Of a stretch of DNA of 64,000 nt, positions 1 through 64,000 are shown in pieces. The translations under genes and the position numbers were made by a program. Position 1 is the stretch's first letter; each line of letters begins with the position of its first letter. The notes below the pieces were generated by a model. The model saw nothing but the letters and a program-made list of their open reading frames with translations, did not search any database and was not told the DNA's origin. Source of the DNA: Bacteroidota bacterium (GTDB taxonomy: Bacteria > Bacteroidota > Ignavibacteria > UBA10030 > SZUA-254); the NCBI GenBank assembly GCA_036522515.1, contig DATDFQ010000015.1, positions 1 to 64,000 of the forward strand, written 5' to 3'.

Positions 1-2
1 CC

Positions 3-2435
3 GGAACGTCTCCCCAAACGGGCGACACCCTTTACTCCCGGCCGCACGATATCTTCCCCGAGGAGCTGATGAGGCAGATGCCCCGCTCAACCCCCAGGAG
101 CACGCCCCTCTCCACGGGCGCCGCGACCCAATCCCTCTATCAGAACGTCAATGTTTCAGTCGATACCTTTCCGCAGAATGAGCCGTCGGTGAAGATCAGC
201 CGCAAGCACCCCAACCGCGTCGTTGCCGCCTGGAGAGATTTCAGCACGGGAGTCAGCCCCGCGATACGGAGGGTGGGGTACAGCCTTTCGACGGACGGCG
301 GCGCGAACTGGTCGGCGGGCGCCCTCCTCCCCATCGTCGATCCGGTCCACCTCCGCGCGAGCGACCCGGCGGTCGGCGTCGACACCGCGGGCAATTTTTA
401 TATCGCCACGATTTCCATCAACAACACGAACAACGACGGCAAGATCCTTGTCTTCCGTTCGACGAACGAGGGGGTGACGTTCGATACGGCCAACCTGGCG
501 CCGAGCATCCCGGGGACCGCATTCGACGACAAAGAGTATATCGCATCCGATCTCAACCCGGCGAGCCCCTTCGCAAACGCGCTCTATATCAGCTGGACCC
601 GGTTCGGCACGCCGGGAGGGATCCAGCTCACCAGATCGGCCGATGCGGGGCACACCTGGTCGCCCATGGTTCAGGTCAGCGACGGGACCGGCGTTCAGGG
701 ATCCGACCCCGCCATCGGACCGAACGGGGAGGTGTATGTGGTCTGGGCGGGACCGGGGGTCATGTTCGACAAATCGACAAACGGGGGAGCGAGTTTCGGC
801 GTCGACAGCGTCATCAGCCCGGTGTCGAGCCTCCATGGTTTTCCGTCGATCGCCGTGGACTTGAGCGGCGGGGTCCGGAACGGCGCCATCTACGTGACAT
901 GGAGCGACTCGCGGAACGGAGACGACGATGTCTTCCTCAGTTCGTCCACGAACGGTGGAAAAAACTGGTCGGCACCCGTGAGAGTCAACAACGACCCGCT
1001 CCATAACGGGAAACTTCAATACTGGCCCTGGATCGCCGTCGATGAGCAGGGGGAGATGGCGATTGTCTATTACGACACGCGGAACACCGTCGACAACACC
1101 GTCTTTGAAGCGTATCTCGCCAGATCCTCCGACGGGGGGCAATCATTTTCGAACCAACTCCTGAGCTCGGCGCCTTCGCCCGCGAACACGCCGAACTCCG
1201 ACGTCCGGTTCGGAGATTATATCGGGATCGACTTCTGGAACTCGCACATCGTCCCCGTCTGGACCGACGAACGCGCGGGCGGCTTTAACATGGACATCTA
1301 CACGGCGGTCATAAGTTTGCCGCAACCTGCCTCGGTCCCGGTGTCGCTCGCCTCGGGCTGGAACATTGTCTCCCTGCCCGTCCTCACGGACAACGCCACA
1401 ACAGCGCATAACTTTCCGTTAGCAGGTTCTCCCGCATTTTCATACGAGGGAAGTTATCTGATCAACGACACGCTGGAAAACGGCCGTGGATACTGGATGA
1501 AGTTCGGTGGTTCTCAGATGCTCAAGCTCTCCGGCGATTCCCTTACCTATCTTTCCACATCGGCCTTCGGCCAGTGGAATTTGCTCGGCTCAATCTCCGC
1601 GCCCGTTCCGGTTTCTACGATCACCTCCGTTCCGCCCGGCCTCGTCGTATCACGGTATTTCGGGTTCTCATCCGGATACCATGTGATCGACAGCCTCCTG
1701 CCGGGCACGGGCTGCTGGGTCAAGACTTCGGGACCGGGCCAACTGGTCCTCTCACAATCGCTTGCAAAACAATCGATCGCGACGGCCCGCGAGCTCGATC
1801 CACTCGGCCAGCTGACCCTGTCGGACGCCTCCGGTTACGGCCAGACACTTTATTTTGGCGTGACGGGCGGCGTGACCGACACCGGAAAGTATCAGATGCC
1901 TCCCGGAGCTCCCGGTGAGGTGTTCGGTGCGCGTTTCGCATCAGGGCGAATGGTCGAGCTCTCGAGTCCGGGGGAATCGAGAATCGTTCCGATCATCCTC
2001 ACGGGGGCGGCCTACCCCCTGGCGCTCAGCTGGAAGACGCCGGACGCGTCTGCGTCGCTGCTCGTCGACGGCAAGGCGGTTCCAATGAACGGGAAGGGCT
2101 CCGCGCGACTCCTCCATCCCCCCGAACGGCTCGAGCTGGGACTCGCGCCCCCTGCGCTCTCTGAAACTCCCGAAGAAACCCGGCTCGGGCAGAACTATCC
2201 GAATCCGTTCAATCCCGCCACGACGATCCCCTTCGTCATCAATCAATCGTCGTTCGTAACCCTGAAGGTGTACGATGTTCTCGGCAGGGAGATTTCGACG
2301 CTCGTCCATGAGATGAAGCAACCGGGCAGATACTCCGTGGAATGGAACGCCGCCGGATCACCGAGCGGTCTCTATTATTATAGACTCACTGCGGGGGGCT
2401 ACACGCAGTCGAAAACAACAGCCCTGATACGGTGA
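3..2435 (+). CDS. T9SS-exported BNR/sialidase-like beta-propeller protein (5' partial)
   Basis: Large secreted or surface protein, cut by the window edge: the frame stays open from base 3 to the Met codon at 69, so the true start and signal peptide lie upstream. The visible part is about 810 residues. The first ~430 carry repeated Asp-box motifs (STDGGANW, SADAGHTW, STNGGKNW, SSDGGQSF), typical of sialidase/BNR beta-propellers. From about nt 1335 a second region begins with SGWNIVSLPV and includes GYWMKF, WNLLGS and CWVKTSG; the same region occurs in the three other large exported proteins of this window. The last ~85 residues start LGQNYPNPFNPATT and end in a basic strand, matching the T9SS type A sorting domain (Por_Secre_tail). 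The stop overlaps the next gene's GTG start. Enzymatic activity is unproven; Asp-box proteins are often binding or structural. Confidence 0.85.
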   Translation, partial: GTSPQTGDTLYSRPHDIFPEELMRQMPRSTPRSTPLSTGAATQSLYQNVNVSVDTFPQNEPSVKISRKHPNRVVAAWRDFSTGVSPAIRRVGYSLSTDGGANWSAGALLPIVDPVHLRASDPAVGVDTAGNFYIATISINNTNNDGKILVFRSTNEGVTFDTANLAPSIPGTAFDDKEYIASDLNPASPFANALYISWTRFGTPGGIQLTRSADAGHTWSPMVQVSDGTGVQGSDPAIGPNGEVYVVWAGPGVMFDKSTNGGASFGVDSVISPVSSLHGFPSIAVDLSGGVRNGAIYVTWSDSRNGDDDVFLSSSTNGGKNWSAPVRVNNDPLHNGKLQYWPWIAVDEQGEMAIVYYDTRNTVDNTVFEAYLARSSDGGQSFSNQLLSSAPSPANTPNSDVRFGDYIGIDFWNSHIVPVWTDERAGGFNMDIYTAVISLPQPASVPVSLASGWNIVSLPVLTDNATTAHNFPLAGSPAFSYEGSYLINDTLENGRGYWMKFGGSQMLKLSGDSLTYLSTSAFGQWNLLGSISAPVPVSTITSVPPGLVVSRYFGFSSGYHVIDSLLPGTGCWVKTSGPGQLVLSQSLAKQSIATARELDPLGQLTLSDASGYGQTLYFGVTGGVTDTGKYQMPPGAPGEVFGARFASGRMVELSSPGESRIVPIILTGAAYPLALSWKTPDASASLLVDGKAVPMNGKGSARLLHPPERLELGLAPPALSETPEETRLGQNYPNPFNPATTIPFVINQSSFVTLKVYDVLGREISTLVHEMKQPGRYSVEWNAAGSPSGLYYYRLTAGGYTQSKTTALIR

Positions 2436-5400
2436 CCACCATGAGAATGAATTCGAGATGGGCAGCCTTCTTCCTTGCGCTCCTGGCCGGATGGTACGTT
2501 ACGTTTCATCCGGGAGACGGAGTCCGGTCCGGCGGATACCCCGGCCGGCTGAAACCCGAATCCGAAACCGGGAGGTCGGGCGCACTTGAAGCGTTGGATT
2601 TCTGGACTCGCGCGCGGGCATACCCCGACCCGGACATTTCTCCTTCAAAATTCTATAAGGCTTATCTTCGCTCAAGACAACTGGCCAAGGAATCGGGCCG
2701 CTCCCCCGAGTCGGCCCAGTCGTGGCAATCGATTGGACCGACCAACCTCCCCGGAAGGACGATCAGCATCGCGATCAACCCGCTCAACGGGAACACCGTG
2801 TACCTCGGCTCTGCGAGCGGCGGCCTCTGGCGGTCTCACACCGGAGGACTGGGAGGCGATTGGACCCGGGTCGTAACCGGATATCCGGTCCTGGGGGTGG
2901 GAGCCATTGCGATCGACCCTCAAGACACGAATACCATCTTTATCGGCACGGGGGAGGTCTACCGGTACGAAGCGGCTCTCGGCGGCCTCGTCCTCCGAAC
3001 CACGCGCGGAAGTTACGGGATAGGCATCCTCAAGACGACGAATGGAGGATCGACATGGGCGAAGAGCCTTGACTGGACGTTCAACCAGGAACGCGGAGTC
3101 GAGGCGATACGGATCAACCGGTTGAACGGCAACACAGTCCTTGCCGCCACGACCGAGGGGCTCTACAGGAGTTCCGACCGCGGTCAGACATGGACTCAAA
3201 CCCTTCCGCTCCCGATGGCGGAGGATCTTCTTTACAATGTGTCGGATACTTCGCGGGTCCTCGCCACGCTGGGCAATTTCAACAGCTCCGGTGAAGGCCT
3301 GTTCCGGTCCACTGACGGAGGAGAGAACTGGAATTCAATCCCGACCTTCCCCGATTTCAGCGGAAAGGCCCTTCTGGAATCATACCCTCCGAATCCGAAC
3401 ACCGTTTACGCAAGCGTCGCCGACAGCACCACAGGCGTGAGCTCCCTCTGGAGGTCCGGAGATTTCGGCTCAAACTGGAGTTCGATCAGCGCGCAGGACG
3501 TCGCGGGCGTTCAGGGGTGGTATTCTCATTTCGTGGCGATCAAGCCCGACGATTCCTCGCGCGTCGTCCGCGCCGGGGTAGCCATTTATTATTCGACAGA
3601 CGGCGGCACGACTATAACCCAGAGCTCCGGCTCGTATTCGGACCATCACTCGTTCGCCCACCACCCGGCCGATCCGAACATCCTCTACGCCGTGAATGAC
3701 GACGGCGTCTACCGTTCGACGAACTTCGGTGTCAGCTTCACGAGCGTGGGAGCCGGCATGCAAACGGGCCAGTTTTATAACGGCTTCTCGAATTCGGGAT
3801 CCGATTCTCTTCTTGCGATCGGACAGGTTCAGGACCACATCCCCGGATACAAGTATGGCGGCAGCCTCACATGGACCCGGACTGCACTCGACGAGTGCGG
3901 CTGGACTGCCATCAACCCGCTCAACGACAACACGATGTTCGCAGTCAACCGTAACGGAGGGAGTGTCGGAAGATCGACCAACCGCGGCGCCTCATTCTCC
4001 ACGGTGGCTTCATTCGCAGGGAACGGAAGCTGGAATTCGCCCCTGGTGCTCTCCCCTTCCGACACGAATGTCCTTTACATGGGATTGGACCGGATCTACA
4101 AGAGTACGAACCGCGGCACGACCTGGGCCTCGACCAATACCACGGGGTTTCTCGACGGCAACCTCGCGCTTTCGATGGCGATCTCCTCCACAAGCCCCGA
4201 CACGCTCTACGTCGGAAAGGCGCCGTTCGGCGCCCGTTCCCATCTCTACATGACTCCGAACGGAGGGGGAACCTGGACCGACATCACCGGCTCGCTGCCG
4301 GACAGGTATCCATTGGATCTGGCCGTCGACCCGCATGATTCCCGCAAAGTGTACGCCGCATTCGGGGGGGCAAATTCGGGCCACGTCTTCCGTTCGAGCG
4401 ACGCCGGTCAGAACTGGACGGACATTACCGGGACGCTGCCCGATATTCCGACGACCGCCGTCTTCGTAGATCCTCTCAATCCAGGCGTCGTTTTCGCGGG
4501 GAACGACATCGGCGTCTATGTCTCGACCGACGCGGGTGCGAGCTGGAACCAGTTCTCGGACGGGTTGCCCGACGCGGTCCTCATCGCCGACCTCTCCCTC
4601 TCGCCCTCCAACAGAATGCTCCGGGCGACGACGCACGGCAATGGTGTCTACCAGCGCAGGATGCCCGGGACGGGCGCCTCCCTCGCGCTGACCTCCCCCA
4701 ACGGAGGCGAAAGTTGGGCCGTGAACAGCCTGCACGCGATCACATGGTCGTCTTCATTCATCGGCTCCGTCCGTCTCGATTATTCCACGAATGGCGGCGG
4801 GAGCTGGCTTCCGGTTGCCGACTCTCTCGCGGCCTCGGGGGGAACGTACTCCTGGCTCGTCCCCTTCCCTCCCACCCAACTGGCGCGGCTACGGATCACC
4901 TCCCTCGGCGGCCCGTTACTCAAGGATACGAGCGACGCCGCCTTTGCGATCACGTTCCAGGGTTCGGTCGTCTCCCTTGGAACCGGCTGGAACATGGTTT
5001 CGCTGCCGGTTAAATCCTCCGACGCGCGTACGGGAATCCTCTTCCCGGCCGCATCCTCTCCGGCCTTTGCTTACGTCGGGGCCTATCAGATCAAAGACAC
5101 ACTGGCGAACGGCCCGGGATACTGGCTCCGGTACCCCTCGGCCCATCAGGTGCCCGTCACGGGCGACTCGATCCTCGCCGATACGATTGCCGTCGATCCC
5201 GGGTGGAATCTCATCGGTTCCATCTCGGTTCCACTCCGAGTCTCTGCCATCACATCCAGCCCGCCGGGTCTGGTCATCTCCCACACCTTCTGGTATTCGT
5301 CCGGTTACCAGGTCGCCGATACGATCCACCCCGGACAGGGGCATTGGATCAAGACCTCCGGCGCCGGAAGCCTCTTCCTCGGGCCCCAGCTCGCGAAAGG

Positions 5401-6067
5401 ATCGTTCGGGGAATCAGCCCATGCCGAACTCGAGCGTCTCAACCGGATCACGATCAACGACGCCGCGGGATCTGAACAGACGCTTTATTTCGGAAGCCGA
5501 GACGGCAGGATCGACGCGGGCAAATATGTCATGCCGCCTTCCCCTCCCGGCGGCCTCGACGCCCGGTTCGCCTCGCAATCGATGATCGCTCTCTCCAGCC
5601 CAGGGACCCGAACCTCCATCGGAGTATCCCTCGGTGGGGCAGTCTATCCCCTTAGCATTCGCTCTCACTTGCGCGAGGGGTCCGCCTCGATACTCTTCGA
5701 TGGCGGCGGGCAGGCTCTTTCTGACGGGCAATCGGTGACAATCGGACATCCCACGGCGCACCTCACGCTCGAAATGCAATCGGTCCCACCCCTCGCCTTG
5801 CCGGAGAGCTTCGCACTCCTTCAGAATTATCCAAACCCTTTCAACCCTTCGACGGAGATCCGTTACCGGGTTCCGGTCGATGGTCGCGTCGTCCTCCGGG
5901 TATACGACCTCCTCGGCAGAGCAGTCGCCACACTGGTCGACGAGCGAAAGGCCCCCGGAGAATACGCCGTGCGCTGGGATGCGGGCGCGATGCCCACGGG
6001 AATCTATTATTATACCCTGAATGCAGGGGCGTTTCATCAAACCCGCTCGATGGCGTTGGTGCGCTGA
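2432..6067 (+). CDS. T9SS-exported sortilin/BNR-type beta-propeller protein with Kre9-like domain
   Basis: About 1211-residue exported protein. The GTG start overlaps the upstream stop (GTGA), an arrangement also used by other genes here; ATG at 2441 gives a nearly identical product. A signal peptide follows (hydrophobic AAFFLALLAGWYV). Residues ~70-740 are a propeller with many Asp boxes (TDGGENW, STDGGTT, SDAGQNWT, STDAGASW) and the VYLGSASGGLWRS motif shared with the protein at 48296. About nt 4690-4950 (SPNGGESWAVNS to TYSWLVP) resembles the Kre9/KNH-like adhesion domain. Then come the shared SGWN-type module (nt ~4965-5795) and a T9SS sorting domain starting LLQNYPNPFNPSTE. It is probably a co-translated partner of the preceding gene. 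No catalytic residues are recognised. Confidence 0.87.
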   Translation: MTTMRMNSRWAAFFLALLAGWYVTFHPGDGVRSGGYPGRLKPESETGRSGALEALDFWTRARAYPDPDISPSKFYKAYLRSRQLAKESGRSPESAQSWQSIGPTNLPGRTISIAINPLNGNTVYLGSASGGLWRSHTGGLGGDWTRVVTGYPVLGVGAIAIDPQDTNTIFIGTGEVYRYEAALGGLVLRTTRGSYGIGILKTTNGGSTWAKSLDWTFNQERGVEAIRINRLNGNTVLAATTEGLYRSSDRGQTWTQTLPLPMAEDLLYNVSDTSRVLATLGNFNSSGEGLFRSTDGGENWNSIPTFPDFSGKALLESYPPNPNTVYASVADSTTGVSSLWRSGDFGSNWSSISAQDVAGVQGWYSHFVAIKPDDSSRVVRAGVAIYYSTDGGTTITQSSGSYSDHHSFAHHPADPNILYAVNDDGVYRSTNFGVSFTSVGAGMQTGQFYNGFSNSGSDSLLAIGQVQDHIPGYKYGGSLTWTRTALDECGWTAINPLNDNTMFAVNRNGGSVGRSTNRGASFSTVASFAGNGSWNSPLVLSPSDTNVLYMGLDRIYKSTNRGTTWASTNTTGFLDGNLALSMAISSTSPDTLYVGKAPFGARSHLYMTPNGGGTWTDITGSLPDRYPLDLAVDPHDSRKVYAAFGGANSGHVFRSSDAGQNWTDITGTLPDIPTTAVFVDPLNPGVVFAGNDIGVYVSTDAGASWNQFSDGLPDAVLIADLSLSPSNRMLRATTHGNGVYQRRMPGTGASLALTSPNGGESWAVNSLHAITWSSSFIGSVRLDYSTNGGGSWLPVADSLAASGGTYSWLVPFPPTQLARLRITSLGGPLLKDTSDAAFAITFQGSVVSLGTGWNMVSLPVKSSDARTGILFPAASSPAFAYVGAYQIKDTLANGPGYWLRYPSAHQVPVTGDSILADTIAVDPGWNLIGSISVPLRVSAITSSPPGLVISHTFWYSSGYQVADTIHPGQGHWIKTSGAGSLFLGPQLAKGSFGESAHAELERLNRITINDAAGSEQTLYFGSRDGRIDAGKYVMPPSPPGGLDARFASQSMIALSSPGTRTSIGVSLGGAVYPLSIRSHLREGSASILFDGGGQALSDGQSVTIGHPTAHLTLEMQSVPPLALPESFALLQNYPNPFNPSTEIRYRVPVDGRVVLRVYDLLGRAVATLVDERKAPGEYAVRWDAGAMPTGIYYYTLNAGAFHQTRSMALVR

Positions 6068-6107
6068 CGATGAAGCGGTCGATCCTCCTCATCACCTGAG
6101 ACAAAGC

Positions 6108-6893
6108 ATGGCTGACTACCAGACAATACTCTACGGCGACACCGACGGGGTCTGCACGATTACGCTCAACCGGCCCGACGTCTATAACGCCTTTAACGAG
6201 CAGATGAAAAAGGAGTTGAACGAAGCGCTGAAAGAGGCGGAACGGGACGCCGCCGTCCGCGCCCTGGTGATCCGGGGGAGTGGGACCAAGGCGTTCTGTT
6301 CGGGTCAGGATCTGAAGGAACATTCTGGCGCGAAGCGGTCGCTGAAGGAGTCGCTCGACAAGAGTTACAACCCGATGATCCGGAGAATCCGGAACATGGA
6401 AAAGCCGGTCATCGGCATGATTAACGGCGTCGCGGCCGGCGCGGGCTGCAGCCTGGCGCTGGCGTGCGATATGCGCCTGATGTCGAGCTCGGCGAAGCTG
6501 ATCGAAGTCTTCATCCGGATCGGCCTGGTCCCCGATTCCGGTTCCCACTGGTTCCTCAGCCGGCTGGTCGGAATGGCCCGGGCATTCGAGTATGCCGCCA
6601 CGGGACGCGACATCCCGGCCGAGGAGGCGGAGCGGGTCGGCCTCGTGAACCGGGTCCTTCCGCCGGAGGAACTCGAGGCGGAGACCGCATCCCTCGCCCG
6701 CACGCTCGCACAGGCGCCGACGAAGGCGATCGGATTGATCAAACGAACCCTGAACAAGAGCCTCTCCGGAGATCTCGAGACGATCCTGGAATACGAAGCG
6801 CTGATTCAGCAGATCGCATCGGAGACGGAAGACCACCGGGAGGGCCTCCGCGCGTTCCTCGAGAAGCGCCCGCCGGTGTTCCGGGGGCGCTGA
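6108..6893 (+). CDS. paaG: enoyl-CoA hydratase/isomerase family protein, PaaG-like
   Basis: A 261-residue crotonase-fold enzyme, the usual length. ATG at 6108 was chosen because homology begins at MADYQTILY; the frame remains open upstream without similarity. Seen: CSGQDLK (residues 64-70), the oxyanion-hole region GVAAGAG (107-113) and GLVPDSGSHWFL with Asp143, the position of the catalytic aspartate in PaaG 1,2-epoxyphenylacetyl-CoA isomerases. The end HREGLRAFLEKRPPVFRG is also PaaG-like. Established role of the family: isomerising ring epoxide-CoA to oxepin-CoA, or isomerising enoyl-CoA double bonds in beta-oxidation. Genes for a PaaA-like protein, a PaaH-like dehydrogenase and a thiolase follow, which supports an aromatic or fatty acyl-CoA pathway. 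The exact substrate is uncertain. Confidence 0.85.
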   Translation: MADYQTILYGDTDGVCTITLNRPDVYNAFNEQMKKELNEALKEAERDAAVRALVIRGSGTKAFCSGQDLKEHSGAKRSLKESLDKSYNPMIRRIRNMEKPVIGMINGVAAGAGCSLALACDMRLMSSSAKLIEVFIRIGLVPDSGSHWFLSRLVGMARAFEYAATGRDIPAEEAERVGLVNRVLPPEELEAETASLARTLAQAPTKAIGLIKRTLNKSLSGDLETILEYEALIQQIASETEDHREGLRAFLEKRPPVFRGR

Positions 6894-6899
6894 TTCCCG

Positions 6900-7003
6900 T
6901 TCCGTCGCTCTGCGGCGGAACGCATACCGGGACGCTCAGCGTCCCAACCTGGTTGCGGCGCAGAGCGCCGCGGATCCCGTTCCCACGCGGAGCGTGGGAA
7001 CGA
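6900..7003. repeat. composite array of four palindromic hairpins (family C)
   Basis: Four tandem inverted repeats fill the gap between the PaaG-like and PaaA-like genes: GTTCCGTCGC/GCGGCGGAAC at 6900-6922, GGGACGC/GCGTCCC at 6930-6946, GCGGCGC/GCGCCGC around 6955-6972, and CGTTCCCACG/CGTGGGAACG at 6979-7003. The same four units occur in reverse order and orientation at 54581-54688, so this is one mosaic element inserted in both directions. It has no coding content. Confidence 0.8.
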
Positions 7004-7041
7004 GGGTGTGGAAACGCATGCCTCGCTCCTCCGCAAACAGG

Positions 7042-7070
7042 TTGATTTTTGAAGCGTTTTTGACTAAGTT
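7042..7070 (+). promoter_or_regulatory. sigma70-type promoter of the PaaA-like gene
   Basis: TTGATT at 7042-7047 and TAAGTT at 7065-7070 are separated by exactly 17 bases. A GGAG ribosome-binding site and the ATG at 7111 follow about 40 bases later. The local AT-rich patch contrasts with the surrounding GC-rich hairpins. Confidence 0.55.
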
Positions 7071-7110
7071 ACTGGCGAATTCAAACCGATCCAACATGGA
7101 GAGATAGACT

Positions 7111-7953
7111 ATGGCAGGCAATCCCTCGAAGATCCCGAACTCCGAACGCTCGGAGAAAATGATGCTGAAGCTCTCGAAGAACGAACCGATCGAGACCCTC
7201 GACGACATGAGCGACGAGTATTACGATCACCTCATGAACCTGATGCTCCAGCAAGCCGATTCGGAGCTGGCGGGCGGTTTCGGATACGTCCCCTGGATCA
7301 TGAAGGCCCCGACGACCGAAGAGATGCTCGTCGTCTCGAACATCGTCCGGGACGAAGTGCGCCATGCCCGGGCGATGTACCGTCTCCTCGAAGACGCGCG
7401 CTTCGGAGTGGACGACTGGGTCGACAAAATGGACTTCACCTTTCGCGTCGACGACAGCCAGGTCCTCGGCGACAAGCGGGCATCAAGCGACAAGCGCGTC
7501 AATATCTTCTACTACCCGATCGATTCGTGGGCGGATTTCGTGATGTTCAACTTCCTGATGGACCGCGGAGCGGGCCATCAGCTCGAAGACGTCAAGGTCT
7601 GCAGCTACGGCCCGTGGCGGCGCGAGATCGACCGGATCTTCAAGGAGGAGAAAACGCACATCGCGCACGGAGACTACTGGGTGAAACGCCTTGCTCTGGA
7701 TGCGGGCACGAAAGGCGAGATTCAGGAGGCGCTCGACCGCTGGTGGCCGCGGGTGATGTCGATTTTCGGCAGGCCGGGATCCCGAAAGAACAAGAGTTAC
7801 AGGGAGCTCGGGCTGAAAAAACGGGACAACCACGAGGTGCGCGGGACCTTCGCCCAGGAGGTGCAGGAAAACGCGGACGCGTGGGGTTTGAAGGTGCCCG
7901 AGTGGATACCCGATTGGCAAAAGGTGCCGGAAGACTCCGTCATTCCCGGATGA
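7111..7953 (+). CDS. PaaA-like ferritin-fold di-iron oxygenase subunit
   Basis: A 280-residue helical protein related to PaaA, the catalytic subunit of phenylacetyl-CoA 1,2-epoxidase. Candidate iron ligands are seen as two ExxH motifs, E82-x-x-H85 (DEVRHARAMY) and E180-x-x-H183 (EEKTHIAHGDYW), plus an upstream acidic residue near E52. The GYVPWIMKAPTTEE segment matches the PaaA family region before the first ExxH. The ATG at 7111 has a good ribosome-binding site (GGAGAGAT). PaaA normally works with PaaC, PaaB and the reductase PaaE, none of which is present here, so the protein may act alone or with partners elsewhere. A role in oxygenation of a CoA thioester is inferred from family and neighbours; the substrate is unknown. 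Confidence 0.75.
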   Translation: MAGNPSKIPNSERSEKMMLKLSKNEPIETLDDMSDEYYDHLMNLMLQQADSELAGGFGYVPWIMKAPTTEEMLVVSNIVRDEVRHARAMYRLLEDARFGVDDWVDKMDFTFRVDDSQVLGDKRASSDKRVNIFYYPIDSWADFVMFNFLMDRGAGHQLEDVKVCSYGPWRREIDRIFKEEKTHIAHGDYWVKRLALDAGTKGEIQEALDRWWPRVMSIFGRPGSRKNKSYRELGLKKRDNHEVRGTFAQEVQENADAWGLKVPEWIPDWQKVPEDSVIPG

Positions 7954-7978
7954 TCCCCCCCCGGTCCAGCCCGCAGTA

Positions 7979-8821
7979 ATGGCGACAATCGGAATCGTCG
8001 GAGCCGGGACGATGGGCCGCGGCATCGCCCACGTCGCCGCGCTCGCCGGATTTAACACGCTGCTCTACGACGTCTCCGGGGAAATCCTCAAAGAATCCTC
8101 ACGCCTGATCTCCGCGGATTTGCAGAAGGGGGTCGAAAAAGGAAAGCTGACGGCCGAGCTCGCGGAAGGCGCCGCCCGCCGCATCATCCTCTCCACCACT
8201 CTCAGCGTCTTTTCGACCTGCGAAGCCGTCATCGAGGCGGCGATCGAGGATCTCGGCGCGAAAAAGAAGATCTTCGGCGACCTGGCGCCCCTCACCGGAG
8301 CCGGCGTGTTGCTCGCCACGAACACCTCTTCCCTCTCCGTCACCGCGATCGCGGCGGCCATCCCGTCGCCGGAGCGTGTGATCGGCCTCCATTTTTTCAA
8401 TCCACCGCATCTGATCCCGCTCGTGGAAGTGGTCCCCGGGAGCCGCACCTCGAAGGAGACCGTCCAGTCGGGCCTTCGGCTCGTCGAGCGTCTCGGGAAG
8501 CGCGCCATCGTCGCGAAGGACACGCCCGGGTTCATCGTGAACCGGCTCGCCCGCCCGTTCTACGGCGAGGCGCTCCGGATCCTGGGAGAAGGGATCGCTT
8601 CGGTCGGAGAAATCGACAGGATCGTCCGGCTTTCGGGCGGATTCAGGATGGGGCCGTTCGAGTTGATGGACCTGATCGGAATCGACGTGAATCTCGCCGT
8701 CACCAAATCGATGTACGAGCAGACGTTCGGCGAGCCGCGCTATCGTCCGCACGTCATCCAACAACGGATGGTCGACGCCGGACGGCTTGGCCGCAAGACG
8801 AAGGGGGGATTTTACGACTAG
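7979..8821 (+). CDS. paaH: 3-hydroxyacyl-CoA dehydrogenase, N-terminal half of a PaaH-like protein
   Basis: A 280-residue NAD-dependent dehydrogenase. The Rossmann motif GAGTMGRGIAHVA lies at the N-terminus, followed by LATNTSSLSVT, the catalytic-His region HFFNPPHLIPLVEVV and TPGFIVNRL, with a C-terminal helical domain ending KTKGGFYD and then TAG. On its own this length equals a 3-hydroxybutyryl-CoA dehydrogenase. However, the next frame continues at once with sequence resembling the second half of PaaH-type enzymes, so this looks like a ~535-residue protein broken by one frameshift near 8818. The reaction is oxidation of 3-hydroxyacyl-CoA (3-hydroxyadipyl-CoA in the phenylacetate pathway). 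No clear ribosome-binding site precedes ATG 7979. Confidence 0.82.
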   Translation: MATIGIVGAGTMGRGIAHVAALAGFNTLLYDVSGEILKESSRLISADLQKGVEKGKLTAELAEGAARRIILSTTLSVFSTCEAVIEAAIEDLGAKKKIFGDLAPLTGAGVLLATNTSSLSVTAIAAAIPSPERVIGLHFFNPPHLIPLVEVVPGSRTSKETVQSGLRLVERLGKRAIVAKDTPGFIVNRLARPFYGEALRILGEGIASVGEIDRIVRLSGGFRMGPFELMDLIGIDVNLAVTKSMYEQTFGEPRYRPHVIQQRMVDAGRLGRKTKGGFYD

Positions 8822-8861
8822 TCCGGCGCCCCGCCGCGGTCGCGCCAGATCCCGGGCGAGA

Positions 8862-9590
8862 GTGGTCTATCTGACGGGCGAGACGGCGTTGGTCCGCGAA
8901 CTTGGCGAGGCGTGCGTCGCCTCCGGGTTCCGGGTCGCATTCCAGACAAACTCCGGCGAAGAGGCGATCCCGTCAAGAGCGGGATTCCGCAAATCAGCCG
9001 CCATCCCCCGGGGAGTATCGTTCGCGGCGGAGCTCACGAATACCGATCCCGTACTGAAGAAAAGAAACCTGATTGCGCTCGACCGGAAGCTCGACCGCTC
9101 GGCCACCCTGCTCACCTCTTCGGTCACCGTCGCCGCGGGAGAACAGGCGGGCTGGATCCGGCACCCGGAACGGATGGTGGGCATCGGCGCCCTCCCGACG
9201 CTCCTCTCCAACCGGCTCGTCGAACTCGCGCCGGGCCTCCAGACGGCCCGCGCGGCGATCTCGAGAGCGGGCGAGTTCTTCGCGGAACTGGGAAAGGAGG
9301 TTGCGGTCGTTCAGGACCGCGCCGGCATGGTGATGCCCCGGATTCTCTGCATGCTCGTGAACGAGGCGGCGTTCGCGCTGATGGAAGAAATCGCGTCTCC
9401 CGCCGACATGGATCTCGCCATGAAGCTCGGCACGAGTTATCCCCGCGGGCCCGTCGAATGGGCCGGGAAGATCGGAATCGGACAGGTCGTGAGCGTGCTC
9501 CGGGCCCTGCATTCAGATCTGGGCGAGGAACGCTACCGCATCGCTCCGTTGTTACAGATGATGTCCGCCGCCCGGCTCAAACCTACTTGA
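8862..9590 (+). CDS. C-terminal half of PaaH-like 3-hydroxyacyl-CoA dehydrogenase (probable frameshift product)
   Basis: The frame is open from about 8787, overlapping the previous gene. The only plausible independent start is GTG 8862, giving about 242 residues. The C-terminal part (DRAGMVMPRILCMLVNEAAF, DMDLAMKLGTSYPRGPVEW, GEERYRIAPLL) matches the second 3HCDH domain of PaaH-type proteins. The N-terminal stretch (VVYLTGETALVREL) resembles the linker between the two PaaH domains. One lost base in GACTAGTCC would restore GFYDY-SPAPRR and join both halves. Either the gene is genuinely split, or there is a mutation or an assembly error. The isolated half lacks the NAD-binding domain and would not be expected to be active alone. 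Confidence 0.72.
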   Translation: MVYLTGETALVRELGEACVASGFRVAFQTNSGEEAIPSRAGFRKSAAIPRGVSFAAELTNTDPVLKKRNLIALDRKLDRSATLLTSSVTVAAGEQAGWIRHPERMVGIGALPTLLSNRLVELAPGLQTARAAISRAGEFFAELGKEVAVVQDRAGMVMPRILCMLVNEAAFALMEEIASPADMDLAMKLGTSYPRGPVEWAGKIGIGQVVSVLRALHSDLGEERYRIAPLLQMMSAARLKPT

Positions 9591-9615
9591 ATTTCAACGC
9601 TCACTTTTGTATGTT
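9587..9615 (+). promoter_or_regulatory. sigma70-type promoter of the first DUF1573 gene
   Basis: TTGAAT at 9587-9592 and TATGTT at 9610-9615 are separated by 17 bases, 28 bases before ATG 9644, which has a TGGAG ribosome-binding site. The -35 box overlaps the end of the preceding gene. Confidence 0.5.
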
Positions 9616-9643
9616 AGATATATCATTAAAACCTGGAGATGCT

Positions 9644-10342
9644 ATGAAACGCGTGATTTTCCCGATTTTTCTCTCTACACTGTTCGCCTTTTCCGGCCTT
9701 CTTGCTCAACCGAAAATCAGCATCGTGGGGGGAACCACGCTCGATTTTGGGGACGCCTTTACCGGACAAAAAATCGAGAAAGTGATCACCGTCAAGAACA
9801 CGGGGACCGATACCCTGCGCATCTCCGAGGTGAGGGCCCAGTGCGGATGCACCGCCACGATGATGTCCGAGCACGACAAGAACCTGGCTCCGGAGTCCGT
9901 CGGAAAGGTGTCGATCTCGTTCGACACGCATAACTACGGCGGGAGCAAGGTCTCGAAACAGGTCTACATCTCGTCCAACGACACGGGATCCCCGAAGGTC
10001 ACCGTCACCTTCAGCGCAAACGTCGTGAACGTCATGGAGATGGACCCGAAGATCCTTTCGTTCGACAACATGAAGCTCGATACGTCGTACACCAGAACGG
10101 TCACGATCACAAACCCCTCCCCGAAGAACCGGCTCAAAATCATCTCCGTGGATTCGAAACTCGAGAATCTCAAGGTGAACCTCATGAAAAACGAGCTCAT
10201 GCCGGGCGAAAAGACGCAGCTCCAGGCCGTCTTCCATCCGACGAAGACGGGGACGTTCCAGGGTTCGATCGAGCTCAAGACCGATTTTAACGTTCAGCCC
10301 CTGATGTTCCTCACCTATTACGCGTGGGTCAATAAGAAGTAA
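9644..10342 (+). CDS. exported DUF1573 domain protein (first of tandem pair)
   Basis: A 232-residue protein. Start ATG 9644 has a signal peptide (MKRVIFPIFLSTLFAFSGLLAQ) and a ribosome-binding site TGGAG; the long upstream extension of the frame is spurious because it runs across the promoter. The mature part holds an Ig-like DUF1573 domain with the hallmark FGD...VKNTGTDTLRISEV...CGCTAT, and a second beta-sandwich repeat from about residue 130 (MDPKILSFDNM). DUF1573 proteins are common exported proteins of Bacteroidota with no fixed function. It has its own promoter, so it is probably transcriptionally separate from the CoA genes on either side. Confidence 0.85.
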   Translation: MKRVIFPIFLSTLFAFSGLLAQPKISIVGGTTLDFGDAFTGQKIEKVITVKNTGTDTLRISEVRAQCGCTATMMSEHDKNLAPESVGKVSISFDTHNYGGSKVSKQVYISSNDTGSPKVTVTFSANVVNVMEMDPKILSFDNMKLDTSYTRTVTITNPSPKNRLKIISVDSKLENLKVNLMKNELMPGEKTQLQAVFHPTKTGTFQGSIELKTDFNVQPLMFLTYYAWVNKK

Positions 10343-10349
10343 TTTCGGA

Positions 10350-11072
10350 ATGATGGGAAGACTCAAGAGTCCCGTTCTCCCCTGGCTCCTCCTCTGCCTT
10401 GGTCCCGCGATTACACTGAGTCAACCCAGGCTCGATCTCGTCGGGGGGACGACATTTGATTTCGGCGACGTCTACGCGGGGACGACGGTCCACCGCGACC
10501 TCACCCTGAAAAACTCCGGCACCGACACGATGGTCATTTCCGACGTCAGCACCTCGTGCGGTTGCACCGGGACGCTCATGTCGAGCGATCACGTCCCGCC
10601 GAACGGAAACGGCACGCTCTCCATCAGCTTTAACTCCGCGAAATACGCCGGGAAGGTGTCGAAGGTCGTCACACTCAACACCAACGACACGTCCCACGGG
10701 CACGTCCGGATCACCTTCACCGCGAATGTCATCAAGTCCCTCTCGCTCGATCCGGAGTACCTCGTGTTTCACACGAGCGTCGATTCCTCCGTCACCCAGG
10801 ATCTCTCCATCGTGAATTCGGGCGCTTCCCGGGTGAGGATACTCTCCGCGACCTCCTCCTCCGACCGGCTCACCCTCAAATTGACGTCGGACAGAATCGA
10901 TCCGGGCGACGGCTCGGTCCTCAAGTGCACGCTCGCCCCCTCGGATCAGGGAGTCCTCAACGGCACGATCACGATCAAGACGGACCGCGAGAAAATCCCC
11001 GTCATCACCGTCCGTTTCTTCGCTCTCGTGGGCGCAAAGGGGACTCACCCCCGCGTCCCGAACGAAAACTAA
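10350..11072 (+). CDS. exported DUF1573 domain protein (second of tandem pair)
   Basis: A 240-residue paralogue of the preceding gene, starting 7 bases after its stop. A signal peptide ([17 protein letters not shown]) is followed by [31 protein letters not shown] and the CGCTGT motif of DUF1573, then a second Ig-like repeat ([15 protein letters not shown]). It is clearly a local duplication that has diverged strongly. It is probably co-transcribed with its neighbour and exported to the periplasm or outer surface. Function unknown. Confidence 0.83.
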
Positions 11073-11089
11073 CCTGCGCTCCCCACGGC

Positions 11090-12292
11090 ATGGCCCGCGA
11101 AGAAGCGCTCCTCGTTGACGCTGTCCGTACGCCCATCGGCAGGTACGGCGGTGCCTTGCGCGATGTGAGGCCCGACGACCTCGGCGCTCTCGTCCTCCGG
11201 GCGTTGGCGGACCGCATGCGCCTTGAACCTGCCCTCGTGCAGGACGTCCTCTGGGGTTGCGCCAACCAGGCGGGCGAAGACAACCGGAATGTCGCCCGGA
11301 TGAGCGCCCTCCTCGCAGGCTTCCCCTCTTCTGTCCCGGGCACCACCGTCAACCGCCTCTGCGGATCGAGTCTTGACGCCGTCATCCACGCAACGCGCGC
11401 CATCTGGTCCGGAGACGCGGAGATGCTCGTCGCCGGCGGTGTGGAGAGCATGAGCCGCGCCCCCTACTCCCTGCCGAAAAATCAATCGGGCAGTTTCGGC
11501 AACACGACCGCTTACGATACGGCGCTCGGATGGCGTTATCCCAATCCCCGGTTGGCCGCCCTCTTTCCCCTCGAGTCGATGGGCGAAACCGCGGAGAATG
11601 TCGCGGAGAAATATGCGATCCCGAGGCAGGAGCAGGATGCGTTCGCCCTCGAAAGCCATCGCAAGGCTCTGCGCGCGCAGAAGGAGGGAACGTTCAAGGA
11701 TGAGTTGATCCCGGTCGATATTCCTTCGAAGAGCGGTCCAAAGACTGTCCGCGAAGACGAGGGCCCCCGGCCCGACACGTCGCTCGAGAAACTCGCCGCG
11801 CTGGTGCCGGCGTTCCGGAAAAACGGAACGGTGACGGCGGGAAATTCTTCCTCCCTGAACGACGGAGCCGCAGCCCTCCTCGTCGCCTCAGCAGCTATCG
11901 CTAAGAAGATGGGATGGAAACCTCTGGCACGCGTCGTTTCAACCGGCGTCGCCGGAGTCGATCCCCGCTTCATGGGGATGGGCCCCGTGCCCGCGGTCGA
12001 AGCCGCGCTCGGGAAAGCGGGGCTCACGATAAGCCAGATCGACCTGATAGAACTCAACGAAGCGTTCGCGTCGCAATCGATCGCAGTCGCCCGTGAACTT
12101 CATATCGATCCCGAAAAGCTGAACGTCAACGGGGGAGCGATCGCCCTGGGGCACCCGCTCGGATGCAGCGGCGCGAGGATCCTGACCACGCTACTGCACG
12201 AGATGAAGAGACGGAAGGCCCGCTACGGCATCGCCACGATGTGCATCGGCGTGGGCCAGGGTATAGCGGTCGTCGTGGAAGGAACCTCTTAA
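11090..12292 (+). CDS. acetyl-CoA C-acyltransferase (thiolase), PaaJ/PcaF-like
   Basis: A 400-residue thiolase of normal length starting at ATG 11090. Catalytic residues seen: Cys91 in [12 protein letters not shown], His355 in [16 protein letters not shown] and Cys385 in CIGVGQG; NEAFA is also present. The family cleaves 3-oxoacyl-CoA with CoA to acetyl-CoA plus a shortened acyl-Co[17 protein letters not shown] and the overall pattern fit 3-oxoadipyl-CoA/acetyl-CoA acyltransferases. With the PaaG-, PaaA- and PaaH-like genes upstream it completes a beta-oxidation-like series. Chain-length specificity cannot be read from sequence. It converges on the cstA operon across a twin-REP hairpin. Confidence 0.9.
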
Positions 12293-12294
12293 TT

Positions 12295-12378
12295 GTCATT
12301 CTGAGTCGCGAAGCGACGAAGAATCCCCCCCTTCAGGTTAGAACGACGTTTCAGATCCTTCGCTGCGCTCAGGATGAC
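12295..12378. repeat. twin REP-like inverted element (family A)
   Basis: A GTCATTCTGAG...GAAGAATC arm and an inverted GATCCTTCGCTGCGCTCAGG...GAC arm flank a short spacer between two convergent genes. A further AGGATGAC tail lies at 12391-12398. The same twin arrangement recurs at 35421-35496 and 38449-38524. It may act as a bidirectional stem-loop terminator between the thiolase and cstA. Confidence 0.75.
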
Positions 12379-12404
12379 AACCGAGCCCTTAGGATGACAA
12401 CGGG

Positions 12405-14257
<1,853 letters not shown>

Positions 14258-14258
<1 letters not shown>

Positions 14259-14623
14259 CAGAATGCGTGCTGAATGTGACGGAGAACGGGCTTGCCGCCC
14301 ACATACTCGACGGCGATGACGTCGAACCTGCACTCACGGTCGCTGATTCTCTTCTCGAAGAGGTACCCCCCGGCGATCTTCCTGATCTGGCGGCGCTTAT
14401 GAACCGTCACCGCCTCCTCCGGAGCGCCGTACGAGTCCGACCGGCGGGCCTTCACCTCGACGAAGACGAGCGTTTCGCCATCCTCGGCGACAATATCGAT
14501 TTCTCCCCTGCCGAATCTGTAATTCCGGTTGCGGATCCTGTAGCCTTGACGCTCGAGGTAGACCGCCGCCAGGTCCTCTCCTTCTGTTCCCCTCGCCTTC
14601 GAGCCGATCACCTCTCCCTCCAT
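14258..14623 (-). CDS. UPF0102 (YraN-like) putative endonuclease
   Basis: A 121-residue protein with the YraN pattern: [45 protein letters not shown] and [16 protein letters not shown] and V-E-V-K correspond to the PD-(D/E)xK nuclease-like core of this family, related to Holliday-junction resolvases. The biological role is not established. It overlaps rnhB by 16 bases, a common pairing in bacteria, and overlaps cstA by one base. Confidence 0.9.
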
Positions 14624-15237
14624 TCACCGGGGGCGCCGAACGCGGGCATCCGGAAACTCCGGCGGTGGATCTCGCACGGGCCGAGCGTCCGGATCGCGTC
14701 GAGGTGCTCCGGCGTCCCGTATCCTTTGTGTTTCGCGAATCCATAGCCGGGGTAGGCGCGGTCGCACTCCGTCATGATCCTGTCGCGCGTCACCTTGGCG
14801 ACGATCGAGGCTGCGGCGATGGAATAGCACATCGCATCGCCTCCGATGAGCGGCGTGAAGGGCACCCGGCCTCCGTCATACCTGGGGCCGTCGACCAGGA
14901 GGTGGTCCGGAGCCGGGTCGAGCTGTGAAACCGCTCCCGCCATCGCTTGCATCGTCGCCTTTAGAATATTCACACGATCGATCTCCGTGTGGGGGACGAC
15001 CCCGACGCCCACGCTGATCGCTCCGTGGGTGATCAGTTCAAAGAGCTCCTCGCGGCGCGACGGCGACAGCTTCTTCGAATCGTCGATGCCCTCGATCCAG
15101 GCGCCGGGATTTGCGATGACGGCGGCGGCGACGACAGGTCCCGCGAGCGGGCCGCGCCCCGCCTCGTCGACTCCCGCCAGGAAACGGGCTCCCCGGTCCC
15201 AATAAATGCGTTCCGTCTTGAAATCGAGCCCGGCCAT
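14608..15237 (-). CDS. rnhB: ribonuclease HII
   Basis: A 209-residue enzyme removing ribonucleotides and RNA primers from DNA-RNA hybrids. Seen: GVDEAGRGPLAGPVVAAAV with catalytic Asp24/Glu25, DDSKKLSPSRRE, LLVDG and the YSIAAASIVAKVTRDRIM helix. The length matches the family. It sits one base after the Omp85 stop and overlaps yraN downstream, so translation is probably coupled. Cytoplasmic; metal-dependent. Confidence 0.96.
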   Translation of the reverse strand: MAGLDFKTERIYWDRGARFLAGVDEAGRGPLAGPVVAAAVIANPGAWIEGIDDSKKLSPSRREELFELITHGAISVGVGVVPHTEIDRVNILKATMQAMAGAVSQLDPAPDHLLVDGPRYDGGRVPFTPLIGGDAMCYSIAAASIVAKVTRDRIMTECDRAYPGYGFAKHKGYGTPEHLDAIRTLGPCEIHRRSFRMPAFGAPGEWRER

Positions 15238-15238
15238 G

Positions 15239-16858
15239 TCAGAATTCGTTTGCCAATCCGAAATGGAGCTTCCCTTCGCCGAACGAATCTCCCTCGCCGA
15301 ACGCGATGCTCACCCCGATCGATCCGAGCGCCGTGGCAAGGCGTACTCCGACGCCGTAACCGTACTTGAGTTTTTGAGACGCGGGGCGTTCTTCGGGGGT
15401 AATCGCGGGGCCGGGAGCGGAGACGTCGGCGGGGAGGTAATAGTACCCCGCATCCAGAAAGCCGTAGACAAACGTCCTCCGGGCGAGAATGAACCGGTAC
15501 TCCGCGTTCATCCAGGCGATCCGCGATCCCAGAAACTCATTCTCACGGTATCCGCGCAGGGTGTTCGTTCCGCCGAACCGGTAGAGATCGCTCAGCTCCA
15601 CCCGGTCGGCCGTGATCTGGCGGCCGTGCAGTCCGATCGCCGCTACCTGCCTCGAAGCCGTCTCCGCGTAGAGGTCGGCGTCCACGCTCACCGTCTGCAC
15701 GGTGCCGCCCCTGGGAGGGGGCGCCGACAGCGCGGGCAGGCTGAACACTCTCTTGTTCCCGATCCGGTAACCGGTGCGATAGAGGGCGCCGGAGGACGGG
15801 CTTGCCGGATCGTCACGCGAATCGAACCGGACGTCGAGGCCCGCGGTGACGGTGCGGCTGTCCGAAACGCTCTGGAGCGCCGCGGTGCTCGACGGGATGA
15901 CGGCGGAATGACTGAACACGCCCCCGACCGAGAGCGACCCTGTCAGCAGCAAATCGGCTTTGAACTCCACGCCCCGCGCGACGTAGGAGCTATCCTGCTG
16001 CCGCTGTCTGAACCCCGCGGCGAGGCTGACGGGCTGATCGAGAATCCAGGGCTCGACATACTGGAGCGCGATCTCCTGGCTCTCCGAGTTATCCCTCTGC
16101 CAGTGGACGTCGAGCTTCCGGGCCGTGCCGAAGAGGTTGTGCATGGAGACGGTGACAAGCCCTGAGAAAGCTCCTGCCTCCCCCTGCTTCGCGCCCGGCG
16201 CATACCCGAGAATCCCGTCGAACGTATTGGCGTTTCCCTCTTCCACCTTGATCAGAAGTCCGGCCCCGGCCGGGGATGGGGCGGTGGAGCCTCCGGGGGC
16301 GTGCCCCGGTGCCTGAAGCACATAGAGCTCGGGGCTGCTGACGCTCGAAAAAATTCCGAGGCGGTTCAGGCGCGTCCGGATCCGGTTCACTTTTTCTTCA
16401 TCGTACGGCTCATGCAACCGGACGCCGGTCTCCCGGACGATGACCCGGTCCTTCGTTTCGCGGTTGCCGGTCACGGTAATCTCATCGATCGTCACCGGGG
16501 GTCCTTCGTCGATGAGGAGGCTTACGTCCATCCCGCCGTTAGCGCTGTCGGACGCGAGGGAGATCTCCCCGATTTCGACTTTTGCGAAGGGGCGGCCGTT
16601 CCGGTCATACATGGAAAGAAGGGCGTCGATATCGCGCTCGAGGAGTCCAGGATCGAGGATGCCGCCTGCGTGCGTGGAGAATCCCTTCAGTATCTGGGGG
16701 GTGGAAATCAGGGCATTGCCCGAGCAGCTCAGGCTCGCAATCCGGATCTGTTCGCTACCGGACTCCCTGGCGGAATCCCTGGCCGAATCCCCGGCGGGAT
16801 TGCCGGCACGGGCCGGGGGGTGGATCAGCAGACAGCCGAGAGCGAGAAGCCAGCGCAT
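15239..16858 (-). CDS. Omp85/BamA-TamA-like outer-membrane beta-barrel protein with POTRA domains
   Basis: About 539 residues from ATG 16858, where a signal peptide (MRWLLALGCLLIHPPARA) begins; the frame upstream is not signal-like. Residues ~30-200 contain POTRA-type repeats (ILDPGLLERDIDALLSMY, VTIDEITVTGNRETKDRVI, YDEEKVNRIRTRLNRLGIF). The rest is a beta-barrel with alternating aromatic strands, FGGTNTLRGYRENEFLGSR (the Omp85 'RGY' loop region) and a C-terminal strand ending in Phe. With few POTRAs it resembles TamA-like or short BamA paralogues rather than the main BamA. Likely role: outer-membrane insertion or export. It follows the GWxTD gene by 28 bases. Confidence 0.87.
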   Translation of the reverse strand: MRWLLALGCLLIHPPARAGNPAGDSARDSARESGSEQIRIASLSCSGNALISTPQILKGFSTHAGGILDPGLLERDIDALLSMYDRNGRPFAKVEIGEISLASDSANGGMDVSLLIDEGPPVTIDEITVTGNRETKDRVIVRETGVRLHEPYDEEKVNRIRTRLNRLGIFSSVSSPELYVLQAPGHAPGGSTAPSPAGAGLLIKVEEGNANTFDGILGYAPGAKQGEAGAFSGLVTVSMHNLFGTARKLDVHWQRDNSESQEIALQYVEPWILDQPVSLAAGFRQRQQDSSYVARGVEFKADLLLTGSLSVGGVFSHSAVIPSSTAALQSVSDSRTVTAGLDVRFDSRDDPASPSSGALYRTGYRIGNKRVFSLPALSAPPPRGGTVQTVSVDADLYAETASRQVAAIGLHGRQITADRVELSDLYRFGGTNTLRGYRENEFLGSRIAWMNAEYRFILARRTFVYGFLDAGYYYLPADVSAPGPAITPEERPASQKLKYGYGVGVRLATALGSIGVSIAFGEGDSFGEGKLHFGLANEF

Positions 16859-16886
16859 GGAGCCTCTGGGGAGGGAGATTCCCGTC

Positions 16887-18223
16887 TTAGCGCGGCCGCG
16901 TCCGCCACACATCCCAGATCGGCGTCTGGAGCCGGTAGTCGCCGAACCCTGTTGCGTCGATGAATATGAACTCACGATTCAGTTCGTAGTAGGTCCAGAC
17001 CTCGTACGGCTTCGCGTCGATGTCGAACGGATGCCTCTCGATGTTGCTCGCCGGGCCGAAGATGATGTACACCATCCCCATGTCCGTCTTCCAGCCGTCG
17101 ACGTAATGGCTGAAGTGCTTGTTGGCATACGCGACCCGGTTGTAATACTCTTCCATCAGTTCGTTCCGCTCGGTCCCCGGAGTCGGATCCTTTTTCTTCC
17201 AAAACTCGCGGAACATCTCCCTCTTCTCCGCGGGGGTCGATTTCTTCATCTCGTCGATCTTGTCCTTGTCGGTGATGTACTGGAGCTCGTCGATCGCCAG
17301 ATCGAGGTCGGTGATCGAAACGGGGACTCCCCTCCAGTGGATCGTGAAGGCGCGAAGGGCGGCGGCGCGGGGAAGAGGCGTTCGTCCGCCCCCCGTTCCA
17401 CCGAGAGGCGTGACCACGGATTCGACCGTGTACTCACCCGCGCCCAACCGGGAACCGTCGACCTTCACGAACAGCGGTTTCCGCTCTCCCCCGACGTGCT
17501 GGGCCGACGTGTCCCGCTGGACGGTATCGCCCCGGGCGTTTCCGATGTTGACGACGATCCGCGCGGAGTCCGCCCCGACGCGGTCATACAGTTCAAAGAA
17601 GAGGTAGAACCCGTCGCTCAGGTTGGCGACGTTCCCGGAGATATTGGGATAGACGACTTTTTTGTCCTTGTCCGTGCCGAGCCGGTTGACCAGCATGATG
17701 TCGCTCATGCAGAATGGCGGATTCGCGAAATCCCGGACCGTCACCTTTCGCTGCCCCCGCGTAGTCTTCTTCGTGTCGTTATCGCTCACCTGGATCGTCA
17801 CGTTGTACGTCCCGGGCGGGAGGAGGAACGACTTCTGGCTCAGGTTGCCCGCATGGGGGGAGATCGTCTCTTCATATTCTTTTGTCTCGACCTTTTCGGT
17901 CCAGATCTTTTCGGTGACCAGCTTGTTGAGCGAGTCGGTCACGTCGACCGTCACGTCGTACGAGCTGTAAAAGACGTCGTTGTCGCGCGAGAAGTGAAGG
18001 TCCTCGTACGGCACTTCCACGTAGGCGTCGAGACGGCTCTGTTTCGTCTGGTCCCCGGCGAAGCAGAGGAGATCGAAATAGAGCAGGGGGAGATCGGGAA
18101 GCTGAAAGGCGGCCGCATCGTCCTGCGCCCGGACCGGGCACCGCCCCAGCAGGAGCGCAGCCGACGGAAGCGCGACGCGGAGCGCCAGCCGGAGCGCGGC
18201 GCCGAGCTGAGCGTTCCTACGCT

Positions 18224-18227
<4 letters not shown>
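16887..18227 (-). CDS. GWxTD domain-containing exported protein
   Basis: A 446-residue protein. The start is GTG (GTGA overlap with the rimO stop), followed by a signal peptide (LALRVALPSAALLLGRCPVRAQ). The C-terminal ~120 residues carry GWKTDMGMVYIIFGPASNIERHP, the defining GWxTD signature, and end with VWRTRPR. The central part has beta-rich segments typical of the family (FELYDRVGADSARIVV). Function is unknown; such proteins are widespread in the FCB group. Its tight pairing with an Omp85-type gene suggests a role at the outer membrane, which is inference only. Confidence 0.88.
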
Positions 18228-19525
<1,298 letters not shown>

Positions 19526-19527
19526 GA

Positions 19528-20475
19528 TCAACTAAAAAGGATGAAGTCCAGATAAAGATACACAAGGGGGGCTACCAAAAGCAAACTGTCGAACCGGTCG
19601 AACACGCCGCCGTGCCCGGGGATGAGTGCCGAGGAATCCTTGACCCCCGCGTCCCGTTTAAAGAGGGATTCGATCAGGTCGCCGAGCTGCCCGAAGACGC
19701 CCACGAGAGCTCCGATGACGACCGCGCTGCCCGCCGTCAGATAGCCGAGGACGAGATACTTCGCGGCGAGCGAGGCCCCGACGGCCGCAACGAAACCGGC
19801 TGCCGCCCCCTCCCAGCTCTTGTTCGGGCTGACGCGGGGATAGAGCTTGTGGCGCCCGAACGCGGAGCCGACGTGGAACGCCGCGCTGTCGCAGATCCAG
19901 ATGGTCGCCAGCACCGAGAGCACGGTGGAGCCTCCCCAGCGGTAGACCCTCTCGATCGTCTCCGGATCGGTGAAGCTCGATTCGCTCGCAAAAAACCGGA
20001 GCATCGGGAAATCGAGCGGCACGAAGACCTCCCGGATGCCGATCAATGTGCCGAAAAAGAGGGAAATATAGAGGAGCCCGAAGAGCGTCACCGAAAGGTT
20101 GAGCACCGGAGACCCCTGGTTCCGGAAGAGCTCGATGAGGCTCAGCCCGGCAACTGCGAGCAGCAGGATAATGAGGAGCAACTGGGCCTGCGACGGGAAC
20201 GGGAACGAGAACCCCGCCGACTCGGCGAGCCCTGCGAGGCCGGTCCGGAGCTTCGCATGATAGAACGAGAGATTGATGAGAAACCCCAGGACGATGCCGG
20301 TCGCGGCGATCGGCTTCGCCCCCTTCGCCGCGGCGATCGCATAGAATTCGGAAAGCGCGAGCGTGGAAATGAGCGCGACAAACAGGAAGAACCAGAGCCC
20401 TCCCGCCATGCAGAGGAGGACGATGACGGGAATGGCCACGATCGCCGTCAGCACGCGAAGTTTCAGGTTGGTCAC
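19528..20475 (-). CDS. cdsA: phosphatidate cytidylyltransferase
   Basis: A 315-residue membrane enzyme making CDP-diacylglycerol from phosphatidate and CTP. Multiple transmembrane helices precede the C-terminal signature: SPNKSWEGAAAGF, FGQLGDLIESLFKRDAGVKDSS and PGHGGVFDRFDSLL. GTG start with a GTGA overlap to the CPBP gene. Within the same operon and with plsY elsewhere in the window it supplies phospholipid precursors. Confidence 0.95.
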   Translation of the reverse strand: MTNLKLRVLTAIVAIPVIVLLCMAGGLWFFLFVALISTLALSEFYAIAAAKGAKPIAATGIVLGFLINLSFYHAKLRTGLAGLAESAGFSFPFPSQAQLLLIILLLAVAGLSLIELFRNQGSPVLNLSVTLFGLLYISLFFGTLIGIREVFVPLDFPMLRFFASESSFTDPETIERVYRWGGSTVLSVLATIWICDSAAFHVGSAFGRHKLYPRVSPNKSWEGAAAGFVAAVGASLAAKYLVLGYLTAGSAVVIGALVGVFGQLGDLIESLFKRDAGVKDSSALIPGHGGVFDRFDSLLLVAPLVYLYLDFILFS

Positions 20476-21533
20476 TCTGCCGGTTCCCTTTCTTCTTCAA
20501 GGTGATCGCCCGCGCGGGGGGCGGTGATGCGGATCAGGTAAAAGGTGGTCAGGAGAAAGATCACGCCAAAAAACCAGAAGGTCGCAAGAAGGATCCCGGG
20601 GGAGAGCCGTTCGGGGTCTCCCACCACAACGGAATCCTGGTCCATGTGGAGATAACTCGCAACGCACGCGATCGCGTTGTTGAAAAAATGGGCCGAGACG
20701 GAGGACCAGATGCTGTTCGCCCGGTAGGCGACGAAGCCCAGGTACATGCCGAGGGCCGCAAGGGGAACGAAATTGAACGGGTTCAGGTGAAACGCGCCGA
20801 AGAGAATGCCCGTGAGGACGATTGCCCGAACGGGCCCCATATGACGTTCGAACGATCGCTGGATCAGGCCCCGGAAGAGAAGCTCTTCGACCAGCGCGGG
20901 CACAAGCGCGAGGACGACGACCACCCAGAGGAGTTCCGGCACCGAATTCGAGCCGACGAGCAGGTTCAGGAGCTTCTCCATCAGCTGGGACAATTCCCGG
21001 ACGATCTTCTGAAGCTCTTCGGGGAGCGGGATCTTCTCCTGCACGACGAGATAGATCTGGAGCATCTCCTGGAGGGAGAAGATGCCGATGATGGGCACCA
21101 GGATCGTGCGCACGTCCGGCACGTTGAGACGGAGGAACCACCGGGGCGAAAGTGTCGCAAACCGGACCAGGAGGAGCGTCGGGCCGAGCACCAGCAGGAG
21201 TTCTCCGAGCGCAGTGGCCAGCCTGTAACCCGCGATATTTCCGGCGCCCGGTTCGGCGCCGAAGATCAGGAGCGTGAGCGCCCCGCCGATGATTTGGTAG
21301 GTGAAAAAAATGATCCCCAGCGAGACGACGGCGAACACGATCGGAGAGATGCCGTGCCTCTCGGTGAAGGGAATCCGGAGAGGAGGAGCGGCTCTCTGAA
21401 CCTCTGCCTGAACCTCGCCCTGAGACTCGGCCTGAGGCTCGGCCTGAGACTCGGCCTGAGGCTCGGCCTGAGGCTCGGATTGAGACTCCGGCCGCGACTC
21501 TGGTGAACCGGGCTGCGTCGGGGGGAACTCCAT
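20472..21533 (-). CDS. CPBP family intramembrane metalloprotease with Q/E/S-rich repeat N-terminus
   Basis: A 353-residue membrane protein of the CAAX-protease/bacteriocin-processing (CPBP) family. The three signature motifs are present: EELLFRG (ALVEELLFRGLIQRSF), FGAFHLNPF and HFFNNAIAC, carrying the Glu-Glu, His and His/Asn residues of the active site. The first ~45 residues are a low-complexity cytoplasmic tail of PESQ/AEPQ/AESQ units encoded by a 12-base tandem repeat. The tail precedes the first helix and its length is probably variable. The substrate is unknown. One-base overlap with the upstream gene. Confidence 0.88.
   Translation of the reverse strand: MEFPPTQPGSPESRPESQSEPQAEPQAESQAEPQAESQGEVQAEVQRAAPPLRIPFTERHGISPIVFAVVSLGIIFFTYQIIGGALTLLIFGAEPGAGNIAGYRLATALGELLLVLGPTLLLVRFATLSPRWFLRLNVPDVRTILVPIIGIFSLQEMLQIYLVVQEKIPLPEELQKIVRELSQLMEKLLNLLVGSNSVPELLWVVVVLALVPALVEELLFRGLIQRSFERHMGPVRAIVLTGILFGAFHLNPFNFVPLAALGMYLGFVAYRANSIWSSVSAHFFNNAIACVASYLHMDQDSVVVGDPERLSPGILLATFWFFGVIFLLTTFYLIRITAPRAGDHLEEEREPAE
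21405..21495. repeat. 12-base tandem repeat in the CPBP protease gene
   Basis: About seven imperfect copies of the plus-strand unit GCCTGAGRCTCG encode the alternating EPQA/ESQA residues at the N-terminus of the protein. The unit is a multiple of three, so copy-number change would keep the frame. Confidence 0.85.
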
Positions 21534-22486
21534 CAGCGGACGCGAATCCGCTCGTTGATCATGGCGCAGAGGAGAGGGATCATGATCTCGTGATGCCCGG
21601 TAAACATAAATCCTCTCCCGGCGCCCTTCGTGGGCCGCTGGACGACGTTCATCCGCGGCCTGTAGTGCTGAATCATGTCGAAGTTGGCTGTCGTGAAGCC
21701 CTTTGCGGGGTAGCGGAGATTTCGCGCCACGGTGAGCGCCTTCAGGAACACTTCGGGGAGAAGGACCGCGGATCCGATATTCATGACGACCCCGCCGCCC
21801 TGAAGGTCCTTCACCACATTGCAGAGCACTTTGAAATCCCTGAAGGAGAGCTCGCCCGCGGCCGCGCCGTCCATCGAGGGCTGCTGATGGACGATATCCG
21901 TCCCGATCGCCGCATGGACGGTCACGGGTATCCGCAGCCTCGAGCAGGTCGCGAGAAGGCTCAAACCCCTGTTGGGAGCTTTCCGGAGCGCGGTTCCCAG
22001 GACCTCTCCGTATCCGGCTTCTCCCGAACGGAAACCGCGCGCGAGCGCGCTGTTAATAAATTCACCCGTCTCCCGGACCATGCCGAACGTGCCGTTGAGG
22101 AGGTTCGATTCCACGTCCTCGGAGGTCTTACCCCAGAGTGCGAGTTCGACGTCGTGGATCGCGGCGGCGCTGTTCATCGAGAGGCACGTCACGATGCCGC
22201 GTTTGAGGAGGTCGATCAGGAGCGGAGAAAGGCCGACCTTGATGACGTGAGCTCCGATCAGCGCGATCACGGGCTTCCGCCGGCGGTGCGACGCGGCGAT
22301 GTCGCCGACAAAGAGGCGAAGATCCTCCGCCGCAAGCACGCGGGGGAGCGACCGGACGAACGATGAAAAGGGTTGGCTGCCGGGACGGTAGAGCCCGGCG
22401 AGGTCCTCGAGGCGTACTTTGCTCTTTCTCTTCCGGAGTGGGATTGTCCTGACCCGGCGCAGGTCGATCTGTTTATAGGCGGCCAT
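21533..22486 (-). CDS. deoxyhypusine synthase-like protein
   Basis: A 317-residue protein whose middle resembles the DHS fold: IALIGAHVIKVGLSPLLIDLLKRG, LSMNSAAAIHDVELAL, GKTSEDVESNLLNGTFGM and IPVTVHAAIGTDIVHQQP. Eukaryotic and archaeal deoxyhypusine synthase transfers a butylamine group from spermidine to eIF5A using NAD. Bacteria lack eIF5A, and characterised bacterial relatives act on small polyamines. I do not see a clear counterpart of the eukaryotic catalytic lysine, so the activity is open. It lies two bases after the DUF3108 gene inside the envelope operon. Confidence 0.65.
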   Translation of the reverse strand: MAAYKQIDLRRVRTIPLRKRKSKVRLEDLAGLYRPGSQPFSSFVRSLPRVLAAEDLRLFVGDIAASHRRRKPVIALIGAHVIKVGLSPLLIDLLKRGIVTCLSMNSAAAIHDVELALWGKTSEDVESNLLNGTFGMVRETGEFINSALARGFRSGEAGYGEVLGTALRKAPNRGLSLLATCSRLRIPVTVHAAIGTDIVHQQPSMDGAAAGELSFRDFKVLCNVVKDLQGGGVVMNIGSAVLLPEVFLKALTVARNLRYPAKGFTTANFDMIQHYRPRMNVVQRPTKGAGRGFMFTGHHEIMIPLLCAMINERIRVR

Positions 22487-22488
22487 CC

Positions 22489-23328
22489 CTAATCGTCCTC
22501 AATTTTTGAATCGATCCGACCGTTGATCCCCCTGTACCTGAGAAGCTCCGAATCGACGGAGCCGATTGCGATCTTGGTGCTCACCCTCACTGGCATTTTC
22601 CGCTCGTCGTCCGTAAGCCATACATAGAGCCTCCCTTCGCTCCGGAACAATCCCCCTTCGTGGGCCATCGGCTCGATCACGATGCACTTGAACTTTCCCG
22701 CTTCCACCTCGATTTCCTGCCGGCCCCGGAACCTGACGTCGAGCTCGTAGGTGGAATCCTTGTAGAAATTCTGCAGGTGGATCTTCTCCCCCGCTTTGAA
22801 GCGGCTGTAATCGACGGAGCGCGAAAAGTATAAGGCCGACATCATGTCCTGGACGTACGGAGGGATCGCACGCGTTCCTTCGGTCGTCTTTGCGACGTGG
22901 CGAACCTGATCGAACTCGGCCTTGAAATCCTTCCGGTACCCCCCCTCGCGGAGATGTTGTTCGAACCGCCAGGGAAAGAGCCCTTCCGCGTCGATGACCG
23001 AATTGTACCTGTCCTCCACCTGGTAAAACATGTCGAAGAACGGTTTTGACTTGAGCCTGAACACCACGCTGTAGCACTTCTTTCCCTGATAGACCGTGTC
23101 GGAGACCGTAAGGGATGCCTCCCCCGCCGTCACGCCGAGATAGTTCACGTCGAAGTGCAGCTCCTCGCCGGCCGCGAAGGCCCGGTTATGGATGCGGCGC
23201 AGCGTGTCGGCTGCGGGATCCGGCTCTACGTTCACCGGCTGCGGCACGCCCGGACCCGCGGCGCCGATGAAGCATGCCAGGCCCGCCAGAATAAGAAGTC
23301 CGGCCGGGAGCCGTCGGCCCTCAGTCAT
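22489..23328 (-). CDS. exported DUF3108 domain protein
   Basis: A 279-residue protein from ATG 23328, which begins a signal peptide (LPAGLLILAGLACFIGAAG) and overlaps the glycosyltransferase stop by 8 bases. The mature part matches DUF3108: GEELHFDVNYLGVTAGEASLTV, FYQVEDRYNSVIDAEGLFPWRFEQHLREGGY and KCIVIEPMAHEGGLF...LYVWLTDDERKMPVRV. DUF3108 proteins are predicted beta-rich periplasmic proteins of Gram-negative bacteria with no assigned reaction. Its position next to a GT9 transferase suggests an envelope role. Confidence 0.86.
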   Translation of the reverse strand: MTEGRRLPAGLLILAGLACFIGAAGPGVPQPVNVEPDPAADTLRRIHNRAFAAGEELHFDVNYLGVTAGEASLTVSDTVYQGKKCYSVVFRLKSKPFFDMFYQVEDRYNSVIDAEGLFPWRFEQHLREGGYRKDFKAEFDQVRHVAKTTEGTRAIPPYVQDMMSALYFSRSVDYSRFKAGEKIHLQNFYKDSTYELDVRFRGRQEIEVEAGKFKCIVIEPMAHEGGLFRSEGRLYVWLTDDERKMPVRVSTKIAIGSVDSELLRYRGINGRIDSKIEDD

Positions 23329-24364
23329 TCGGCAGGAATGCGAGAGCCGCCCGAAAGACTTCTTCCACCCCGATTGAATCCATGCATTCACAGCGCCCGT
23401 CTCCTGATCCGACACACTTCGAGCAGTCCGAGGGTTTGCCCGCAGGCGAGAAGATGGTTTTCTTCTGCGTGTAGGGGCCCCATCTCGTTGCGTTAAGAGG
23501 AGTCACCTGCGGGTACAATCCGATCACCGGGGTGCCGACCGCCGCGGCAATATGAAGCGGTCCGGTCGAATTCGCGATAAAAAGAGATGCGAGCTTCGCG
23601 AGCGCGGCATATTCCCTCAGGTTCAGCCGTTCCGCAAGCACAAGAGCCCGTTTCGCGGAGAGTTCCCAGACCCGCCGGACGAGCCGCTCTTCCGCTTCGC
23701 TCCCCGCAATCACCACCCTGACATCCTGAAGCTCCGCCAGCCGCCTTGCGAGCAGGCCGAAATTGTCCGCGCTCCAATCCCTCGCCGATCCTCCGCTCCC
23801 GGGATGGATCAGAACGAACCGCCGTCCCCTCTCTATCCCGAGCCCTGCAAGAACTTCTCCGGCCTTTTTCAGGGATTCCGGCGCAACCCGAAGGGTCGGG
23901 ACGATGTCGTCAGACCCTACGGGGCAGTCGACGGCCTCGAGAAGGTTGAGATTATACTCCAGTTCGTGCTTCCGGGCGTCTTTGCGGTGCTCGAACACCT
24001 TCCTGTTGAACAGAAACGAATACCAACGGTAGCCGGTGCCGACGCGAACGGGGATCCGGGCCAGCCTCGTGATCAGGGCCAGCCGGAACATCGGATGGGT
24101 GTGGAACACGACGTCGAATTCCTCGCGGCGGATGGCCGCGACCAGCCGGAAAAAGGGAAGAGAGTGCCGGCCGTCGTCGTAATACATCACCTGGTCGACG
24201 CCCGGATCGCTCTCGACGATCTCGGATGTATAACGCTGAATCAGGAATGCGATTCGAACGGAGGGGGAGTTTTTCTTGAGGACTCGCGCCATCGGGAGCG
24301 TGAGAATCACGTCCCCGATTCTATCGGTGCGGACGATCAAAATGCGGCGAAAATTCTGATCCAA
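23321..24364 (-). CDS. glycosyltransferase family 9 (heptosyltransferase-like)
   Basis: About 347 residues from a TTG start at 24364, chosen because homology begins at FRRILIVRTDRIGDVILTLPMA and a promoter lies 28 bases upstream. The open frame extends a further ~325 bases back through repeats and into the efflux gene, and that part is spurious. Seen: the GT9 N-terminal motif, HPGSGGSARDWSADNFGLLARRL and the sugar-nucleotide region FIANSTGPLHIAAAVGTPVIGLYP. The C-terminal cysteines (DCSKCVGSGDGRCECMDSI) are typical of this family. Probable job: adding a heptose or similar sugar to lipopolysaccharide-type glycan. First gene of the 11-gene operon. Confidence 0.88.
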   Translation of the reverse strand: MDQNFRRILIVRTDRIGDVILTLPMARVLKKNSPSVRIAFLIQRYTSEIVESDPGVDQVMYYDDGRHSLPFFRLVAAIRREEFDVVFHTHPMFRLALITRLARIPVRVGTGYRWYSFLFNRKVFEHRKDARKHELEYNLNLLEAVDCPVGSDDIVPTLRVAPESLKKAGEVLAGLGIERGRRFVLIHPGSGGSARDWSADNFGLLARRLAELQDVRVVIAGSEAEERLVRRVWELSAKRALVLAERLNLREYAALAKLASLFIANSTGPLHIAAAVGTPVIGLYPQVTPLNATRWGPYTQKKTIFSPAGKPSDCSKCVGSGDGRCECMDSIGVEEVFRAALAFLPND

Positions 24365-24391
24365 TCGTTCGGAGCCCCAGTTCGTTCCTTC

Positions 24392-24420
24392 AATATACGC
24401 CGAATGGGAGTGAATTGCAA
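24392..24420 (-). promoter_or_regulatory. sigma70-type promoter of the 11-gene envelope operon
   Basis: On the minus strand TTGCAA (24420-24415) and TATATT (24397-24392) are 17 bases apart. The spacer end plus -10, CCCATTCGGCGTATATT, is identical to the promoter at 30815-30843. It marks the true beginning of the GT9 gene. Confidence 0.6.
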
Positions 24421-24442
24421 CGGAAAGGAGGGCCTCCCCGTC

Positions 24443-24537
24443 TCGTTCCCACGCTCTGCGCCGCAACGAGGAGCCAGAGGCCTCGGTAGGCGCAACCTTC
24501 AGGTTGCGTCTCGCTCCCGCGGGGACCGCGGGAGCGA
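24443..24537. repeat. hairpin repeats between GT9 and TolC genes (family C derivative and family B)
   Basis: 24443-24471 joins the left half of one family C hairpin to the right half of another (CGTTCCCACGCTCTGCGCCGCA). 24484-24510 is a family B copy with the stem GCAACCT/AGGTTGC. 24510-24537 is a near-perfect palindrome TCGCTCCCGC/GCGGGAGCGA. Together they fill the 178-base gap apart from the promoter. Confidence 0.75.
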
Positions 24538-24542
24538 GGAAA

Positions 24543-25850
24543 TCAATGCCCAACCGTGCCGATCGAGCGCCGGAGCCGGATGAGAAACCCGTTGTAATCG
24601 GAGAGCGCCTGGATCTTCGTGATCCTTGCATTGGAAAGGGAGAGCTGCGCGTCGGCCGCGTCGATCGCGGTGCCCACGCCCGCGGCATACTGGCGGTCGG
24701 CGAGCCGGAAGTTTTCCTCCGCCAGATCCACCAGTTTCGTCGCGGCGGCGATCCGTTCCTCCGCCTCTCTGAGACTCAGGTAGTTCAGCTCGACCTCCTC
24801 CCTCACCGATTCCCTGAGGAGCGCGAAATTCGCCTCCTCGGCGTCCGCGGTCGCGCGGGCCTGCTCGACCTGCCCGGTGATGGCGAATCCCTGAAAGATC
24901 GGCACCGAGAGGGTCACCCCCGCGGTCCAGCGGCTGAAGAGCGGGAAATCGAAATTGCTCCAGGTCCAGTTGCCGGAGGCCGAAATCACGGGAAGATGCT
25001 GGTCCCACGCCGCCGTGGCGAGCGACCGGTCCGCGCCCACGCGCGCCTGCGAGGCGAGAAGCTCGGGCCTCGAGAGCGCGGCATACGTTTGGGCCGAATC
25101 GAGCGTCAAGTTGAACGGCGGGACTTCGAACGCCTCCCGAATTTTATAGACGCCTGCGGGGTGGACCCCCATGGAATTCTCGAGGGCGACCTTTGCAAGA
25201 CGCATCTGGTTGCGGGCCCGGATCAGGTTGACCTCGGCGTTCGCCACATCGACCTCGGCCTTGGTTACGTCCGATTGCGGCCGCCGGCCGACCGAATAAA
25301 AGGCCTTCGCCTGCCTCAGGTGCTCGTTCGCCTGCGAGACCGCCTCCTGATCGACGCCGACGACCTCCGTCGCCTGCATGAGGTCAAAATAGGCGAGCTC
25401 GACGTTCATCACGACACTCTGCAGGGTGCCTTCCCGGTCCGAGTTGGCCGCATCGACGAACCCGCCCCCCGCCGAAACTCTCCCGATGGTCCTCCCGAAG
25501 TCGAAAATGGTCTGCTGGACCTGGAGCCCGGCGGAGTAGGTGTTGTACGATTGGTTGCGCGGCGGAAACGTGGGGTTGAGGACGAACGCGCCGTCGGTCC
25601 GGACGAGGCTCGCAGACCCCGTCAACGACGGATAATACGCCGCCCGGGCTTGCGTCAATCCCGCGCCGGCGATCTCGACTCCGGCGGCGGCGGCCAGCAG
25701 CGACGGGTGATGTTCAAGCGCAAGTTTCACCGCCTGGTCCATCGTGAGGGAATCGATGCCAGCCTGACTCGACTGGCCCCTCAGCATGGAAACGCCCATG
25801 AGCGCCAGCAGCGAGGAGAGCGCGAGGCGCGAGGCAGCCGATCGGGTCAT
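24543..25850 (-). CDS. TolC-family outer-membrane efflux protein
   Basis: A 435-residue outer-membrane channel component. The start ATG 25850 overlaps the RND gene stop (ATGA) and a signal peptide follows (RLALSSLLALMGVSMLRGQ). Two repeats of the OEP fold are visible, with long helical segments (MDQAVKLALEHHPSLLAAAAGVEIAGAGLTQARAA...; ANLALLRE-like and LADRQYAAGVGTAIDAADAQLSLSNA). It forms the exit duct of the tripartite pump encoded by the two upstream genes. Substrate specificity is not predictable. Confidence 0.93.
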   Translation of the reverse strand: MTRSAASRLALSSLLALMGVSMLRGQSSQAGIDSLTMDQAVKLALEHHPSLLAAAAGVEIAGAGLTQARAAYYPSLTGSASLVRTDGAFVLNPTFPPRNQSYNTYSAGLQVQQTIFDFGRTIGRVSAGGGFVDAANSDREGTLQSVVMNVELAYFDLMQATEVVGVDQEAVSQANEHLRQAKAFYSVGRRPQSDVTKAEVDVANAEVNLIRARNQMRLAKVALENSMGVHPAGVYKIREAFEVPPFNLTLDSAQTYAALSRPELLASQARVGADRSLATAAWDQHLPVISASGNWTWSNFDFPLFSRWTAGVTLSVPIFQGFAITGQVEQARATADAEEANFALLRESVREEVELNYLSLREAEERIAAATKLVDLAEENFRLADRQYAAGVGTAIDAADAQLSLSNARITKIQALSDYNGFLIRLRRSIGTVGH

Positions 25851-28800
25851 TCCGATTGCTCCTCCGCCGCTTTCATCTCCCGCTTGAACCGTTCTTCAAA
25901 AATCGTATAAAGGACCGGGACGAAGAAGAGCGTGAGGGTCGTCGAGACCGTCAACCCGCCGATCACGGCGATCGCGAGCGGAGCCTGCGTCGATTCACCC
26001 CCCAGGCCGATCGCCATCGGGATCAGACCGAGCACGGTGGCCAGGGAGGTCATCAAAATGGGCTTCAGGCGCGTGATGCCCGCCCTGAGGACGGCGTCGG
26101 CCAGCTCGACTCCCCTCTGTCGAAGGTGGTTCGTGTAATCGACGAGGAGGATGCCGTTGCTCACCACGATCCCGACCATGACGATCACCCCCTGAAACGA
26201 GGTCACCGAGAGCGTCGTGCCCGTGAGAAACAGCATCCAGAAGACTCCGATGATTCCGAGGGGAACCGTGAACATGATGATGAAGGGATCGATCAGCGAT
26301 TGAAATTGAGACGCCATAACCACGTAGACGAGCAGGATCGCAAGCGCGAAGGCAAGAGCCAGATCCCGGAACGTCTTTTGCTGCTGCTCGACGTTTCCGG
26401 TGAGCCGGACCTCGAACCCGGGCGGAAGCTCGAGGGCGTCGACTTTCGCCTGGATGTCGGCGGCGACGCTTCCGAGGTCGCGGCCCGAGACGTTGGCGGT
26501 GACGTCGATGAGACGCTGCTGGTACTTGCGGTCGATCTGGACCGGCGAGTTCGCCCGCTCGATGACGGCGACATTCCCGAGCTCCACCTGCTGCCCGCTC
26601 CCCGTGGTCAGAACGATGTTCTTGAGATCGTCGATGTTCGAGCGGTAGCTCTCGCTCAACCGGACGAGGATGTTGTACTGGTTCCCGTTCACCGGGTCGG
26701 TATAGAGCGAGGCGACCGTCCCGTTGATGCAGGTGTTGATCGTGTTCGATACGTCCGCGGCGTTGATCCCGAGGATGCCCGCCTTGTCGCGGTCGATCCT
26801 CACGCGCAGCTCCGGGAGGTTGTCCTCCCGGCTCGATTGGACATCCGTGGTGCCGGGTGTCGACTGGACAATCGCGGTGACCTGTTTCGCGAGCGCGGCT
26901 CCCGCGTCGATATCAAACCCGCGGATCTCCACGTCGATGGGTGCATTCGAACCGAAGTTGAGAAGGAACCGGAGAATTCCGCCGGGTGAGATGAACAGGG
27001 TGGCACCGGGGATCTTCGCGAGCTTGGGACGGACGGCCTTGATGATCTCGAACACCGACCGGTTGCGCAGGCCCGGCTCGACGAGAGCGACCTGGATGTT
27101 CGCCGCGTGGCTTCCGGAGTTCCTTCCGAAAAAGTTTCCGCTCCTCGCCGCCGGGACGCCGATGTCGGTGATCATCGCCTGGATCTCGGGAACATTTCTC
27201 CTGAGCGTGTCTTCGACCTGCCGCACGAACTGATCGGTGACGTCGGACCGGCTCCCCACGGGGAGCTTGACGGTGATCTGGAACTGGCCTTCATCCTGAT
27301 CGGGGAAGAATTCGGTTCCGACGAATTTCACCAGCCCCACCGAGGCGACCGCGAGGCCGACAATCGTCCAGATGACCGTCCGCCGGTGGGACAGCGTCCA
27401 CTTCAGCCTCTTTTCATACCACCGGTCGAGCCCTTCGATGAAATCGTACGACGCGACCCGGAACCGGTCGGAGAGCTTTTGCGATGTCCGGTCGAGGAGT
27501 TTTTCCGGGGGAAGCGACTTCAGGCACATCAGCGGCGTGACCGTCCGCGAGACGAAGAAGGATCCGAAGAGCGCAACGGTGATGGTCACCGTGAGCGGTA
27601 TGAAGAGCATCTTTGCGATCCCCGCGAGAAAGACGATCGGAAGAAAGACGATCACGGTGGTGAGCGTCGATACGAAGATCGGGGAAGCGACTTCCTTCGC
27701 CGCCTCCAGCGTCGCCGCCATCTTCGACTGCCCTTCCTTCCGCTCGTTGTAGTGGCGCGAGATCGCCTCCAGCTCGACAATCGAGTCGTCGACGAGCCTC
27801 CCGACCGCAAGTGCGAGCCCGCCGAAGGTCATGATATTGAGCGTGACATTTCCGAAACGGAAAAAAATGAAGGCGAGCAGAATCGAGAGGGGGATCGCGA
27901 CAATAATGATGAGGGTTCCCCGCAGATTCCGCAGAAAGAAGAGGATGATGAGCATCGCGAGGACCGCCCCGAGGAACGCCTCCCGCTGGAGGCCGGAGAT
28001 GGTCTGCCGGATGTACATCGACTGGTCGAATGAGAGCGACATCTTCACGTTCTCCGGGATCCCGGTCAGCTTGGGAAGGGAACGAAGAACATTATCCACG
28101 ACCTCCACCGTGTTCGCGCTGGCGAGCTTCTGCACGCTGAGGATCAGGCCCGGTTTCCCGTCGATCCGGATCAATTCTGTCTGTTCCTGATAGCTGTCGT
28201 CCACCGACCCGATGTCCTTCAACCGGATCGGGACGCTGTTCACCACCTTCACAATGACGTCTTCCATCGGTTTCACGACATTGAAGCGGCTCTCGGTCTT
28301 GAGCGAGTAGTCGAAACGCCCGGTCCTCAGGTCGCCGGAGGGGAGGATCAGGTTCGAGTTGGCGACGGCGTTCAGGACGGATTGGACGGGGATCTGGAGC
28401 GCGGAAACGCGGTTCCGGTCGATGGTCACATGGATCTCGCGGATCCGGCCGCCGAGGACCTGCGCGGAAGCCACGCCCGGCAAATGCTCGATCTGGGGCT
28501 CGATGACATTCAGGCCCAGGTCGTAAAGGTCGCGCTCGTCCATGTTGCTCGATACCGCAACCCTGCAGACGGGGATGTTCGTCAGGTCGAACCGCAGCAC
28601 GATCGGCTGCGAAACGCCGGTGGGAAGCTGGCTCAGGATCCGGTTGACCCGCTGGACGACGTCCACGAGCCCGACGTCGAGATTCGCATCCCAGTTGAAA
28701 TTGATGCGGACCTGGGAGACCCCCTCCCTCGTGGAGGACTGCACATAACTGACGTCGTTGACCGAGCTGACGCCGCGTTCGATGAAGACGGTGACCGATT

Positions 28801-28981
28801 GTTCCATGTCCAGCGGGCCCGCACCGGAATAAAACGTCACCGTGCTGACAACGGGAACGGTGATATTCGGAAGGAGGTCAACCGGAAGCTGCTGGAACGA
28901 GACGAATCCCAGGATGAGGATCGTCATCGCGAAGAGAAATGTCGAAATCGGGTACCGGAGGGCGAGCCGCGTCAGCCACAT
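25847..28981 (-). CDS. RND efflux transporter permease (AcrB/HAE family)
   Basis: A 1044-residue inner-membrane proton antiporter with the classic twelve-helix, two-repeat layout. The N-terminus (YPISTFLFAMTILILGFVSFQQLPVDLLPNITVPVV) matches HAE-type pumps. The proton-relay aspartates are in GRLVDDSIVELEAI of TM4, and the second repeat carries VVSNGILLVDYTNHL. The large periplasmic loops sit between TM1-2 and TM7-8. It lies 12 bases downstream of the adaptor gene and overlaps tolC by 4. Multidrug or hydrophobic-compound export is likely, and metal export is less likely from the TM4 motif. Confidence 0.95.
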   Translation of the reverse strand: MWLTRLALRYPISTFLFAMTILILGFVSFQQLPVDLLPNITVPVVSTVTFYSGAGPLDMEQSVTVFIERGVSSVNDVSYVQSSTREGVSQVRINFNWDANLDVGLVDVVQRVNRILSQLPTGVSQPIVLRFDLTNIPVCRVAVSSNMDERDLYDLGLNVIEPQIEHLPGVASAQVLGGRIREIHVTIDRNRVSALQIPVQSVLNAVANSNLILPSGDLRTGRFDYSLKTESRFNVVKPMEDVIVKVVNSVPIRLKDIGSVDDSYQEQTELIRIDGKPGLILSVQKLASANTVEVVDNVLRSLPKLTGIPENVKMSLSFDQSMYIRQTISGLQREAFLGAVLAMLIILFFLRNLRGTLIIIVAIPLSILLAFIFFRFGNVTLNIMTFGGLALAVGRLVDDSIVELEAISRHYNERKEGQSKMAATLEAAKEVASPIFVSTLTTVIVFLPIVFLAGIAKMLFIPLTVTITVALFGSFFVSRTVTPLMCLKSLPPEKLLDRTSQKLSDRFRVASYDFIEGLDRWYEKRLKWTLSHRRTVIWTIVGLAVASVGLVKFVGTEFFPDQDEGQFQITVKLPVGSRSDVTDQFVRQVEDTLRRNVPEIQAMITDIGVPAARSGNFFGRNSGSHAANIQVALVEPGLRNRSVFEIIKAVRPKLAKIPGATLFISPGGILRFLLNFGSNAPIDVEIRGFDIDAGAALAKQVTAIVQSTPGTTDVQSSREDNLPELRVRIDRDKAGILGINAADVSNTINTCINGTVASLYTDPVNGNQYNILVRLSESYRSNIDDLKNIVLTTGSGQQVELGNVAVIERANSPVQIDRKYQQRLIDVTANVSGRDLGSVAADIQAKVDALELPPGFEVRLTGNVEQQQKTFRDLALAFALAILLVYVVMASQFQSLIDPFIIMFTVPLGIIGVFWMLFLTGTTLSVTSFQGVIVMVGIVVSNGILLVDYTNHLRQRGVELADAVLRAGITRLKPILMTSLATVLGLIPMAIGLGGESTQAPLAIAVIGGLTVSTTLTLFFVPVLYTIFEERFKREMKAAEEQSE

Positions 28982-28993
28982 GGGATCACTCTC

Positions 28994-30049
28994 TCAATGT
29001 TGTAGAATCACGGGAGAGCCGTCCTTCACAAATTGCTGTCCGGTCGTAATGACGCGCTCGGAACCGTCCAGCCCGGAGAGGATCTCCGTCCGCGTGTCCT
29101 GCTCGATGCCGGGCTTGACATCCTTACGGTGCGCCGCATCGCCGTTGAAGAGAAACACGAACGATCCCCGGTCGTCCTTCAGAAGAGCCTGTGTCGGGAC
29201 TGTCACCGCATTCTGGTGGACGTTCACAACCAGCGTGACATTGGCGAACATTCCCGGTTTCAACAGGTGCTCCGGGTTCGGGATATCGATCTCGACCGCC
29301 ATGGTCCGCGTCGAGAGGTCCACCGCCTGGCTGTACCGGGCGATCGAGCCCTGAAACTCCTTCCCCGGGAACGCATCGACGGTGATGACCGCTTTCTTTC
29401 CGATTGCGATCAGCGGGATGTCCTTTTCCAGGACGTTGATCGAGATTTTCATCGCTTCGAGTCCCATGAGAGAAAACAGGGGGGTGCTGCTGGCGGTGAC
29501 CACTGCTCCGGGGTCGAGGTACTTCTTGGTGATGTAGCCCGCGAAGGGCGCCGTGATGTGGGCGTAGGCGAGCCGGGTCCTCGCCGTCTCGTAGTTCGCC
29601 GAGGCGATTTTCAAAGCTGTTCCGGCGTTATCCAGATCCTGTTTCGCGAGGAGGTTTTGCTCGGCGAGCTCCTTCGTCCGCTTGTAATTGATTTCGGCAT
29701 TCTCATACGCCGCCTTCATCTGCATATGTTGCTGCGCGAGCTCCGCCGTATCGATCAGAGCGAGCGGCTGGTTCTCCCTCACCGGCGTACCGATATCGAC
29801 ATAGACCCGCTCGATGCTTCCGCCGACTTTGGAAATAATCGTGGCCTGGCTCACCGAAACCACGTCTCCCGTGAACTTGAGCTGGTAGGTCACGCTCTCC
29901 CGCCGGGGGGTTTCCGCCCGCACGAGCGGGGCGGCGGACCGGCGGGACGGATCCGCCGAACTTCCTCCGGCGACCTTCACGATCACCACGACCGCAACGG
30001 CGGCGGCCGCCACACCGGCGGAGAGGAGAAGCCACTGCTTTTTCTTCAT
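28994..30049 (-). CDS. RND efflux periplasmic adaptor (membrane fusion protein)
   Basis: About 351 residues from ATG 30049, where an N-terminal anchor starts (WLLLSAGVAAAAVAVVVIVKVAGG). The lipoyl/barrel-sandwich halves are seen as ISKVGGSIERVYVDIGTPVRENQPLALIDTAEL and LAYAHITAPFAGYITKKYLDPGAVV, with the helical hairpin between them and a beta-barrel and membrane-proximal domain after. First gene of the adaptor-pump-channel operon. A strong promoter lies about 100 bases upstream; no regulator gene is adjacent. Confidence 0.93.
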   Translation of the reverse strand: MKKKQWLLLSAGVAAAAVAVVVIVKVAGGSSADPSRRSAAPLVRAETPRRESVTYQLKFTGDVVSVSQATIISKVGGSIERVYVDIGTPVRENQPLALIDTAELAQQHMQMKAAYENAEINYKRTKELAEQNLLAKQDLDNAGTALKIASANYETARTRLAYAHITAPFAGYITKKYLDPGAVVTASSTPLFSLMGLEAMKISINVLEKDIPLIAIGKKAVITVDAFPGKEFQGSIARYSQAVDLSTRTMAVEIDIPNPEHLLKPGMFANVTLVVNVHQNAVTVPTQALLKDDRGSFVFLFNGDAAHRKDVKPGIEQDTRTEILSGLDGSERVITTGQQFVKDGSPVILQH

Positions 30050-30149
30050 GCGCACTGACCGGGATCTTGAATGAATGAGAGCGGGCGGCGAACCATCGCC
30101 TTCCGCACGCGGTGGAGGGGATAATCGACTATGTGACTCTAATGGCCCA

Positions 30150-30178
30150 AGTATACAAAATGCACATTTCGTTGTCAA
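30150..30178 (-). promoter_or_regulatory. near-consensus sigma70 promoter of the RND efflux operon
   Basis: Minus strand TTGACA (30178-30173), 17-base spacer, TATACT (30155-30150). This is the closest match to the canonical consensus in the window and suggests fairly strong basal transcription, with a leader of about 95 bases before ATG 30049. Confidence 0.65.
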
Positions 30179-30233
30179 CTGCGGGCGGCGGGGCTGTCAT
30201 TGTGAACAGTCCGCACCCTCAAAAGATTCCGGG

Positions 30234-30256
30234 AAAAGATTCCGGCGAGGCGCCGG
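30234..30256 (-). terminator. possible weak terminator after the NTF2-like gene
   Basis: On the minus strand CCGGCG-CCT-CGCCGG is followed by AATCTTTT, just beyond the stop at 30261. The stem is short and the T-run interrupted. Confidence 0.35.
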
Positions 30257-30260
30257 CCGG

Positions 30261-30788
30261 TCAGGAGAGGAACGCTTTGGGGATGGGGTTGCCGGGCCGC
30301 TCCGCCTCCCACAGGATGGAGAGGATCCAGAACCGGTAAGAGTCCTGCACGAGCTGGATGCTGTTGATCCCGCGCTGGAACGGCGCCGGATCGGCGAGGG
30401 TGTAGCGGGATTCATAGGTGCTCAGGATGTGGACCATCGATCCGAAAACCGCCGAGCGGCGGGCGATCTCCTGTTCCTGAAAACCCCGCCGTTCCAATCC
30501 GGTCGAGACGACGTCCACGCGGGAGCGGGAAATAAACTCCTCCACGTCGAGCACCTCCAGCTCCGCCCCGCGTTCCGCCCGGGGAGGAATGATCCTCCCA
30601 TCCGGGTGGAAGAGCGCGCGGAGCCGGTCGAAATCGGGCTGGCTGCCGGGCGGGAACGAAACCGACTCGTACATCGCCCGGATGAGCGCGTCGGTCGTGG
30701 CGACATCCGGCGGGGCGACGGAAGGGGAATTATTGCTTCCGCGCCGGGGGGTCGATTGCTTGGCCATGAACGGGTTCCTTCGGGTCAT
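30261..30788 (-). CDS. NTF2-like (SnoaL-type) domain protein
   Basis: A 175-residue protein, ATG 30788 (or ATG 30767, MAKQSTPRRG). From about residue 30 it follows the small alpha+beta barrel pattern of NTF2/SnoaL-like proteins: ALIRAMYESVSFPPGSQPDFDRLRALFHPDGRIIPP, VEEFISRSRVDVVSTG, HILSTYESRYTLADPAPFQRGINSIQLVQDSYRFWILSILWEAE. Such domains bind small ligands or act as isomerases and lyases; no catalytic residue can be assigned. It is transcribed divergently from the S46 peptidase out of adjoining promoters. Confidence 0.72.
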   Translation of the reverse strand: MTRRNPFMAKQSTPRRGSNNSPSVAPPDVATTDALIRAMYESVSFPPGSQPDFDRLRALFHPDGRIIPPRAERGAELEVLDVEEFISRSRVDVVSTGLERRGFQEQEIARRSAVFGSMVHILSTYESRYTLADPAPFQRGINSIQLVQDSYRFWILSILWEAERPGNPIPKAFLS

Positions 30789-30814
30789 GCGTGACTTCCT
30801 GACAGGGGTGACCG

Positions 30815-30843
30815 AATATACGCCGAATGGGGTTGAGTTGCAA
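30815..30843 (-). promoter_or_regulatory. sigma70-type promoter of the NTF2-like gene
   Basis: Minus strand TTGCAA (30843-30838), 17 bases, TATATT (30820-30815). It matches 26 of 29 positions of the GT9 operon promoter at 24392-24420, including all of CCCATTCGGCGTATATT. Confidence 0.6.
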
Positions 30844-30844
30844 T

Positions 30845-30873
30845 TTGATTTTGAGCGCCGAGTTGAGTATGTT
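30845..30873 (+). promoter_or_regulatory. sigma70-type promoter of the S46 peptidase gene
   Basis: TTGATT (30845-30850), 17 bases, TATGTT (30868-30873), 42 bases before ATG 30916. Its -35 box starts one base after the -35 of the divergent promoter, so both cannot easily be occupied at once. Confidence 0.6.
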
Positions 30874-30915
30874 CATGCGCCCCAACCACGTCCCCAAACC
30901 CAATAGGAGTCTTCC

Positions 30916-33081
30916 ATGAAGAAAACGGTACTCACTGTCCTTTTGACTTGCGCCAGCCTTCTCCTCTTCGCGGCATGGACCGCGCCGGATGAAGGGATGT
31001 GGATGATGAACCAGCTCGACAAGCTGCCGTGGCCCGAGATGCAGAAGCACGGGCTCCACCTCACCCCCGCTCAAATCTACAACCCGGACGGAACGAGCCT
31101 GAAGGACGCGATCGTCCTGCTCGGCGGCGGGACCAGCTCGTTCATCTCGGCCGAGGGGCTGATCCTGACCAACCACCACGTCGCCTTCGGCGCGATCCAG
31201 TCGGTCAGCTCGACGCAGGACGATTTTCTGAAGAACGGGTTTTACGCAAAGACCCGGGAAGAAGAGCTTTCGATCCCCACCTACCAGGCGCAAATCGTCA
31301 TGAGCCAGGAGGACATCACCTCCCAGGTTCTCGACGGAATCGGGAGCGACATGCCTCCCCCACAGCGGGCCGACTCGGTCCGGGTGCGGTTGCTTCGGAT
31401 CTCGCAGGCCGCCTCGCGGAAAACCGGGTACGATTGCCGCGCGTCGGAATTCTATAACGGCGTGAAATATTTCATGTTCGCCTACCAGGTGCTCCGCGAT
31501 GTGCGGCTGGTCTACGCGCCCCCCGAGGCGATCGGAAACTACGGAGGGGAAGTCGATAACTGGTACTGGCCGCGGCACACCGGCGATTTCTCACTGATGC
31601 GCGCTTACGCGGCCCCGGACGGCAAGCCCGCGAAATACGCCAAAGAAAACGTCCCGTTCAAGCCGAAGGCGTTCCTTCCGATTTCCGCAAAAGGGTACGA
31701 TGAGAATTCCTTCGCGATGATCATGGGATTTCCGGGCAGGACGTTCCGGTACCGGACCGCCGCCGAGATCCAGCTCGCAAAAGAGGAGACGCTCCCCCTC
31801 ACGATGCAGTTTTTCAAGAAGCGGATGGATATCATCGAGGGGGCCGGAAAGACCGACCGCGGCGTGGCCATCCAGTACGCTTCAAAATGGCGGGGCCTTG
31901 CGAACACGTTTAAAAACTACGAGGGCACGCTCGAGGGAATGCGCCGCTCCGGCGTCCTCGGGGAGCGGCATGAGGAAGAACGGAAGTTTCTCGAATTTTT
32001 GCGCTCGAAACCCGACCTGGAAGCCCGGTACGGGGACGTCCTTCCCGGGATCGCCAAGACGCAGGAAGAGTTGAAGATCTTCAATCAGAAACAGATCGGG
32101 TACAACAACCTTGCCGGCGGCTCCGACCTGCTTGCGATCGCCCTCCGGTTCAACACGCTTGCGAATCATTTCGCGAAGGACTCGGCCGGAACGAACAGAC
32201 CGCCGGAAAGCGAGCTTCAATCGCTCAAGGATTTTCTCCCCCGGGCGCTCAAGGACATCAATGTGAACGTCGACAGGGAACTCCTGACCGGGCTGCTCCT
32301 GATGAACGCGGAGCTCCCCTCCTCCCAGCGCCTCCAGATCGTTTCCCACGTCGCGGGATCGCGGACCGGCGCGGACCGCGAGAAAGCGGTCAGGGAATAC
32401 GTCAAAGACCTCTTCGAACATTCCAAATTGACGACGCTGGAAGGATGCATGAAGCTGGCCGATAAACCGGCCGGCGAACTGCGCGAGGACGAGCTGGTAA
32501 AATTCGCGATGGAGCTCGACAAGGACAACATGCCTCTCCAGGCGTCGACCGCCTCCTACAACGCCAAAATCGGCGCTCAGCGGGCGAAGCTCCTGGAGGC
32601 GTGGATGGCATGGAAAGGCCCCGATCTCTACCCGGACGCGAACCGCACGCTCCGCTTTACCTACGGGCAGGTGAAGCCGTACGTCCCGCGCGACGCCGTC
32701 CATTATGATTTCGTCACCACCCTGCACGGCGTCATGGAAAAGGAAACCGGAGAGGATCCGTTCGTCGTCCCGCCCCGCCTTCGGGAGCTCTGGGAAAAGA
32801 AGGATTTCGGGCCGTATGCCGATGCCCGCACGCACGACATCCCCGTCGCGTTCATCGCGGACCTCGACATCACGGGCGGAAACTCGGGGAGCCCGGTGAT
32901 TAACGGCACGGGGGACCTGATCGGGATCGCGTTCGACGGAAACTGGGAAGCGGTGGTGGGAGACTACCTCTTCCAGGACGACCTCAACCGCACGATCAGC
33001 GTCGACGCCCGGTACATTCTCTTTGTCCTGGACAAGTTCTCGAACGCGCAGAACATCATGAAGGAGCTGGTGATCCGCTGA
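30916..33081 (+). CDS. S46 family serine dipeptidyl-peptidase (DPP7/DPP11-like)
   Basis: A 721-residue exported peptidase, normal length for S46. The signal peptide MKKTVLTVLLTCASLLLFAA is followed by DEGMWMMNQLDKLPW. The chymotrypsin-like triad is visible: His in LTNHHVAFGA (residue 88), Asp in VDNWYWPRHTGDFSLMRAYA, and Ser657 in TGGNSGSPVING. The specificity position in FDGNWEAV is Gly rather than Arg, which in characterised relatives goes with DPP7-type hydrophobic preference rather than Asp/Glu-specific DPP11. That reading is from memory of the family and is moderately sure. It releases dipeptides from the N-termini of oligopeptides in the periplasm. Confidence 0.93.
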   Translation: MKKTVLTVLLTCASLLLFAAWTAPDEGMWMMNQLDKLPWPEMQKHGLHLTPAQIYNPDGTSLKDAIVLLGGGTSSFISAEGLILTNHHVAFGAIQSVSSTQDDFLKNGFYAKTREEELSIPTYQAQIVMSQEDITSQVLDGIGSDMPPPQRADSVRVRLLRISQAASRKTGYDCRASEFYNGVKYFMFAYQVLRDVRLVYAPPEAIGNYGGEVDNWYWPRHTGDFSLMRAYAAPDGKPAKYAKENVPFKPKAFLPISAKGYDENSFAMIMGFPGRTFRYRTAAEIQLAKEETLPLTMQFFKKRMDIIEGAGKTDRGVAIQYASKWRGLANTFKNYEGTLEGMRRSGVLGERHEEERKFLEFLRSKPDLEARYGDVLPGIAKTQEELKIFNQKQIGYNNLAGGSDLLAIALRFNTLANHFAKDSAGTNRPPESELQSLKDFLPRALKDINVNVDRELLTGLLLMNAELPSSQRLQIVSHVAGSRTGADREKAVREYVKDLFEHSKLTTLEGCMKLADKPAGELREDELVKFAMELDKDNMPLQASTASYNAKIGAQRAKLLEAWMAWKGPDLYPDANRTLRFTYGQVKPYVPRDAVHYDFVTTLHGVMEKETGEDPFVVPPRLRELWEKKDFGPYADARTHDIPVAFIADLDITGGNSGSPVINGTGDLIGIAFDGNWEAVVGDYLFQDDLNRTISVDARYILFVLDKFSNAQNIMKELVIR

Positions 33082-33100
33082 CGCGGCGCCCGCCGGGGTC

Positions 33101-34252
33101 CTAGCCGAGCCTCTTCCGGAACCTGAGAACGCTCAGGGTCAGGATGGCGACGCCGAAGACGACGAGCGCAAGCGCCTGGGGCCAGAGCTCTGCGAGCGAC
33201 GCGCCCTTCAGGAAGATCCCGCGCACGATCTCGAGGAAGTAGCGGAGCGGGATCAGGTAGGTGATCCACCGGATGACCGCCGGCATGTTCGCGATCGGGA
33301 AGGTGAAGCCGGAGAGAAAGGTGGACGGCATGAAGAAGAAAAACTGCGCGATCAGCATCGCCTGATGCTGCGACTTTGCGATCGTCGAAATGAACAACCC
33401 CAGGCCCAGCGTCGTGAGGATGAAAAGCACACTCAGGCCGAAGAGCAGCGCCAGGCTCCCCACCAGCGGCACGCCGAACCAGAAGTGCGCGATCGCCAGC
33501 ACGACGATCACGTCCAGGAAGCCGATCAGGATGAACGGAATCAGTTTTCCGAGGATCAGCTCGTACGGCTTAATCGGCGTGACGAGGAGCTGTTCCAGCG
33601 TGCCGATCTCTTTTTCCTTGACGATGCCGAGTGACGTCAGCGTCATCGTAATGATCATCAACACCGTTCCCATCACTCCGGGCACCATATAGTTAGTGCT
33701 CCGCAGGTCGGGATTGAACCAGATGCGCGGCTCCGGCAGCACCCTTCCGATACGGGCCCCGGCCGGGGTCCTCGCCTGGCTCAGAAAGATGGCCTGCGAG
33801 TACGACTGGACGATCTGGTTCGCGTACTCCAGAAGGACGCTCGCCGTGTTGGCATCGGCGCCGTCGAGGACCACCTGCACCTGCGCCGTCTCGCGGCCCG
33901 AGAGCTTCGACCCAAACCCCGAAGGAATGACCAGCCCGATCGACGCCTCCCCGTCTTCGATGAGGCGGTCGAGGCCGCCGGGCGTATCGACCGCCCGCCG
34001 CTCGATGAAGTATGGCGTGTTCGTGAACTCCTGGATCAGGGCGCGGCTCCCGGCCGTCCTGTCCATATCGCACACCGCGAGGTTGCTATACTTGATGTCG
34101 GTCGTGGCCGCGTATCCCAGGAGGAGCACCTGCAGGATCGGCGCGATCGTCGAGACGCTCAGCATCCTCTTATCCTGCCGGACCTGGTAAAATTCCTTCC
34201 TGACGATCTCGAGGATCACCCGGAGGCTCGCCCGCATCCCCGCGCCGCTCAT
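33101..34252 (-). CDS. ABC-2 type exporter permease
   Basis: A 383-residue permease from ATG 34252 (ATGA overlap with the upstream permease). An N-terminal helix (SVSTIAPILQVLLLGYAATTDI), a large extracytoplasmic domain (VVLDGADANTASVLLEYANQIVQSY) and five C-terminal helices (GTVLMIITMTLTSLGIVKEKEIGTLEQLLVTPI) match YhhJ/YbhS-type ABC-2 permeases. It forms a heterodimer with the next gene, probably exporting a drug or lipid with the adaptor and ATPases of this operon. Confidence 0.92.
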   Translation of the reverse strand: MSGAGMRASLRVILEIVRKEFYQVRQDKRMLSVSTIAPILQVLLLGYAATTDIKYSNLAVCDMDRTAGSRALIQEFTNTPYFIERRAVDTPGGLDRLIEDGEASIGLVIPSGFGSKLSGRETAQVQVVLDGADANTASVLLEYANQIVQSYSQAIFLSQARTPAGARIGRVLPEPRIWFNPDLRSTNYMVPGVMGTVLMIITMTLTSLGIVKEKEIGTLEQLLVTPIKPYELILGKLIPFILIGFLDVIVVLAIAHFWFGVPLVGSLALLFGLSVLFILTTLGLGLFISTIAKSQHQAMLIAQFFFFMPSTFLSGFTFPIANMPAVIRWITYLIPLRYFLEIVRGIFLKGASLAELWPQALALVVFGVAILTLSVLRFRKRLG

Positions 34253-35376
34253 GAGACCCTCTTGTGCATTCTCGTGACCGCGAGCCCGATCATCACCGCC
34301 GCAAACGCCCCCATGCACGCGAACTGCTCCCAGAGCGACCCGAAGCCCGCGCCCTTCAGCATGATGCCGCGAACGGCGACCAGGAAGAACTTGTTCACCG
34401 CAAGGTTGGAGAGCACCTGGAGGACGACGGGCATGTTGGAGACCGGAAACACGAACCCCGAGAGGAGGAACGAGGGGAGCAGCGAGCTGAAGACGGAGAG
34501 CATGAACGCGACCTGTTGCGAATCCGTGATCGTCGAAATCAGGAGCCCCTGGCCGAGCGCCCCCAGGACGATCGTGAAGATCGCCGCGAAGAGGAGAAGC
34601 AGATCCCCCTTCACCTGGACGCCGAACAGCACATAACCGAAGACGAGGATCGCCGCGGCTCCCGCCATACTCATCAGAAGGTAGGGAACGGTCTTCCCGA
34701 GAATGACCTGCATCGGCGTGAGCGGCGAGACCATGATCTGCTCCATCGTGCCCCGCTCCTTTTCCCGCACGACCGTCATCGAGGTGGAAACGACGGCGGT
34801 CAGCACGAGAATGAAGCCGATCAGTCCCGGGAGGAGAAACTCCGTCGTCCGGAGGTCAGGGTTGTACCAGATCCGGGGCTGAAAATCGATCGGGAGGTAC
34901 TGCTGCTTCCCGGTCCGGCTGAAGGCGGCGGCGACGAGGCGGGTGGAGTAATCGAGCGTCATCCTCGTCGCGTTCGCGACCGCCTGGCCCGAGGTATTCG
35001 CGTCGGCGCCGTCGACAAGGATCTGGACCCTGGCGTCCCGGCCGGCGAGGAGGTCGCTTGAGAACCGGGGCGGCACCACGATCGCGATCTTCGCCCTTCC
35101 GTGCAGGAAGTGCTCCTCGATCTCGGGATATCCCGAAACGTCGTAGAGATCGTCGAAGTACTCGGTATGCTTGAACATCTCGAGATACGCCCGGCTCCCG
35201 GAGCTCTTGTCCTGATCGTAGATCGCAAGCGGAATGTGCTTCACGTCGAAGTTGAGGGCGTAGCCGACGAGGATGATGAGCGCCGCCGGGAGGACGAGCA
35301 GCATCCCGAGAGAAGTCGGATCGCGCCTGACCTGGCGAAACTCCTTGACGATGATCGGTTTAAGAGCTTTGAACAT
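34249..35376 (-). CDS. ABC-2 type exporter permease
   Basis: A 375-residue permease from ATG 35376, similar in layout to its downstream partner: TSLGMLLVLPAALIILVGYALNFDV, an extracytoplasmic VDGADANTSGQAVANATRM segment and VVREKERGTMEQIMVSPLTPMQ before the last helices. A 129-base gap carrying a twin REP element separates it from the ATPase gene upstream, the only break in an otherwise packed operon. Confidence 0.92.
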   Translation of the reverse strand: MFKALKPIIVKEFRQVRRDPTSLGMLLVLPAALIILVGYALNFDVKHIPLAIYDQDKSSGSRAYLEMFKHTEYFDDLYDVSGYPEIEEHFLHGRAKIAIVVPPRFSSDLLAGRDARVQILVDGADANTSGQAVANATRMTLDYSTRLVAAAFSRTGKQQYLPIDFQPRIWYNPDLRTTEFLLPGLIGFILVLTAVVSTSMTVVREKERGTMEQIMVSPLTPMQVILGKTVPYLLMSMAGAAAILVFGYVLFGVQVKGDLLLLFAAIFTIVLGALGQGLLISTITDSQQVAFMLSVFSSLLPSFLLSGFVFPVSNMPVVLQVLSNLAVNKFFLVAVRGIMLKGAGFGSLWEQFACMGAFAAVMIGLAVTRMHKRVS

Positions 35377-35420
35377 ACGCGTTAGGCTTTCTCCTTGACT
35401 TCCGGCTCCCACTTTTGATT

Positions 35421-35496
35421 GTCATCCTGAGGGAGCGGAGCGACCGAAGGATCTCGTTCCTTGCAAGACGAGATCCTTCGCTTCGCTCAGGATGAC
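35421..35496. repeat. twin REP-like inverted element (family A) inside the ABC operon
   Basis: GTCATCCTGAG...GAAGGATCTCGT and its inverted partner ACGAGATCCTTCG...CAGGATGAC are separated by about 10 bases, forming a potential ~33-base-pair hairpin. It lies between the ATPase and permease genes and could dampen or stabilise parts of the transcript. Confidence 0.8.
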
Positions 35497-35505
35497 ATGA
35501 ATCGA

Positions 35506-36504
35506 CTATCCCGGGTCGCGGCGAGTAGCCACGTCCTGATCCAGCAGGAACAAAAAGACGTCCTCCAGGGAAGGAACGATACGCTCGATATGTTGAATGC
35601 CGATTCCCTTGCCGGAGAGCGCCTGCTCGATCAGCCGGGCCCCCTCTATCTCGTCGTCCACCATCACGTGAAGAGAGGTGCCGAAGACCGAGGTCTCGAT
35701 CGCCCAGGGCTTCTCCCTGATGGTTTCCAGGGCATCGACCGTATTCCCCGCCGGAGACACCTCGAGGATGGGCCGGGTGATGCGTTCCGTCTTCAATTCG
35801 ACCGGGCTTCCGCCGGCAATGAGCTTTCCCGCGTTGATGAGCAGGATGTCGTTGCAGTATTCCGCCTCGTCGAGAAAATGCGTCGTCACAAGCACCGTGG
35901 TCCCGTGCGAGGAGAGCTCGTTGATCAATTCCCAGAAATTTCTGCGCGACACCGGGTCGACTCCCCCGGTCGGTTCGTCCAGGAAGACGATCTCGGGCTC
36001 GTGCAGGATCGCGCACCCGAGCGCGAGCCGCTGCTTCCACCCGCCGGAAAGGGTCCTGGTGAGGCTTTTTTCCCGGCCGCGAAGTTCCGCCATCCTGAGC
36101 ACCCACTCCATCCGGTCGTTGAGGCGGTCGTTGCGCAGCCCGTAGACGCCCCCGTAGAACCTGATGTTCTGTTCGACGGTCAGGTCGTCGTACAGGGAAA
36201 ACCTCTGGGACATGTAGCCGATGGAAAGCTTCACCAGCTCGGTCTGCGTGTTGATGTCATAGCCCCCCACGCGCGCCGTTCCGGAGCTCGGTTGAAGAAG
36301 CCCGCAAAGCATCCTGATCGTGGTCGACTTCCCCGCCCCGTTCGCCCCGAGGAAGCCGAAAATTTCACCGCGCTTCACGGTGAAACTCACGTCATCGACG
36401 GCGGCGAAGTCGCCGAATTTCTTGGTGAGATGCTCTACTTCGATTGCCGGCCCGATCGCGTCTGCTCCCCCGGACCGGTTCGGGGTCTCCGGTGGTCGCT
36501 TCAT
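35506..36504 (-). CDS. ABC exporter ATP-binding protein
   Basis: A 332-residue ATPase from ATG 36504 (ATGA overlap with the preceding ATPase). Walker A is GANGAGKSTT, the signature LSGGWKQRLALG, Walker B IVFLDEPTGGVDP, and the switch His is in VTTHFLDEAE. The C-terminal ~90 residues are the extension common in drug-export ATPases. It is probably paired with the other ATPase as in YbhF-like systems, where two ATPase domains drive two permeases. The frame extends upstream into the neighbour gene without homology. Confidence 0.92.
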   Translation of the reverse strand: MKRPPETPNRSGGADAIGPAIEVEHLTKKFGDFAAVDDVSFTVKRGEIFGFLGANGAGKSTTIRMLCGLLQPSSGTARVGGYDINTQTELVKLSIGYMSQRFSLYDDLTVEQNIRFYGGVYGLRNDRLNDRMEWVLRMAELRGREKSLTRTLSGGWKQRLALGCAILHEPEIVFLDEPTGGVDPVSRRNFWELINELSSHGTTVLVTTHFLDEAEYCNDILLINAGKLIAGGSPVELKTERITRPILEVSPAGNTVDALETIREKPWAIETSVFGTSLHVMVDDEIEGARLIEQALSGKGIGIQHIERIVPSLEDVFLFLLDQDVATRRDPG

Positions 36505-37436
36505 GGGGGCGCCCCGGACGCGGGCGTGTGCGTCATGAGAGAGATGAAGACGTTCTCGAGGGAGGGCGTGATCACCCTCGAACTCGCGATCCGGATTCCT
36601 CCGGCGCGGAGGAGCGATTCGACCGGAGGGATATCGCGCTCCGCCAGGTCGACGATCACGTTCAACCGGTCTCCGAACGCCTGGACCTCCCTGACGCCGG
36701 AGCGCCGTTTCAGCAGGGCGAACGCCTCCCTCACCCGGTCGCAGACGATCTCCACCACGAAGCCCTGCATCGATTCCTTGATCGCGGCAGGGGTGTCGCT
36801 TTTCAAAATCGTCCCGCCGTTCATCAGTGCGACGCGCGAACAACGCTCCGCCTCGTCGAGGTACGGGGTGCTCATGAGAATCGTGATGCCGCTCGAGAGC
36901 AGGCTCTGCAGGATTCTCCAGAAATCCCGCCGGGAGACGGGGTCGACTCCGGTGGTGGGCTCGTCCAGGAGGAGGAGTTTCGGGGTATGGACGAGCGTGC
37001 AGGCGAGCGCGAGCTTTTGCTTCATGCCGCCGGAGAGTTTATCCGCGAGCCGCTTCCGGAACGGCTCGAGGCGCGTGAACTCGAGCAGTTCCTCGCGCTG
37101 CCTCCGGAAATCGTAAACGCCGTTGATCTCCGCGAAGAACTGTATGTTTTCATCCACGGTAAGATCGCCGTAGAGCGAAAAGCGCTGGGAGAGGTAGCCG
37201 ATCTCCCTCTTCAGGAGGTCGGCCTCGCGCACGATGTCATGGCCGAGAACCGTGGCGGTCCCGGAACCCGGCGCGAGGATGCCGCAGAGCATGCGGATCG
37301 TGGTGGTCTTTCCGGAACCGTCGGGCCCGACAAGACCAAACATCTCGCCGGCCCGGACCTCCAGGGTGAGACGGTCGACCGCTTTGTACTCGCCGAAGGA
37401 CTTCGACAGGCCGGCTGTTTCGACCGCAAGCTCCAT
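36501..37436 (-). CDS. ABC exporter ATP-binding protein
   Basis: A 311-residue ATPase from ATG 37436. Walker A is GPDGSGKTTT, the signature KLSGGMKQKLALAC, Walker B LLLLDEPTTGVDP, with MSTPYLDEAERCSR in place of the usual switch-His THxxxEA: Pro occupies the position where most relatives have His. This could lower or alter its ATPase activity, giving one degenerate and one consensus ATPase in the pair. It starts 8 bases after the adaptor stop. Confidence 0.9.
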   Translation of the reverse strand: MELAVETAGLSKSFGEYKAVDRLTLEVRAGEMFGLVGPDGSGKTTTIRMLCGILAPGSGTATVLGHDIVREADLLKREIGYLSQRFSLYGDLTVDENIQFFAEINGVYDFRRQREELLEFTRLEPFRKRLADKLSGGMKQKLALACTLVHTPKLLLLDEPTTGVDPVSRRDFWRILQSLLSSGITILMSTPYLDEAERCSRVALMNGGTILKSDTPAAIKESMQGFVVEIVCDRVREAFALLKRRSGVREVQAFGDRLNVIVDLAERDIPPVESLLRAGGIRIASSRVITPSLENVFISLMTHTPASGAPP

Positions 37437-37444
37437 GCCGCCCC

Positions 37445-38368
37445 CTACTTCGCCCCGGTTTCCCGGAGGGTCGCATCGGCCGGCAAGCCCGGCTTGAGCT
37501 CGCCGTCCGGGTTGGGGATCTCGATCTTCACGCCGAAGACGAGCTTGGTGCGCTCCTCTTTCGTCTGGACGTTTTTCGGCGTAAACTCGGCGGTGGGCGA
37601 AATGAAGACCACGCTCCCCTCGAACGATTTCCGGGGGTCGGAGTCGGTCTTCACGGCGGCTTTCTGTCCGAGCCGGACCCTGCCAAGGTCCTGCTCGTTG
37701 ACGTAGATGGTGAGCTTCACCTTGTCGAGATAGGTGATGCGAAGGACATTCATGCCGACGGTCACGAGCTCTCCCGGCTCGACGGACCGGAGCGAGACGG
37801 TCCCCCCCGCCGGGGCCACGACGGAGCAATCCCGGATCCGTTTCTTCCAGAGGTCCGCCTGCGCCGCGGCCAGATCGCGTTTCTCGCGCGCCCCTTCGAT
37901 CTCCTCGGGGCGTGACCCGTGCCGGAGCTTCTCGTACGTCTGCTGGGCCGCGGTGTAGCGCGCGTAGGACTCGTCGTACTGCTTCCGGGTGACCGACTGG
38001 GAGTCGAGAAGCGTCTTCATCCGTTTAAAGTCCGCCTCGGCGACTTTAAACGCCTCCTCCGACTGAACGATATCCTCCTTCCGCGAACCTGCTTCGGCAA
38101 GCCGGTAGGCTGCCTCGAAGGAGGCCAGGTTTGCAGCGGCCTGGCGGAGCTGGATCCGGTATTCGGTATCGTCGAGGACGACAAGCGTATCGCCGGCGGA
38201 CACGCGCGAGCCTTCTTCGACCCGCACCTCTCTGACCCTCCCGGCGACCTCCGTTCCGATGTTGACGTCGGTCCCCTCGATCGTCCCGGAGGAGGAGATC
38301 TCCGTGCCGCCGTTCCCGGAACAACCTGCCAGGACGAGTGAGAAAAGGATGGGGATCATCTGTTTCAT
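37445..38368 (-). CDS. HlyD-family adaptor lipoprotein of the ABC exporter
   Basis: A 307-residue periplasmic adaptor from ATG 38368. The lipobox SLVLAGC indicates a lipoprotein. Biotinyl-lipoyl halves are seen as GTEVAGRVREVRVEEGSRVSAGDTLVVLDD and CSVVAPAGGTVSLRSVEPGELV, with a long coiled-coil hairpin between (FKRMKTLLDSQSVTRKQYDES). It resembles YbhG/HlyD-like partners of ABC-2 exporters. It connects the inner-membrane transporter to an outer-membrane channel, perhaps the TolC protein encoded at 24543. First gene of the operon. Confidence 0.92.
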   Translation of the reverse strand: MKQMIPILFSLVLAGCSGNGGTEISSSGTIEGTDVNIGTEVAGRVREVRVEEGSRVSAGDTLVVLDDTEYRIQLRQAAANLASFEAAYRLAEAGSRKEDIVQSEEAFKVAEADFKRMKTLLDSQSVTRKQYDESYARYTAAQQTYEKLRHGSRPEEIEGAREKRDLAAAQADLWKKRIRDCSVVAPAGGTVSLRSVEPGELVTVGMNVLRITYLDKVKLTIYVNEQDLGRVRLGQKAAVKTDSDPRKSFEGSVVFISPTAEFTPKNVQTKEERTKLVFGVKIEIPNPDGELKPGLPADATLRETGAK

Positions 38369-38448
38369 GAACACCTCAGAAAGTGAGCATTGCCAGAGAT
38401 TTTCGGTGCTTACCATCCTAACATCGACGGCAGATTCACACCTCGTCT

Positions 38449-38524
38449 GTCATCCTGAGAGAGCGCAGCGAACGAAGGATCTTCCACATCGACTAGCAAG
38501 ATCCTTCGCTTCGCTCAGGATGAC
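38449..38524. repeat. twin REP-like inverted element (family A)
   Basis: GTCATCCTGAG...GAAGGATCTT and the inverted AAGATCCTTCG...CAGGATGAC are separated by about 13 bases. It lies in the divergent gap between the ABC operon and the transaldolase gene. Confidence 0.8.
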
Positions 38525-38578
38525 AGGATTTTCCCCGGACCGTCGAGCCCCGCACGAGGTGAATTTAACAAAAAATAA

Positions 38579-38607
38579 GTGAAAATGTCTGATAATATCC
38601 GTATGTT
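38579..38607 (+). promoter_or_regulatory. possible promoter of the transaldolase gene
   Basis: GTGAAA (38579-38584), 17 bases, TATGTT (38602-38607), about 50 bases before ATG 38658, in an AT-rich patch. The -35 is one base off the TTG core seen elsewhere. Confidence 0.4.
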
Positions 38608-38657
38608 TCATCAGGGGAAAACGTATTTCAAAAGAGAATCTCACCGGAGCAAACGAC

Positions 38658-39791
38658 ATGAACGCACTTCAGCAGCTCGACCGGCTCGGGCAGAGCATCT
38701 GGTTCGACAACATCAGCCGCAGCATCATCACCGGAGGAACGCTCTCGAAACTTGTCGGGGAGGGGCTGCAGGGAGTCACCTCGAATCCCACGATCTTCGA
38801 CAAGGCGATCTCCGGCGGGCACGACTACGACGATCAAATCCGTGAGCTCGTCGAAAAAAATCCGGGAATCGGGCCGGTGGAAATCGAGCAGGAATTGATG
38901 ATCAGGGATATCCAGATGGCGGCGGACGTGCTGAAGCCCGTCTTCGCGCGGACCGGGGGCCGGGACGGTTACGTCAGCGTGGAGGTCAACCCCCACTCCG
39001 CGCACTCCACGGGTGCGACCATCGAGGAGGTCCGCTTCTTCTGGACCAGGATCGCGCGCGCCAACCTGATGGTGAAAATCCCCGCGACGAAGGAAGGGCT
39101 GCCGGCGATCGAGCAGGCGACTTCCGAGGGGATCAACATCAACGTCACGCTGATTTTCTCGGAGGGGCGGTACCGTGAAGTGGCGGAGGCCTATCTCAAG
39201 GGCCTGGAGCGGCGGGTCGCAGGGGGCGGGAGCATCGCGAACGTCGTCTCCGTCGCCAGCGTGTTCGTCAGCCGCGTCGACACGCTCGTGGACGACCTGC
39301 TCGCGAAGAAGATCGCGGCGCCGGGGAACGCGAACGATGTCGCCGGGTTGCGCGCTCTGCTCGGCAAGACCGCCGTCGCCAACTCGAAGTTTGTCTATCA
39401 GGCGTTCAAGGAGATATTCCGGGGCGGGGCTTTCGAGACGCTCAGGCGCAACGGCGCCCGCGTTCAACGGCCCCTCTGGGGAAGCACCGGGACGAAGAAC
39501 CCGGCCTACGGGGACCTGAAGTACGTGGAGGATCTCGTCGGTCCGGATACCGTCAACACCGTTCCCCCGAAGACCTACGAAGCGATCCTCGACCATTTGA
39601 AACCCGCCCTGACGATCGAGCAGGGGCTCGACGACGCGGCGGCTTCGTTGCGGGGTCTCTCCGCGGCGGGAATCGACCTCGGATGGGTGATGCAGAGGCT
39701 CGAAGATGAGGGCGTCGCGGCGTTCGAGAAATCGTTCGACGATCTTTCCCGGACGCTTCTGGAAAAGCAGGGCGAGCTGATGCACGCCTGA
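38658..39791 (+). CDS. tal: transaldolase
   Basis: A 377-residue enzyme of the non-oxidative pentose phosphate pathway transferring a dihydroxyacetone unit between sugar phosphates. Seen: GVTSNPTIFDKAI at the N-terminus, the Schiff-base Lys140 in NLMVKIPATKEGLPAI, INVTLIFS and RPLWGSTGTKNPAYGD. The length and these motifs fit the longer bacterial/actinobacterial-type transaldolase rather than the short 215-residue type. A GGAG precedes ATG 38658. It complements the split transketolase at 58732-60568. Confidence 0.95.
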   Translation: MNALQQLDRLGQSIWFDNISRSIITGGTLSKLVGEGLQGVTSNPTIFDKAISGGHDYDDQIRELVEKNPGIGPVEIEQELMIRDIQMAADVLKPVFARTGGRDGYVSVEVNPHSAHSTGATIEEVRFFWTRIARANLMVKIPATKEGLPAIEQATSEGININVTLIFSEGRYREVAEAYLKGLERRVAGGGSIANVVSVASVFVSRVDTLVDDLLAKKIAAPGNANDVAGLRALLGKTAVANSKFVYQAFKEIFRGGAFETLRRNGARVQRPLWGSTGTKNPAYGDLKYVEDLVGPDTVNTVPPKTYEAILDHLKPALTIEQGLDDAAASLRGLSAAGIDLGWVMQRLEDEGVAAFEKSFDDLSRTLLEKQGELMHA

Positions 39792-39799
39792 CGGGAGGC

Positions 39800-41032
39800 C
39801 TACTTGAGGAGGGCCAGGACCTCCTGCTGGCGCGGCTCCCCCGGCACGATCACTTCGCGCCCGTTTGAAATATAGACATTGATCTCGCTCCGGATGCCGA
39901 ACTCGTCCAGGAAATAGATTCCGGGCTCGACGGAGAAGGCGGTTCCGGGAATAATGACCCTCTCGTCCCTCGTTTCAAGGTTGTCCAGGTTCGCTCCGCT
40001 CCCGTGCAGGTCCTCCGTGATCGAGTGTCCGGTCCGGTGAATGAACCGGTCGCCGTGTCCGGCCCGGACGATGACCCCCCGCGCCACGTCGTCGACGTCG
40101 CACCCCCTCACCTGCTTCCCCTCGGCGAACGACCGCTTCAAAAAGTCCACCGCCGCGTCCCGGGCCTCCTTCACGATCTTGAAAATCGAAGCATACTTCT
40201 CGGGCACGGTACGCCCAAGGTATCCGACCCAGCAGATGTCGTTGTAGGTGGCGCCCGGCTTGTTCTTCTTGGCCCACAGGTCGAGGAGGACGAAATCCCC
40301 CTCGCGGATCTCGGAGTGGAGTTCGCGGGTCGGCTCGTAATGGGGATTTCCGCTGTTCGCGTTCACGGAACAGTTCGGGGCCTCCGTGCTGACGAGGCCG
40401 CTCTCGCGGAACCGTCCGAGCATGAACTGCTGGACGTCGTACTCCGTCAGGCGTTCCCCCCTCTTGACCGTATCCGCGATGAACATGAACGCTTTCAACG
40501 CGATCGAGTGCATCGACGCCGCCGTGTCGAGCGTGTCGTAATAGGCCTCTTCAGACCACCTCGATTCGAAGTACTGGGTGAGATTCATCGATGACACCAC
40601 TTCCACACCCGTTTTCCTGACCATTTCGACGGTGCCGGCGTCGACTTTCGAGATGTAGGGAATCGCGTTTCCGGGAGAGTACTCCATCGCCACCGTTTTC
40701 AGGCCCGAAAGAATCTTCTTCAGGCCTTCCTCCAGGGATTGCCAGCTCAGGAAAATCACCTTCTCCCCCGGCAGGTGGTCCAGGTTCCAGCGCTCGATGC
40801 TGTGGACGAGCTTCTTCGGTTCGCCGTTTGCCGGAATCAGGTAGAAGAACCTCCGGGTCGTCAGGATGTGCGCCGGAATCCCGAGAATCCGCTGGGCGAA
40901 CTCGTTCCGTTTCCAGAAATCATAAAACAGCCAGCCGTCGATCTTCTGCTCGCGGAGAGCTGATTGGATGGCGCGGATCTTTTCTGCCGCGGCAGGTGTG
41001 ACGCTTTCTTGCGGAGCAGGCATCGGTGTCAT
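39800..41032 (-). CDS. M24 family metallopeptidase (Xaa-Pro aminopeptidase-like)
   Basis: A 410-residue pita-bread-fold peptidase with an N-terminal creatinase-like domain (~residues 15-160) and a C-terminal M24 domain. Candidate metal-site segments: VLLDLWAKKNKPGATYNDICW, HRTGHSITEDLHG, FSVEPGIYFLDEFGIRSEINVYI. Some positions differ from the strict aminopeptidase P pattern, so dipeptidase or another specificity is possible. ATG 41032 has a promoter 30 bases upstream that directly abuts the groEL terminator. No signal peptide, so cytoplasmic. Confidence 0.88.
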   Translation of the reverse strand: MTPMPAPQESVTPAAAEKIRAIQSALREQKIDGWLFYDFWKRNEFAQRILGIPAHILTTRRFFYLIPANGEPKKLVHSIERWNLDHLPGEKVIFLSWQSLEEGLKKILSGLKTVAMEYSPGNAIPYISKVDAGTVEMVRKTGVEVVSSMNLTQYFESRWSEEAYYDTLDTAASMHSIALKAFMFIADTVKRGERLTEYDVQQFMLGRFRESGLVSTEAPNCSVNANSGNPHYEPTRELHSEIREGDFVLLDLWAKKNKPGATYNDICWVGYLGRTVPEKYASIFKIVKEARDAAVDFLKRSFAEGKQVRGCDVDDVARGVIVRAGHGDRFIHRTGHSITEDLHGSGANLDNLETRDERVIIPGTAFSVEPGIYFLDEFGIRSEINVYISNGREVIVPGEPRQQEVLALLK

Positions 41033-41062
41033 GCGGGTTGATCGTGGTTGTCGGGTCCGGTC

Positions 41063-41091
41063 AATATACGCACGGCCCGGCGTAAAATCAA
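41063..41091 (-). promoter_or_regulatory. sigma70-type promoter of the M24 peptidase gene
   Basis: Minus strand TTGATT (41091-41086), 17 bases, TATATT (41068-41063). The -35 box overlaps the last T of the groEL terminator tail. Confidence 0.55.
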
Positions 41092-41130
41092 TAAAAAACC
41101 CCCGGCATCGGTTGAGGCCGGGGGTTTCGG
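41091..41130 (-). terminator. intrinsic terminator of groES-groEL
   Basis: On the minus strand AAACCCCCGGC, a ten-base loop and GCCGGGGGTTTTTTATT form a strong GC hairpin with a T-run, about 30 bases after the groEL stop. Confidence 0.9.
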
Positions 41131-41161
41131 TACTGTTCGAAGAGCGGGCTCTTCGAGGAGC

Positions 41162-42820
<1,659 letters not shown>

Positions 42821-42857
42821 TTAGTTTTTTAGAATTATTGTTTTCTGATGGGTGTGA

Positions 42858-43142
42858 TTACACGATGCCGAAAATGTCGGCTTCCCTCATGATCAGGTAT
42901 TCCTTGTCGTTGAGGGTGACTTCGGTGCCGGAATACTTGCCGTACAGAACCTTGTCTCCGACTTTCAGGTCGACAGGAACGACTTTTCCGTCATCCGCCC
43001 GCCTGCCCGGCCCGATCGCGATGATTTCGCCCACGACAGGCTTTTCCTTTGCCGTATCGGGAAGAATGATGCCGCCCTTTGTCTTCTCTTCCGCAGGGGC
43101 GGGTTTGACAACGACGCGATCTCCTAATGGCTTGATGTTCAT
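42858..43142 (-). CDS. groES: co-chaperonin GroES
   Basis: A 94-residue lid protein of the GroEL chamber. Seen: [32 protein letters not shown] with the mobile loop, [16 protein letters not shown] and [16 protein letters not shown] strong ribosome-binding site AAGGAGATAGAGCA precedes ATG 43142, one of the few textbook sites in the window. It forms an operon with groEL. Confidence 0.98.
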
Positions 43143-43243
43143 TGCTCTATCTCCTTAAAATAAGGTATCAGGTGTTTATGGATTTACATTGATGTGAGAG
43201 ACCTCGCAACAACAGAATGGCACTCCACCGACGTAGCGGGGTA

Positions 43244-43272
43244 AATATACACATTTCTAACAAAGAAATCAA
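43244..43272 (-). promoter_or_regulatory. sigma70-type promoter of groES-groEL
   Basis: Minus strand TTGATT (43272-43267), 17 bases, TATATT (43249-43244), followed by a leader of about 100 bases. No CIRCE inverted repeat (TTAGCACTC-N9-GAGTGCTAA) is present between it and the start. Confidence 0.6.
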
Positions 43273-43343
43273 GTTTTCGGGTTCCCGCCGGGCAGGGGGA
43301 AAGGCGTGCCTGGCCCGTTCCGAAGGGTGGAACCGGAACCCGG

Positions 43344-44063
43344 TCAGGGGGCGGGATTCCTCCCGGGACCGGGTTTCGCTGGGGCTCCGGCAACGACGAT
43401 CACGAACTCGCCGCGGACCGTATGATGGAGGAAGTGTTCCAGGACCTCGCCGGCGCTGCCCCGGACGACCTCCTCGAATTTCTTGGTCAGCTCGCGGGCG
43501 ACCGAGATTTCGCGCTCCCCCAGCGTCTCCCGGAGTTCCCGGAGCGTTTTCAAAAGCCGGTGGGGGGATTCGTAGAGGATGATCGTGCCCTCCTCTTCGC
43601 GGAGGAGTCCGAGCCTGGTCTTTCTCCCTTTTTTCACCGGAAGAAAACCCTCGAAGGCGAACCGCGGAGACGGAAGCCCGCTGACGATGAGAGCGGGCAG
43701 CAGGGCAGACGCCCCCGGCACGGTTTTCACCGGGATCCCGGCCTCGAGCGCGGAGGAGACTACTCTGAAGGCGGGATCGGAGATCCCGGGCGTGCCCGCA
43801 TCGGAGACGAGCGCGATCGACGACCCGGACCGGAGTTTGGAAAGAAGCTCCGGAGCGCGGCGGGCTTCGTTATAACTGTAGTAACTGATGAGAGGTTTTC
43901 GGATTCCGTAATGGTCGAGGAGGATTCTCGTGGTGCGCGTGTCTTCCGCAGCGATCAGGTCCACTTCCGAGAGGGTGCGCACCGCACGGATCGAGATATC
44001 CTCGAGGTTCCCGATCGGGGTGCTGACGATGTAGAGGGTGCCCTTCTGAACCGGCGGGTTCAT
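43344..44063 (-). CDS. rsmI: 16S rRNA (cytidine1402-2'-O)-methyltransferase
   Basis: A 239-residue SAM-dependent methyltransferase of the tetrapyrrole-methylase fold. Seen: GTLYIVSTPIGNLEDISIRAVRTL, LIAAEDTRTTRILL, SDAGTPGISDPAF and FEGFLPVKKGRKTRL. Methylates C1402 in the ribosomal P site. Starts 13 bases after nadE; both are transcribed from the nadE promoter. Confidence 0.95.
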   Translation of the reverse strand: MNPPVQKGTLYIVSTPIGNLEDISIRAVRTLSEVDLIAAEDTRTTRILLDHYGIRKPLISYYSYNEARRAPELLSKLRSGSSIALVSDAGTPGISDPAFRVVSSALEAGIPVKTVPGASALLPALIVSGLPSPRFAFEGFLPVKKGRKTRLGLLREEEGTIILYESPHRLLKTLRELRETLGEREISVARELTKKFEEVVRGSAGEVLEHFLHHTVRGEFVIVVAGAPAKPGPGRNPAP

Positions 44064-44076
44064 GTCCGGGGGATGT

Positions 44077-44919
44077 TCAGGTCCCCCAATCGCGGGAATA
44101 GCGGAAATCGACGTTGACGGTGCGGTGGGAGATTTTTGCGATGACCGGGGGCCTCCGCTTGAACTGGTTCCTGCGGACGAGCTCCCGGACCTTTAGAATG
44201 AAGTTCTTCTCGAACCCGAGCTCGATCAATTCGGGGTCGGTCCGCCGTTCGTCCACCATGCAGTAGAGGAGGCGGTCGGCCAGCTTGTACGAAAACCCGA
44301 GCTCGGTTTCGTCGGTCTGGCCTTCCCAGAGGTCGGCGGTGGGCTTCTTCCCGATGATATCCGCCGGAACCCCCGCCTCTTCGGCGAGCTGCCATACCTG
44401 GGTCTTGTACAGATCGCCGATCGGATTCAGCGCGCAGGCGGTGTCACCGAACTGGGTGCCGTAGCCGAGCAGGATTTCGGACTTGTTGCTGGTTCCGATG
44501 ACGAGAGCGGATTCCCGGGCGGAGCGGTCGTAGAGGACGATCATCCGTTGGCGCGCCATTACGTTTCCTTTTCGCACGTTGTCCATCCCGTTGCCCGAGT
44601 GAAAGAAGGGCTCGACCATGGGGGTGATATCGACGGTTTCAGTCCGGACGCCCGCCTGCAGGGCCACCCTTGCGGCGTCCGCCGCGCTCGCCGGACTGCT
44701 TGTCCTGTAGGGAAGGAGAAGCGCCGTCACGTTATCTTTCCCCAGCGCCTCCGCCGCAAGGAGCGTGACAAGAGCCGAATCGACCCCTCCCGAGAGGCCC
44801 ACAATTCCCCTTGAAAACCCCGCATTCCGGACCTCGTCGCGGATGAACTGAACCAGCATTTCCCGCACGATTCGGGGAGGAAGCTTCAAATCCGGAGCGC
44901 CGATACCCGATGTGTCCAT
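44077..44919 (-). CDS. nadE: NH3-dependent NAD+ synthetase
   Basis: A 280-residue enzyme amidating nicotinic acid adenine dinucleotide. The PP-loop LSGGVDSAL is at residues ~42-50, with GTSNKSEILLGYGTQFGD and KTQVWQLAEEAGVP further on. The short length without a glutaminase domain indicates the ammonia-dependent form. The family's N-terminal helix (LKLPPRIVREMLVQFIRDEV) starts by residue 11, so ATG 44919 is probably the true start. That codon lies only five bases after a -10 box, implying a leaderless or nearly leaderless message. Confidence 0.95.
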   Translation of the reverse strand: MDTSGIGAPDLKLPPRIVREMLVQFIRDEVRNAGFSRGIVGLSGGVDSALVTLLAAEALGKDNVTALLLPYRTSSPASAADAARVALQAGVRTETVDITPMVEPFFHSGNGMDNVRKGNVMARQRMIVLYDRSARESALVIGTSNKSEILLGYGTQFGDTACALNPIGDLYKTQVWQLAEEAGVPADIIGKKPTADLWEGQTDETELGFSYKLADRLLYCMVDERRTDPELIELGFEKNFILKVRELVRRNQFKRRPPVIAKISHRTVNVDFRYSRDWGT

Positions 44920-44924
44920 TTGAA

Positions 44925-44953
44925 AAGATAGTGAAAACAGGCGACCAATTCAA
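44925..44953 (-). promoter_or_regulatory. promoter of nadE with probable leaderless start
   Basis: Minus strand TTGAAT (44953-44948), 17 bases, TATCTT (44930-44925). Only five bases separate the -10 box from ATG 44919, so transcription should start at or next to the initiation codon. Confidence 0.55.
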
Positions 44954-44983
44954 ATTATCCTCCCCCCGGGGAGCGGTAAACCC

Positions 44984-45012
44984 TTGACTTTAGGAGTAAA
45001 GATTGGTAAGTT
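44984..45012 (+). promoter_or_regulatory. sigma70-type promoter of the subtilase gene
   Basis: TTGACT (44984-44989), 17 bases, TAAGTT (45007-45012), about 50 bases before ATG 45063. Divergent from the nadE promoter with 30 bases between the -35 boxes. Confidence 0.55.
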
Positions 45013-45062
45013 TTTATGGGAGGGACGTCGCGATCAGGCATCTCTCATTATTCGGGGCATCA

Positions 45063-48000
45063 ATGAAATCTCTACTGTTCTGCATTCTGTTCGGTGTTTC
45101 GGCCGCCGCAGCACAGGCTCCACTCGGGAACCTCCTCGCCAAACGATATCCCTCCTTGCCCGGCTCCGAGCAGACTCTCGTCCTGATCACGTTCAGGGAC
45201 AAGGGGAACATGAAGCTGGAGAATTTCCGGGGTCCGCAGTCGCTTCTTTCGGAGCGCTCGATCAGAAGAAGGCTCAAGGTGCGCGACGCCGCCCATGTCG
45301 TGGACGTGCAGGATCTTCCGCTCGAGCAGCAATACGTCCGCGCGGTCACCGCGAGAGTCGCAGCGATCCGCCATCAGCTCAAGTGGTTTAACGGCGTGAG
45401 CGCCATGGCCACGAAAGCGCAGATCGACGAAGTGCGGAAACTTCCGTTTGTCGCGGAAGTCGAGCTCCTCGGCAGATGGCGCACCCGGCCGGGGGATGAG
45501 CAGCCGGAACCCCTCAAGGACTCCCCCTCGACACGCGCCCCCGCGGGAACAACCACGTTCGATTACGGCACTTCGTTCACTCAAGTCAACCTGAGCAACA
45601 TCCCCGCCGCCCATGATATGGGATTCTTCGGGCAGGGTGTCGTCATCGGCGTCTTCGATAACGGCTTCCGCAACCTGGCGCACCAGGCCTTCGATTCGAT
45701 CCATATCATCGCGACATACGATTTTGTCGACCACAAGGTCTCCGTCGTGCCCAATAACCCGGCCACCAGCTTCGGATCGCACGGAGTCTGGACCCTTTCG
45801 ACGATCGGCGGGTTCAGGCCGGGCAACCTGATCGGTCCGGCATTCAAGGCGGATTTCATTCTGGCGAGAACCGAAAATGATTCGAGCGAAACGCCGATCG
45901 AGGAGGATAACTGGGCTGCCGCGATCCAGTGGGCCGACAGTATCGGGGTGGACGTCACGAGCACCTCGCTCGGCTACACGACGTTCGACGCTCCCTACAC
46001 GAACCTCACCTGGCAGGATATGAACGGCCATACGGCCTTGATCACCAATGCGGCGGACCGGGCGGTCGGCCTTGGGATCGTCGTCGTGAATTCTGCAGGA
46101 AATTCAGGCTTCAATGCGACGCAAAACACGCTGGTCACCCCCGCGGACGGGGATAGCGTGATCGCCGCGGGCGCTCTCACTTCCACGGGAGCAAGGGCCT
46201 CCTTCAGCTCCGTCGGCCCGACCACCGACATCCCCCCCCGGATTAAGCCAGACGTCATGGCGATGGGCTCCGGCGTCAAGGCGGCAAGCGCGACCGATAC
46301 CGTCGGTTATGTGAGTGTGAGCGGAACCTCGTTCGCCTGCCCGCTTACCGCCGGAGTGGCAGCGCTGATCCTCTGCGCCGATCCCCTCCTGACGCCGATG
46401 GAAGTCCGCGATGCGATGCGCCAGACAGCCAGCAACGTCTGTTCCCCCAACAACCTCGTGGGCTGGGGTACGCTCGACGCGGCCGCGGCGATCAATTTCA
46501 CAAGCGGGCTCAACCAGGGGAGCATCGCCGGATCCGTGTTCGAAGATTTGAACGGGAGCGGGTTCAGGGATGCCGGTGAGCCGGGGCTCGCCGGGTTCAA
46601 GGTCAAGCTGACCTGCACGGTGGTCGAGTCCACTCTCACCGACGGCACCGGTGCGTATATCTTCGAAGACCTTCCCTCCGGCCCCTATACCGTCACCGAA
46701 CCGAGGCCGGCGGGCTGGATCGGGATGCTTCCACCCTCCGGAGTCTACAACGTCACGCTCGACAGCGTCAACAACTCCATCACCGGGAGAGATTTCGGAC
46801 TCTTTCACGGAGGAATCGTCCGCGGGACAAAATTCAACGACGTCAACAAGAACGGATCGCGCGACAGCGGAGAGGCCGTCCTTGCGGGGTGGGTGATCAA
46901 GGCGAGCGGCCCCGAGCCGCACCGGGCGACCACCGACTCCTCCGGGAATTACATTCTCACGGGACTGGGGCCGGGGACCTTCGCGGTTCAGGAGAGCCTG
47001 AAGACGGACTGGTTCCAGACGCTTCCCGGGGGAAACGGCTCGTACAGCGTCACGACGCGAAGCGGGCTCGACACTTCCATGCTCGATTTTGGAAACTATT
47101 ATGCTCCGCCCAACGGCTACCCCGTGGACGGCAGTTGGAACCTCCTCTCGCTTCCGACCGACGTATCCGATCATTCCAAGATGGCGATCTACCCGACGGC
47201 GATTTCGAGGGCTTTTGCCTACTCGCCGACGGACGGGTATTGGGTGGCAGACCCGATTCCGAACGGCATCGGCTACTGGCTGAAGTTTTCGGGGCCCGGT
47301 TATGTTCCGATTCCGGGGCATGCGAGAACCTCGGACTCGGTCGCCATCAGCCCCGGGTGGAATCTGATCGGCTCACTCTCGGATCCCATCGCGGCCGCGT
47401 CGGTTCTGGAGGCTCCAGGAGGTCTTCTTACCTCCCCCTTCTTTTCCTATCGGGGGAGTTACTTTCTCGACGATACGCTCCGTCCGCACGAAGGATATTT
47501 CGTGAAGGCGAACGGGACGGGCAAAATCTATCTCAACTCCGCCCCCGTTGCATTTGCCGGCGCGGCCGGCGCGCATGACATCGGCTCGCTGAAGCACGAC
47601 CTCGGGGAGGAAGCGAGCAGCATCACGTTGAAAGATTCCAGGGGACGCATCCAGGCGCTTTATTTTGGATTTGCCCGGGTCCTGAGCGATCACCGCGGAT
47701 CGTTCGAGCTCCCCCCCATCCCTCCGGAGGAAGCGTTCGACGCGAGATTTTCCGACGGGACCCTGGCGTGGATACCGCGCGCGAATGACCCACAGGCCGG
47801 GACGCTGATCGAGATCAGGAGCAACGCGTATCCGCTCGAGATCTCGTGGCACCTCGCCGCCGGTGAAGGCGGGTATGGGCTGTCGGAGGGTGGATCCCGC
47901 CGGAGGGTGGATCTTTTGCCCGGCGGACACCTCACGGTGAGCAATTCCGAGGCAAAGGTTCTCCGGCTCACAAGCTCGGGTGGGGGAAATTCGCGCGCCC

Positions 48001-48299
48001 TTCCGAAGGAATACGGACTGAGCCAGAATTACCCAAACCCGTTCAACCCGACAACCTTCATCGCGTACCAGCTTCCGGCCGACGGAAATGTGACGCTCGA
48101 GATTTTCAATCTGATCGGTCAACGGGTGCGCCTCCTCCTCGACCGGGCCGAGCGGGCGGGAACCTACACGGCGGAATGGGATGGACGGTCAACGGAGGGA
48201 GTCGATCTGGCGGGCGGCATCTACCTCGTCAAGTTGACGGTGAGCTCCGGCGGTAAACAGCTCTTCACCTCCACGAAGAAAACCGTCCTGATGAGATGA
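45063..48299 (+). CDS. T9SS-exported S8 (subtilisin-like) serine protease with SdrD-like repeats
   Basis: A 1078-residue protein from ATG 45063, which begins a signal peptide (SLLFCILFGVSAAAAQ); the earlier in-frame TTG lies inside the promoter. A propeptide-like region is followed by the subtilase domain (~170-480) with Asp199 (VIGVFDNGF), His240 (FGSHGVWTL), Asn347 (NSAGNSG) and Ser423 (SGTSFACP). Next come two SdrD-B/prealbumin-like repeats (GSVFEDLNGSGFRDAGEPGLAG; GTKFNDVNKNGSRDSGEAVLAG), the shared SGWN-type module from ~690, and a T9SS sorting domain (LSQNYPNPFNPTTF). An active extracellular protease is expected. The stop overlaps the next gene's ATG. Confidence 0.93.
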   Translation: MKSLLFCILFGVSAAAAQAPLGNLLAKRYPSLPGSEQTLVLITFRDKGNMKLENFRGPQSLLSERSIRRRLKVRDAAHVVDVQDLPLEQQYVRAVTARVAAIRHQLKWFNGVSAMATKAQIDEVRKLPFVAEVELLGRWRTRPGDEQPEPLKDSPSTRAPAGTTTFDYGTSFTQVNLSNIPAAHDMGFFGQGVVIGVFDNGFRNLAHQAFDSIHIIATYDFVDHKVSVVPNNPATSFGSHGVWTLSTIGGFRPGNLIGPAFKADFILARTENDSSETPIEEDNWAAAIQWADSIGVDVTSTSLGYTTFDAPYTNLTWQDMNGHTALITNAADRAVGLGIVVVNSAGNSGFNATQNTLVTPADGDSVIAAGALTSTGARASFSSVGPTTDIPPRIKPDVMAMGSGVKAASATDTVGYVSVSGTSFACPLTAGVAALILCADPLLTPMEVRDAMRQTASNVCSPNNLVGWGTLDAAAAINFTSGLNQGSIAGSVFEDLNGSGFRDAGEPGLAGFKVKLTCTVVESTLTDGTGAYIFEDLPSGPYTVTEPRPAGWIGMLPPSGVYNVTLDSVNNSITGRDFGLFHGGIVRGTKFNDVNKNGSRDSGEAVLAGWVIKASGPEPHRATTDSSGNYILTGLGPGTFAVQESLKTDWFQTLPGGNGSYSVTTRSGLDTSMLDFGNYYAPPNGYPVDGSWNLLSLPTDVSDHSKMAIYPTAISRAFAYSPTDGYWVADPIPNGIGYWLKFSGPGYVPIPGHARTSDSVAISPGWNLIGSLSDPIAAASVLEAPGGLLTSPFFSYRGSYFLDDTLRPHEGYFVKANGTGKIYLNSAPVAFAGAAGAHDIGSLKHDLGEEASSITLKDSRGRIQALYFGFARVLSDHRGSFELPPIPPEEAFDARFSDGTLAWIPRANDPQAGTLIEIRSNAYPLEISWHLAAGEGGYGLSEGGSRRRVDLLPGGHLTVSNSEAKVLRLTSSGGGNSRALPKEYGLSQNYPNPFNPTTFIAYQLPADGNVTLEIFNLIGQRVRLLLDRAERAGTYTAEWDGRSTEGVDLAGGIYLVKLTVSSGGKQLFTSTKKTVLMR

Positions 48300-51200
48300 G
48301 GGACCTCTACCGGTTTTTCCGGTTCATGGCCGGACTCCATCTCCTCCTCCTTTCCCCCCCCGCCGCCCAGCCGTGGAGAGCGAATATCGCGGAGAACGAA
48401 ACTAATTTTTACAAGATACGCGAGGCGTTCAACAAGTACTGGTCGGCGGGTCACTTCGACATCCGCGGACCCGAGGAACGAAAACCATGGATCCCGTTCA
48501 AGCGCTGGGAGTGGTTCATGGAACCCCGGGTCTATCCGACGGGAGAATTGCCCTCTCCGGGCATCCTTCAAAAGACGATGAAGCGATACCGGGCGGGCCT
48601 CTCCGTTCAGGCCCCGCAGGCGGGCAACTGGACTCAGCTCGGGCCTGCCGTGATTCCTTCGAACGGCGGGGGCGAGGGAAGGGTGAACGTCATCGCGTTC
48701 GACCCCTCGAACCCGGCCACAATCTGGGCCGGAACGGCATCGGGAGGGTTATGGAAGTCGACGAACTCCGGCTCTTCCTGGTCCACGGGCACCGACCAGT
48801 TCGGGACGCTCGGCATTTCTTCGATCGCCTTCGATCCGACCAACTCCGGCACCATGTACGTCGCCACGGGGGACGCGGACGGGCTCGACACCTACAGCAT
48901 GGGAGTCCTGAAATCGACGGACGGCGGCGCATCCTGGAACGCGACCGGTCTGAGCTGGACGACATCGATGGGATACAGCATCTATTCCATCATCGCCGAT
49001 CCCGCCGATCCGAACATCCTCCTTGCTGCGGGCCGTCAGGGAATTTTTCGCACCTCGGACGCGGGGAGCAACTGGTCGATCGTGGCCTCGGGCAATTTCA
49101 AGGACCTTGAGGTAGACCCTTCCGATCCGGCCGTCTGGTACGCGGCGAGATACTCATACGGCATCTACAAGTCCACCAACACCGGCGCCTCCTTCACGCA
49201 ATTGACCAGCGGTTTGCCGACAAGCGGCTTCTACCGCGTTGCAGTCGCGCTCGCGCCTTCCCAGAGCTCGACCCTCTATGCCCTCTACGTCAATGCGAAT
49301 TCCGGATTCTACGGGCTTTACGCATCGACGAATTCGGGCGCGAACTGGTCGCTGCAATCCAACTCCCCCCAGATTCTGTCATGGGATACATCCGGTCCCA
49401 ACGACGGCCAGGGGTTTTACGACCTTGTTCTACAGGTCGCGCCCGACAACCCCTCGACGGTGTACGTCGGCGGCATCAACCTCTGGAGATCGACTTCGGG
49501 CGGAACAAGCTGGACCTGGCTGACGAACTGGTACACCGGAACCCCGCGCCCGTACATCCATGCCGACCAGCACGCCTTCGCGTTTCTTCCAGGCGTCCCA
49601 TCGACCCTCTTCGCGGGAAACGACGGGGGAATCTTTCTCTCCACGAATTCGGGGGCGAGCTGGACGGACCGCAGCGCGGGGATCGCCGCGACGCAGTTCT
49701 ACCGGCTGGGCGGGTCCGCGACGAACCCCAACCGCATACTGGCCGGCGCGCAGGATAACGGAACCGACCGCTATCTCACCGGTGCATGGACGCAGGTGCT
49801 GGGCGGGGACGGAATGGAGGCGATCGTCGATTACTCGAACGAGAATATCGGTTATGGCGAATATTATTACGGGGACATCTATAAGTCGATGAACGGAGGC
49901 AGCTCGTTCACATCGATCGCCGGCGGAATTCCCGACACCGGCGGCTGGGTGACGCCCTTCGTCATCAATCCCCTGAATCCGAAGTCGCTCTATGTGGCCG
50001 AAGACGGGGTCTACAAGACGACCAACCGCGGCTCCTCCTGGACCACGCTGAAGAGCTCCCTCGGCGGCACGCCGCTGGTGTCGCTCACGATCGGCGTGTC
50101 GGACACGAATACTCTCTATGCCGCGACGGGATCGCATGTGTGGGTCTCCGGCAACGGCGGGACGGTCTGGAGCGAGATCACCTCCGGCCTGCCCACGGCG
50201 AGCGCGGCGGTGACCTACCTCGCCGCCGATCCCTCAAACGCTGCGATCGCCTATGCGACGTTCTCCGGATACGGAAACCAGAAGGTTTACAGAACGACCA
50301 ATTCCGGATCGAGCTGGACGAATCGCTCGACGGGCCTCCCCGCAATTCCGGTCAACTGCATCACGATCAACTCAGCGGTCCCCTCCCAGCTCTACGCGGG
50401 GACGGATGCCGGCGTCTACTATTCCGAGAACGGCGGCTCATCCTGGAACCCCTTCTCTTCGGGCCTTCCCGACGTGATCGTGAATGAACTCGAGATACAG
50501 CAATCGGCCCAAAAACTGCGCGCCGCGACATACGGGCGCGGACTCTGGGAAACGCCTCTCGCCCTCCAGGTCGTCGGATCGATCTCGGGGATGAAATTTC
50601 AGGACATCAACGGCAACGGAGTGAAAGAGCTCCCGGACACCGGCCTCGCCGGATGGACGATCAGCATAACATTCGCTTCTCCCCCGAACACGGTCACCAC
50701 CACGACCGACCCCGCGGGAATCTACACATTTCAGGGCCTTGACCCGGGCATTTATACGGTGACGGAAGTCGCCCAAGCCGGATGGACTCAGACCTTTCCC
50801 GTTTCCCCCAACCTCTACACGATTAATCTCAATCCGGGGAGCGACACTTCGGGGTTCGACTTCGGAAACTTCCTGCAGCCCGCCTCCGTCTCGGGGACGG
50901 TGTACGAGGATCTCAACGGCGACAGCGCGAAGGGGGGCGCCGAACAGGGACTTCCGAACTGGAGGGTGAAAATCTCAGGAGGAGCCAACGATTCGGTTCT
51001 TACAGACTCTGCAGGAAACTACTCGTTTTCCAACCTCGCCCCCGGCTCCTACACGGTGAGCGAAGCGCTTCAGGCCGGGTGGCACCGGACACAACCTGCC
51101 GCCGGTTCGTACACGGTCTCGCTTTCCGGGGGATCCAATCTTACGGGAAAGGACTTCGGAAATTACAGGTTCGGGAGTATCGGCGGATTGAAGTTCAACG

Positions 51201-52609
51201 ACCTGAATATTAACGCCGTGAAGGACAGCGGCGAGGCGGGGATTCAGGCCTGGGTGATGCACCTTTCAGGTCCGGTCTCCCGCAGCGCGTCCACGGACAG
51301 CGCAGGCAATTATACGTTCACCGGCCTCCCCCCGGGGACCTACTCGGTGAGCGAGACGGTCGAGGTGGGATGGGCTCAGACTCTCCCCCTGGCGAACGCT
51401 CCCTATGCCGTTGCCCTGAGGAGCGGGCTCGATACCTCGGGTTTCCTGTTCGGGAACCATTTTTCCGCCGACAAGATTTACGGCGTCCTCGACGGCTGGA
51501 ACCTCCTCTCGCTTCCCCGTCAGGCCGCGGATCGCCTGAAGCGTTCCGTCTATCCTTCCGCGATCTCCAACGCCTTCGCCTATGCGGGGGCCTACCAGAG
51601 GATCGATACGCTTGCGACCGGGCCCGGTTACTGGCTGAAATTCCCGACGATTCAGAATATCTTCATCGACGGCGCCCCCGTAACGGCAGACACGATCGGC
51701 CTGGCATCGGGCTGGAATATCGTCGGAGCGCTTACGAACTCCGTGCCGGTGAGCGGGATCGGGCAAAATCCTCCCGGGATCGTCACGTCGAATTACTTTT
51801 CGTACGGCGGCCTCGGATATCAGATCGCAGACTCTCTCGTTCCGCACCACGGGTACTGGGTGAGGACGAAGGCCAGCGGCCAGCTCATCCTTGCCGCAGG
51901 ACCCGCGGCCGGGGTTGCCTCCCGGGACGCCACGGGGATTCACACCGCCTCCGCATCCATCCCGCGGAAGGGGATTGTCACGTTCACGGATGCGAAGGGC
52001 CGGGCCGGCATCCTCTATGTCGATTGCGGAGAGCCGTCAGATCCGGAGGCGAGGTTCTTCGATCTCCCGCCGGTGCCGCCGGATGGCGCCTACGACGTCC
52101 GCTATGCCACGGGGAGCCAGCTCGCGAGTTGCGGGAGCGGTTATGCGAGGGAGTTTGTCATATTGATTTCTTCCGCATCCTATCCCCTCCGGATCGATTG
52201 GGACCTGAACAACCAGCCGGTTGGCGCGACCCTGGTCGTCGATCAACGGGAGATCCCCATGAGGGGGTCCGGATCGATCGGCATCGGGGATCCTCCTTCA
52301 AGAGTGGGGCTCCGGCTCGGCGCGGCCGCGAAGGCGGAGCTGCCCGTACGCTTTTCACTCGGCCAGAATTATCCGAATCCGTTCAATCCGGTGACGACGG
52401 TTTCATTCGACGTCGGCCAATCTTCACCGGTCACGCTCAAAATCTACGACCTGCTCGGGAGAGAAATCCAGACGCTCGTCGACGAGGTCCGGGAGAGGGG
52501 TTCCTACCGGGTCGATTGGGACGCCTCCGCGTTCCCGAGCGGAGTCTATACCTACCGTTTGCGGGCGGGGGGATTTGTGGCGGTGAAGAAAATGTTGCTG
52601 ATCCGATAA
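48296..52609 (+). CDS. T9SS-exported BNR propeller protein with three SdrD-like repeats
   Basis: A 1437-residue exported protein, ATGA-coupled to the protease. After a signal peptide (FMAGLHLLLLSPPAAQP) comes a propeller of ~650 residues with many Asp boxes (STNSGSSWS, STDGGASWN, TSDAGSNWS, STNSGASWTD, SENGGSSWN); ASGGLWKS is shared with the 2432 protein. From ~760 three SdrD-B-like repeats (GMKFQDINGNGVKELPDTGLAG, GTVYEDLNGDSAKGGAEQGL, GLKFNDLNINAVKDSGEAGI) lead to the common SGWN-type module (~1064-1345) and a T9SS sorting domain (LGQNYPNPFNPVTT). Likely a surface or adhesion protein; it may be the substrate or partner of the protease, which is inference from coupling only. Confidence 0.9.
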   Translation: MRDLYRFFRFMAGLHLLLLSPPAAQPWRANIAENETNFYKIREAFNKYWSAGHFDIRGPEERKPWIPFKRWEWFMEPRVYPTGELPSPGILQKTMKRYRAGLSVQAPQAGNWTQLGPAVIPSNGGGEGRVNVIAFDPSNPATIWAGTASGGLWKSTNSGSSWSTGTDQFGTLGISSIAFDPTNSGTMYVATGDADGLDTYSMGVLKSTDGGASWNATGLSWTTSMGYSIYSIIADPADPNILLAAGRQGIFRTSDAGSNWSIVASGNFKDLEVDPSDPAVWYAARYSYGIYKSTNTGASFTQLTSGLPTSGFYRVAVALAPSQSSTLYALYVNANSGFYGLYASTNSGANWSLQSNSPQILSWDTSGPNDGQGFYDLVLQVAPDNPSTVYVGGINLWRSTSGGTSWTWLTNWYTGTPRPYIHADQHAFAFLPGVPSTLFAGNDGGIFLSTNSGASWTDRSAGIAATQFYRLGGSATNPNRILAGAQDNGTDRYLTGAWTQVLGGDGMEAIVDYSNENIGYGEYYYGDIYKSMNGGSSFTSIAGGIPDTGGWVTPFVINPLNPKSLYVAEDGVYKTTNRGSSWTTLKSSLGGTPLVSLTIGVSDTNTLYAATGSHVWVSGNGGTVWSEITSGLPTASAAVTYLAADPSNAAIAYATFSGYGNQKVYRTTNSGSSWTNRSTGLPAIPVNCITINSAVPSQLYAGTDAGVYYSENGGSSWNPFSSGLPDVIVNELEIQQSAQKLRAATYGRGLWETPLALQVVGSISGMKFQDINGNGVKELPDTGLAGWTISITFASPPNTVTTTTDPAGIYTFQGLDPGIYTVTEVAQAGWTQTFPVSPNLYTINLNPGSDTSGFDFGNFLQPASVSGTVYEDLNGDSAKGGAEQGLPNWRVKISGGANDSVLTDSAGNYSFSNLAPGSYTVSEALQAGWHRTQPAAGSYTVSLSGGSNLTGKDFGNYRFGSIGGLKFNDLNINAVKDSGEAGIQAWVMHLSGPVSRSASTDSAGNYTFTGLPPGTYSVSETVEVGWAQTLPLANAPYAVALRSGLDTSGFLFGNHFSADKIYGVLDGWNLLSLPRQAADRLKRSVYPSAISNAFAYAGAYQRIDTLATGPGYWLKFPTIQNIFIDGAPVTADTIGLASGWNIVGALTNSVPVSGIGQNPPGIVTSNYFSYGGLGYQIADSLVPHHGYWVRTKASGQLILAAGPAAGVASRDATGIHTASASIPRKGIVTFTDAKGRAGILYVDCGEPSDPEARFFDLPPVPPDGAYDVRYATGSQLASCGSGYAREFVILISSASYPLRIDWDLNNQPVGATLVVDQREIPMRGSGSIGIGDPPSRVGLRLGAAAKAELPVRFSLGQNYPNPFNPVTTVSFDVGQSSPVTLKIYDLLGREIQTLVDEVRERGSYRVDWDASAFPSGVYTYRLRAGGFVAVKKMLLIR

Positions 52610-52628
52610 CCACCGCCGCCTCGGCGTC

Positions 52629-52883
52629 GGTAGCCGCAGCCTTCAGGCTGCGTTCACCGTAACGCGACCTAAAGGTCGCGCCTACCAAAAAATACAAAGC
52701 CGATCCGCCATACAATGACGGGCCGGCTTTCTCTTAATTGATCCTCCGAACTGCCGCGTCGCAAGCAACAACCCGCGACCTAAAGGTCGCGGCTACCGAG
52801 GCCTCTGCCGTCATCGCTTTGGTAGCCGCTTTGGTAGCCGCAGCCTTCAGGCTGCGGTCCGCGACCGAAAGGTCGCGGATACC
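52629..52883. repeat. cluster of five family B hairpins
   Basis: Copies at 52629-52652, 52663-52686, 52774-52797, 52833-52857 and 52860-52883. Each is a short palindrome of the GCAGCCT/AGGCTGC or GCGACCT/AGGTCGC type, flanked on one side by GGTAGCC or GGCTACC, and copies occur in both orientations. They fill most of the 286-base gap between the T9SS gene and the aminotransferase gene. Confidence 0.85.
52696..52735 (+). terminator. possible terminator after the second T9SS operon
   Basis: AAAGCCG (52696-52702) pairs with CGGCTTT (52724-52730), followed by CTCTT. The loop is long and the T-run weak. Confidence 0.4.
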
Positions 52884-52895
52884 GTTTCCTCTGCA

Positions 52896-54296
52896 TCATT
52901 TCATCTCGTGCAACGACTTCCTGAGGATTTCAATCCCCTCGTCGAGCTCGTGGAATTGAATCGTAAGGGGCGGGCGGAAACGCATCGACCTCTCCCCGCT
53001 TCCGAGTATGATCAACCCTTTTTCGAACGCCTTGTTCCTGAGCGCCGCGCGATCCCCGGCGGTCCGGACGTCGATCGCGCAGAAGAGCCCTCGTCCCCTC
53101 GCGTTGCTCAGGAGCGACGGAAACTCCGACTGAAGCTCCCGGAGCCGGTCCTGGAGGTATGACCCGGCGACATCGGCGTGCTCTACCAGACGATCCTCCT
53201 GGATGATCTCGAGATACCTCTGCGAGCGGACCATGTCGGTCAGGTTTCCGCCCCAGGTGGAGTTCAGGCGGCTCGCAACCGCGAAGACGTTTTCCGGGAC
53301 TTCGTCGATCCTGTTGCCGCACATGAAGCCGCAGACCTGGACCTTCTTCCCGAACACGATCATGTCCGGCTGGACGAAGTGCTCCGAAGCCCACATCCTT
53401 CCCGTTAAGCCGACCCCTGTCTGGACTTCGTCGAAGATGAGCATGATGTCGTTTTCATCGGCGACGGCCCGGAGCCCGGCGAGAAACTCCTTCCGGAAAT
53501 GATTGTCGCCTCCTTCGCCCTGGATCGGCTCGATGATGATCGCCGCGATATCGTCTTTATGATTGAGTATGGCGTCCTTGATCTGACCGAGGGCCTGCGC
53601 TTCCGCCGCCATGACCGCCTTCAGGTTTTCCTCGTTGAGGGGGAACCGGACGGCGGGGTTCAGCACGCGCGGCCACTTGAATTTCGGAAAGTAATCGGTC
53701 TTCACGGGATCGGTGTTCGTGAGGGAGAGCGTGTAACCCGACCGGCCGTGGAACGCCCTCTGGAAGTGGAGCACCTGGGTGCCCCGCTCTTCCTTGTAGC
53801 CCTTCAGGAAATTCTTCCGGATCTTCCAGTCGAAGGCGGCCTTCAGCGCGTTCTCGACCGCGAGCGCCCCTCCTTCGATGAGGAAGAGGTGGGGCAATCC
53901 CTCCGGCATGGCGATGCGCGAGAACGTCTCAACGAACTCCGCCATTTCGACCGTCATGACGTCGGAACAGGTCGGTTTGTTCAACGCGACGGCGGCGAGC
54001 TTCTCCCGGAATTCCGGGGTTTGCATCTTCGGGTGGTTGAGGCCGATCGGCACGGACGCGACGAAGGTAAAAAAATCGAGGTACCGCCCCCGGCGGGTGG
54101 AATCATAAATGTACGCGCCCTGGCTCTGTTCGATGTCGACCACGAGGTCGAGCGCGTCGACGAGCATGTGCCGGGCGATGGTCTCCCGGACGTCCAAGGG
54201 ATCGACATGGACGAACTGCGCTTCGAGGCTGCGCGCCGGAGCAAAACCAGCGCTCGCCGCCGGCGTAACGCTTCTGGTGGAGGTTTTCTGGATCAT
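52896..54296 (-). CDS. lat: L-lysine 6-transaminase
   Basis: A 466-residue class III PLP aminotransferase converting lysine plus 2-oxoglutarate to 2-aminoadipate 6-semialdehyde (cyclising to piperideine-6-carboxylate). Seen: LFLIEGGALAVENALKAAFDWK, FHGRSGYTLSLTNTDPVKTDYFPKF, IIIEPIQGEGGDNHF, LIFDEVQTGVG with Asp289, and the PLP lysine Lys317 in VFGKKVQVCGF, the pattern of Lat rather than ornithine or GABA enzymes. ATG 54296 has an AAAGG site. It has its own promoter and a 170-base leader with an attenuator-like hairpin. The aldehyde dehydrogenase encoded just upstream may take the next step. Confidence 0.92.
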   Translation of the reverse strand: MIQKTSTRSVTPAASAGFAPARSLEAQFVHVDPLDVRETIARHMLVDALDLVVDIEQSQGAYIYDSTRRGRYLDFFTFVASVPIGLNHPKMQTPEFREKLAAVALNKPTCSDVMTVEMAEFVETFSRIAMPEGLPHLFLIEGGALAVENALKAAFDWKIRKNFLKGYKEERGTQVLHFQRAFHGRSGYTLSLTNTDPVKTDYFPKFKWPRVLNPAVRFPLNEENLKAVMAAEAQALGQIKDAILNHKDDIAAIIIEPIQGEGGDNHFRKEFLAGLRAVADENDIMLIFDEVQTGVGLTGRMWASEHFVQPDMIVFGKKVQVCGFMCGNRIDEVPENVFAVASRLNSTWGGNLTDMVRSQRYLEIIQEDRLVEHADVAGSYLQDRLRELQSEFPSLLSNARGRGLFCAIDVRTAGDRAALRNKAFEKGLIILGSGERSMRFRPPLTIQFHELDEGIEILRKSLHEMK

Positions 54297-54324
54297 AGAG
54301 CACCTTTCAGGTTAAAGTTCTGAG

Positions 54325-54352
54325 AAAAAAGAGCGTAAGAAAACTACGGCTC
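54325..54352 (-). terminator. attenuator-like hairpin in the lat leader
   Basis: On the minus strand GAGCCGTAG-TTTT-CTTACGCTC can pair as an eight-base-pair stem with one bulged C, followed directly by six T. It lies between the small leader ORF and lat, so it could terminate the leader transcript or regulate read-through. Confidence 0.5.
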
Positions 54353-54360
54353 TCCGGCTC

Positions 54361-54468
54361 TCAGAAGAATTCCTGGTGCTCGTAGAGGGATAGGATGTAG
54401 GGTCTTCCGGGGATGGGTGAGCAGAAATGCGTCGCCCTGGGGAATATGTCGCTCCGGAAGTTCTTCAT
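54361..54468 (-). CDS. candidate 35-residue leader ORF upstream of lat
   Basis: ATG 54468 to TGA 54361 encodes a 35-residue peptide beginning MKNFRSDIFPRATHFC and ending SLYEHQEFF. The start codon lies five bases after a TATATT box, the same spacing as nadE, implying a leaderless message. About 80% of its codons end in G or C, like the neighbouring real genes and unlike the AT-richer flanks. There is one lysine only, so it is not an obvious lysine-rich attenuator peptide. I recognise no family. Alternatives: a non-coding leader with a chance open frame. Confidence 0.4.
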   Translation of the reverse strand: MKNFRSDIFPRATHFCSPIPGRPYILSLYEHQEFF

Positions 54469-54473
54469 GCCGC

Positions 54474-54502
54474 AATATACCGAATTTTTCGATTTAGGTC
54501 AA
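54474..54502 (-). promoter_or_regulatory. sigma70-type promoter of the lat leader and lat
   Basis: Minus strand TTGACC (54502-54497), 17 bases, TATATT (54479-54474). The spacer is AT-rich. Confidence 0.6.
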
Positions 54503-54580
54503 TGCCCTGGGGCACAGAGCGGTCAAACTGCTCAGGAAATAACAGAATTCGGGTTTTTGGCGGCGGTTTACATGGCATTC

Positions 54581-54688
54581 TCGTTCCCACGCTCTGCGTG
54601 GGAACGCATATTGCGGCGCTCTGCGCCGCATCCAGGCTGGGACGCGGAGCGTCCCAAATACGACGCTCCCACGGAGACCGTGGGAGCG
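54581..54688. repeat. composite array of four palindromic hairpins (family C), inverted copy
   Basis: CGTTCCCAC/GTGGGAACG, TGCGGCGC/GCGCCGCA, GGGACGC/GCGTCCC and CGCTCCCAC/GTGGGAGCG follow each other. Unit order and linkers match the reverse complement of 6900-7003. A family B copy follows at 54712-54736. Confidence 0.8.
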
Positions 54689-54711
54689 AGATAGCGATGG
54701 TGTCGGGGCCT

Positions 54712-54736
54712 CGGTAGCCGCGACCTTCAGGCCGCG
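54712..54736. repeat. family B hairpin with an imperfect stem
   Basis: CGGTAGCCGCGACCTTCAGG and then CCGCG: the stem GCGACCT/AGGCCGC has one A-C mismatch, a step between the GCGACCT/AGGTCGC and fully paired variants seen elsewhere. It ends two bases before the aldehyde dehydrogenase stop. Confidence 0.7.
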
Positions 54737-54737
54737 T

Positions 54738-56222
54738 TCATACATCGTCGATCTGGGCGCGCTGGAGCTTGCCGCTATAGTCGACGTACACCGCCTTCCA
54801 CTCCGTAAAGATGTCGAACGCGGTCCATCCCCCCTCGCGGTGTCCGTTTCCCGTCCCCTTGACGCCGCCAAACGGCATGTGAGCTTCCGCCCCGATCGTG
54901 GGAGCATTGACATAGGTGATTCCGGCGCGAAGGTCGCGGATCGCGCGGTAGGCGTTGTTGATGTTCTGCGTGTAGATGGACGACGAGAGGCCGTAGTCGA
55001 TGTCGTTCGAGAGACGGATCGCTTCTTCGAGCGATTTCACCTTCAGGATCGACAGGACGGGCCCGAAGATCTCTTCCCTCGCCACGCGCATCGCGGGCAT
55101 CACGCCCGAGAGGATGGTCGGCTTGAAGAACCAGCCTTCTTCGCAGCCGCCCGAGCTCTCCCTCGAGCCGCCCAGCCGCAGTTCCGCTCCCTCCGATGTT
55201 CCGATCCCGACATACTTCTCGACCGTGCGGAGTTGCTGCTCGTTGATCAGCGGGCCCACATCGGCGTTTCCGTTCGATCCGTCCCCGACCCGGAGCTTCC
55301 CGGCTTTTCCGATCAGCATCCCGAGGAATTTCTCATGGACCGCCTCGTGGACGATCAGGCGGGAGGTCGCGGTGCACCTCTGGCCCGTCGTGCCGAAGGC
55401 GCCCCAGAGGACCCCCTCCAGGGCAAGGTCGAGGTCGGCGTCATCCATCACGATCTGGGCGTTCTTCCCTCCCATTTCAAGCGCGACCCGCTTCCCGGTC
55501 CTGCCGCATGTCTCGGCGATTTTCCTCCCCACCTCGGTCGATCCCGTAAAACTGATCAGATCGACACCGGGATGCTCGACCAGAGGCGCTCCCGCGCCGG
55601 GCCCATGCCCGTGCACAAGGTTCAGGACGCCCGGCGGGAGCCCGGCTTCCGTCAGGAGTTCGACGAGAGTCGTCGCAGTCGCGGGGGTGTCTTCGGCGGG
55701 CTTGAAGACGATCGTGTTGCCGGAGACGAGCGCGGGGAAGATTTTCCAGGTCGGAATCGCCATGGGGAAATTCCACGGCGTGATCAGGCCGCAGACCCCG
55801 ACCGGCATCCGCACGGCCATGTTGAATTTGTTCGATAACTCCGAGGGGGCGATGACTCCGAACAGCCGGCGGCCTTCGCTCGCCGCGTAGTAGGCCGTGT
55901 CGATTCCTTCCTGGACGTCGCCCCGGGCCTCTTGGAGGACCTTTCCCATCTCGCGCGTCATTTCCCGCGCGATCGCCTCCTTGCGGGCCGTCATCAGATC
56001 CCCCGCCTTTCGGACGATCTCACCGCGCCCGGGTGCGGGCATCAGGCGCCACGATTCTAACGCCTCCTTCGCAGCCCGGACCGCCCGGTCCACATCCTCC
56101 GCGGAGGAATCCGGAAACGTCCCCACGAGATCGGACCACCGGGCGGGGTTCCTGTCCTCGAATGTCTTGCGTGAGGCGGCATCCGCCCATTTGCCCGCGA
56201 TATAGTTCCTGTATTCTTTCAT
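54738..56222 (-). CDS. NAD(P)-dependent aldehyde dehydrogenase
   Basis: A 494-residue ALDH-superfamily enzyme from ATG 56222 (ATGA overlap with purB); the long upstream open frame overlaps purB and is spurious. Active-site residues seen: Asn151 (TPWNFPMAIPTWK), Glu249 (LEMGGKN) and Cys283 (GQRCTATSR), with the cofactor motif FTGSTEVGRKI. The substrate is not determined by sequence. Proximity to lysine 6-aminotransferase suggests oxidation of 2-aminoadipate 6-semialdehyde to 2-aminoadipate, but its motifs look closer to succinate/ketoglutarate semialdehyde dehydrogenases than to ALDH7, so this is tentative. Last gene of the plsY operon. Confidence 0.88.
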   Translation of the reverse strand: MKEYRNYIAGKWADAASRKTFEDRNPARWSDLVGTFPDSSAEDVDRAVRAAKEALESWRLMPAPGRGEIVRKAGDLMTARKEAIAREMTREMGKVLQEARGDVQEGIDTAYYAASEGRRLFGVIAPSELSNKFNMAVRMPVGVCGLITPWNFPMAIPTWKIFPALVSGNTIVFKPAEDTPATATTLVELLTEAGLPPGVLNLVHGHGPGAGAPLVEHPGVDLISFTGSTEVGRKIAETCGRTGKRVALEMGGKNAQIVMDDADLDLALEGVLWGAFGTTGQRCTATSRLIVHEAVHEKFLGMLIGKAGKLRVGDGSNGNADVGPLINEQQLRTVEKYVGIGTSEGAELRLGGSRESSGGCEEGWFFKPTILSGVMPAMRVAREEIFGPVLSILKVKSLEEAIRLSNDIDYGLSSSIYTQNINNAYRAIRDLRAGITYVNAPTIGAEAHMPFGGVKGTGNGHREGGWTAFDIFTEWKAVYVDYSGKLQRAQIDDV

Positions 56223-57514
56223 GCTAGCCCCACCCGAGTGAAAATGTGATCGACATGCCTGATGCTCCTTTTCAGGTCGAACAGTTTCTCCAGCTCCCCC
56301 TTGTTCAGGACCGACGAGACGCGCTGATCCGCCCGGAGGAGATCCTTGAAGTTCCGGCCGGAGTTCCAGACCTTCATCGCATCCCCCTGCACGATCGCGT
56401 AGGCCTCCTCGCGCTTCATTCCCTTTCCCGTCAGCGCCAGGAGGACTGATTCCGAAAAAATCAGGCCCCCCGTCAGGCCGAGGTTCTTCTTCATGTTCTC
56501 CGGGTAGACGTTGAGCGTGTCCACCAGTCCCGTGATCGTCGCGATCATGTAATCGAGGAGGATGCAGCTGTCGGGTATGATGATCCGTTCGGCGGACGAA
56601 TGAGTGATGTCCCGCTCGTGCCAGAGCGCGATGCTCTCCATCGAGGCGTGGGCGTTTCCCCTCAGGACCCTGGCGAGCCCCGCCAGCCGCTCGCAGGTGA
56701 TCGGATTCCTCTTGTGGGGCATCGCCGAAGAGCCCTTCTGTCCCTTCGAGAAATGCTCCTCCACCTCCAGCACCTCGGTCCTCTGCAGGTGGCGGATCTC
56801 GGTGGCGAATTTCTCGATCGAGCCCCCGATGAGGGCGATCGTCGTGAGAAACTCCGCATGACGGTCGCGCTGCAAAATTTGCGTCGAAATCCGCGCGGGC
56901 CTCAGGCCCAGCTTGCCGCACACGAACTTCTCCACGGAGGGATCGAGATGCCCGTAGGTCCCCACCGCCCCGGAGATCTGCCCCACGGAGATCGTCGCGA
57001 GCGCACGCTCCAGCCGCTCGATGTTCCTTCCGGTCTCGTCATACCACTGGGCGAGCTTGAGGCCGAAGGTGGTCGGTTCGGCGTGGACGCCGTGCGTACG
57101 GCCGATCATGACGGTGTATTTGAATTCCCGCGCCCGCCGCGCGAGGACGCGCCGGAGTGCGCCGAGGTCCTTGAGCAGCAATTCGGCCGATTGTTTCATC
57201 TGAACCGCAAGCGCGGTGTCGAGGACGTCGGAGGAGGTCATTCCGAGGTGGACGAAGCGGGAATCCGCTCCGAGCCGGGTCGAAACGTCTGTGAGAAATG
57301 CGATGACGTCGTGCTTCACCTCCCGCTCGATCTTCAGGATCCGGTCCACGCGGAAGCCCGCCTTGTTCCTGATGCGCCTGGCGGCTTCCTTCGGCACGAC
57401 TCCGAGCCGGGCGTGGGCTTCGCACGCGAGGATCTCGATCTCGAGCCAGATGCCGAATTTGTTCTCGTCCGCCCAGACGGCGCCCATCGCCGGGCGCGTG
57501 TACCGGTCGATCAC
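56219..57514 (-). CDS. purB: adenylosuccinate lyase
   Basis: A 431-residue enzyme acting twice in purine synthesis (SAICAR to AICAR; adenylosuccinate to AMP). The GTG start (GTGA overlap with htrA) gives the canonical MIDRYTRPAMGAVW. Seen: LGMTSSDVLDTALAVQM, GRTHGVHAEPTTFGLKLA and the signature KGQKGSSAMPHKRNPI. Normal length, cytoplasmic tetramer. Its operon neighbours are unrelated in function. Confidence 0.96.
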   Translation of the reverse strand: MIDRYTRPAMGAVWADENKFGIWLEIEILACEAHARLGVVPKEAARRIRNKAGFRVDRILKIEREVKHDVIAFLTDVSTRLGADSRFVHLGMTSSDVLDTALAVQMKQSAELLLKDLGALRRVLARRAREFKYTVMIGRTHGVHAEPTTFGLKLAQWYDETGRNIERLERALATISVGQISGAVGTYGHLDPSVEKFVCGKLGLRPARISTQILQRDRHAEFLTTIALIGGSIEKFATEIRHLQRTEVLEVEEHFSKGQKGSSAMPHKRNPITCERLAGLARVLRGNAHASMESIALWHERDITHSSAERIIIPDSCILLDYMIATITGLVDTLNVYPENMKKNLGLTGGLIFSESVLLALTGKGMKREEAYAIVQGDAMKVWNSGRNFKDLLRADQRVSSVLNKGELEKLFDLKRSIRHVDHIFTRVGLA

Positions 57515-58707
57515 GAGGGCCGCCGTTCCAGCTTCAGGCTGAGCGTCAGCGTCTTCCGCTCCCTGATGATGCTCATGGTGAGAACGTCCCCCGCCTTGGC
57601 GTCGCCCACGAGCGACGCGATATTCTCCTCGTTCGCGATATGTTCCCCGTTCACGCCGACGATGATGTCTCCGACCTTGAAGCCCCCCCGCTCCGCGGGG
57701 CTGTTCCGCTTCACATCGGTGACGATGACCCCCTCCGCGCGGGCGAGCCCGAAATATTTCGCGACCCTCTCATCCACCGAGTTGACCTCGAGGCCCGTCC
57801 AGAAGTCGCGCTCGATGCGGCCGTTCTTCTTGAGCCCCGCCAGGATCCCCTTCACGCGGTTCACCGGAATGGCGAATCCAAGCCCGATATTTCCCTGGTT
57901 GGGCGTAAAAATGACCGCGTTCACTCCGATGACCTCTCCGACGGAATTCAAGAGCGGGCCGCCGCTGTTCCCCTCGTTGATCGCCGCGTCGGTCTGGATC
58001 ATTCCGCGATAGTAGCGGCCCCCTTCGACATTCAGGTTGATCCCGGTCGCGCTCACGACGCCGACCGTGACGGTGGGCTTGTCGTTGATCTCGAACAGCC
58101 CGAAGGGATTTCCCATCGCGATCACCCATTCGCCGATGATGACGTCGTCCGAATTCCCGAGCTTCACGAAGGGCAAATCCCTGCCGTCGATTTTGAGAAG
58201 CGAGATGTCGGACACAAGATCGGTCCCGATGAGCCTGGCCTTGTACTTCTGGCGGCTGGTCATCGTCACGGTGATTTCCTTCGCATTCCCCGCGACGTGG
58301 TCGTTGGTCAGGATATACCCGTCGGGGGAGATGAGAAAACCGGACCCGAGTCCCTTGACTTCCTGCTTGAGCACGCGGTTGCCGAAGTACTGCCCGAAAA
58401 ACTGGGAGAAGGGGTCGCGGTAGGAGTACTCCCGGATTTCGGTGACGTTGATGCCGACGACAGCCGGGCTGGCCGAACTCACCGCGCGGGTGATCGCGTT
58501 TCGGCGCTGGTTCGAGATGACCTCCTCGCCGCTGTCGCGCGCGGACGCCTGGTAGACCGCTCCCTCGCCGGAAACCGGCTCGCCGGGTGAAGCCGCCGAC
58601 TCCGCCGTCGCGCCTGTCTCGCGGTGTCCGACCCGGAATCCTGCCCAGAACCCGGCAAGCGCGGGGAGCGAAATGACCAGCATCAGGATCGCGATGTTTT
58701 TTCGCAT
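57511..58707 (-). CDS. HtrA/DegQ-like periplasmic serine protease with one PDZ domain
   Basis: A 398-residue protein with an N-terminal membrane anchor or signal (IAILMLVISLPALAGFWAGF). The trypsin-like triad is His137 (ILTNDHVAGN), Asp167 (SDISLLKI) and Ser248 (INEGNSGGPL). A single PDZ domain covers ~300-395 (GLARAEGVIVTDVKRNSPAERGGFKVGDIIVGVNG), making it DegS-like in layout. It degrades or senses misfolded envelope proteins. Starts 24 bases after the transketolase gene. Confidence 0.94.
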   Translation of the reverse strand: MRKNIAILMLVISLPALAGFWAGFRVGHRETGATAESAASPGEPVSGEGAVYQASARDSGEEVISNQRRNAITRAVSSASPAVVGINVTEIREYSYRDPFSQFFGQYFGNRVLKQEVKGLGSGFLISPDGYILTNDHVAGNAKEITVTMTSRQKYKARLIGTDLVSDISLLKIDGRDLPFVKLGNSDDVIIGEWVIAMGNPFGLFEINDKPTVTVGVVSATGINLNVEGGRYYRGMIQTDAAINEGNSGGPLLNSVGEVIGVNAVIFTPNQGNIGLGFAIPVNRVKGILAGLKKNGRIERDFWTGLEVNSVDERVAKYFGLARAEGVIVTDVKRNSPAERGGFKVGDIIVGVNGEHIANEENIASLVGDAKAGDVLTMSIIRERKTLTLSLKLERRPS

Positions 58708-58731
58708 GAGGGTCTCCTTCCCGGAATCAGG

Positions 58732-59691
58732 TTACTTCTTCTTGCGAAGCAGGACCCTCCGGACGGCCTTCACGATGTCGTCCTTGGCGATCCCGTACTT
58801 TTTCATCAGCTCGTCCCCCTTCCCGGATTCTCCGAACGTGTCGCGGACGGCGACGAATTCCTGGGGGGTGGGGTGCGCCTGCGCGAGCGCCTCGGCGACC
58901 GCCCCGCCCAGTCCGCCCTGGATCTGATGATCCTCGGCCGTCACGATGGCACCGGTCTCACGGGCCGCCCTGACGACGATTTCCGTGTCGAGAGGTTTGA
59001 TCGTATGCATGTTGATCAGGCGCACGCCGATCCCCTCGGAGGCAAGAACCTCCTCGGCGAGGATCGCCTCCCAGACCTGAAGGCCGCAGGCGATGATCGT
59101 CACGTCATTCCCTTCGATGAGCGTGTTGGCTTTTCCGATTTCAAGGGGCTCGGATTCCTGCGTGAAGACGGGCGTGTTGTCCCTGAAAAACCGCAGGTAG
59201 ATCGGCTGCGCCCACGCGATGGAAGCCTTCACAAGCTTCTTCGTCTCGAAATAGTCGCACGGCGTCGCGACCGTCATGTGCGGCAGCAATCGCATGAGGC
59301 CGAGATCTTCCAGCGACTGGTGCGTCGCCCCGTCGGGTCCGACGGTGATCCCGCAGTGCGATGCGCAAATCTTGACGGGGAGCCTGCTGTAGGCGACCGA
59401 TTGGCGGATCTGATCGAACGGCCTGCCCACGGCGAACTCGCCGTAGGTCGACGCGAACGGAATTTTTCCCGCGACCGCGAGCCCGGCCGCCGTGCCGATC
59501 ATGTCCTGCTCGGCGACGCCGACCGAGATGAACCGGTCGGGAAAGGCCTTCATGAAGAGGTCCGTCTTCACGGAGCCGGTGACGTCTCCGCCGAGCACGA
59601 CCACATCCGGGTTTTCCCTCCCGAGCTCGACGAGCGCTTCGCCGAACCCGAGACGCGTTGCCTTGAGATCACGCGACTGGTATTTTAGCAT
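58732..59691 (-). CDS. transketolase, C-terminal subunit
   Basis: A 319-residue half-transketolase (pyrimidine-binding and C-terminal domains) from ATG 59691, where family similarity starts (YQSRDLKATRLGFGEAL). Seen: FISVGVAEQDMIGTAAGLA with the catalytic Glu that activates thiamine, GPDGATHQSLEDLGLMR and IKPLDTEIVVRAA. It overlaps the N-terminal subunit gene by 23 bases, and the two form one enzyme, as in archaea and several bacteria. It moves two-carbon units between sugar phosphates, alongside the transaldolase at 38658. Confidence 0.94.
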   Translation of the reverse strand: MLKYQSRDLKATRLGFGEALVELGRENPDVVVLGGDVTGSVKTDLFMKAFPDRFISVGVAEQDMIGTAAGLAVAGKIPFASTYGEFAVGRPFDQIRQSVAYSRLPVKICASHCGITVGPDGATHQSLEDLGLMRLLPHMTVATPCDYFETKKLVKASIAWAQPIYLRFFRDNTPVFTQESEPLEIGKANTLIEGNDVTIIACGLQVWEAILAEEVLASEGIGVRLINMHTIKPLDTEIVVRAARETGAIVTAEDHQIQGGLGGAVAEALAQAHPTPQEFVAVRDTFGESGKGDELMKKYGIAKDDIVKAVRRVLLRKKK

Positions 59692-60568
59692 CGACCGCGC
59701 TCCTTTCCCATTCAAATTCAATGAAGTCTCCGAGCCCGGTCGGGGCAAGCTCGCTCAACGCCTTCTTTCCCTGGGCTTCGTCGGGCGGAATCCCATGCCA
59801 CCGGTAATCGTCTTCCATGAAGGAGACGCCCTTGCCCATCAAGGTATGAGCGATAATGACCGCCGGCTTTCCCTTAAGGTCTTGTGCCTGCTTCATGGTC
59901 TGGAGGAACGAAGAAATGTCGTTCCCGTCGCACTCGAGGACATGCCAGTTGAATGCCCTCCACTTGTCGGCCAACGGCTCGAGCTCCATCACCTTTTCGG
60001 TCCGGTTGTCGATCTGGCACATGTTCCGGTCGACCATCGCGATCAGGTTATCCACCTTGTGGTGGCCGGCGGTCATGACCGCCTCCCAGATCTGCCCTTC
60101 ATCCTGTTCGCCGTCGCCGAGGAGCGCGTACACGCGGTTCGGTTTCTTGTCGAGCCTCAGGCCCAGCGCGCACCCGACGGCGACCGAGAGTCCCTGGCCC
60201 AACGCGCCGGAGGCGATCTCCGCCCCGGGGACACCGTGAGTCCAGGGGGGAGCCGGATGGCCCTGCAGGCGGCTGTTGATCTTGCGGAGCGTGGTCAACT
60301 CGGCGACCGGAAAAAAGCCCCGCCGCGCCAGCGTCGCGTACCAGACCGGGCAGAGATGCCCGGCCGAGAGGAAGAAGTAATCGCGCTCACTCCAGCGAGG
60401 GTTCCCGGGGTCGAGTTTCAAAATGTCGAAGTAGAGAGAGGCGAATATGTCCGCCAGTCCGAGCGTGCCGCCGGAATGGCCGGATTTGGAAATCATCAAC
60501 ATCTTGATGATATCCCGGCGAATCTGCCTGGCCACTTCGTGAAGTTCCTGATGATTGGAGTCTTGCAT
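59669..60568 (-). CDS. transketolase, N-terminal subunit
   Basis: A 299-residue thiamine-diphosphate-binding half. Seen: KSGHSGGTLGLADIFASLYF, SAGHLCPVWYATLA, GALGQGLSVAVGCALG and the ThDP/metal motif LLGDGEQDEGQIWEAVMTAGHHKVDNLIAMVDRN. Normal length for split transketolases. Starts 16 bases after plsY and overlaps the C-terminal subunit gene, which favours balanced production. Confidence 0.95.
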   Translation of the reverse strand: MQDSNHQELHEVARQIRRDIIKMLMISKSGHSGGTLGLADIFASLYFDILKLDPGNPRWSERDYFFLSAGHLCPVWYATLARRGFFPVAELTTLRKINSRLQGHPAPPWTHGVPGAEIASGALGQGLSVAVGCALGLRLDKKPNRVYALLGDGEQDEGQIWEAVMTAGHHKVDNLIAMVDRNMCQIDNRTEKVMELEPLADKWRAFNWHVLECDGNDISSFLQTMKQAQDLKGKPAVIIAHTLMGKGVSFMEDDYRWHGIPPDEAQGKKALSELAPTGLGDFIEFEWERSAVDAKIPVA

Positions 60569-60584
60569 CGTGAGAGTCTTTAGG

Positions 60585-61196
60585 TTAGTTTGTTTTTTGA
60601 ACTATCTTTCTGAATTCCCCGAAATAGCCGATGTGGCGCAAGAGGATGAGCAGGCAGAGGACCGACATGATGAGCGCCGTCTCTGCGACGGTTCCATCCT
60701 CCGCAGGCCGAAGCGTCCGCAGAAGAGGGATGGTCAAAACGGGGCTGAGAACCGACGCCGAGATGTTCGCGACATGCACATTTCGCGGATACAGGTAACC
60801 GGCGACCCAGAGGAGACACCAGAGAACCACGAGAATCCAATCCAGGCCGAGCATGACTCCCGCGGCCGTCGAAAGCCCTCTGCCGCCTCTGAAACGAAGC
60901 CAAAAGGAATAGTTGTGCCCGGCGACAGCGCCGATTCCGGCGATTCCCCTGATCCAGAGATCGTCTCCGATCAGCCGCGACCCGAGCCAGACGGCGAAAG
61001 CCCCTTTTCCCAGGTCGATGAGAAGCACGAGCGCTCCGACAAGTTTCGAGCCGCTCACTTCAAGCGCGTTCAATGCCCCCACGTTCCCGCTTCCCTTCCC
61101 GCGGATGTCGAGCTGCGCCTTCCACATCACCACGAGGTAAGCGGTCGGGAAAGAACCGATAAGATAGCCAAGCAAGAAACCTTGAATAAGCGCCAT
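60585..61196 (-). CDS. plsY: acyl-phosphate glycerol-3-phosphate acyltransferase PlsY-like
   Basis: A 203-residue membrane protein from ATG 61196; upstream in-frame sequence crosses the promoter. Family motifs: GYLIGSFPTAYLV, KGSGNVGALNALEV (GSGNxGxxN) and GHNYSFWLRFRGGRGLSTAAG, the substrate-binding loops of PlsY. The C-terminal third is less conserved (LRHIGYFGEFRKIV in place of the usual RHxxNIxRLxxG). It makes lysophosphatidic acid, the first step of phospholipid synthesis. First gene of a six-gene operon ending with the aldehyde dehydrogenase. Confidence 0.9.
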   Translation of the reverse strand: MALIQGFLLGYLIGSFPTAYLVVMWKAQLDIRGKGSGNVGALNALEVSGSKLVGALVLLIDLGKGAFAVWLGSRLIGDDLWIRGIAGIGAVAGHNYSFWLRFRGGRGLSTAAGVMLGLDWILVVLWCLLWVAGYLYPRNVHVANISASVLSPVLTIPLLRTLRPAEDGTVAETALIMSVLCLLILLRHIGYFGEFRKIVQKTN

Positions 61197-61234
61197 CGAC
61201 TCGGATCCGGGGGATTTTCCTGACTTGTCGAACA

Positions 61235-61263
61235 AAAATACGAAGATAATGGCAAACAAACAA
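61235..61263 (-). promoter_or_regulatory. promoter of the plsY operon
   Basis: Minus strand TTGTTT (61263-61258), 17 bases, TATTTT (61240-61235), about 38 bases before ATG 61196. TATTTTTG would also fit the Bacteroidota TAnnTTTG -7 element. Confidence 0.5.
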
Positions 61264-61299
61264 GGAAACGGCCCGTTTGACGCGGCGCACACGACTTGA

Positions 61300-61422
61300 T
61301 GATCGACACAGAACAGGCGATCGGGATTATGTATCATGGGTACAGTAAGCTGTTACCTCCTGACGGCTTACCTTGTGGATTAGTGGGAGCCTGGTGCCTG
61401 GACAACACCAGGCTTTTTTTTT
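61300..61422 (+). ncRNA. candidate terminated small RNA with a CCUCC loop
   Basis: The 3' end is fixed by a strong terminator at 61388-61422. Upstream, GTAAGC (61345-61350) pairs with GCTTAC (61366-61371) around a 15-base loop containing CCTCC (61356-61360), complementary to Shine-Dalgarno sequences. No open frame and no known RNA family recognised. The 5' end is approximate, since no convincing promoter was found (TATGTA at 61328 is a weak candidate). Confidence 0.35.
61388..61422 (+). terminator. strong intrinsic terminator
   Basis: AGCCTGGTG (61388-61396), a nine-base loop, CACCAGGCT (61406-61414) and nine consecutive T. No annotated gene ends here on the plus strand, which implies an unannotated transcript. 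Confidence 0.9.
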
Positions 61423-61458
61423 ACGCTCAGAGCGGCAGGAAAGGACGCAGGAAAAGAC

Positions 61459-61593
61459 CGCAGCCTGAAGGCTGCGGCTACCAAGCTCAAGGGTTCGGTA
61501 GGCGCGACCTTCAGGTCGCGTGCCGTTCAACGCAGCCTAAAGGCTGCGGCTACCCTCCCCGAATGATTGGCGCAGCCTAAAGGCTGCGGCTAC
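61459..61593. repeat. cluster of four family B hairpins
   Basis: Copies at 61459-61482, 61497-61520, 61530-61554 and 61571-61593. Three have the stem GCAGCCT/AGGCTGC and a GGCTAC tail; one has GCGACCT/AGGTCGC preceded by GGTAGGC. Confidence 0.85.
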
Positions 61594-61618
61594 AAGAAGC
61601 GGCTCATGCCCGTTCTCC

Positions 61619-61647
61619 TTGCATATACCTGCGAAAACGAGTATATT
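61619..61647 (+). promoter_or_regulatory. sigma70-type promoter of larB
   Basis: TTGCAT (61619-61624), 17 bases, TATATT (61642-61647), 32 bases before the GTG start at 61680. Confidence 0.6.
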
Positions 61648-61679
61648 CTCACCGCAGCGAACCACCGGCGGCAACGCGC

Positions 61680-62477
61680 GTGACCAAAGAAGAACTCAAA
61701 CACCTCCTCCAGCAATACAAAAGCGGGAAACTTACCGGCGAGCAAATGGTGGACGCGATGAGCACCCTGCGCTCGGAATCGCTCGGCTTTGCGACAATCG
61801 ACCACCACCGCCAGCTCCGGCAGGGATTTCCTGAGGTCATCCTCTGCCAGGGAAAGACCCCCCTGCAGGTGGCGGAAATCGCCCTCCGCCTCACCCGCCG
61901 CGGCCAGCCGCTGCTCGCGACGAGGGCGACCCGGAAACACTTTGATACTGTCAAAAAAAAGATAAGGCACGCCCGGTATCATGAAGCCGCCCGGGTGATT
62001 ACGGCGAATGAGCCCGGCCGGCCGGCCGCGGGCCGGGGGACGATTCTCGTCGTGACAGCCGGGACAAGCGATATCCCCGTCGCCGAGGAGGCGGTCATGA
62101 CCGCCCGTATGTTCGGAAATCCCGTCGAAACGCTCTACGATGTCGGCGTGGCAGGCATTCACAGGTTGCTCGCGGGGAGCGAACAGCTCCTCCGCGCCGC
62201 CGTAATCGTCGTCGTCGCCGGGATGGAAGGCGCGCTCCCGAGCGTGGTCGGCGGATTGGTGGATGTTCCGGTCATCGCCGTTCCCACCTCCATCGGGTAC
62301 GGCGCGAGCTTTCAGGGCGTCGCGGCTCTCCTCGCGATGCTGAACTCCTGCGCAAGCGGCGTGACCGTCGTGAACATCGACAACGGCTTCGGCGCAGGCT
62401 TCGCGGCGAGTCTCATGACCAGGAACGCCGCAGGGGACGTTCCCCGCGGCCGGCCTGCGCGCAAGCGGCACACCTGA
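61680..62477 (+). CDS. larB: nickel pincer cofactor biosynthesis protein LarB (PurE-like domain)
   Basis: A 265-residue protein with a GTG start. The N-terminal LarB extension ([44 protein letters not shown]) is followed by an AIR-carboxylase-like domain with [54 protein letters not shown] and [13 protein letters not shown]. LarB carboxylates and hydrolyses nicotinic acid adenine dinucleotide in the first step of the nickel-pincer cofactor of lactate racemase. The partners LarC and LarE are not in the window. It is probably co-transcribed with cystathionine beta-synthase 25 bases downstream. Confidence 0.9.
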
Positions 62478-62502
62478 CCCACGAAGAAGACAAGGATCGA
62501 TC

Positions 62503-63891
62503 ATGCTTACTGATGTCAAGAAACTGAAGGTCCAGGACACGATTCTCGGAACGCTCGGCAACACTCCCCTCGTCCGGCTCCACAAAGTGACGCGGGGATT
62601 CAAAGGCCATTATTTCGCCAAGGTCGAGACGTTCAATCCGGGCGGCTCGGTCAAGGACAGAATCGGGCTTGAGATCATCGAGGAGGCGGAGCGGGAAGGC
62701 CGCCTCCGTTCCGGAGGGACGATCGTGGAGGCGACCTCGGGCAACACGGGGATGGGGCTTGCGATCGCCGCGGCGATCAAGGGATACAAGTGCGTCTTCA
62801 CGATGCCGGATAAGATGAGCATCGAGAAGATCAGGCTCCTGAGAGCGTTCGGCGCGGAAGTGATCGTGACTCCCACCGCGGTGCCGCATGACTCGCCCGA
62901 AAGCTACACCGAAGTCGCGAAGCGGGTCGTCCGGGAGACCCCGAATTCGATCCTCGCCAACCAGTATTTCAATCCGAAGAATCCGGAAGCCCACTACAAG
63001 ACCACCGGGCCGGAGATCTGGGAGCAGACAGGCGGACAGATCGACTACTTCGTCTGCGGCGTGGGAACCGGCGGGACGATATCGGGAACGGGACAGTATC
63101 TGAAGGAACGGAACCCGAACGTGAAAGTCGTGGGTGTCGACCCCCGGGGCTCGATCCTCCGGGAGTATTTCTACACGAAGAAATTCTCCCCCGTCCTCAA
63201 GACCTATAAAGTGGAAGGGATCGGCCAGGACTGGCTCCCGGGAACGCTGAATTTCGACGTCATCGACGACATGGTCGAGGCGACCGACAAGGAATCGTTT
63301 CTCATGGCCCGGCGTCTCACGCGCGAGGAGGGGATCTTCGTCGGGGGGTCGTGCGGCACGGCGATGGCGGGAGCGCTCAAGTACGCCGACAGGATGAAAG
63401 ATCAGGATGTCATGGTCATCCTGCTCCCCGACACGGGTGAGCGATACCTCAGCAAGATTTATAACGACGATTGGATGCGGGAGAACGGATTCCTCATCCC
63501 GGACCGGGTGACGGCGCACTACGTCCTGCAGAGCAAATCGAGGAACGTCCAGCAGCTCATCGCCATCGACCCGAGCACCACCGTGCGCCGCGCGCTCGAC
63601 CTCTTCAAGGAGCACGACGTGTCGCAGCTTCCCGTCCTCGACAAGGGGAGGCCCGTGGGAACGATTCTCGACAACGACCTGATGTCCGCCGTCCTTGAGG
63701 ACAACTCGCGCCTCGACGCGGAGGTGAGCAAGCTGATGAAGCCCCCGTTCCCGGTGATCGGAGCCGCGTCTCCGATCGAGCATGCGATTGATTTTCTCAA
63801 GAAGAAGGACTCGGCGGTGCTCATAGAGGAAGACCACAAGCTGATCGGCATCCTGACGCGTTACGACGTTATCGAATACATGGCACGATAG
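62503..63891 (+). CDS. cystathionine beta-synthase
   Basis: A 462-residue PLP enzyme condensing serine with homocysteine (or making cysteine from O-acetylserine-like substrates). Seen: LGNTPLVRL, the PLP lysine Lys51 in NPGGSVKDRIG, ATSGNTGMGLA, the PLP-phosphate loop VGTGGTISGTG and GSCGTAMAGAL. Two C-terminal CBS domains (~residues 335-460) are typical of regulated CBS enzymes. There is no N-terminal haem-binding region. Immediately followed by a cystathionine gamma-synthase/lyase gene, which points to transsulfuration between homocysteine and cysteine. Confidence 0.93.
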   Translation: MLTDVKKLKVQDTILGTLGNTPLVRLHKVTRGFKGHYFAKVETFNPGGSVKDRIGLEIIEEAEREGRLRSGGTIVEATSGNTGMGLAIAAAIKGYKCVFTMPDKMSIEKIRLLRAFGAEVIVTPTAVPHDSPESYTEVAKRVVRETPNSILANQYFNPKNPEAHYKTTGPEIWEQTGGQIDYFVCGVGTGGTISGTGQYLKERNPNVKVVGVDPRGSILREYFYTKKFSPVLKTYKVEGIGQDWLPGTLNFDVIDDMVEATDKESFLMARRLTREEGIFVGGSCGTAMAGALKYADRMKDQDVMVILLPDTGERYLSKIYNDDWMRENGFLIPDRVTAHYVLQSKSRNVQQLIAIDPSTTVRRALDLFKEHDVSQLPVLDKGRPVGTILDNDLMSAVLEDNSRLDAEVSKLMKPPFPVIGAASPIEHAIDFLKKKDSAVLIEEDHKLIGILTRYDVIEYMAR

Positions 63892-63897
63892 GAGACA

Positions 63898-64000
63898 ATG
63901 CGCTTCTCAACCAAGGCAATCCACGCGGGTCAGAGCCCCGATCCGCTTTCCGGCGCCGTGATGACGCCGGTGTACCTCACCTCCACGTACGTGCAGCAGG
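63898..64000 (+). CDS. cystathionine gamma-synthase/lyase family protein (3' partial)
   Basis: Only the first 34 codons are inside the window: ATG 63898 after a good AGGAG site, six bases after the CBS stop. MRFSTKAIHAGQSPDP followed by GAVMTPVYLTSTYVQQ is the characteristic N-terminus of Cys/Met-metabolism PLP enzymes (MetB/MccB). Whether it is a synthase or lyase cannot be decided here. Partnered with CBS, reverse transsulfuration to cysteine is the simplest reading. Confidence 0.85.
   Translation, partial: MRFSTKAIHAGQSPDPLSGAVMTPVYLTSTYVQQ

Follow-up and report, generated by a model that had tools for sequence, protein, structure and literature searches.

Our analysis indicates that the stretch between plsY and larB very probably is a real gene for an RNA of about 78 bases, which is also present in related bacteria. 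The RNA exposes an anti-Shine-Dalgarno (anti-SD) motif in a hairpin loop, and from its sequence and by analogy with described small RNAs we consider it probable that it acts in trans, occluding start sites that bear Shine-Dalgarno (SD) sequences, and that it is the local form of a family found across the class. Hereafter, the window denotes the whole 64,000-nucleotide stretch of DNA that was analysed, G000 the 3.5-Mb assembly to which the window belongs, and f1 the window's taxonomic family, represented by 15 genomes. A DNA search of the whole genome found the element once in G000, and its parts are as follows.

61332-61337, plus strand: -10-like box TATCAT, read from the sequence, with a 7-nt spacer to the hairpin
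61345-61422, plus strand: predicted small RNA of ~78 nt, its 5' end placed by the -10 box and the stem, its 3' end by the T tract
61345-61371, plus strand: hairpin 1 (GTAAGCTGT / TACCTCCTG / ACGGCTTAC), with a 9-bp stem that covaries among relatives and a 9-nt loop, UACCUCCUG
61354-61361, plus strand: anti-SD loop core UACCUCCU, with CCUCC at 61356-61360
61375-61385, plus strand: single-stranded linker of 11 nt, GTGGATTAGTG as DNA and GUGGAUUAGUG as RNA
61388-61422, plus strand: intrinsic terminator, stem AGCCUGGUG / CACCAGGCU, with nine U

The terminator, whose stem pairs 61388-61396 with 61406-61414 and whose nine T occupy 61414-61422, can be read directly in the sequence, as the initial annotation had done, and the hairpin loop presenting CCUCC that it had placed just 5' of the terminator is confirmed at 61345-61371. 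It had drawn the element as 61300-61422, of which the end stands and the start does not: the RNA very likely begins near 61345, because TATCAT lies at 61332-61337 and relatives keep a TATATT-type box there. In most relatives TATATT or a variant of it is found 6-7 nt 5' of the stem, and 12 of the 13 columns from the -10 box to 61344 are identical in the same-genus genome. No -35 match was recognised at normal spacing from TATCAT in the window copy, and a promoter scan offers another pair instead, TCGACA/GATTAT at 61303-61330. Folded in silico in isolation, the 77-nt RNA forms exactly two hairpins (-30.8 kcal/mol, z -3.49), a stability that none of 200 shuffles equalled; for the G000 and G001 copies the predicted fold adds two pairs within the 9-nt loop, of which 5 nt stay unpaired.

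Taken by itself, the terminator pattern is no more frequent than chance would give, with 2 found in 2 kb against an expectation of 2.6, and among the window's 336 CCTCC sites, counted on both strands, the hairpin comes first by stem length. We judge the element to be real despite the chance-level terminator because conservation decides the matter: in the comparison with the same-genus genome, the only other genome of the window's genus in the set compared, 62 of the 80 columns of the RNA agree, but the flanks agree in only 38 of 87 and 28 of 96 columns. Hairpin, loop, linker and -10 box are all kept, so that conservation reaches beyond the terminator, and together with the compensatory changes in the stem this supports the earlier proposal that the site encodes a regulatory RNA not yet described, whose loop carries an anti-SD. 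As that annotation had also remarked, no plus-strand gene ends at the site: plsY (PF02660 by Pfam) lies on the minus strand, and the gene called larB, which encodes an AIR-carboxylase domain (PF00731 by Pfam), starts downstream on the plus strand at 61680, its protein being closest to those of Ignavibacteriae MAGs (best identity 75%). The sole overlapping plus-strand ORF of at least 60 aa (94 aa, 61296-61580) looks spurious. The window also holds two clusters of REP-like palindromes (GCAGCCTxAAGGCTGCGGCTAC, with the relative GCGACCT..AGGTCGC), one of them directly 3' of the small RNA.

61460, 61532 and 61572, plus strand; 52630 and 52834, minus strand; 52664, 52775 and 61504: REP-like palindromes and their relative in the window

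Within f1, a covariance model built from two sequences (R1) and then one built from four (R2) recovered the hairpin followed by the terminator, which we call type 1, in 8 of the 15 genomes (G000, G001, G005, G007, G008, G009, G011 and G013). The hairpin form was not found by the models in the other seven, and six of these (G003, G004, G006, G010, G012 and G014) gave no such element with R1 or R2. In the alignment of the eight sequences, which was fitted to a model that four of them had built and hence leans that way, 8 of the 17 pairs changed on both sides and 96.2% of cells are paired; the covariation score was reached by none of 500 shuffles, and slid-partner controls pair at 23-51%. CCUCC is contained in the loop of seven of the eight copies, the loop of G009 reading CCUACUCCU. 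The linker is identical in G000, G007 and G011 and in both hairpin-less copies of G002, shows one difference each in G005 and G009 and two in G001, and has diverged in G008 and G013. Its degree of conservation is about that of the loop in part of the family. Judging from its sequence, the linker may function as a separate module and may even be the working part of the RNA. Its complement occurs in the window at the level of chance (five found, including the element itself, against 7.1 expected).

Several further sequences were encountered in the course of these searches. G002 has two copies of the linker and terminator without the anti-SD hairpin, both on the minus strand (L099, 1501-1566, and L101, 1501-1577), and the former stands behind a TATATT box. 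G009 has a second hairpin with the loop AATAGCTCC and a terminator (L199, ~1501-1579, plus strand), possibly a paralogue of the window RNA. A different hairpin with a terminator, carrying AGACAGGCGACCCTCCC on the loop side, is common to G007 and G005 (L203, ~1501-1562, and L205, ~1501-1590, both plus strand) and is perhaps another small RNA; an Rfam scan gave no hit near it. At E ≤ 0.02, R2 had a match in 32 of 391 class genomes, and 17 loci beyond the four seeds were read: four are type 1, four are of a second type described below, and nine (L113, L114, L116-L119 and L124-L126) were dropped, as they clearly share only the terminator. In the window's genome R2 matches G000:C18 at E 0.02, and the second R1 match, G000:C5, was dropped as it has CCTCC but no hairpin. 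The pattern TACCTCC N5-25 GTGGATNNGTG, run on 98 genomes of the order, matched in seven; on inspection G065, G082 and G094 proved to have no hairpin plus terminator and were discarded.

The second form, type 2, is represented by weak R2 matches in G031, G022, G021 and G250 (twice). Its hairpin is longer, with a loop of the type UUYCUCCCCUGA; an outer helix begins at the first base (GACC/GGUC, with different pairs in other genomes), a TATATT-like box lies 6 nt 5' and, in most cases, there is a terminator whose loop is C-rich. A third covariance model, R3, was built from those five type-2 sequences only, with no f1 sequence included, and was searched against the 391 class genomes. With E-values that rest on a short calibration, 185 of the 391 genomes match at E ≤ 0.01 and 133 at E ≤ 1e-6, the latter comprising 60 in the order outside f1 and 73 in the rest of the class. 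Matches between 1e-6 and 0.01 (52 of the 185 genomes) were excluded from the membership count, since values of 1e-3 to 4e-6 also occur in genomes outside the class; the 52 include three f1 genomes, G000, G007 and G011, in each of which the element itself gives the best match. In a phylum sample of 395 genomes, none outside the class passes 1e-6 among the matches listed (best 3.6e-6), and the sub-threshold matches there are taken, by score alone, for terminators.

In 31 type-2 sequences 99.1% of cells are paired and 12 of the 19 pairs carry double changes, and in 29 further sequences, including four of f1, 97.0% are paired and 17 of the 19 pairs changed on both sides; the covariation scores of these fitted alignments of 31 and 29 members were reached by no shuffle. 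Reading 56 type-2 copies showed the loop motif CUCCCCU in 52 and, with loose promoter patterns, a -35 in 51 and a -10 in 48; under a stricter promoter pattern applied to 45 copies, 40 have a -35 and 37 a -10. The outer helix has at least four Watson-Crick pairs in 50 of the 56 copies (shuffled mean, 19.7), for which the support is only modest, because partners swapped between loci still average 34.1 (maximum, 43). In G250 two nearly identical tandem copies lie 205 bp apart (L165, 1296-1376 and 1501-1581), each preceded by a separate TATATTT, and the gene downstream of the pair is one that we take to encode a GTP-type PEP carboxykinase; G300 has seven R3 matches. A subgroup of type 2 (L226, L227, L228, L230 and L231) starts with GAGUUGAGC or close to it, with a later GCUC as a possible partner, and is not linked to the DUF3098-like gene discussed below. 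Plasmids searched with one query, from L183, and viral contigs searched with one pattern gave no match.

In G000 the window element is the single R3 match at E ≤ 0.1 (36.9 bits, E 2e-6), and in G005, G007 and G011 it is the type-1 element that R3 matches best; at the same threshold there was no match in G001, G008 and G013, and G009 matched only at other places. Because a model without f1 sequences recovers the window element and the type-1 elements of G005, G007 and G011, we conclude, from sequence comparison, that type 1 is the f1 form of one class-wide RNA, carrying CCUCC where the type-2 loop has CUCCCC and lacking the outer helix. The order of events between type 1 and type 2 is something that we infer.

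The genomic neighborhood bears on whether such an RNA acts in cis or in trans. At type-2 loci a gene for a DUF3098-like small membrane protein lies directly 3' on the same strand in 26 of 29 and in 19 of 25 cases (of two copies submitted to Pfam, one matches DUF3098 below the cut-off, at 19.8 of 25 bits, and the other not at all), and an ABC gene (PF00005 by Pfam), presumably LolD-like, often precedes the RNA. To this extent the initial annotation's alternative of a riboswitch-like leader remnant finds support elsewhere in the class: the RNA could be a cis-acting leader or attenuator, forming part of the next gene's 5' leader, which would end most transcripts early and whose loop, in transcripts that read through, would mask the gene's own SD. 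The short 5' stretch of the DUF3098-like gene often has a GGAG-type SD able to pair with CUCC, and in the window's own genus larB follows the RNA on the same strand (G000 and G001). In a cis pairing test of 45 loci, which we read as weak (10 were skipped as no ATG was found, and 35 were tested), 11 of the 35 reached p ≤ 0.05 against shuffles; however, the median p was 0.11, and any SD pairs with CUCC. Moreover, there are RNA copies without a DUF3098-like gene, among them extra copies (the G250 tandem and single loci of G022 and G210, two genomes with more than one copy) and the subgroup that starts with GAGUUGAGC; additional copies elsewhere in a genome, such as that tandem and the seven matches of G300, speak for action in trans. 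In f1 the two are decoupled: 10 of the 15 genomes have the DUF3098-like gene, and R3 finds no match above noise around it (best 13.6 bits, even without filters), most of these ten loci showing, on reading, a short spacer along with the end of an ABC gene. Downstream of the RNA in f1, the next gene is, as read, convergent in five of eight loci (G005, G007, G008, G009 and G013) and otherwise varies, being larB in G000 and G001 and, in G011, a gene that we take to be DUF2130-like. The RNA thus appears to have left its place before the DUF3098-like gene in f1, where a purely cis-acting leader is unlikely, and the DUF3098 loci without an R3 match, together with the convergent neighbors, suggest a stand-alone RNA that acts in trans, at least in this family. 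A cis-acting leader is therefore an explanation of the RNA as a whole to which we give a rather small probability, while outside f1 the RNA may have a cis role before the DUF3098-like gene, since the loop can pair with the SD of that gene in some loci.

Two other explanations concern the site itself and are both very improbable. On the minus strand at 61337-61371 the frame of plsY runs on to an ATG at 61337, with AGGAGGTAAC, the complement of the small RNA loop, upstream, and this strand could then be a 5' leader for plsY in which AGGAGG serves as the SD, the loop being its antisense; yet the whole plsY domain lies downstream of an inner ATG at 61197, the plsY ORF is not extended in this way in the same-genus genome G001, plsY is not, on reading, a neighbor of the other f1 copies, and the T tract on the plus strand fits transcription of that strand. 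That the site holds a stray terminator and a chance hairpin with no regulation would agree with the terminator scan, but is in our view refuted by the covariation, and recovery by an independent model across the class also speaks against it. A fourth explanation, that of a decoy, turns on the loop and the linker. The 16S rRNA of G000 ends GGATCACCTCCTTTCT, and the loop UUACCUCCU (the core with U61353) matches the 16S 3' tail of the same genome, UCACCUCCU, at eight of nine positions; the loop could thus mimic the tail and titrate a factor such as bS21 or another protein of the 30S platform, or the linker could bind an RNA-binding protein. In favor of this, the linker, which does not pair, hardly varies, G002 retains it in the absence of the hairpin, and excerpts of PMC9976891 describe the 16S tail of Bacteroidia as held by bS21, bS18 and bS6. 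However, the type-2 loops, mostly CUCCCCU, are poorer mimics of the tail, and no protein partner is known here, and we regard a decoy as improbable.

We thus return to an RNA that pairs with messages. In the mechanism that we propose, RNA polymerase would start at the TATATT-type promoter and produce a transcript consisting of the hairpin, whose loop would be a free-standing copy of the 16S anti-SD, then the linker, and would stop at the terminator. The loop (in f1 mostly UACCUCC, elsewhere CUCCCCU) would serve as the seed that pairs with the G-rich SD of chosen mRNAs, which would keep the 30S subunit off them and repress their translation, and linker and stem would add target choice. AGGAGG N4-10 ATG occurs 280 times in G000, compared with 188 for a reversed control pattern, and SD use in this genome seems present but sparse, so that an anti-SD RNA would have few targets. 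There is no AGGAGGTAAC N0-12 ATG in G000, and hence no target that fits the whole loop exactly. When 30 of the 280 sites were fetched, 19 proved to start an ORF of at least 60 aa; bS21 was not recognised among these 30, which says little. Several points weigh against occlusion of start sites in trans: besides the sparse use of SD and the lack of an exact whole-loop target, the linker varies about as little as the loop does in part of the family and occurs with the terminator alone in G002, the window copy has no recognisable -35, and 7 of the 15 f1 genomes lack the modelled hairpin form. Even so, we hold it to be the probable function.

According to excerpts of PMC9976891, the anti-SD of Bacteroidia is sequestered and SD sequences are rare, with rpsU as a marked exception in many lineages, and Chlorobia likewise mostly lack SD. 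It would be tempting to suppose, although this is speculative and we would sooner doubt it than assert it, that a class in a largely SD-less phylum keeps a dedicated, class-wide small RNA as a mobile copy of the anti-SD, which might act as a precise switch on the few messages with an SD, for example that of bS21, and that in f1 the loop was sharpened from CUCCCC to CCUCC and the gene moved away from the DUF3098-like site. If this were true, the target named as an example would be a protein that helps to hide the ribosome's own anti-SD in Bacteroidia. The anti-SD small RNAs with which we compared it are proteobacterial, where SD sequences are common; an anti-SD RNA in a phylum where Bacteroidia and Chlorobia are mostly without SD could offer a handle on the regulation of translation start there, and the role of the remaining SD sequences becomes testable. 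In addition, with members in 133 of 391 class genomes at the strict threshold, this looks like a large RNA family without a matching Rfam entry in these scans, and a hypothesis for its mechanism lies close at hand.

The initial annotation had allowed that an Rfam match might change the identity of the RNA. Rfam scans gave no family at cut-off in the window; in two further sets, of 11 and 16 loci, the hits above cut-off were tRNAs, with none at the RNA, and open-access literature searches did not find the RNA, which is no proof that it is unprinted. Below the thresholds, ar14, anti-hemB and RF02278 appeared, and the likeness to these is one of a similar way of working, not of membership. With ar14 (RF02344, alphaproteobacteria) the RNA shares an anti-SD motif in a hairpin loop and a promoter of its own, and NfeR1, the founder of ar14, silences ntrB through base pairing of its CCUCCUCCC loops at the start site, as described in excerpts of PMC10746234. 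The best type-2 score for ar14 is 39.1 bits (L187), below the gathering cut-off of 58.8, and the Rfam scan gave no ar14 hit for the window element or the f1 forms. Moreover, ar14 is 123 nt long with three CCUCCUCCC motifs in hairpins (excerpts of PMC10746234), whereas the RNA described here has ~78 nt and one anti-SD hairpin, f1 forms having two hairpins with a single anti-SD loop and type 2 adding a C-rich terminator loop to it. The Betaproteobacteria toxic small RNA (RF02278) is likewise a double hairpin, the second being the terminator, with a CU-rich unpaired stretch (excerpts of PMC5688073), and the window element aligns to it end to end, but with a score of only 20.9 bits (E 0.13), the cut-off being 50; the alignment shown puts the CCUCC of RF02278 in a 5' stretch that is not paired and that of the window element in a hairpin loop. 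For anti-hemB (RF02837), a small RNA of Burkholderia, the best type-2 score is 32.5 bits, below the cut-off of 49.5. Rfp18 of Flavobacterium psychrophilum, whose deletion lowers two metalloprotease mRNAs, is a small RNA of the same phylum that also has a strong predicted structure; excerpts of PMC9723704 place its predicted pairing region in a third stem-loop, unlike here, and the lead was dropped on this description rather than on sequence. What the RNA has in common with anti-SD small RNAs is a CCUCC-type motif that is unpaired in a conserved hairpin loop, and, as far as can be read from sequence, a stand-alone gene with its own terminator and promoter, the latter without a clear -35 in the window copy; and what places it in a class-wide family is its recovery by a model that held no relative from its own family.
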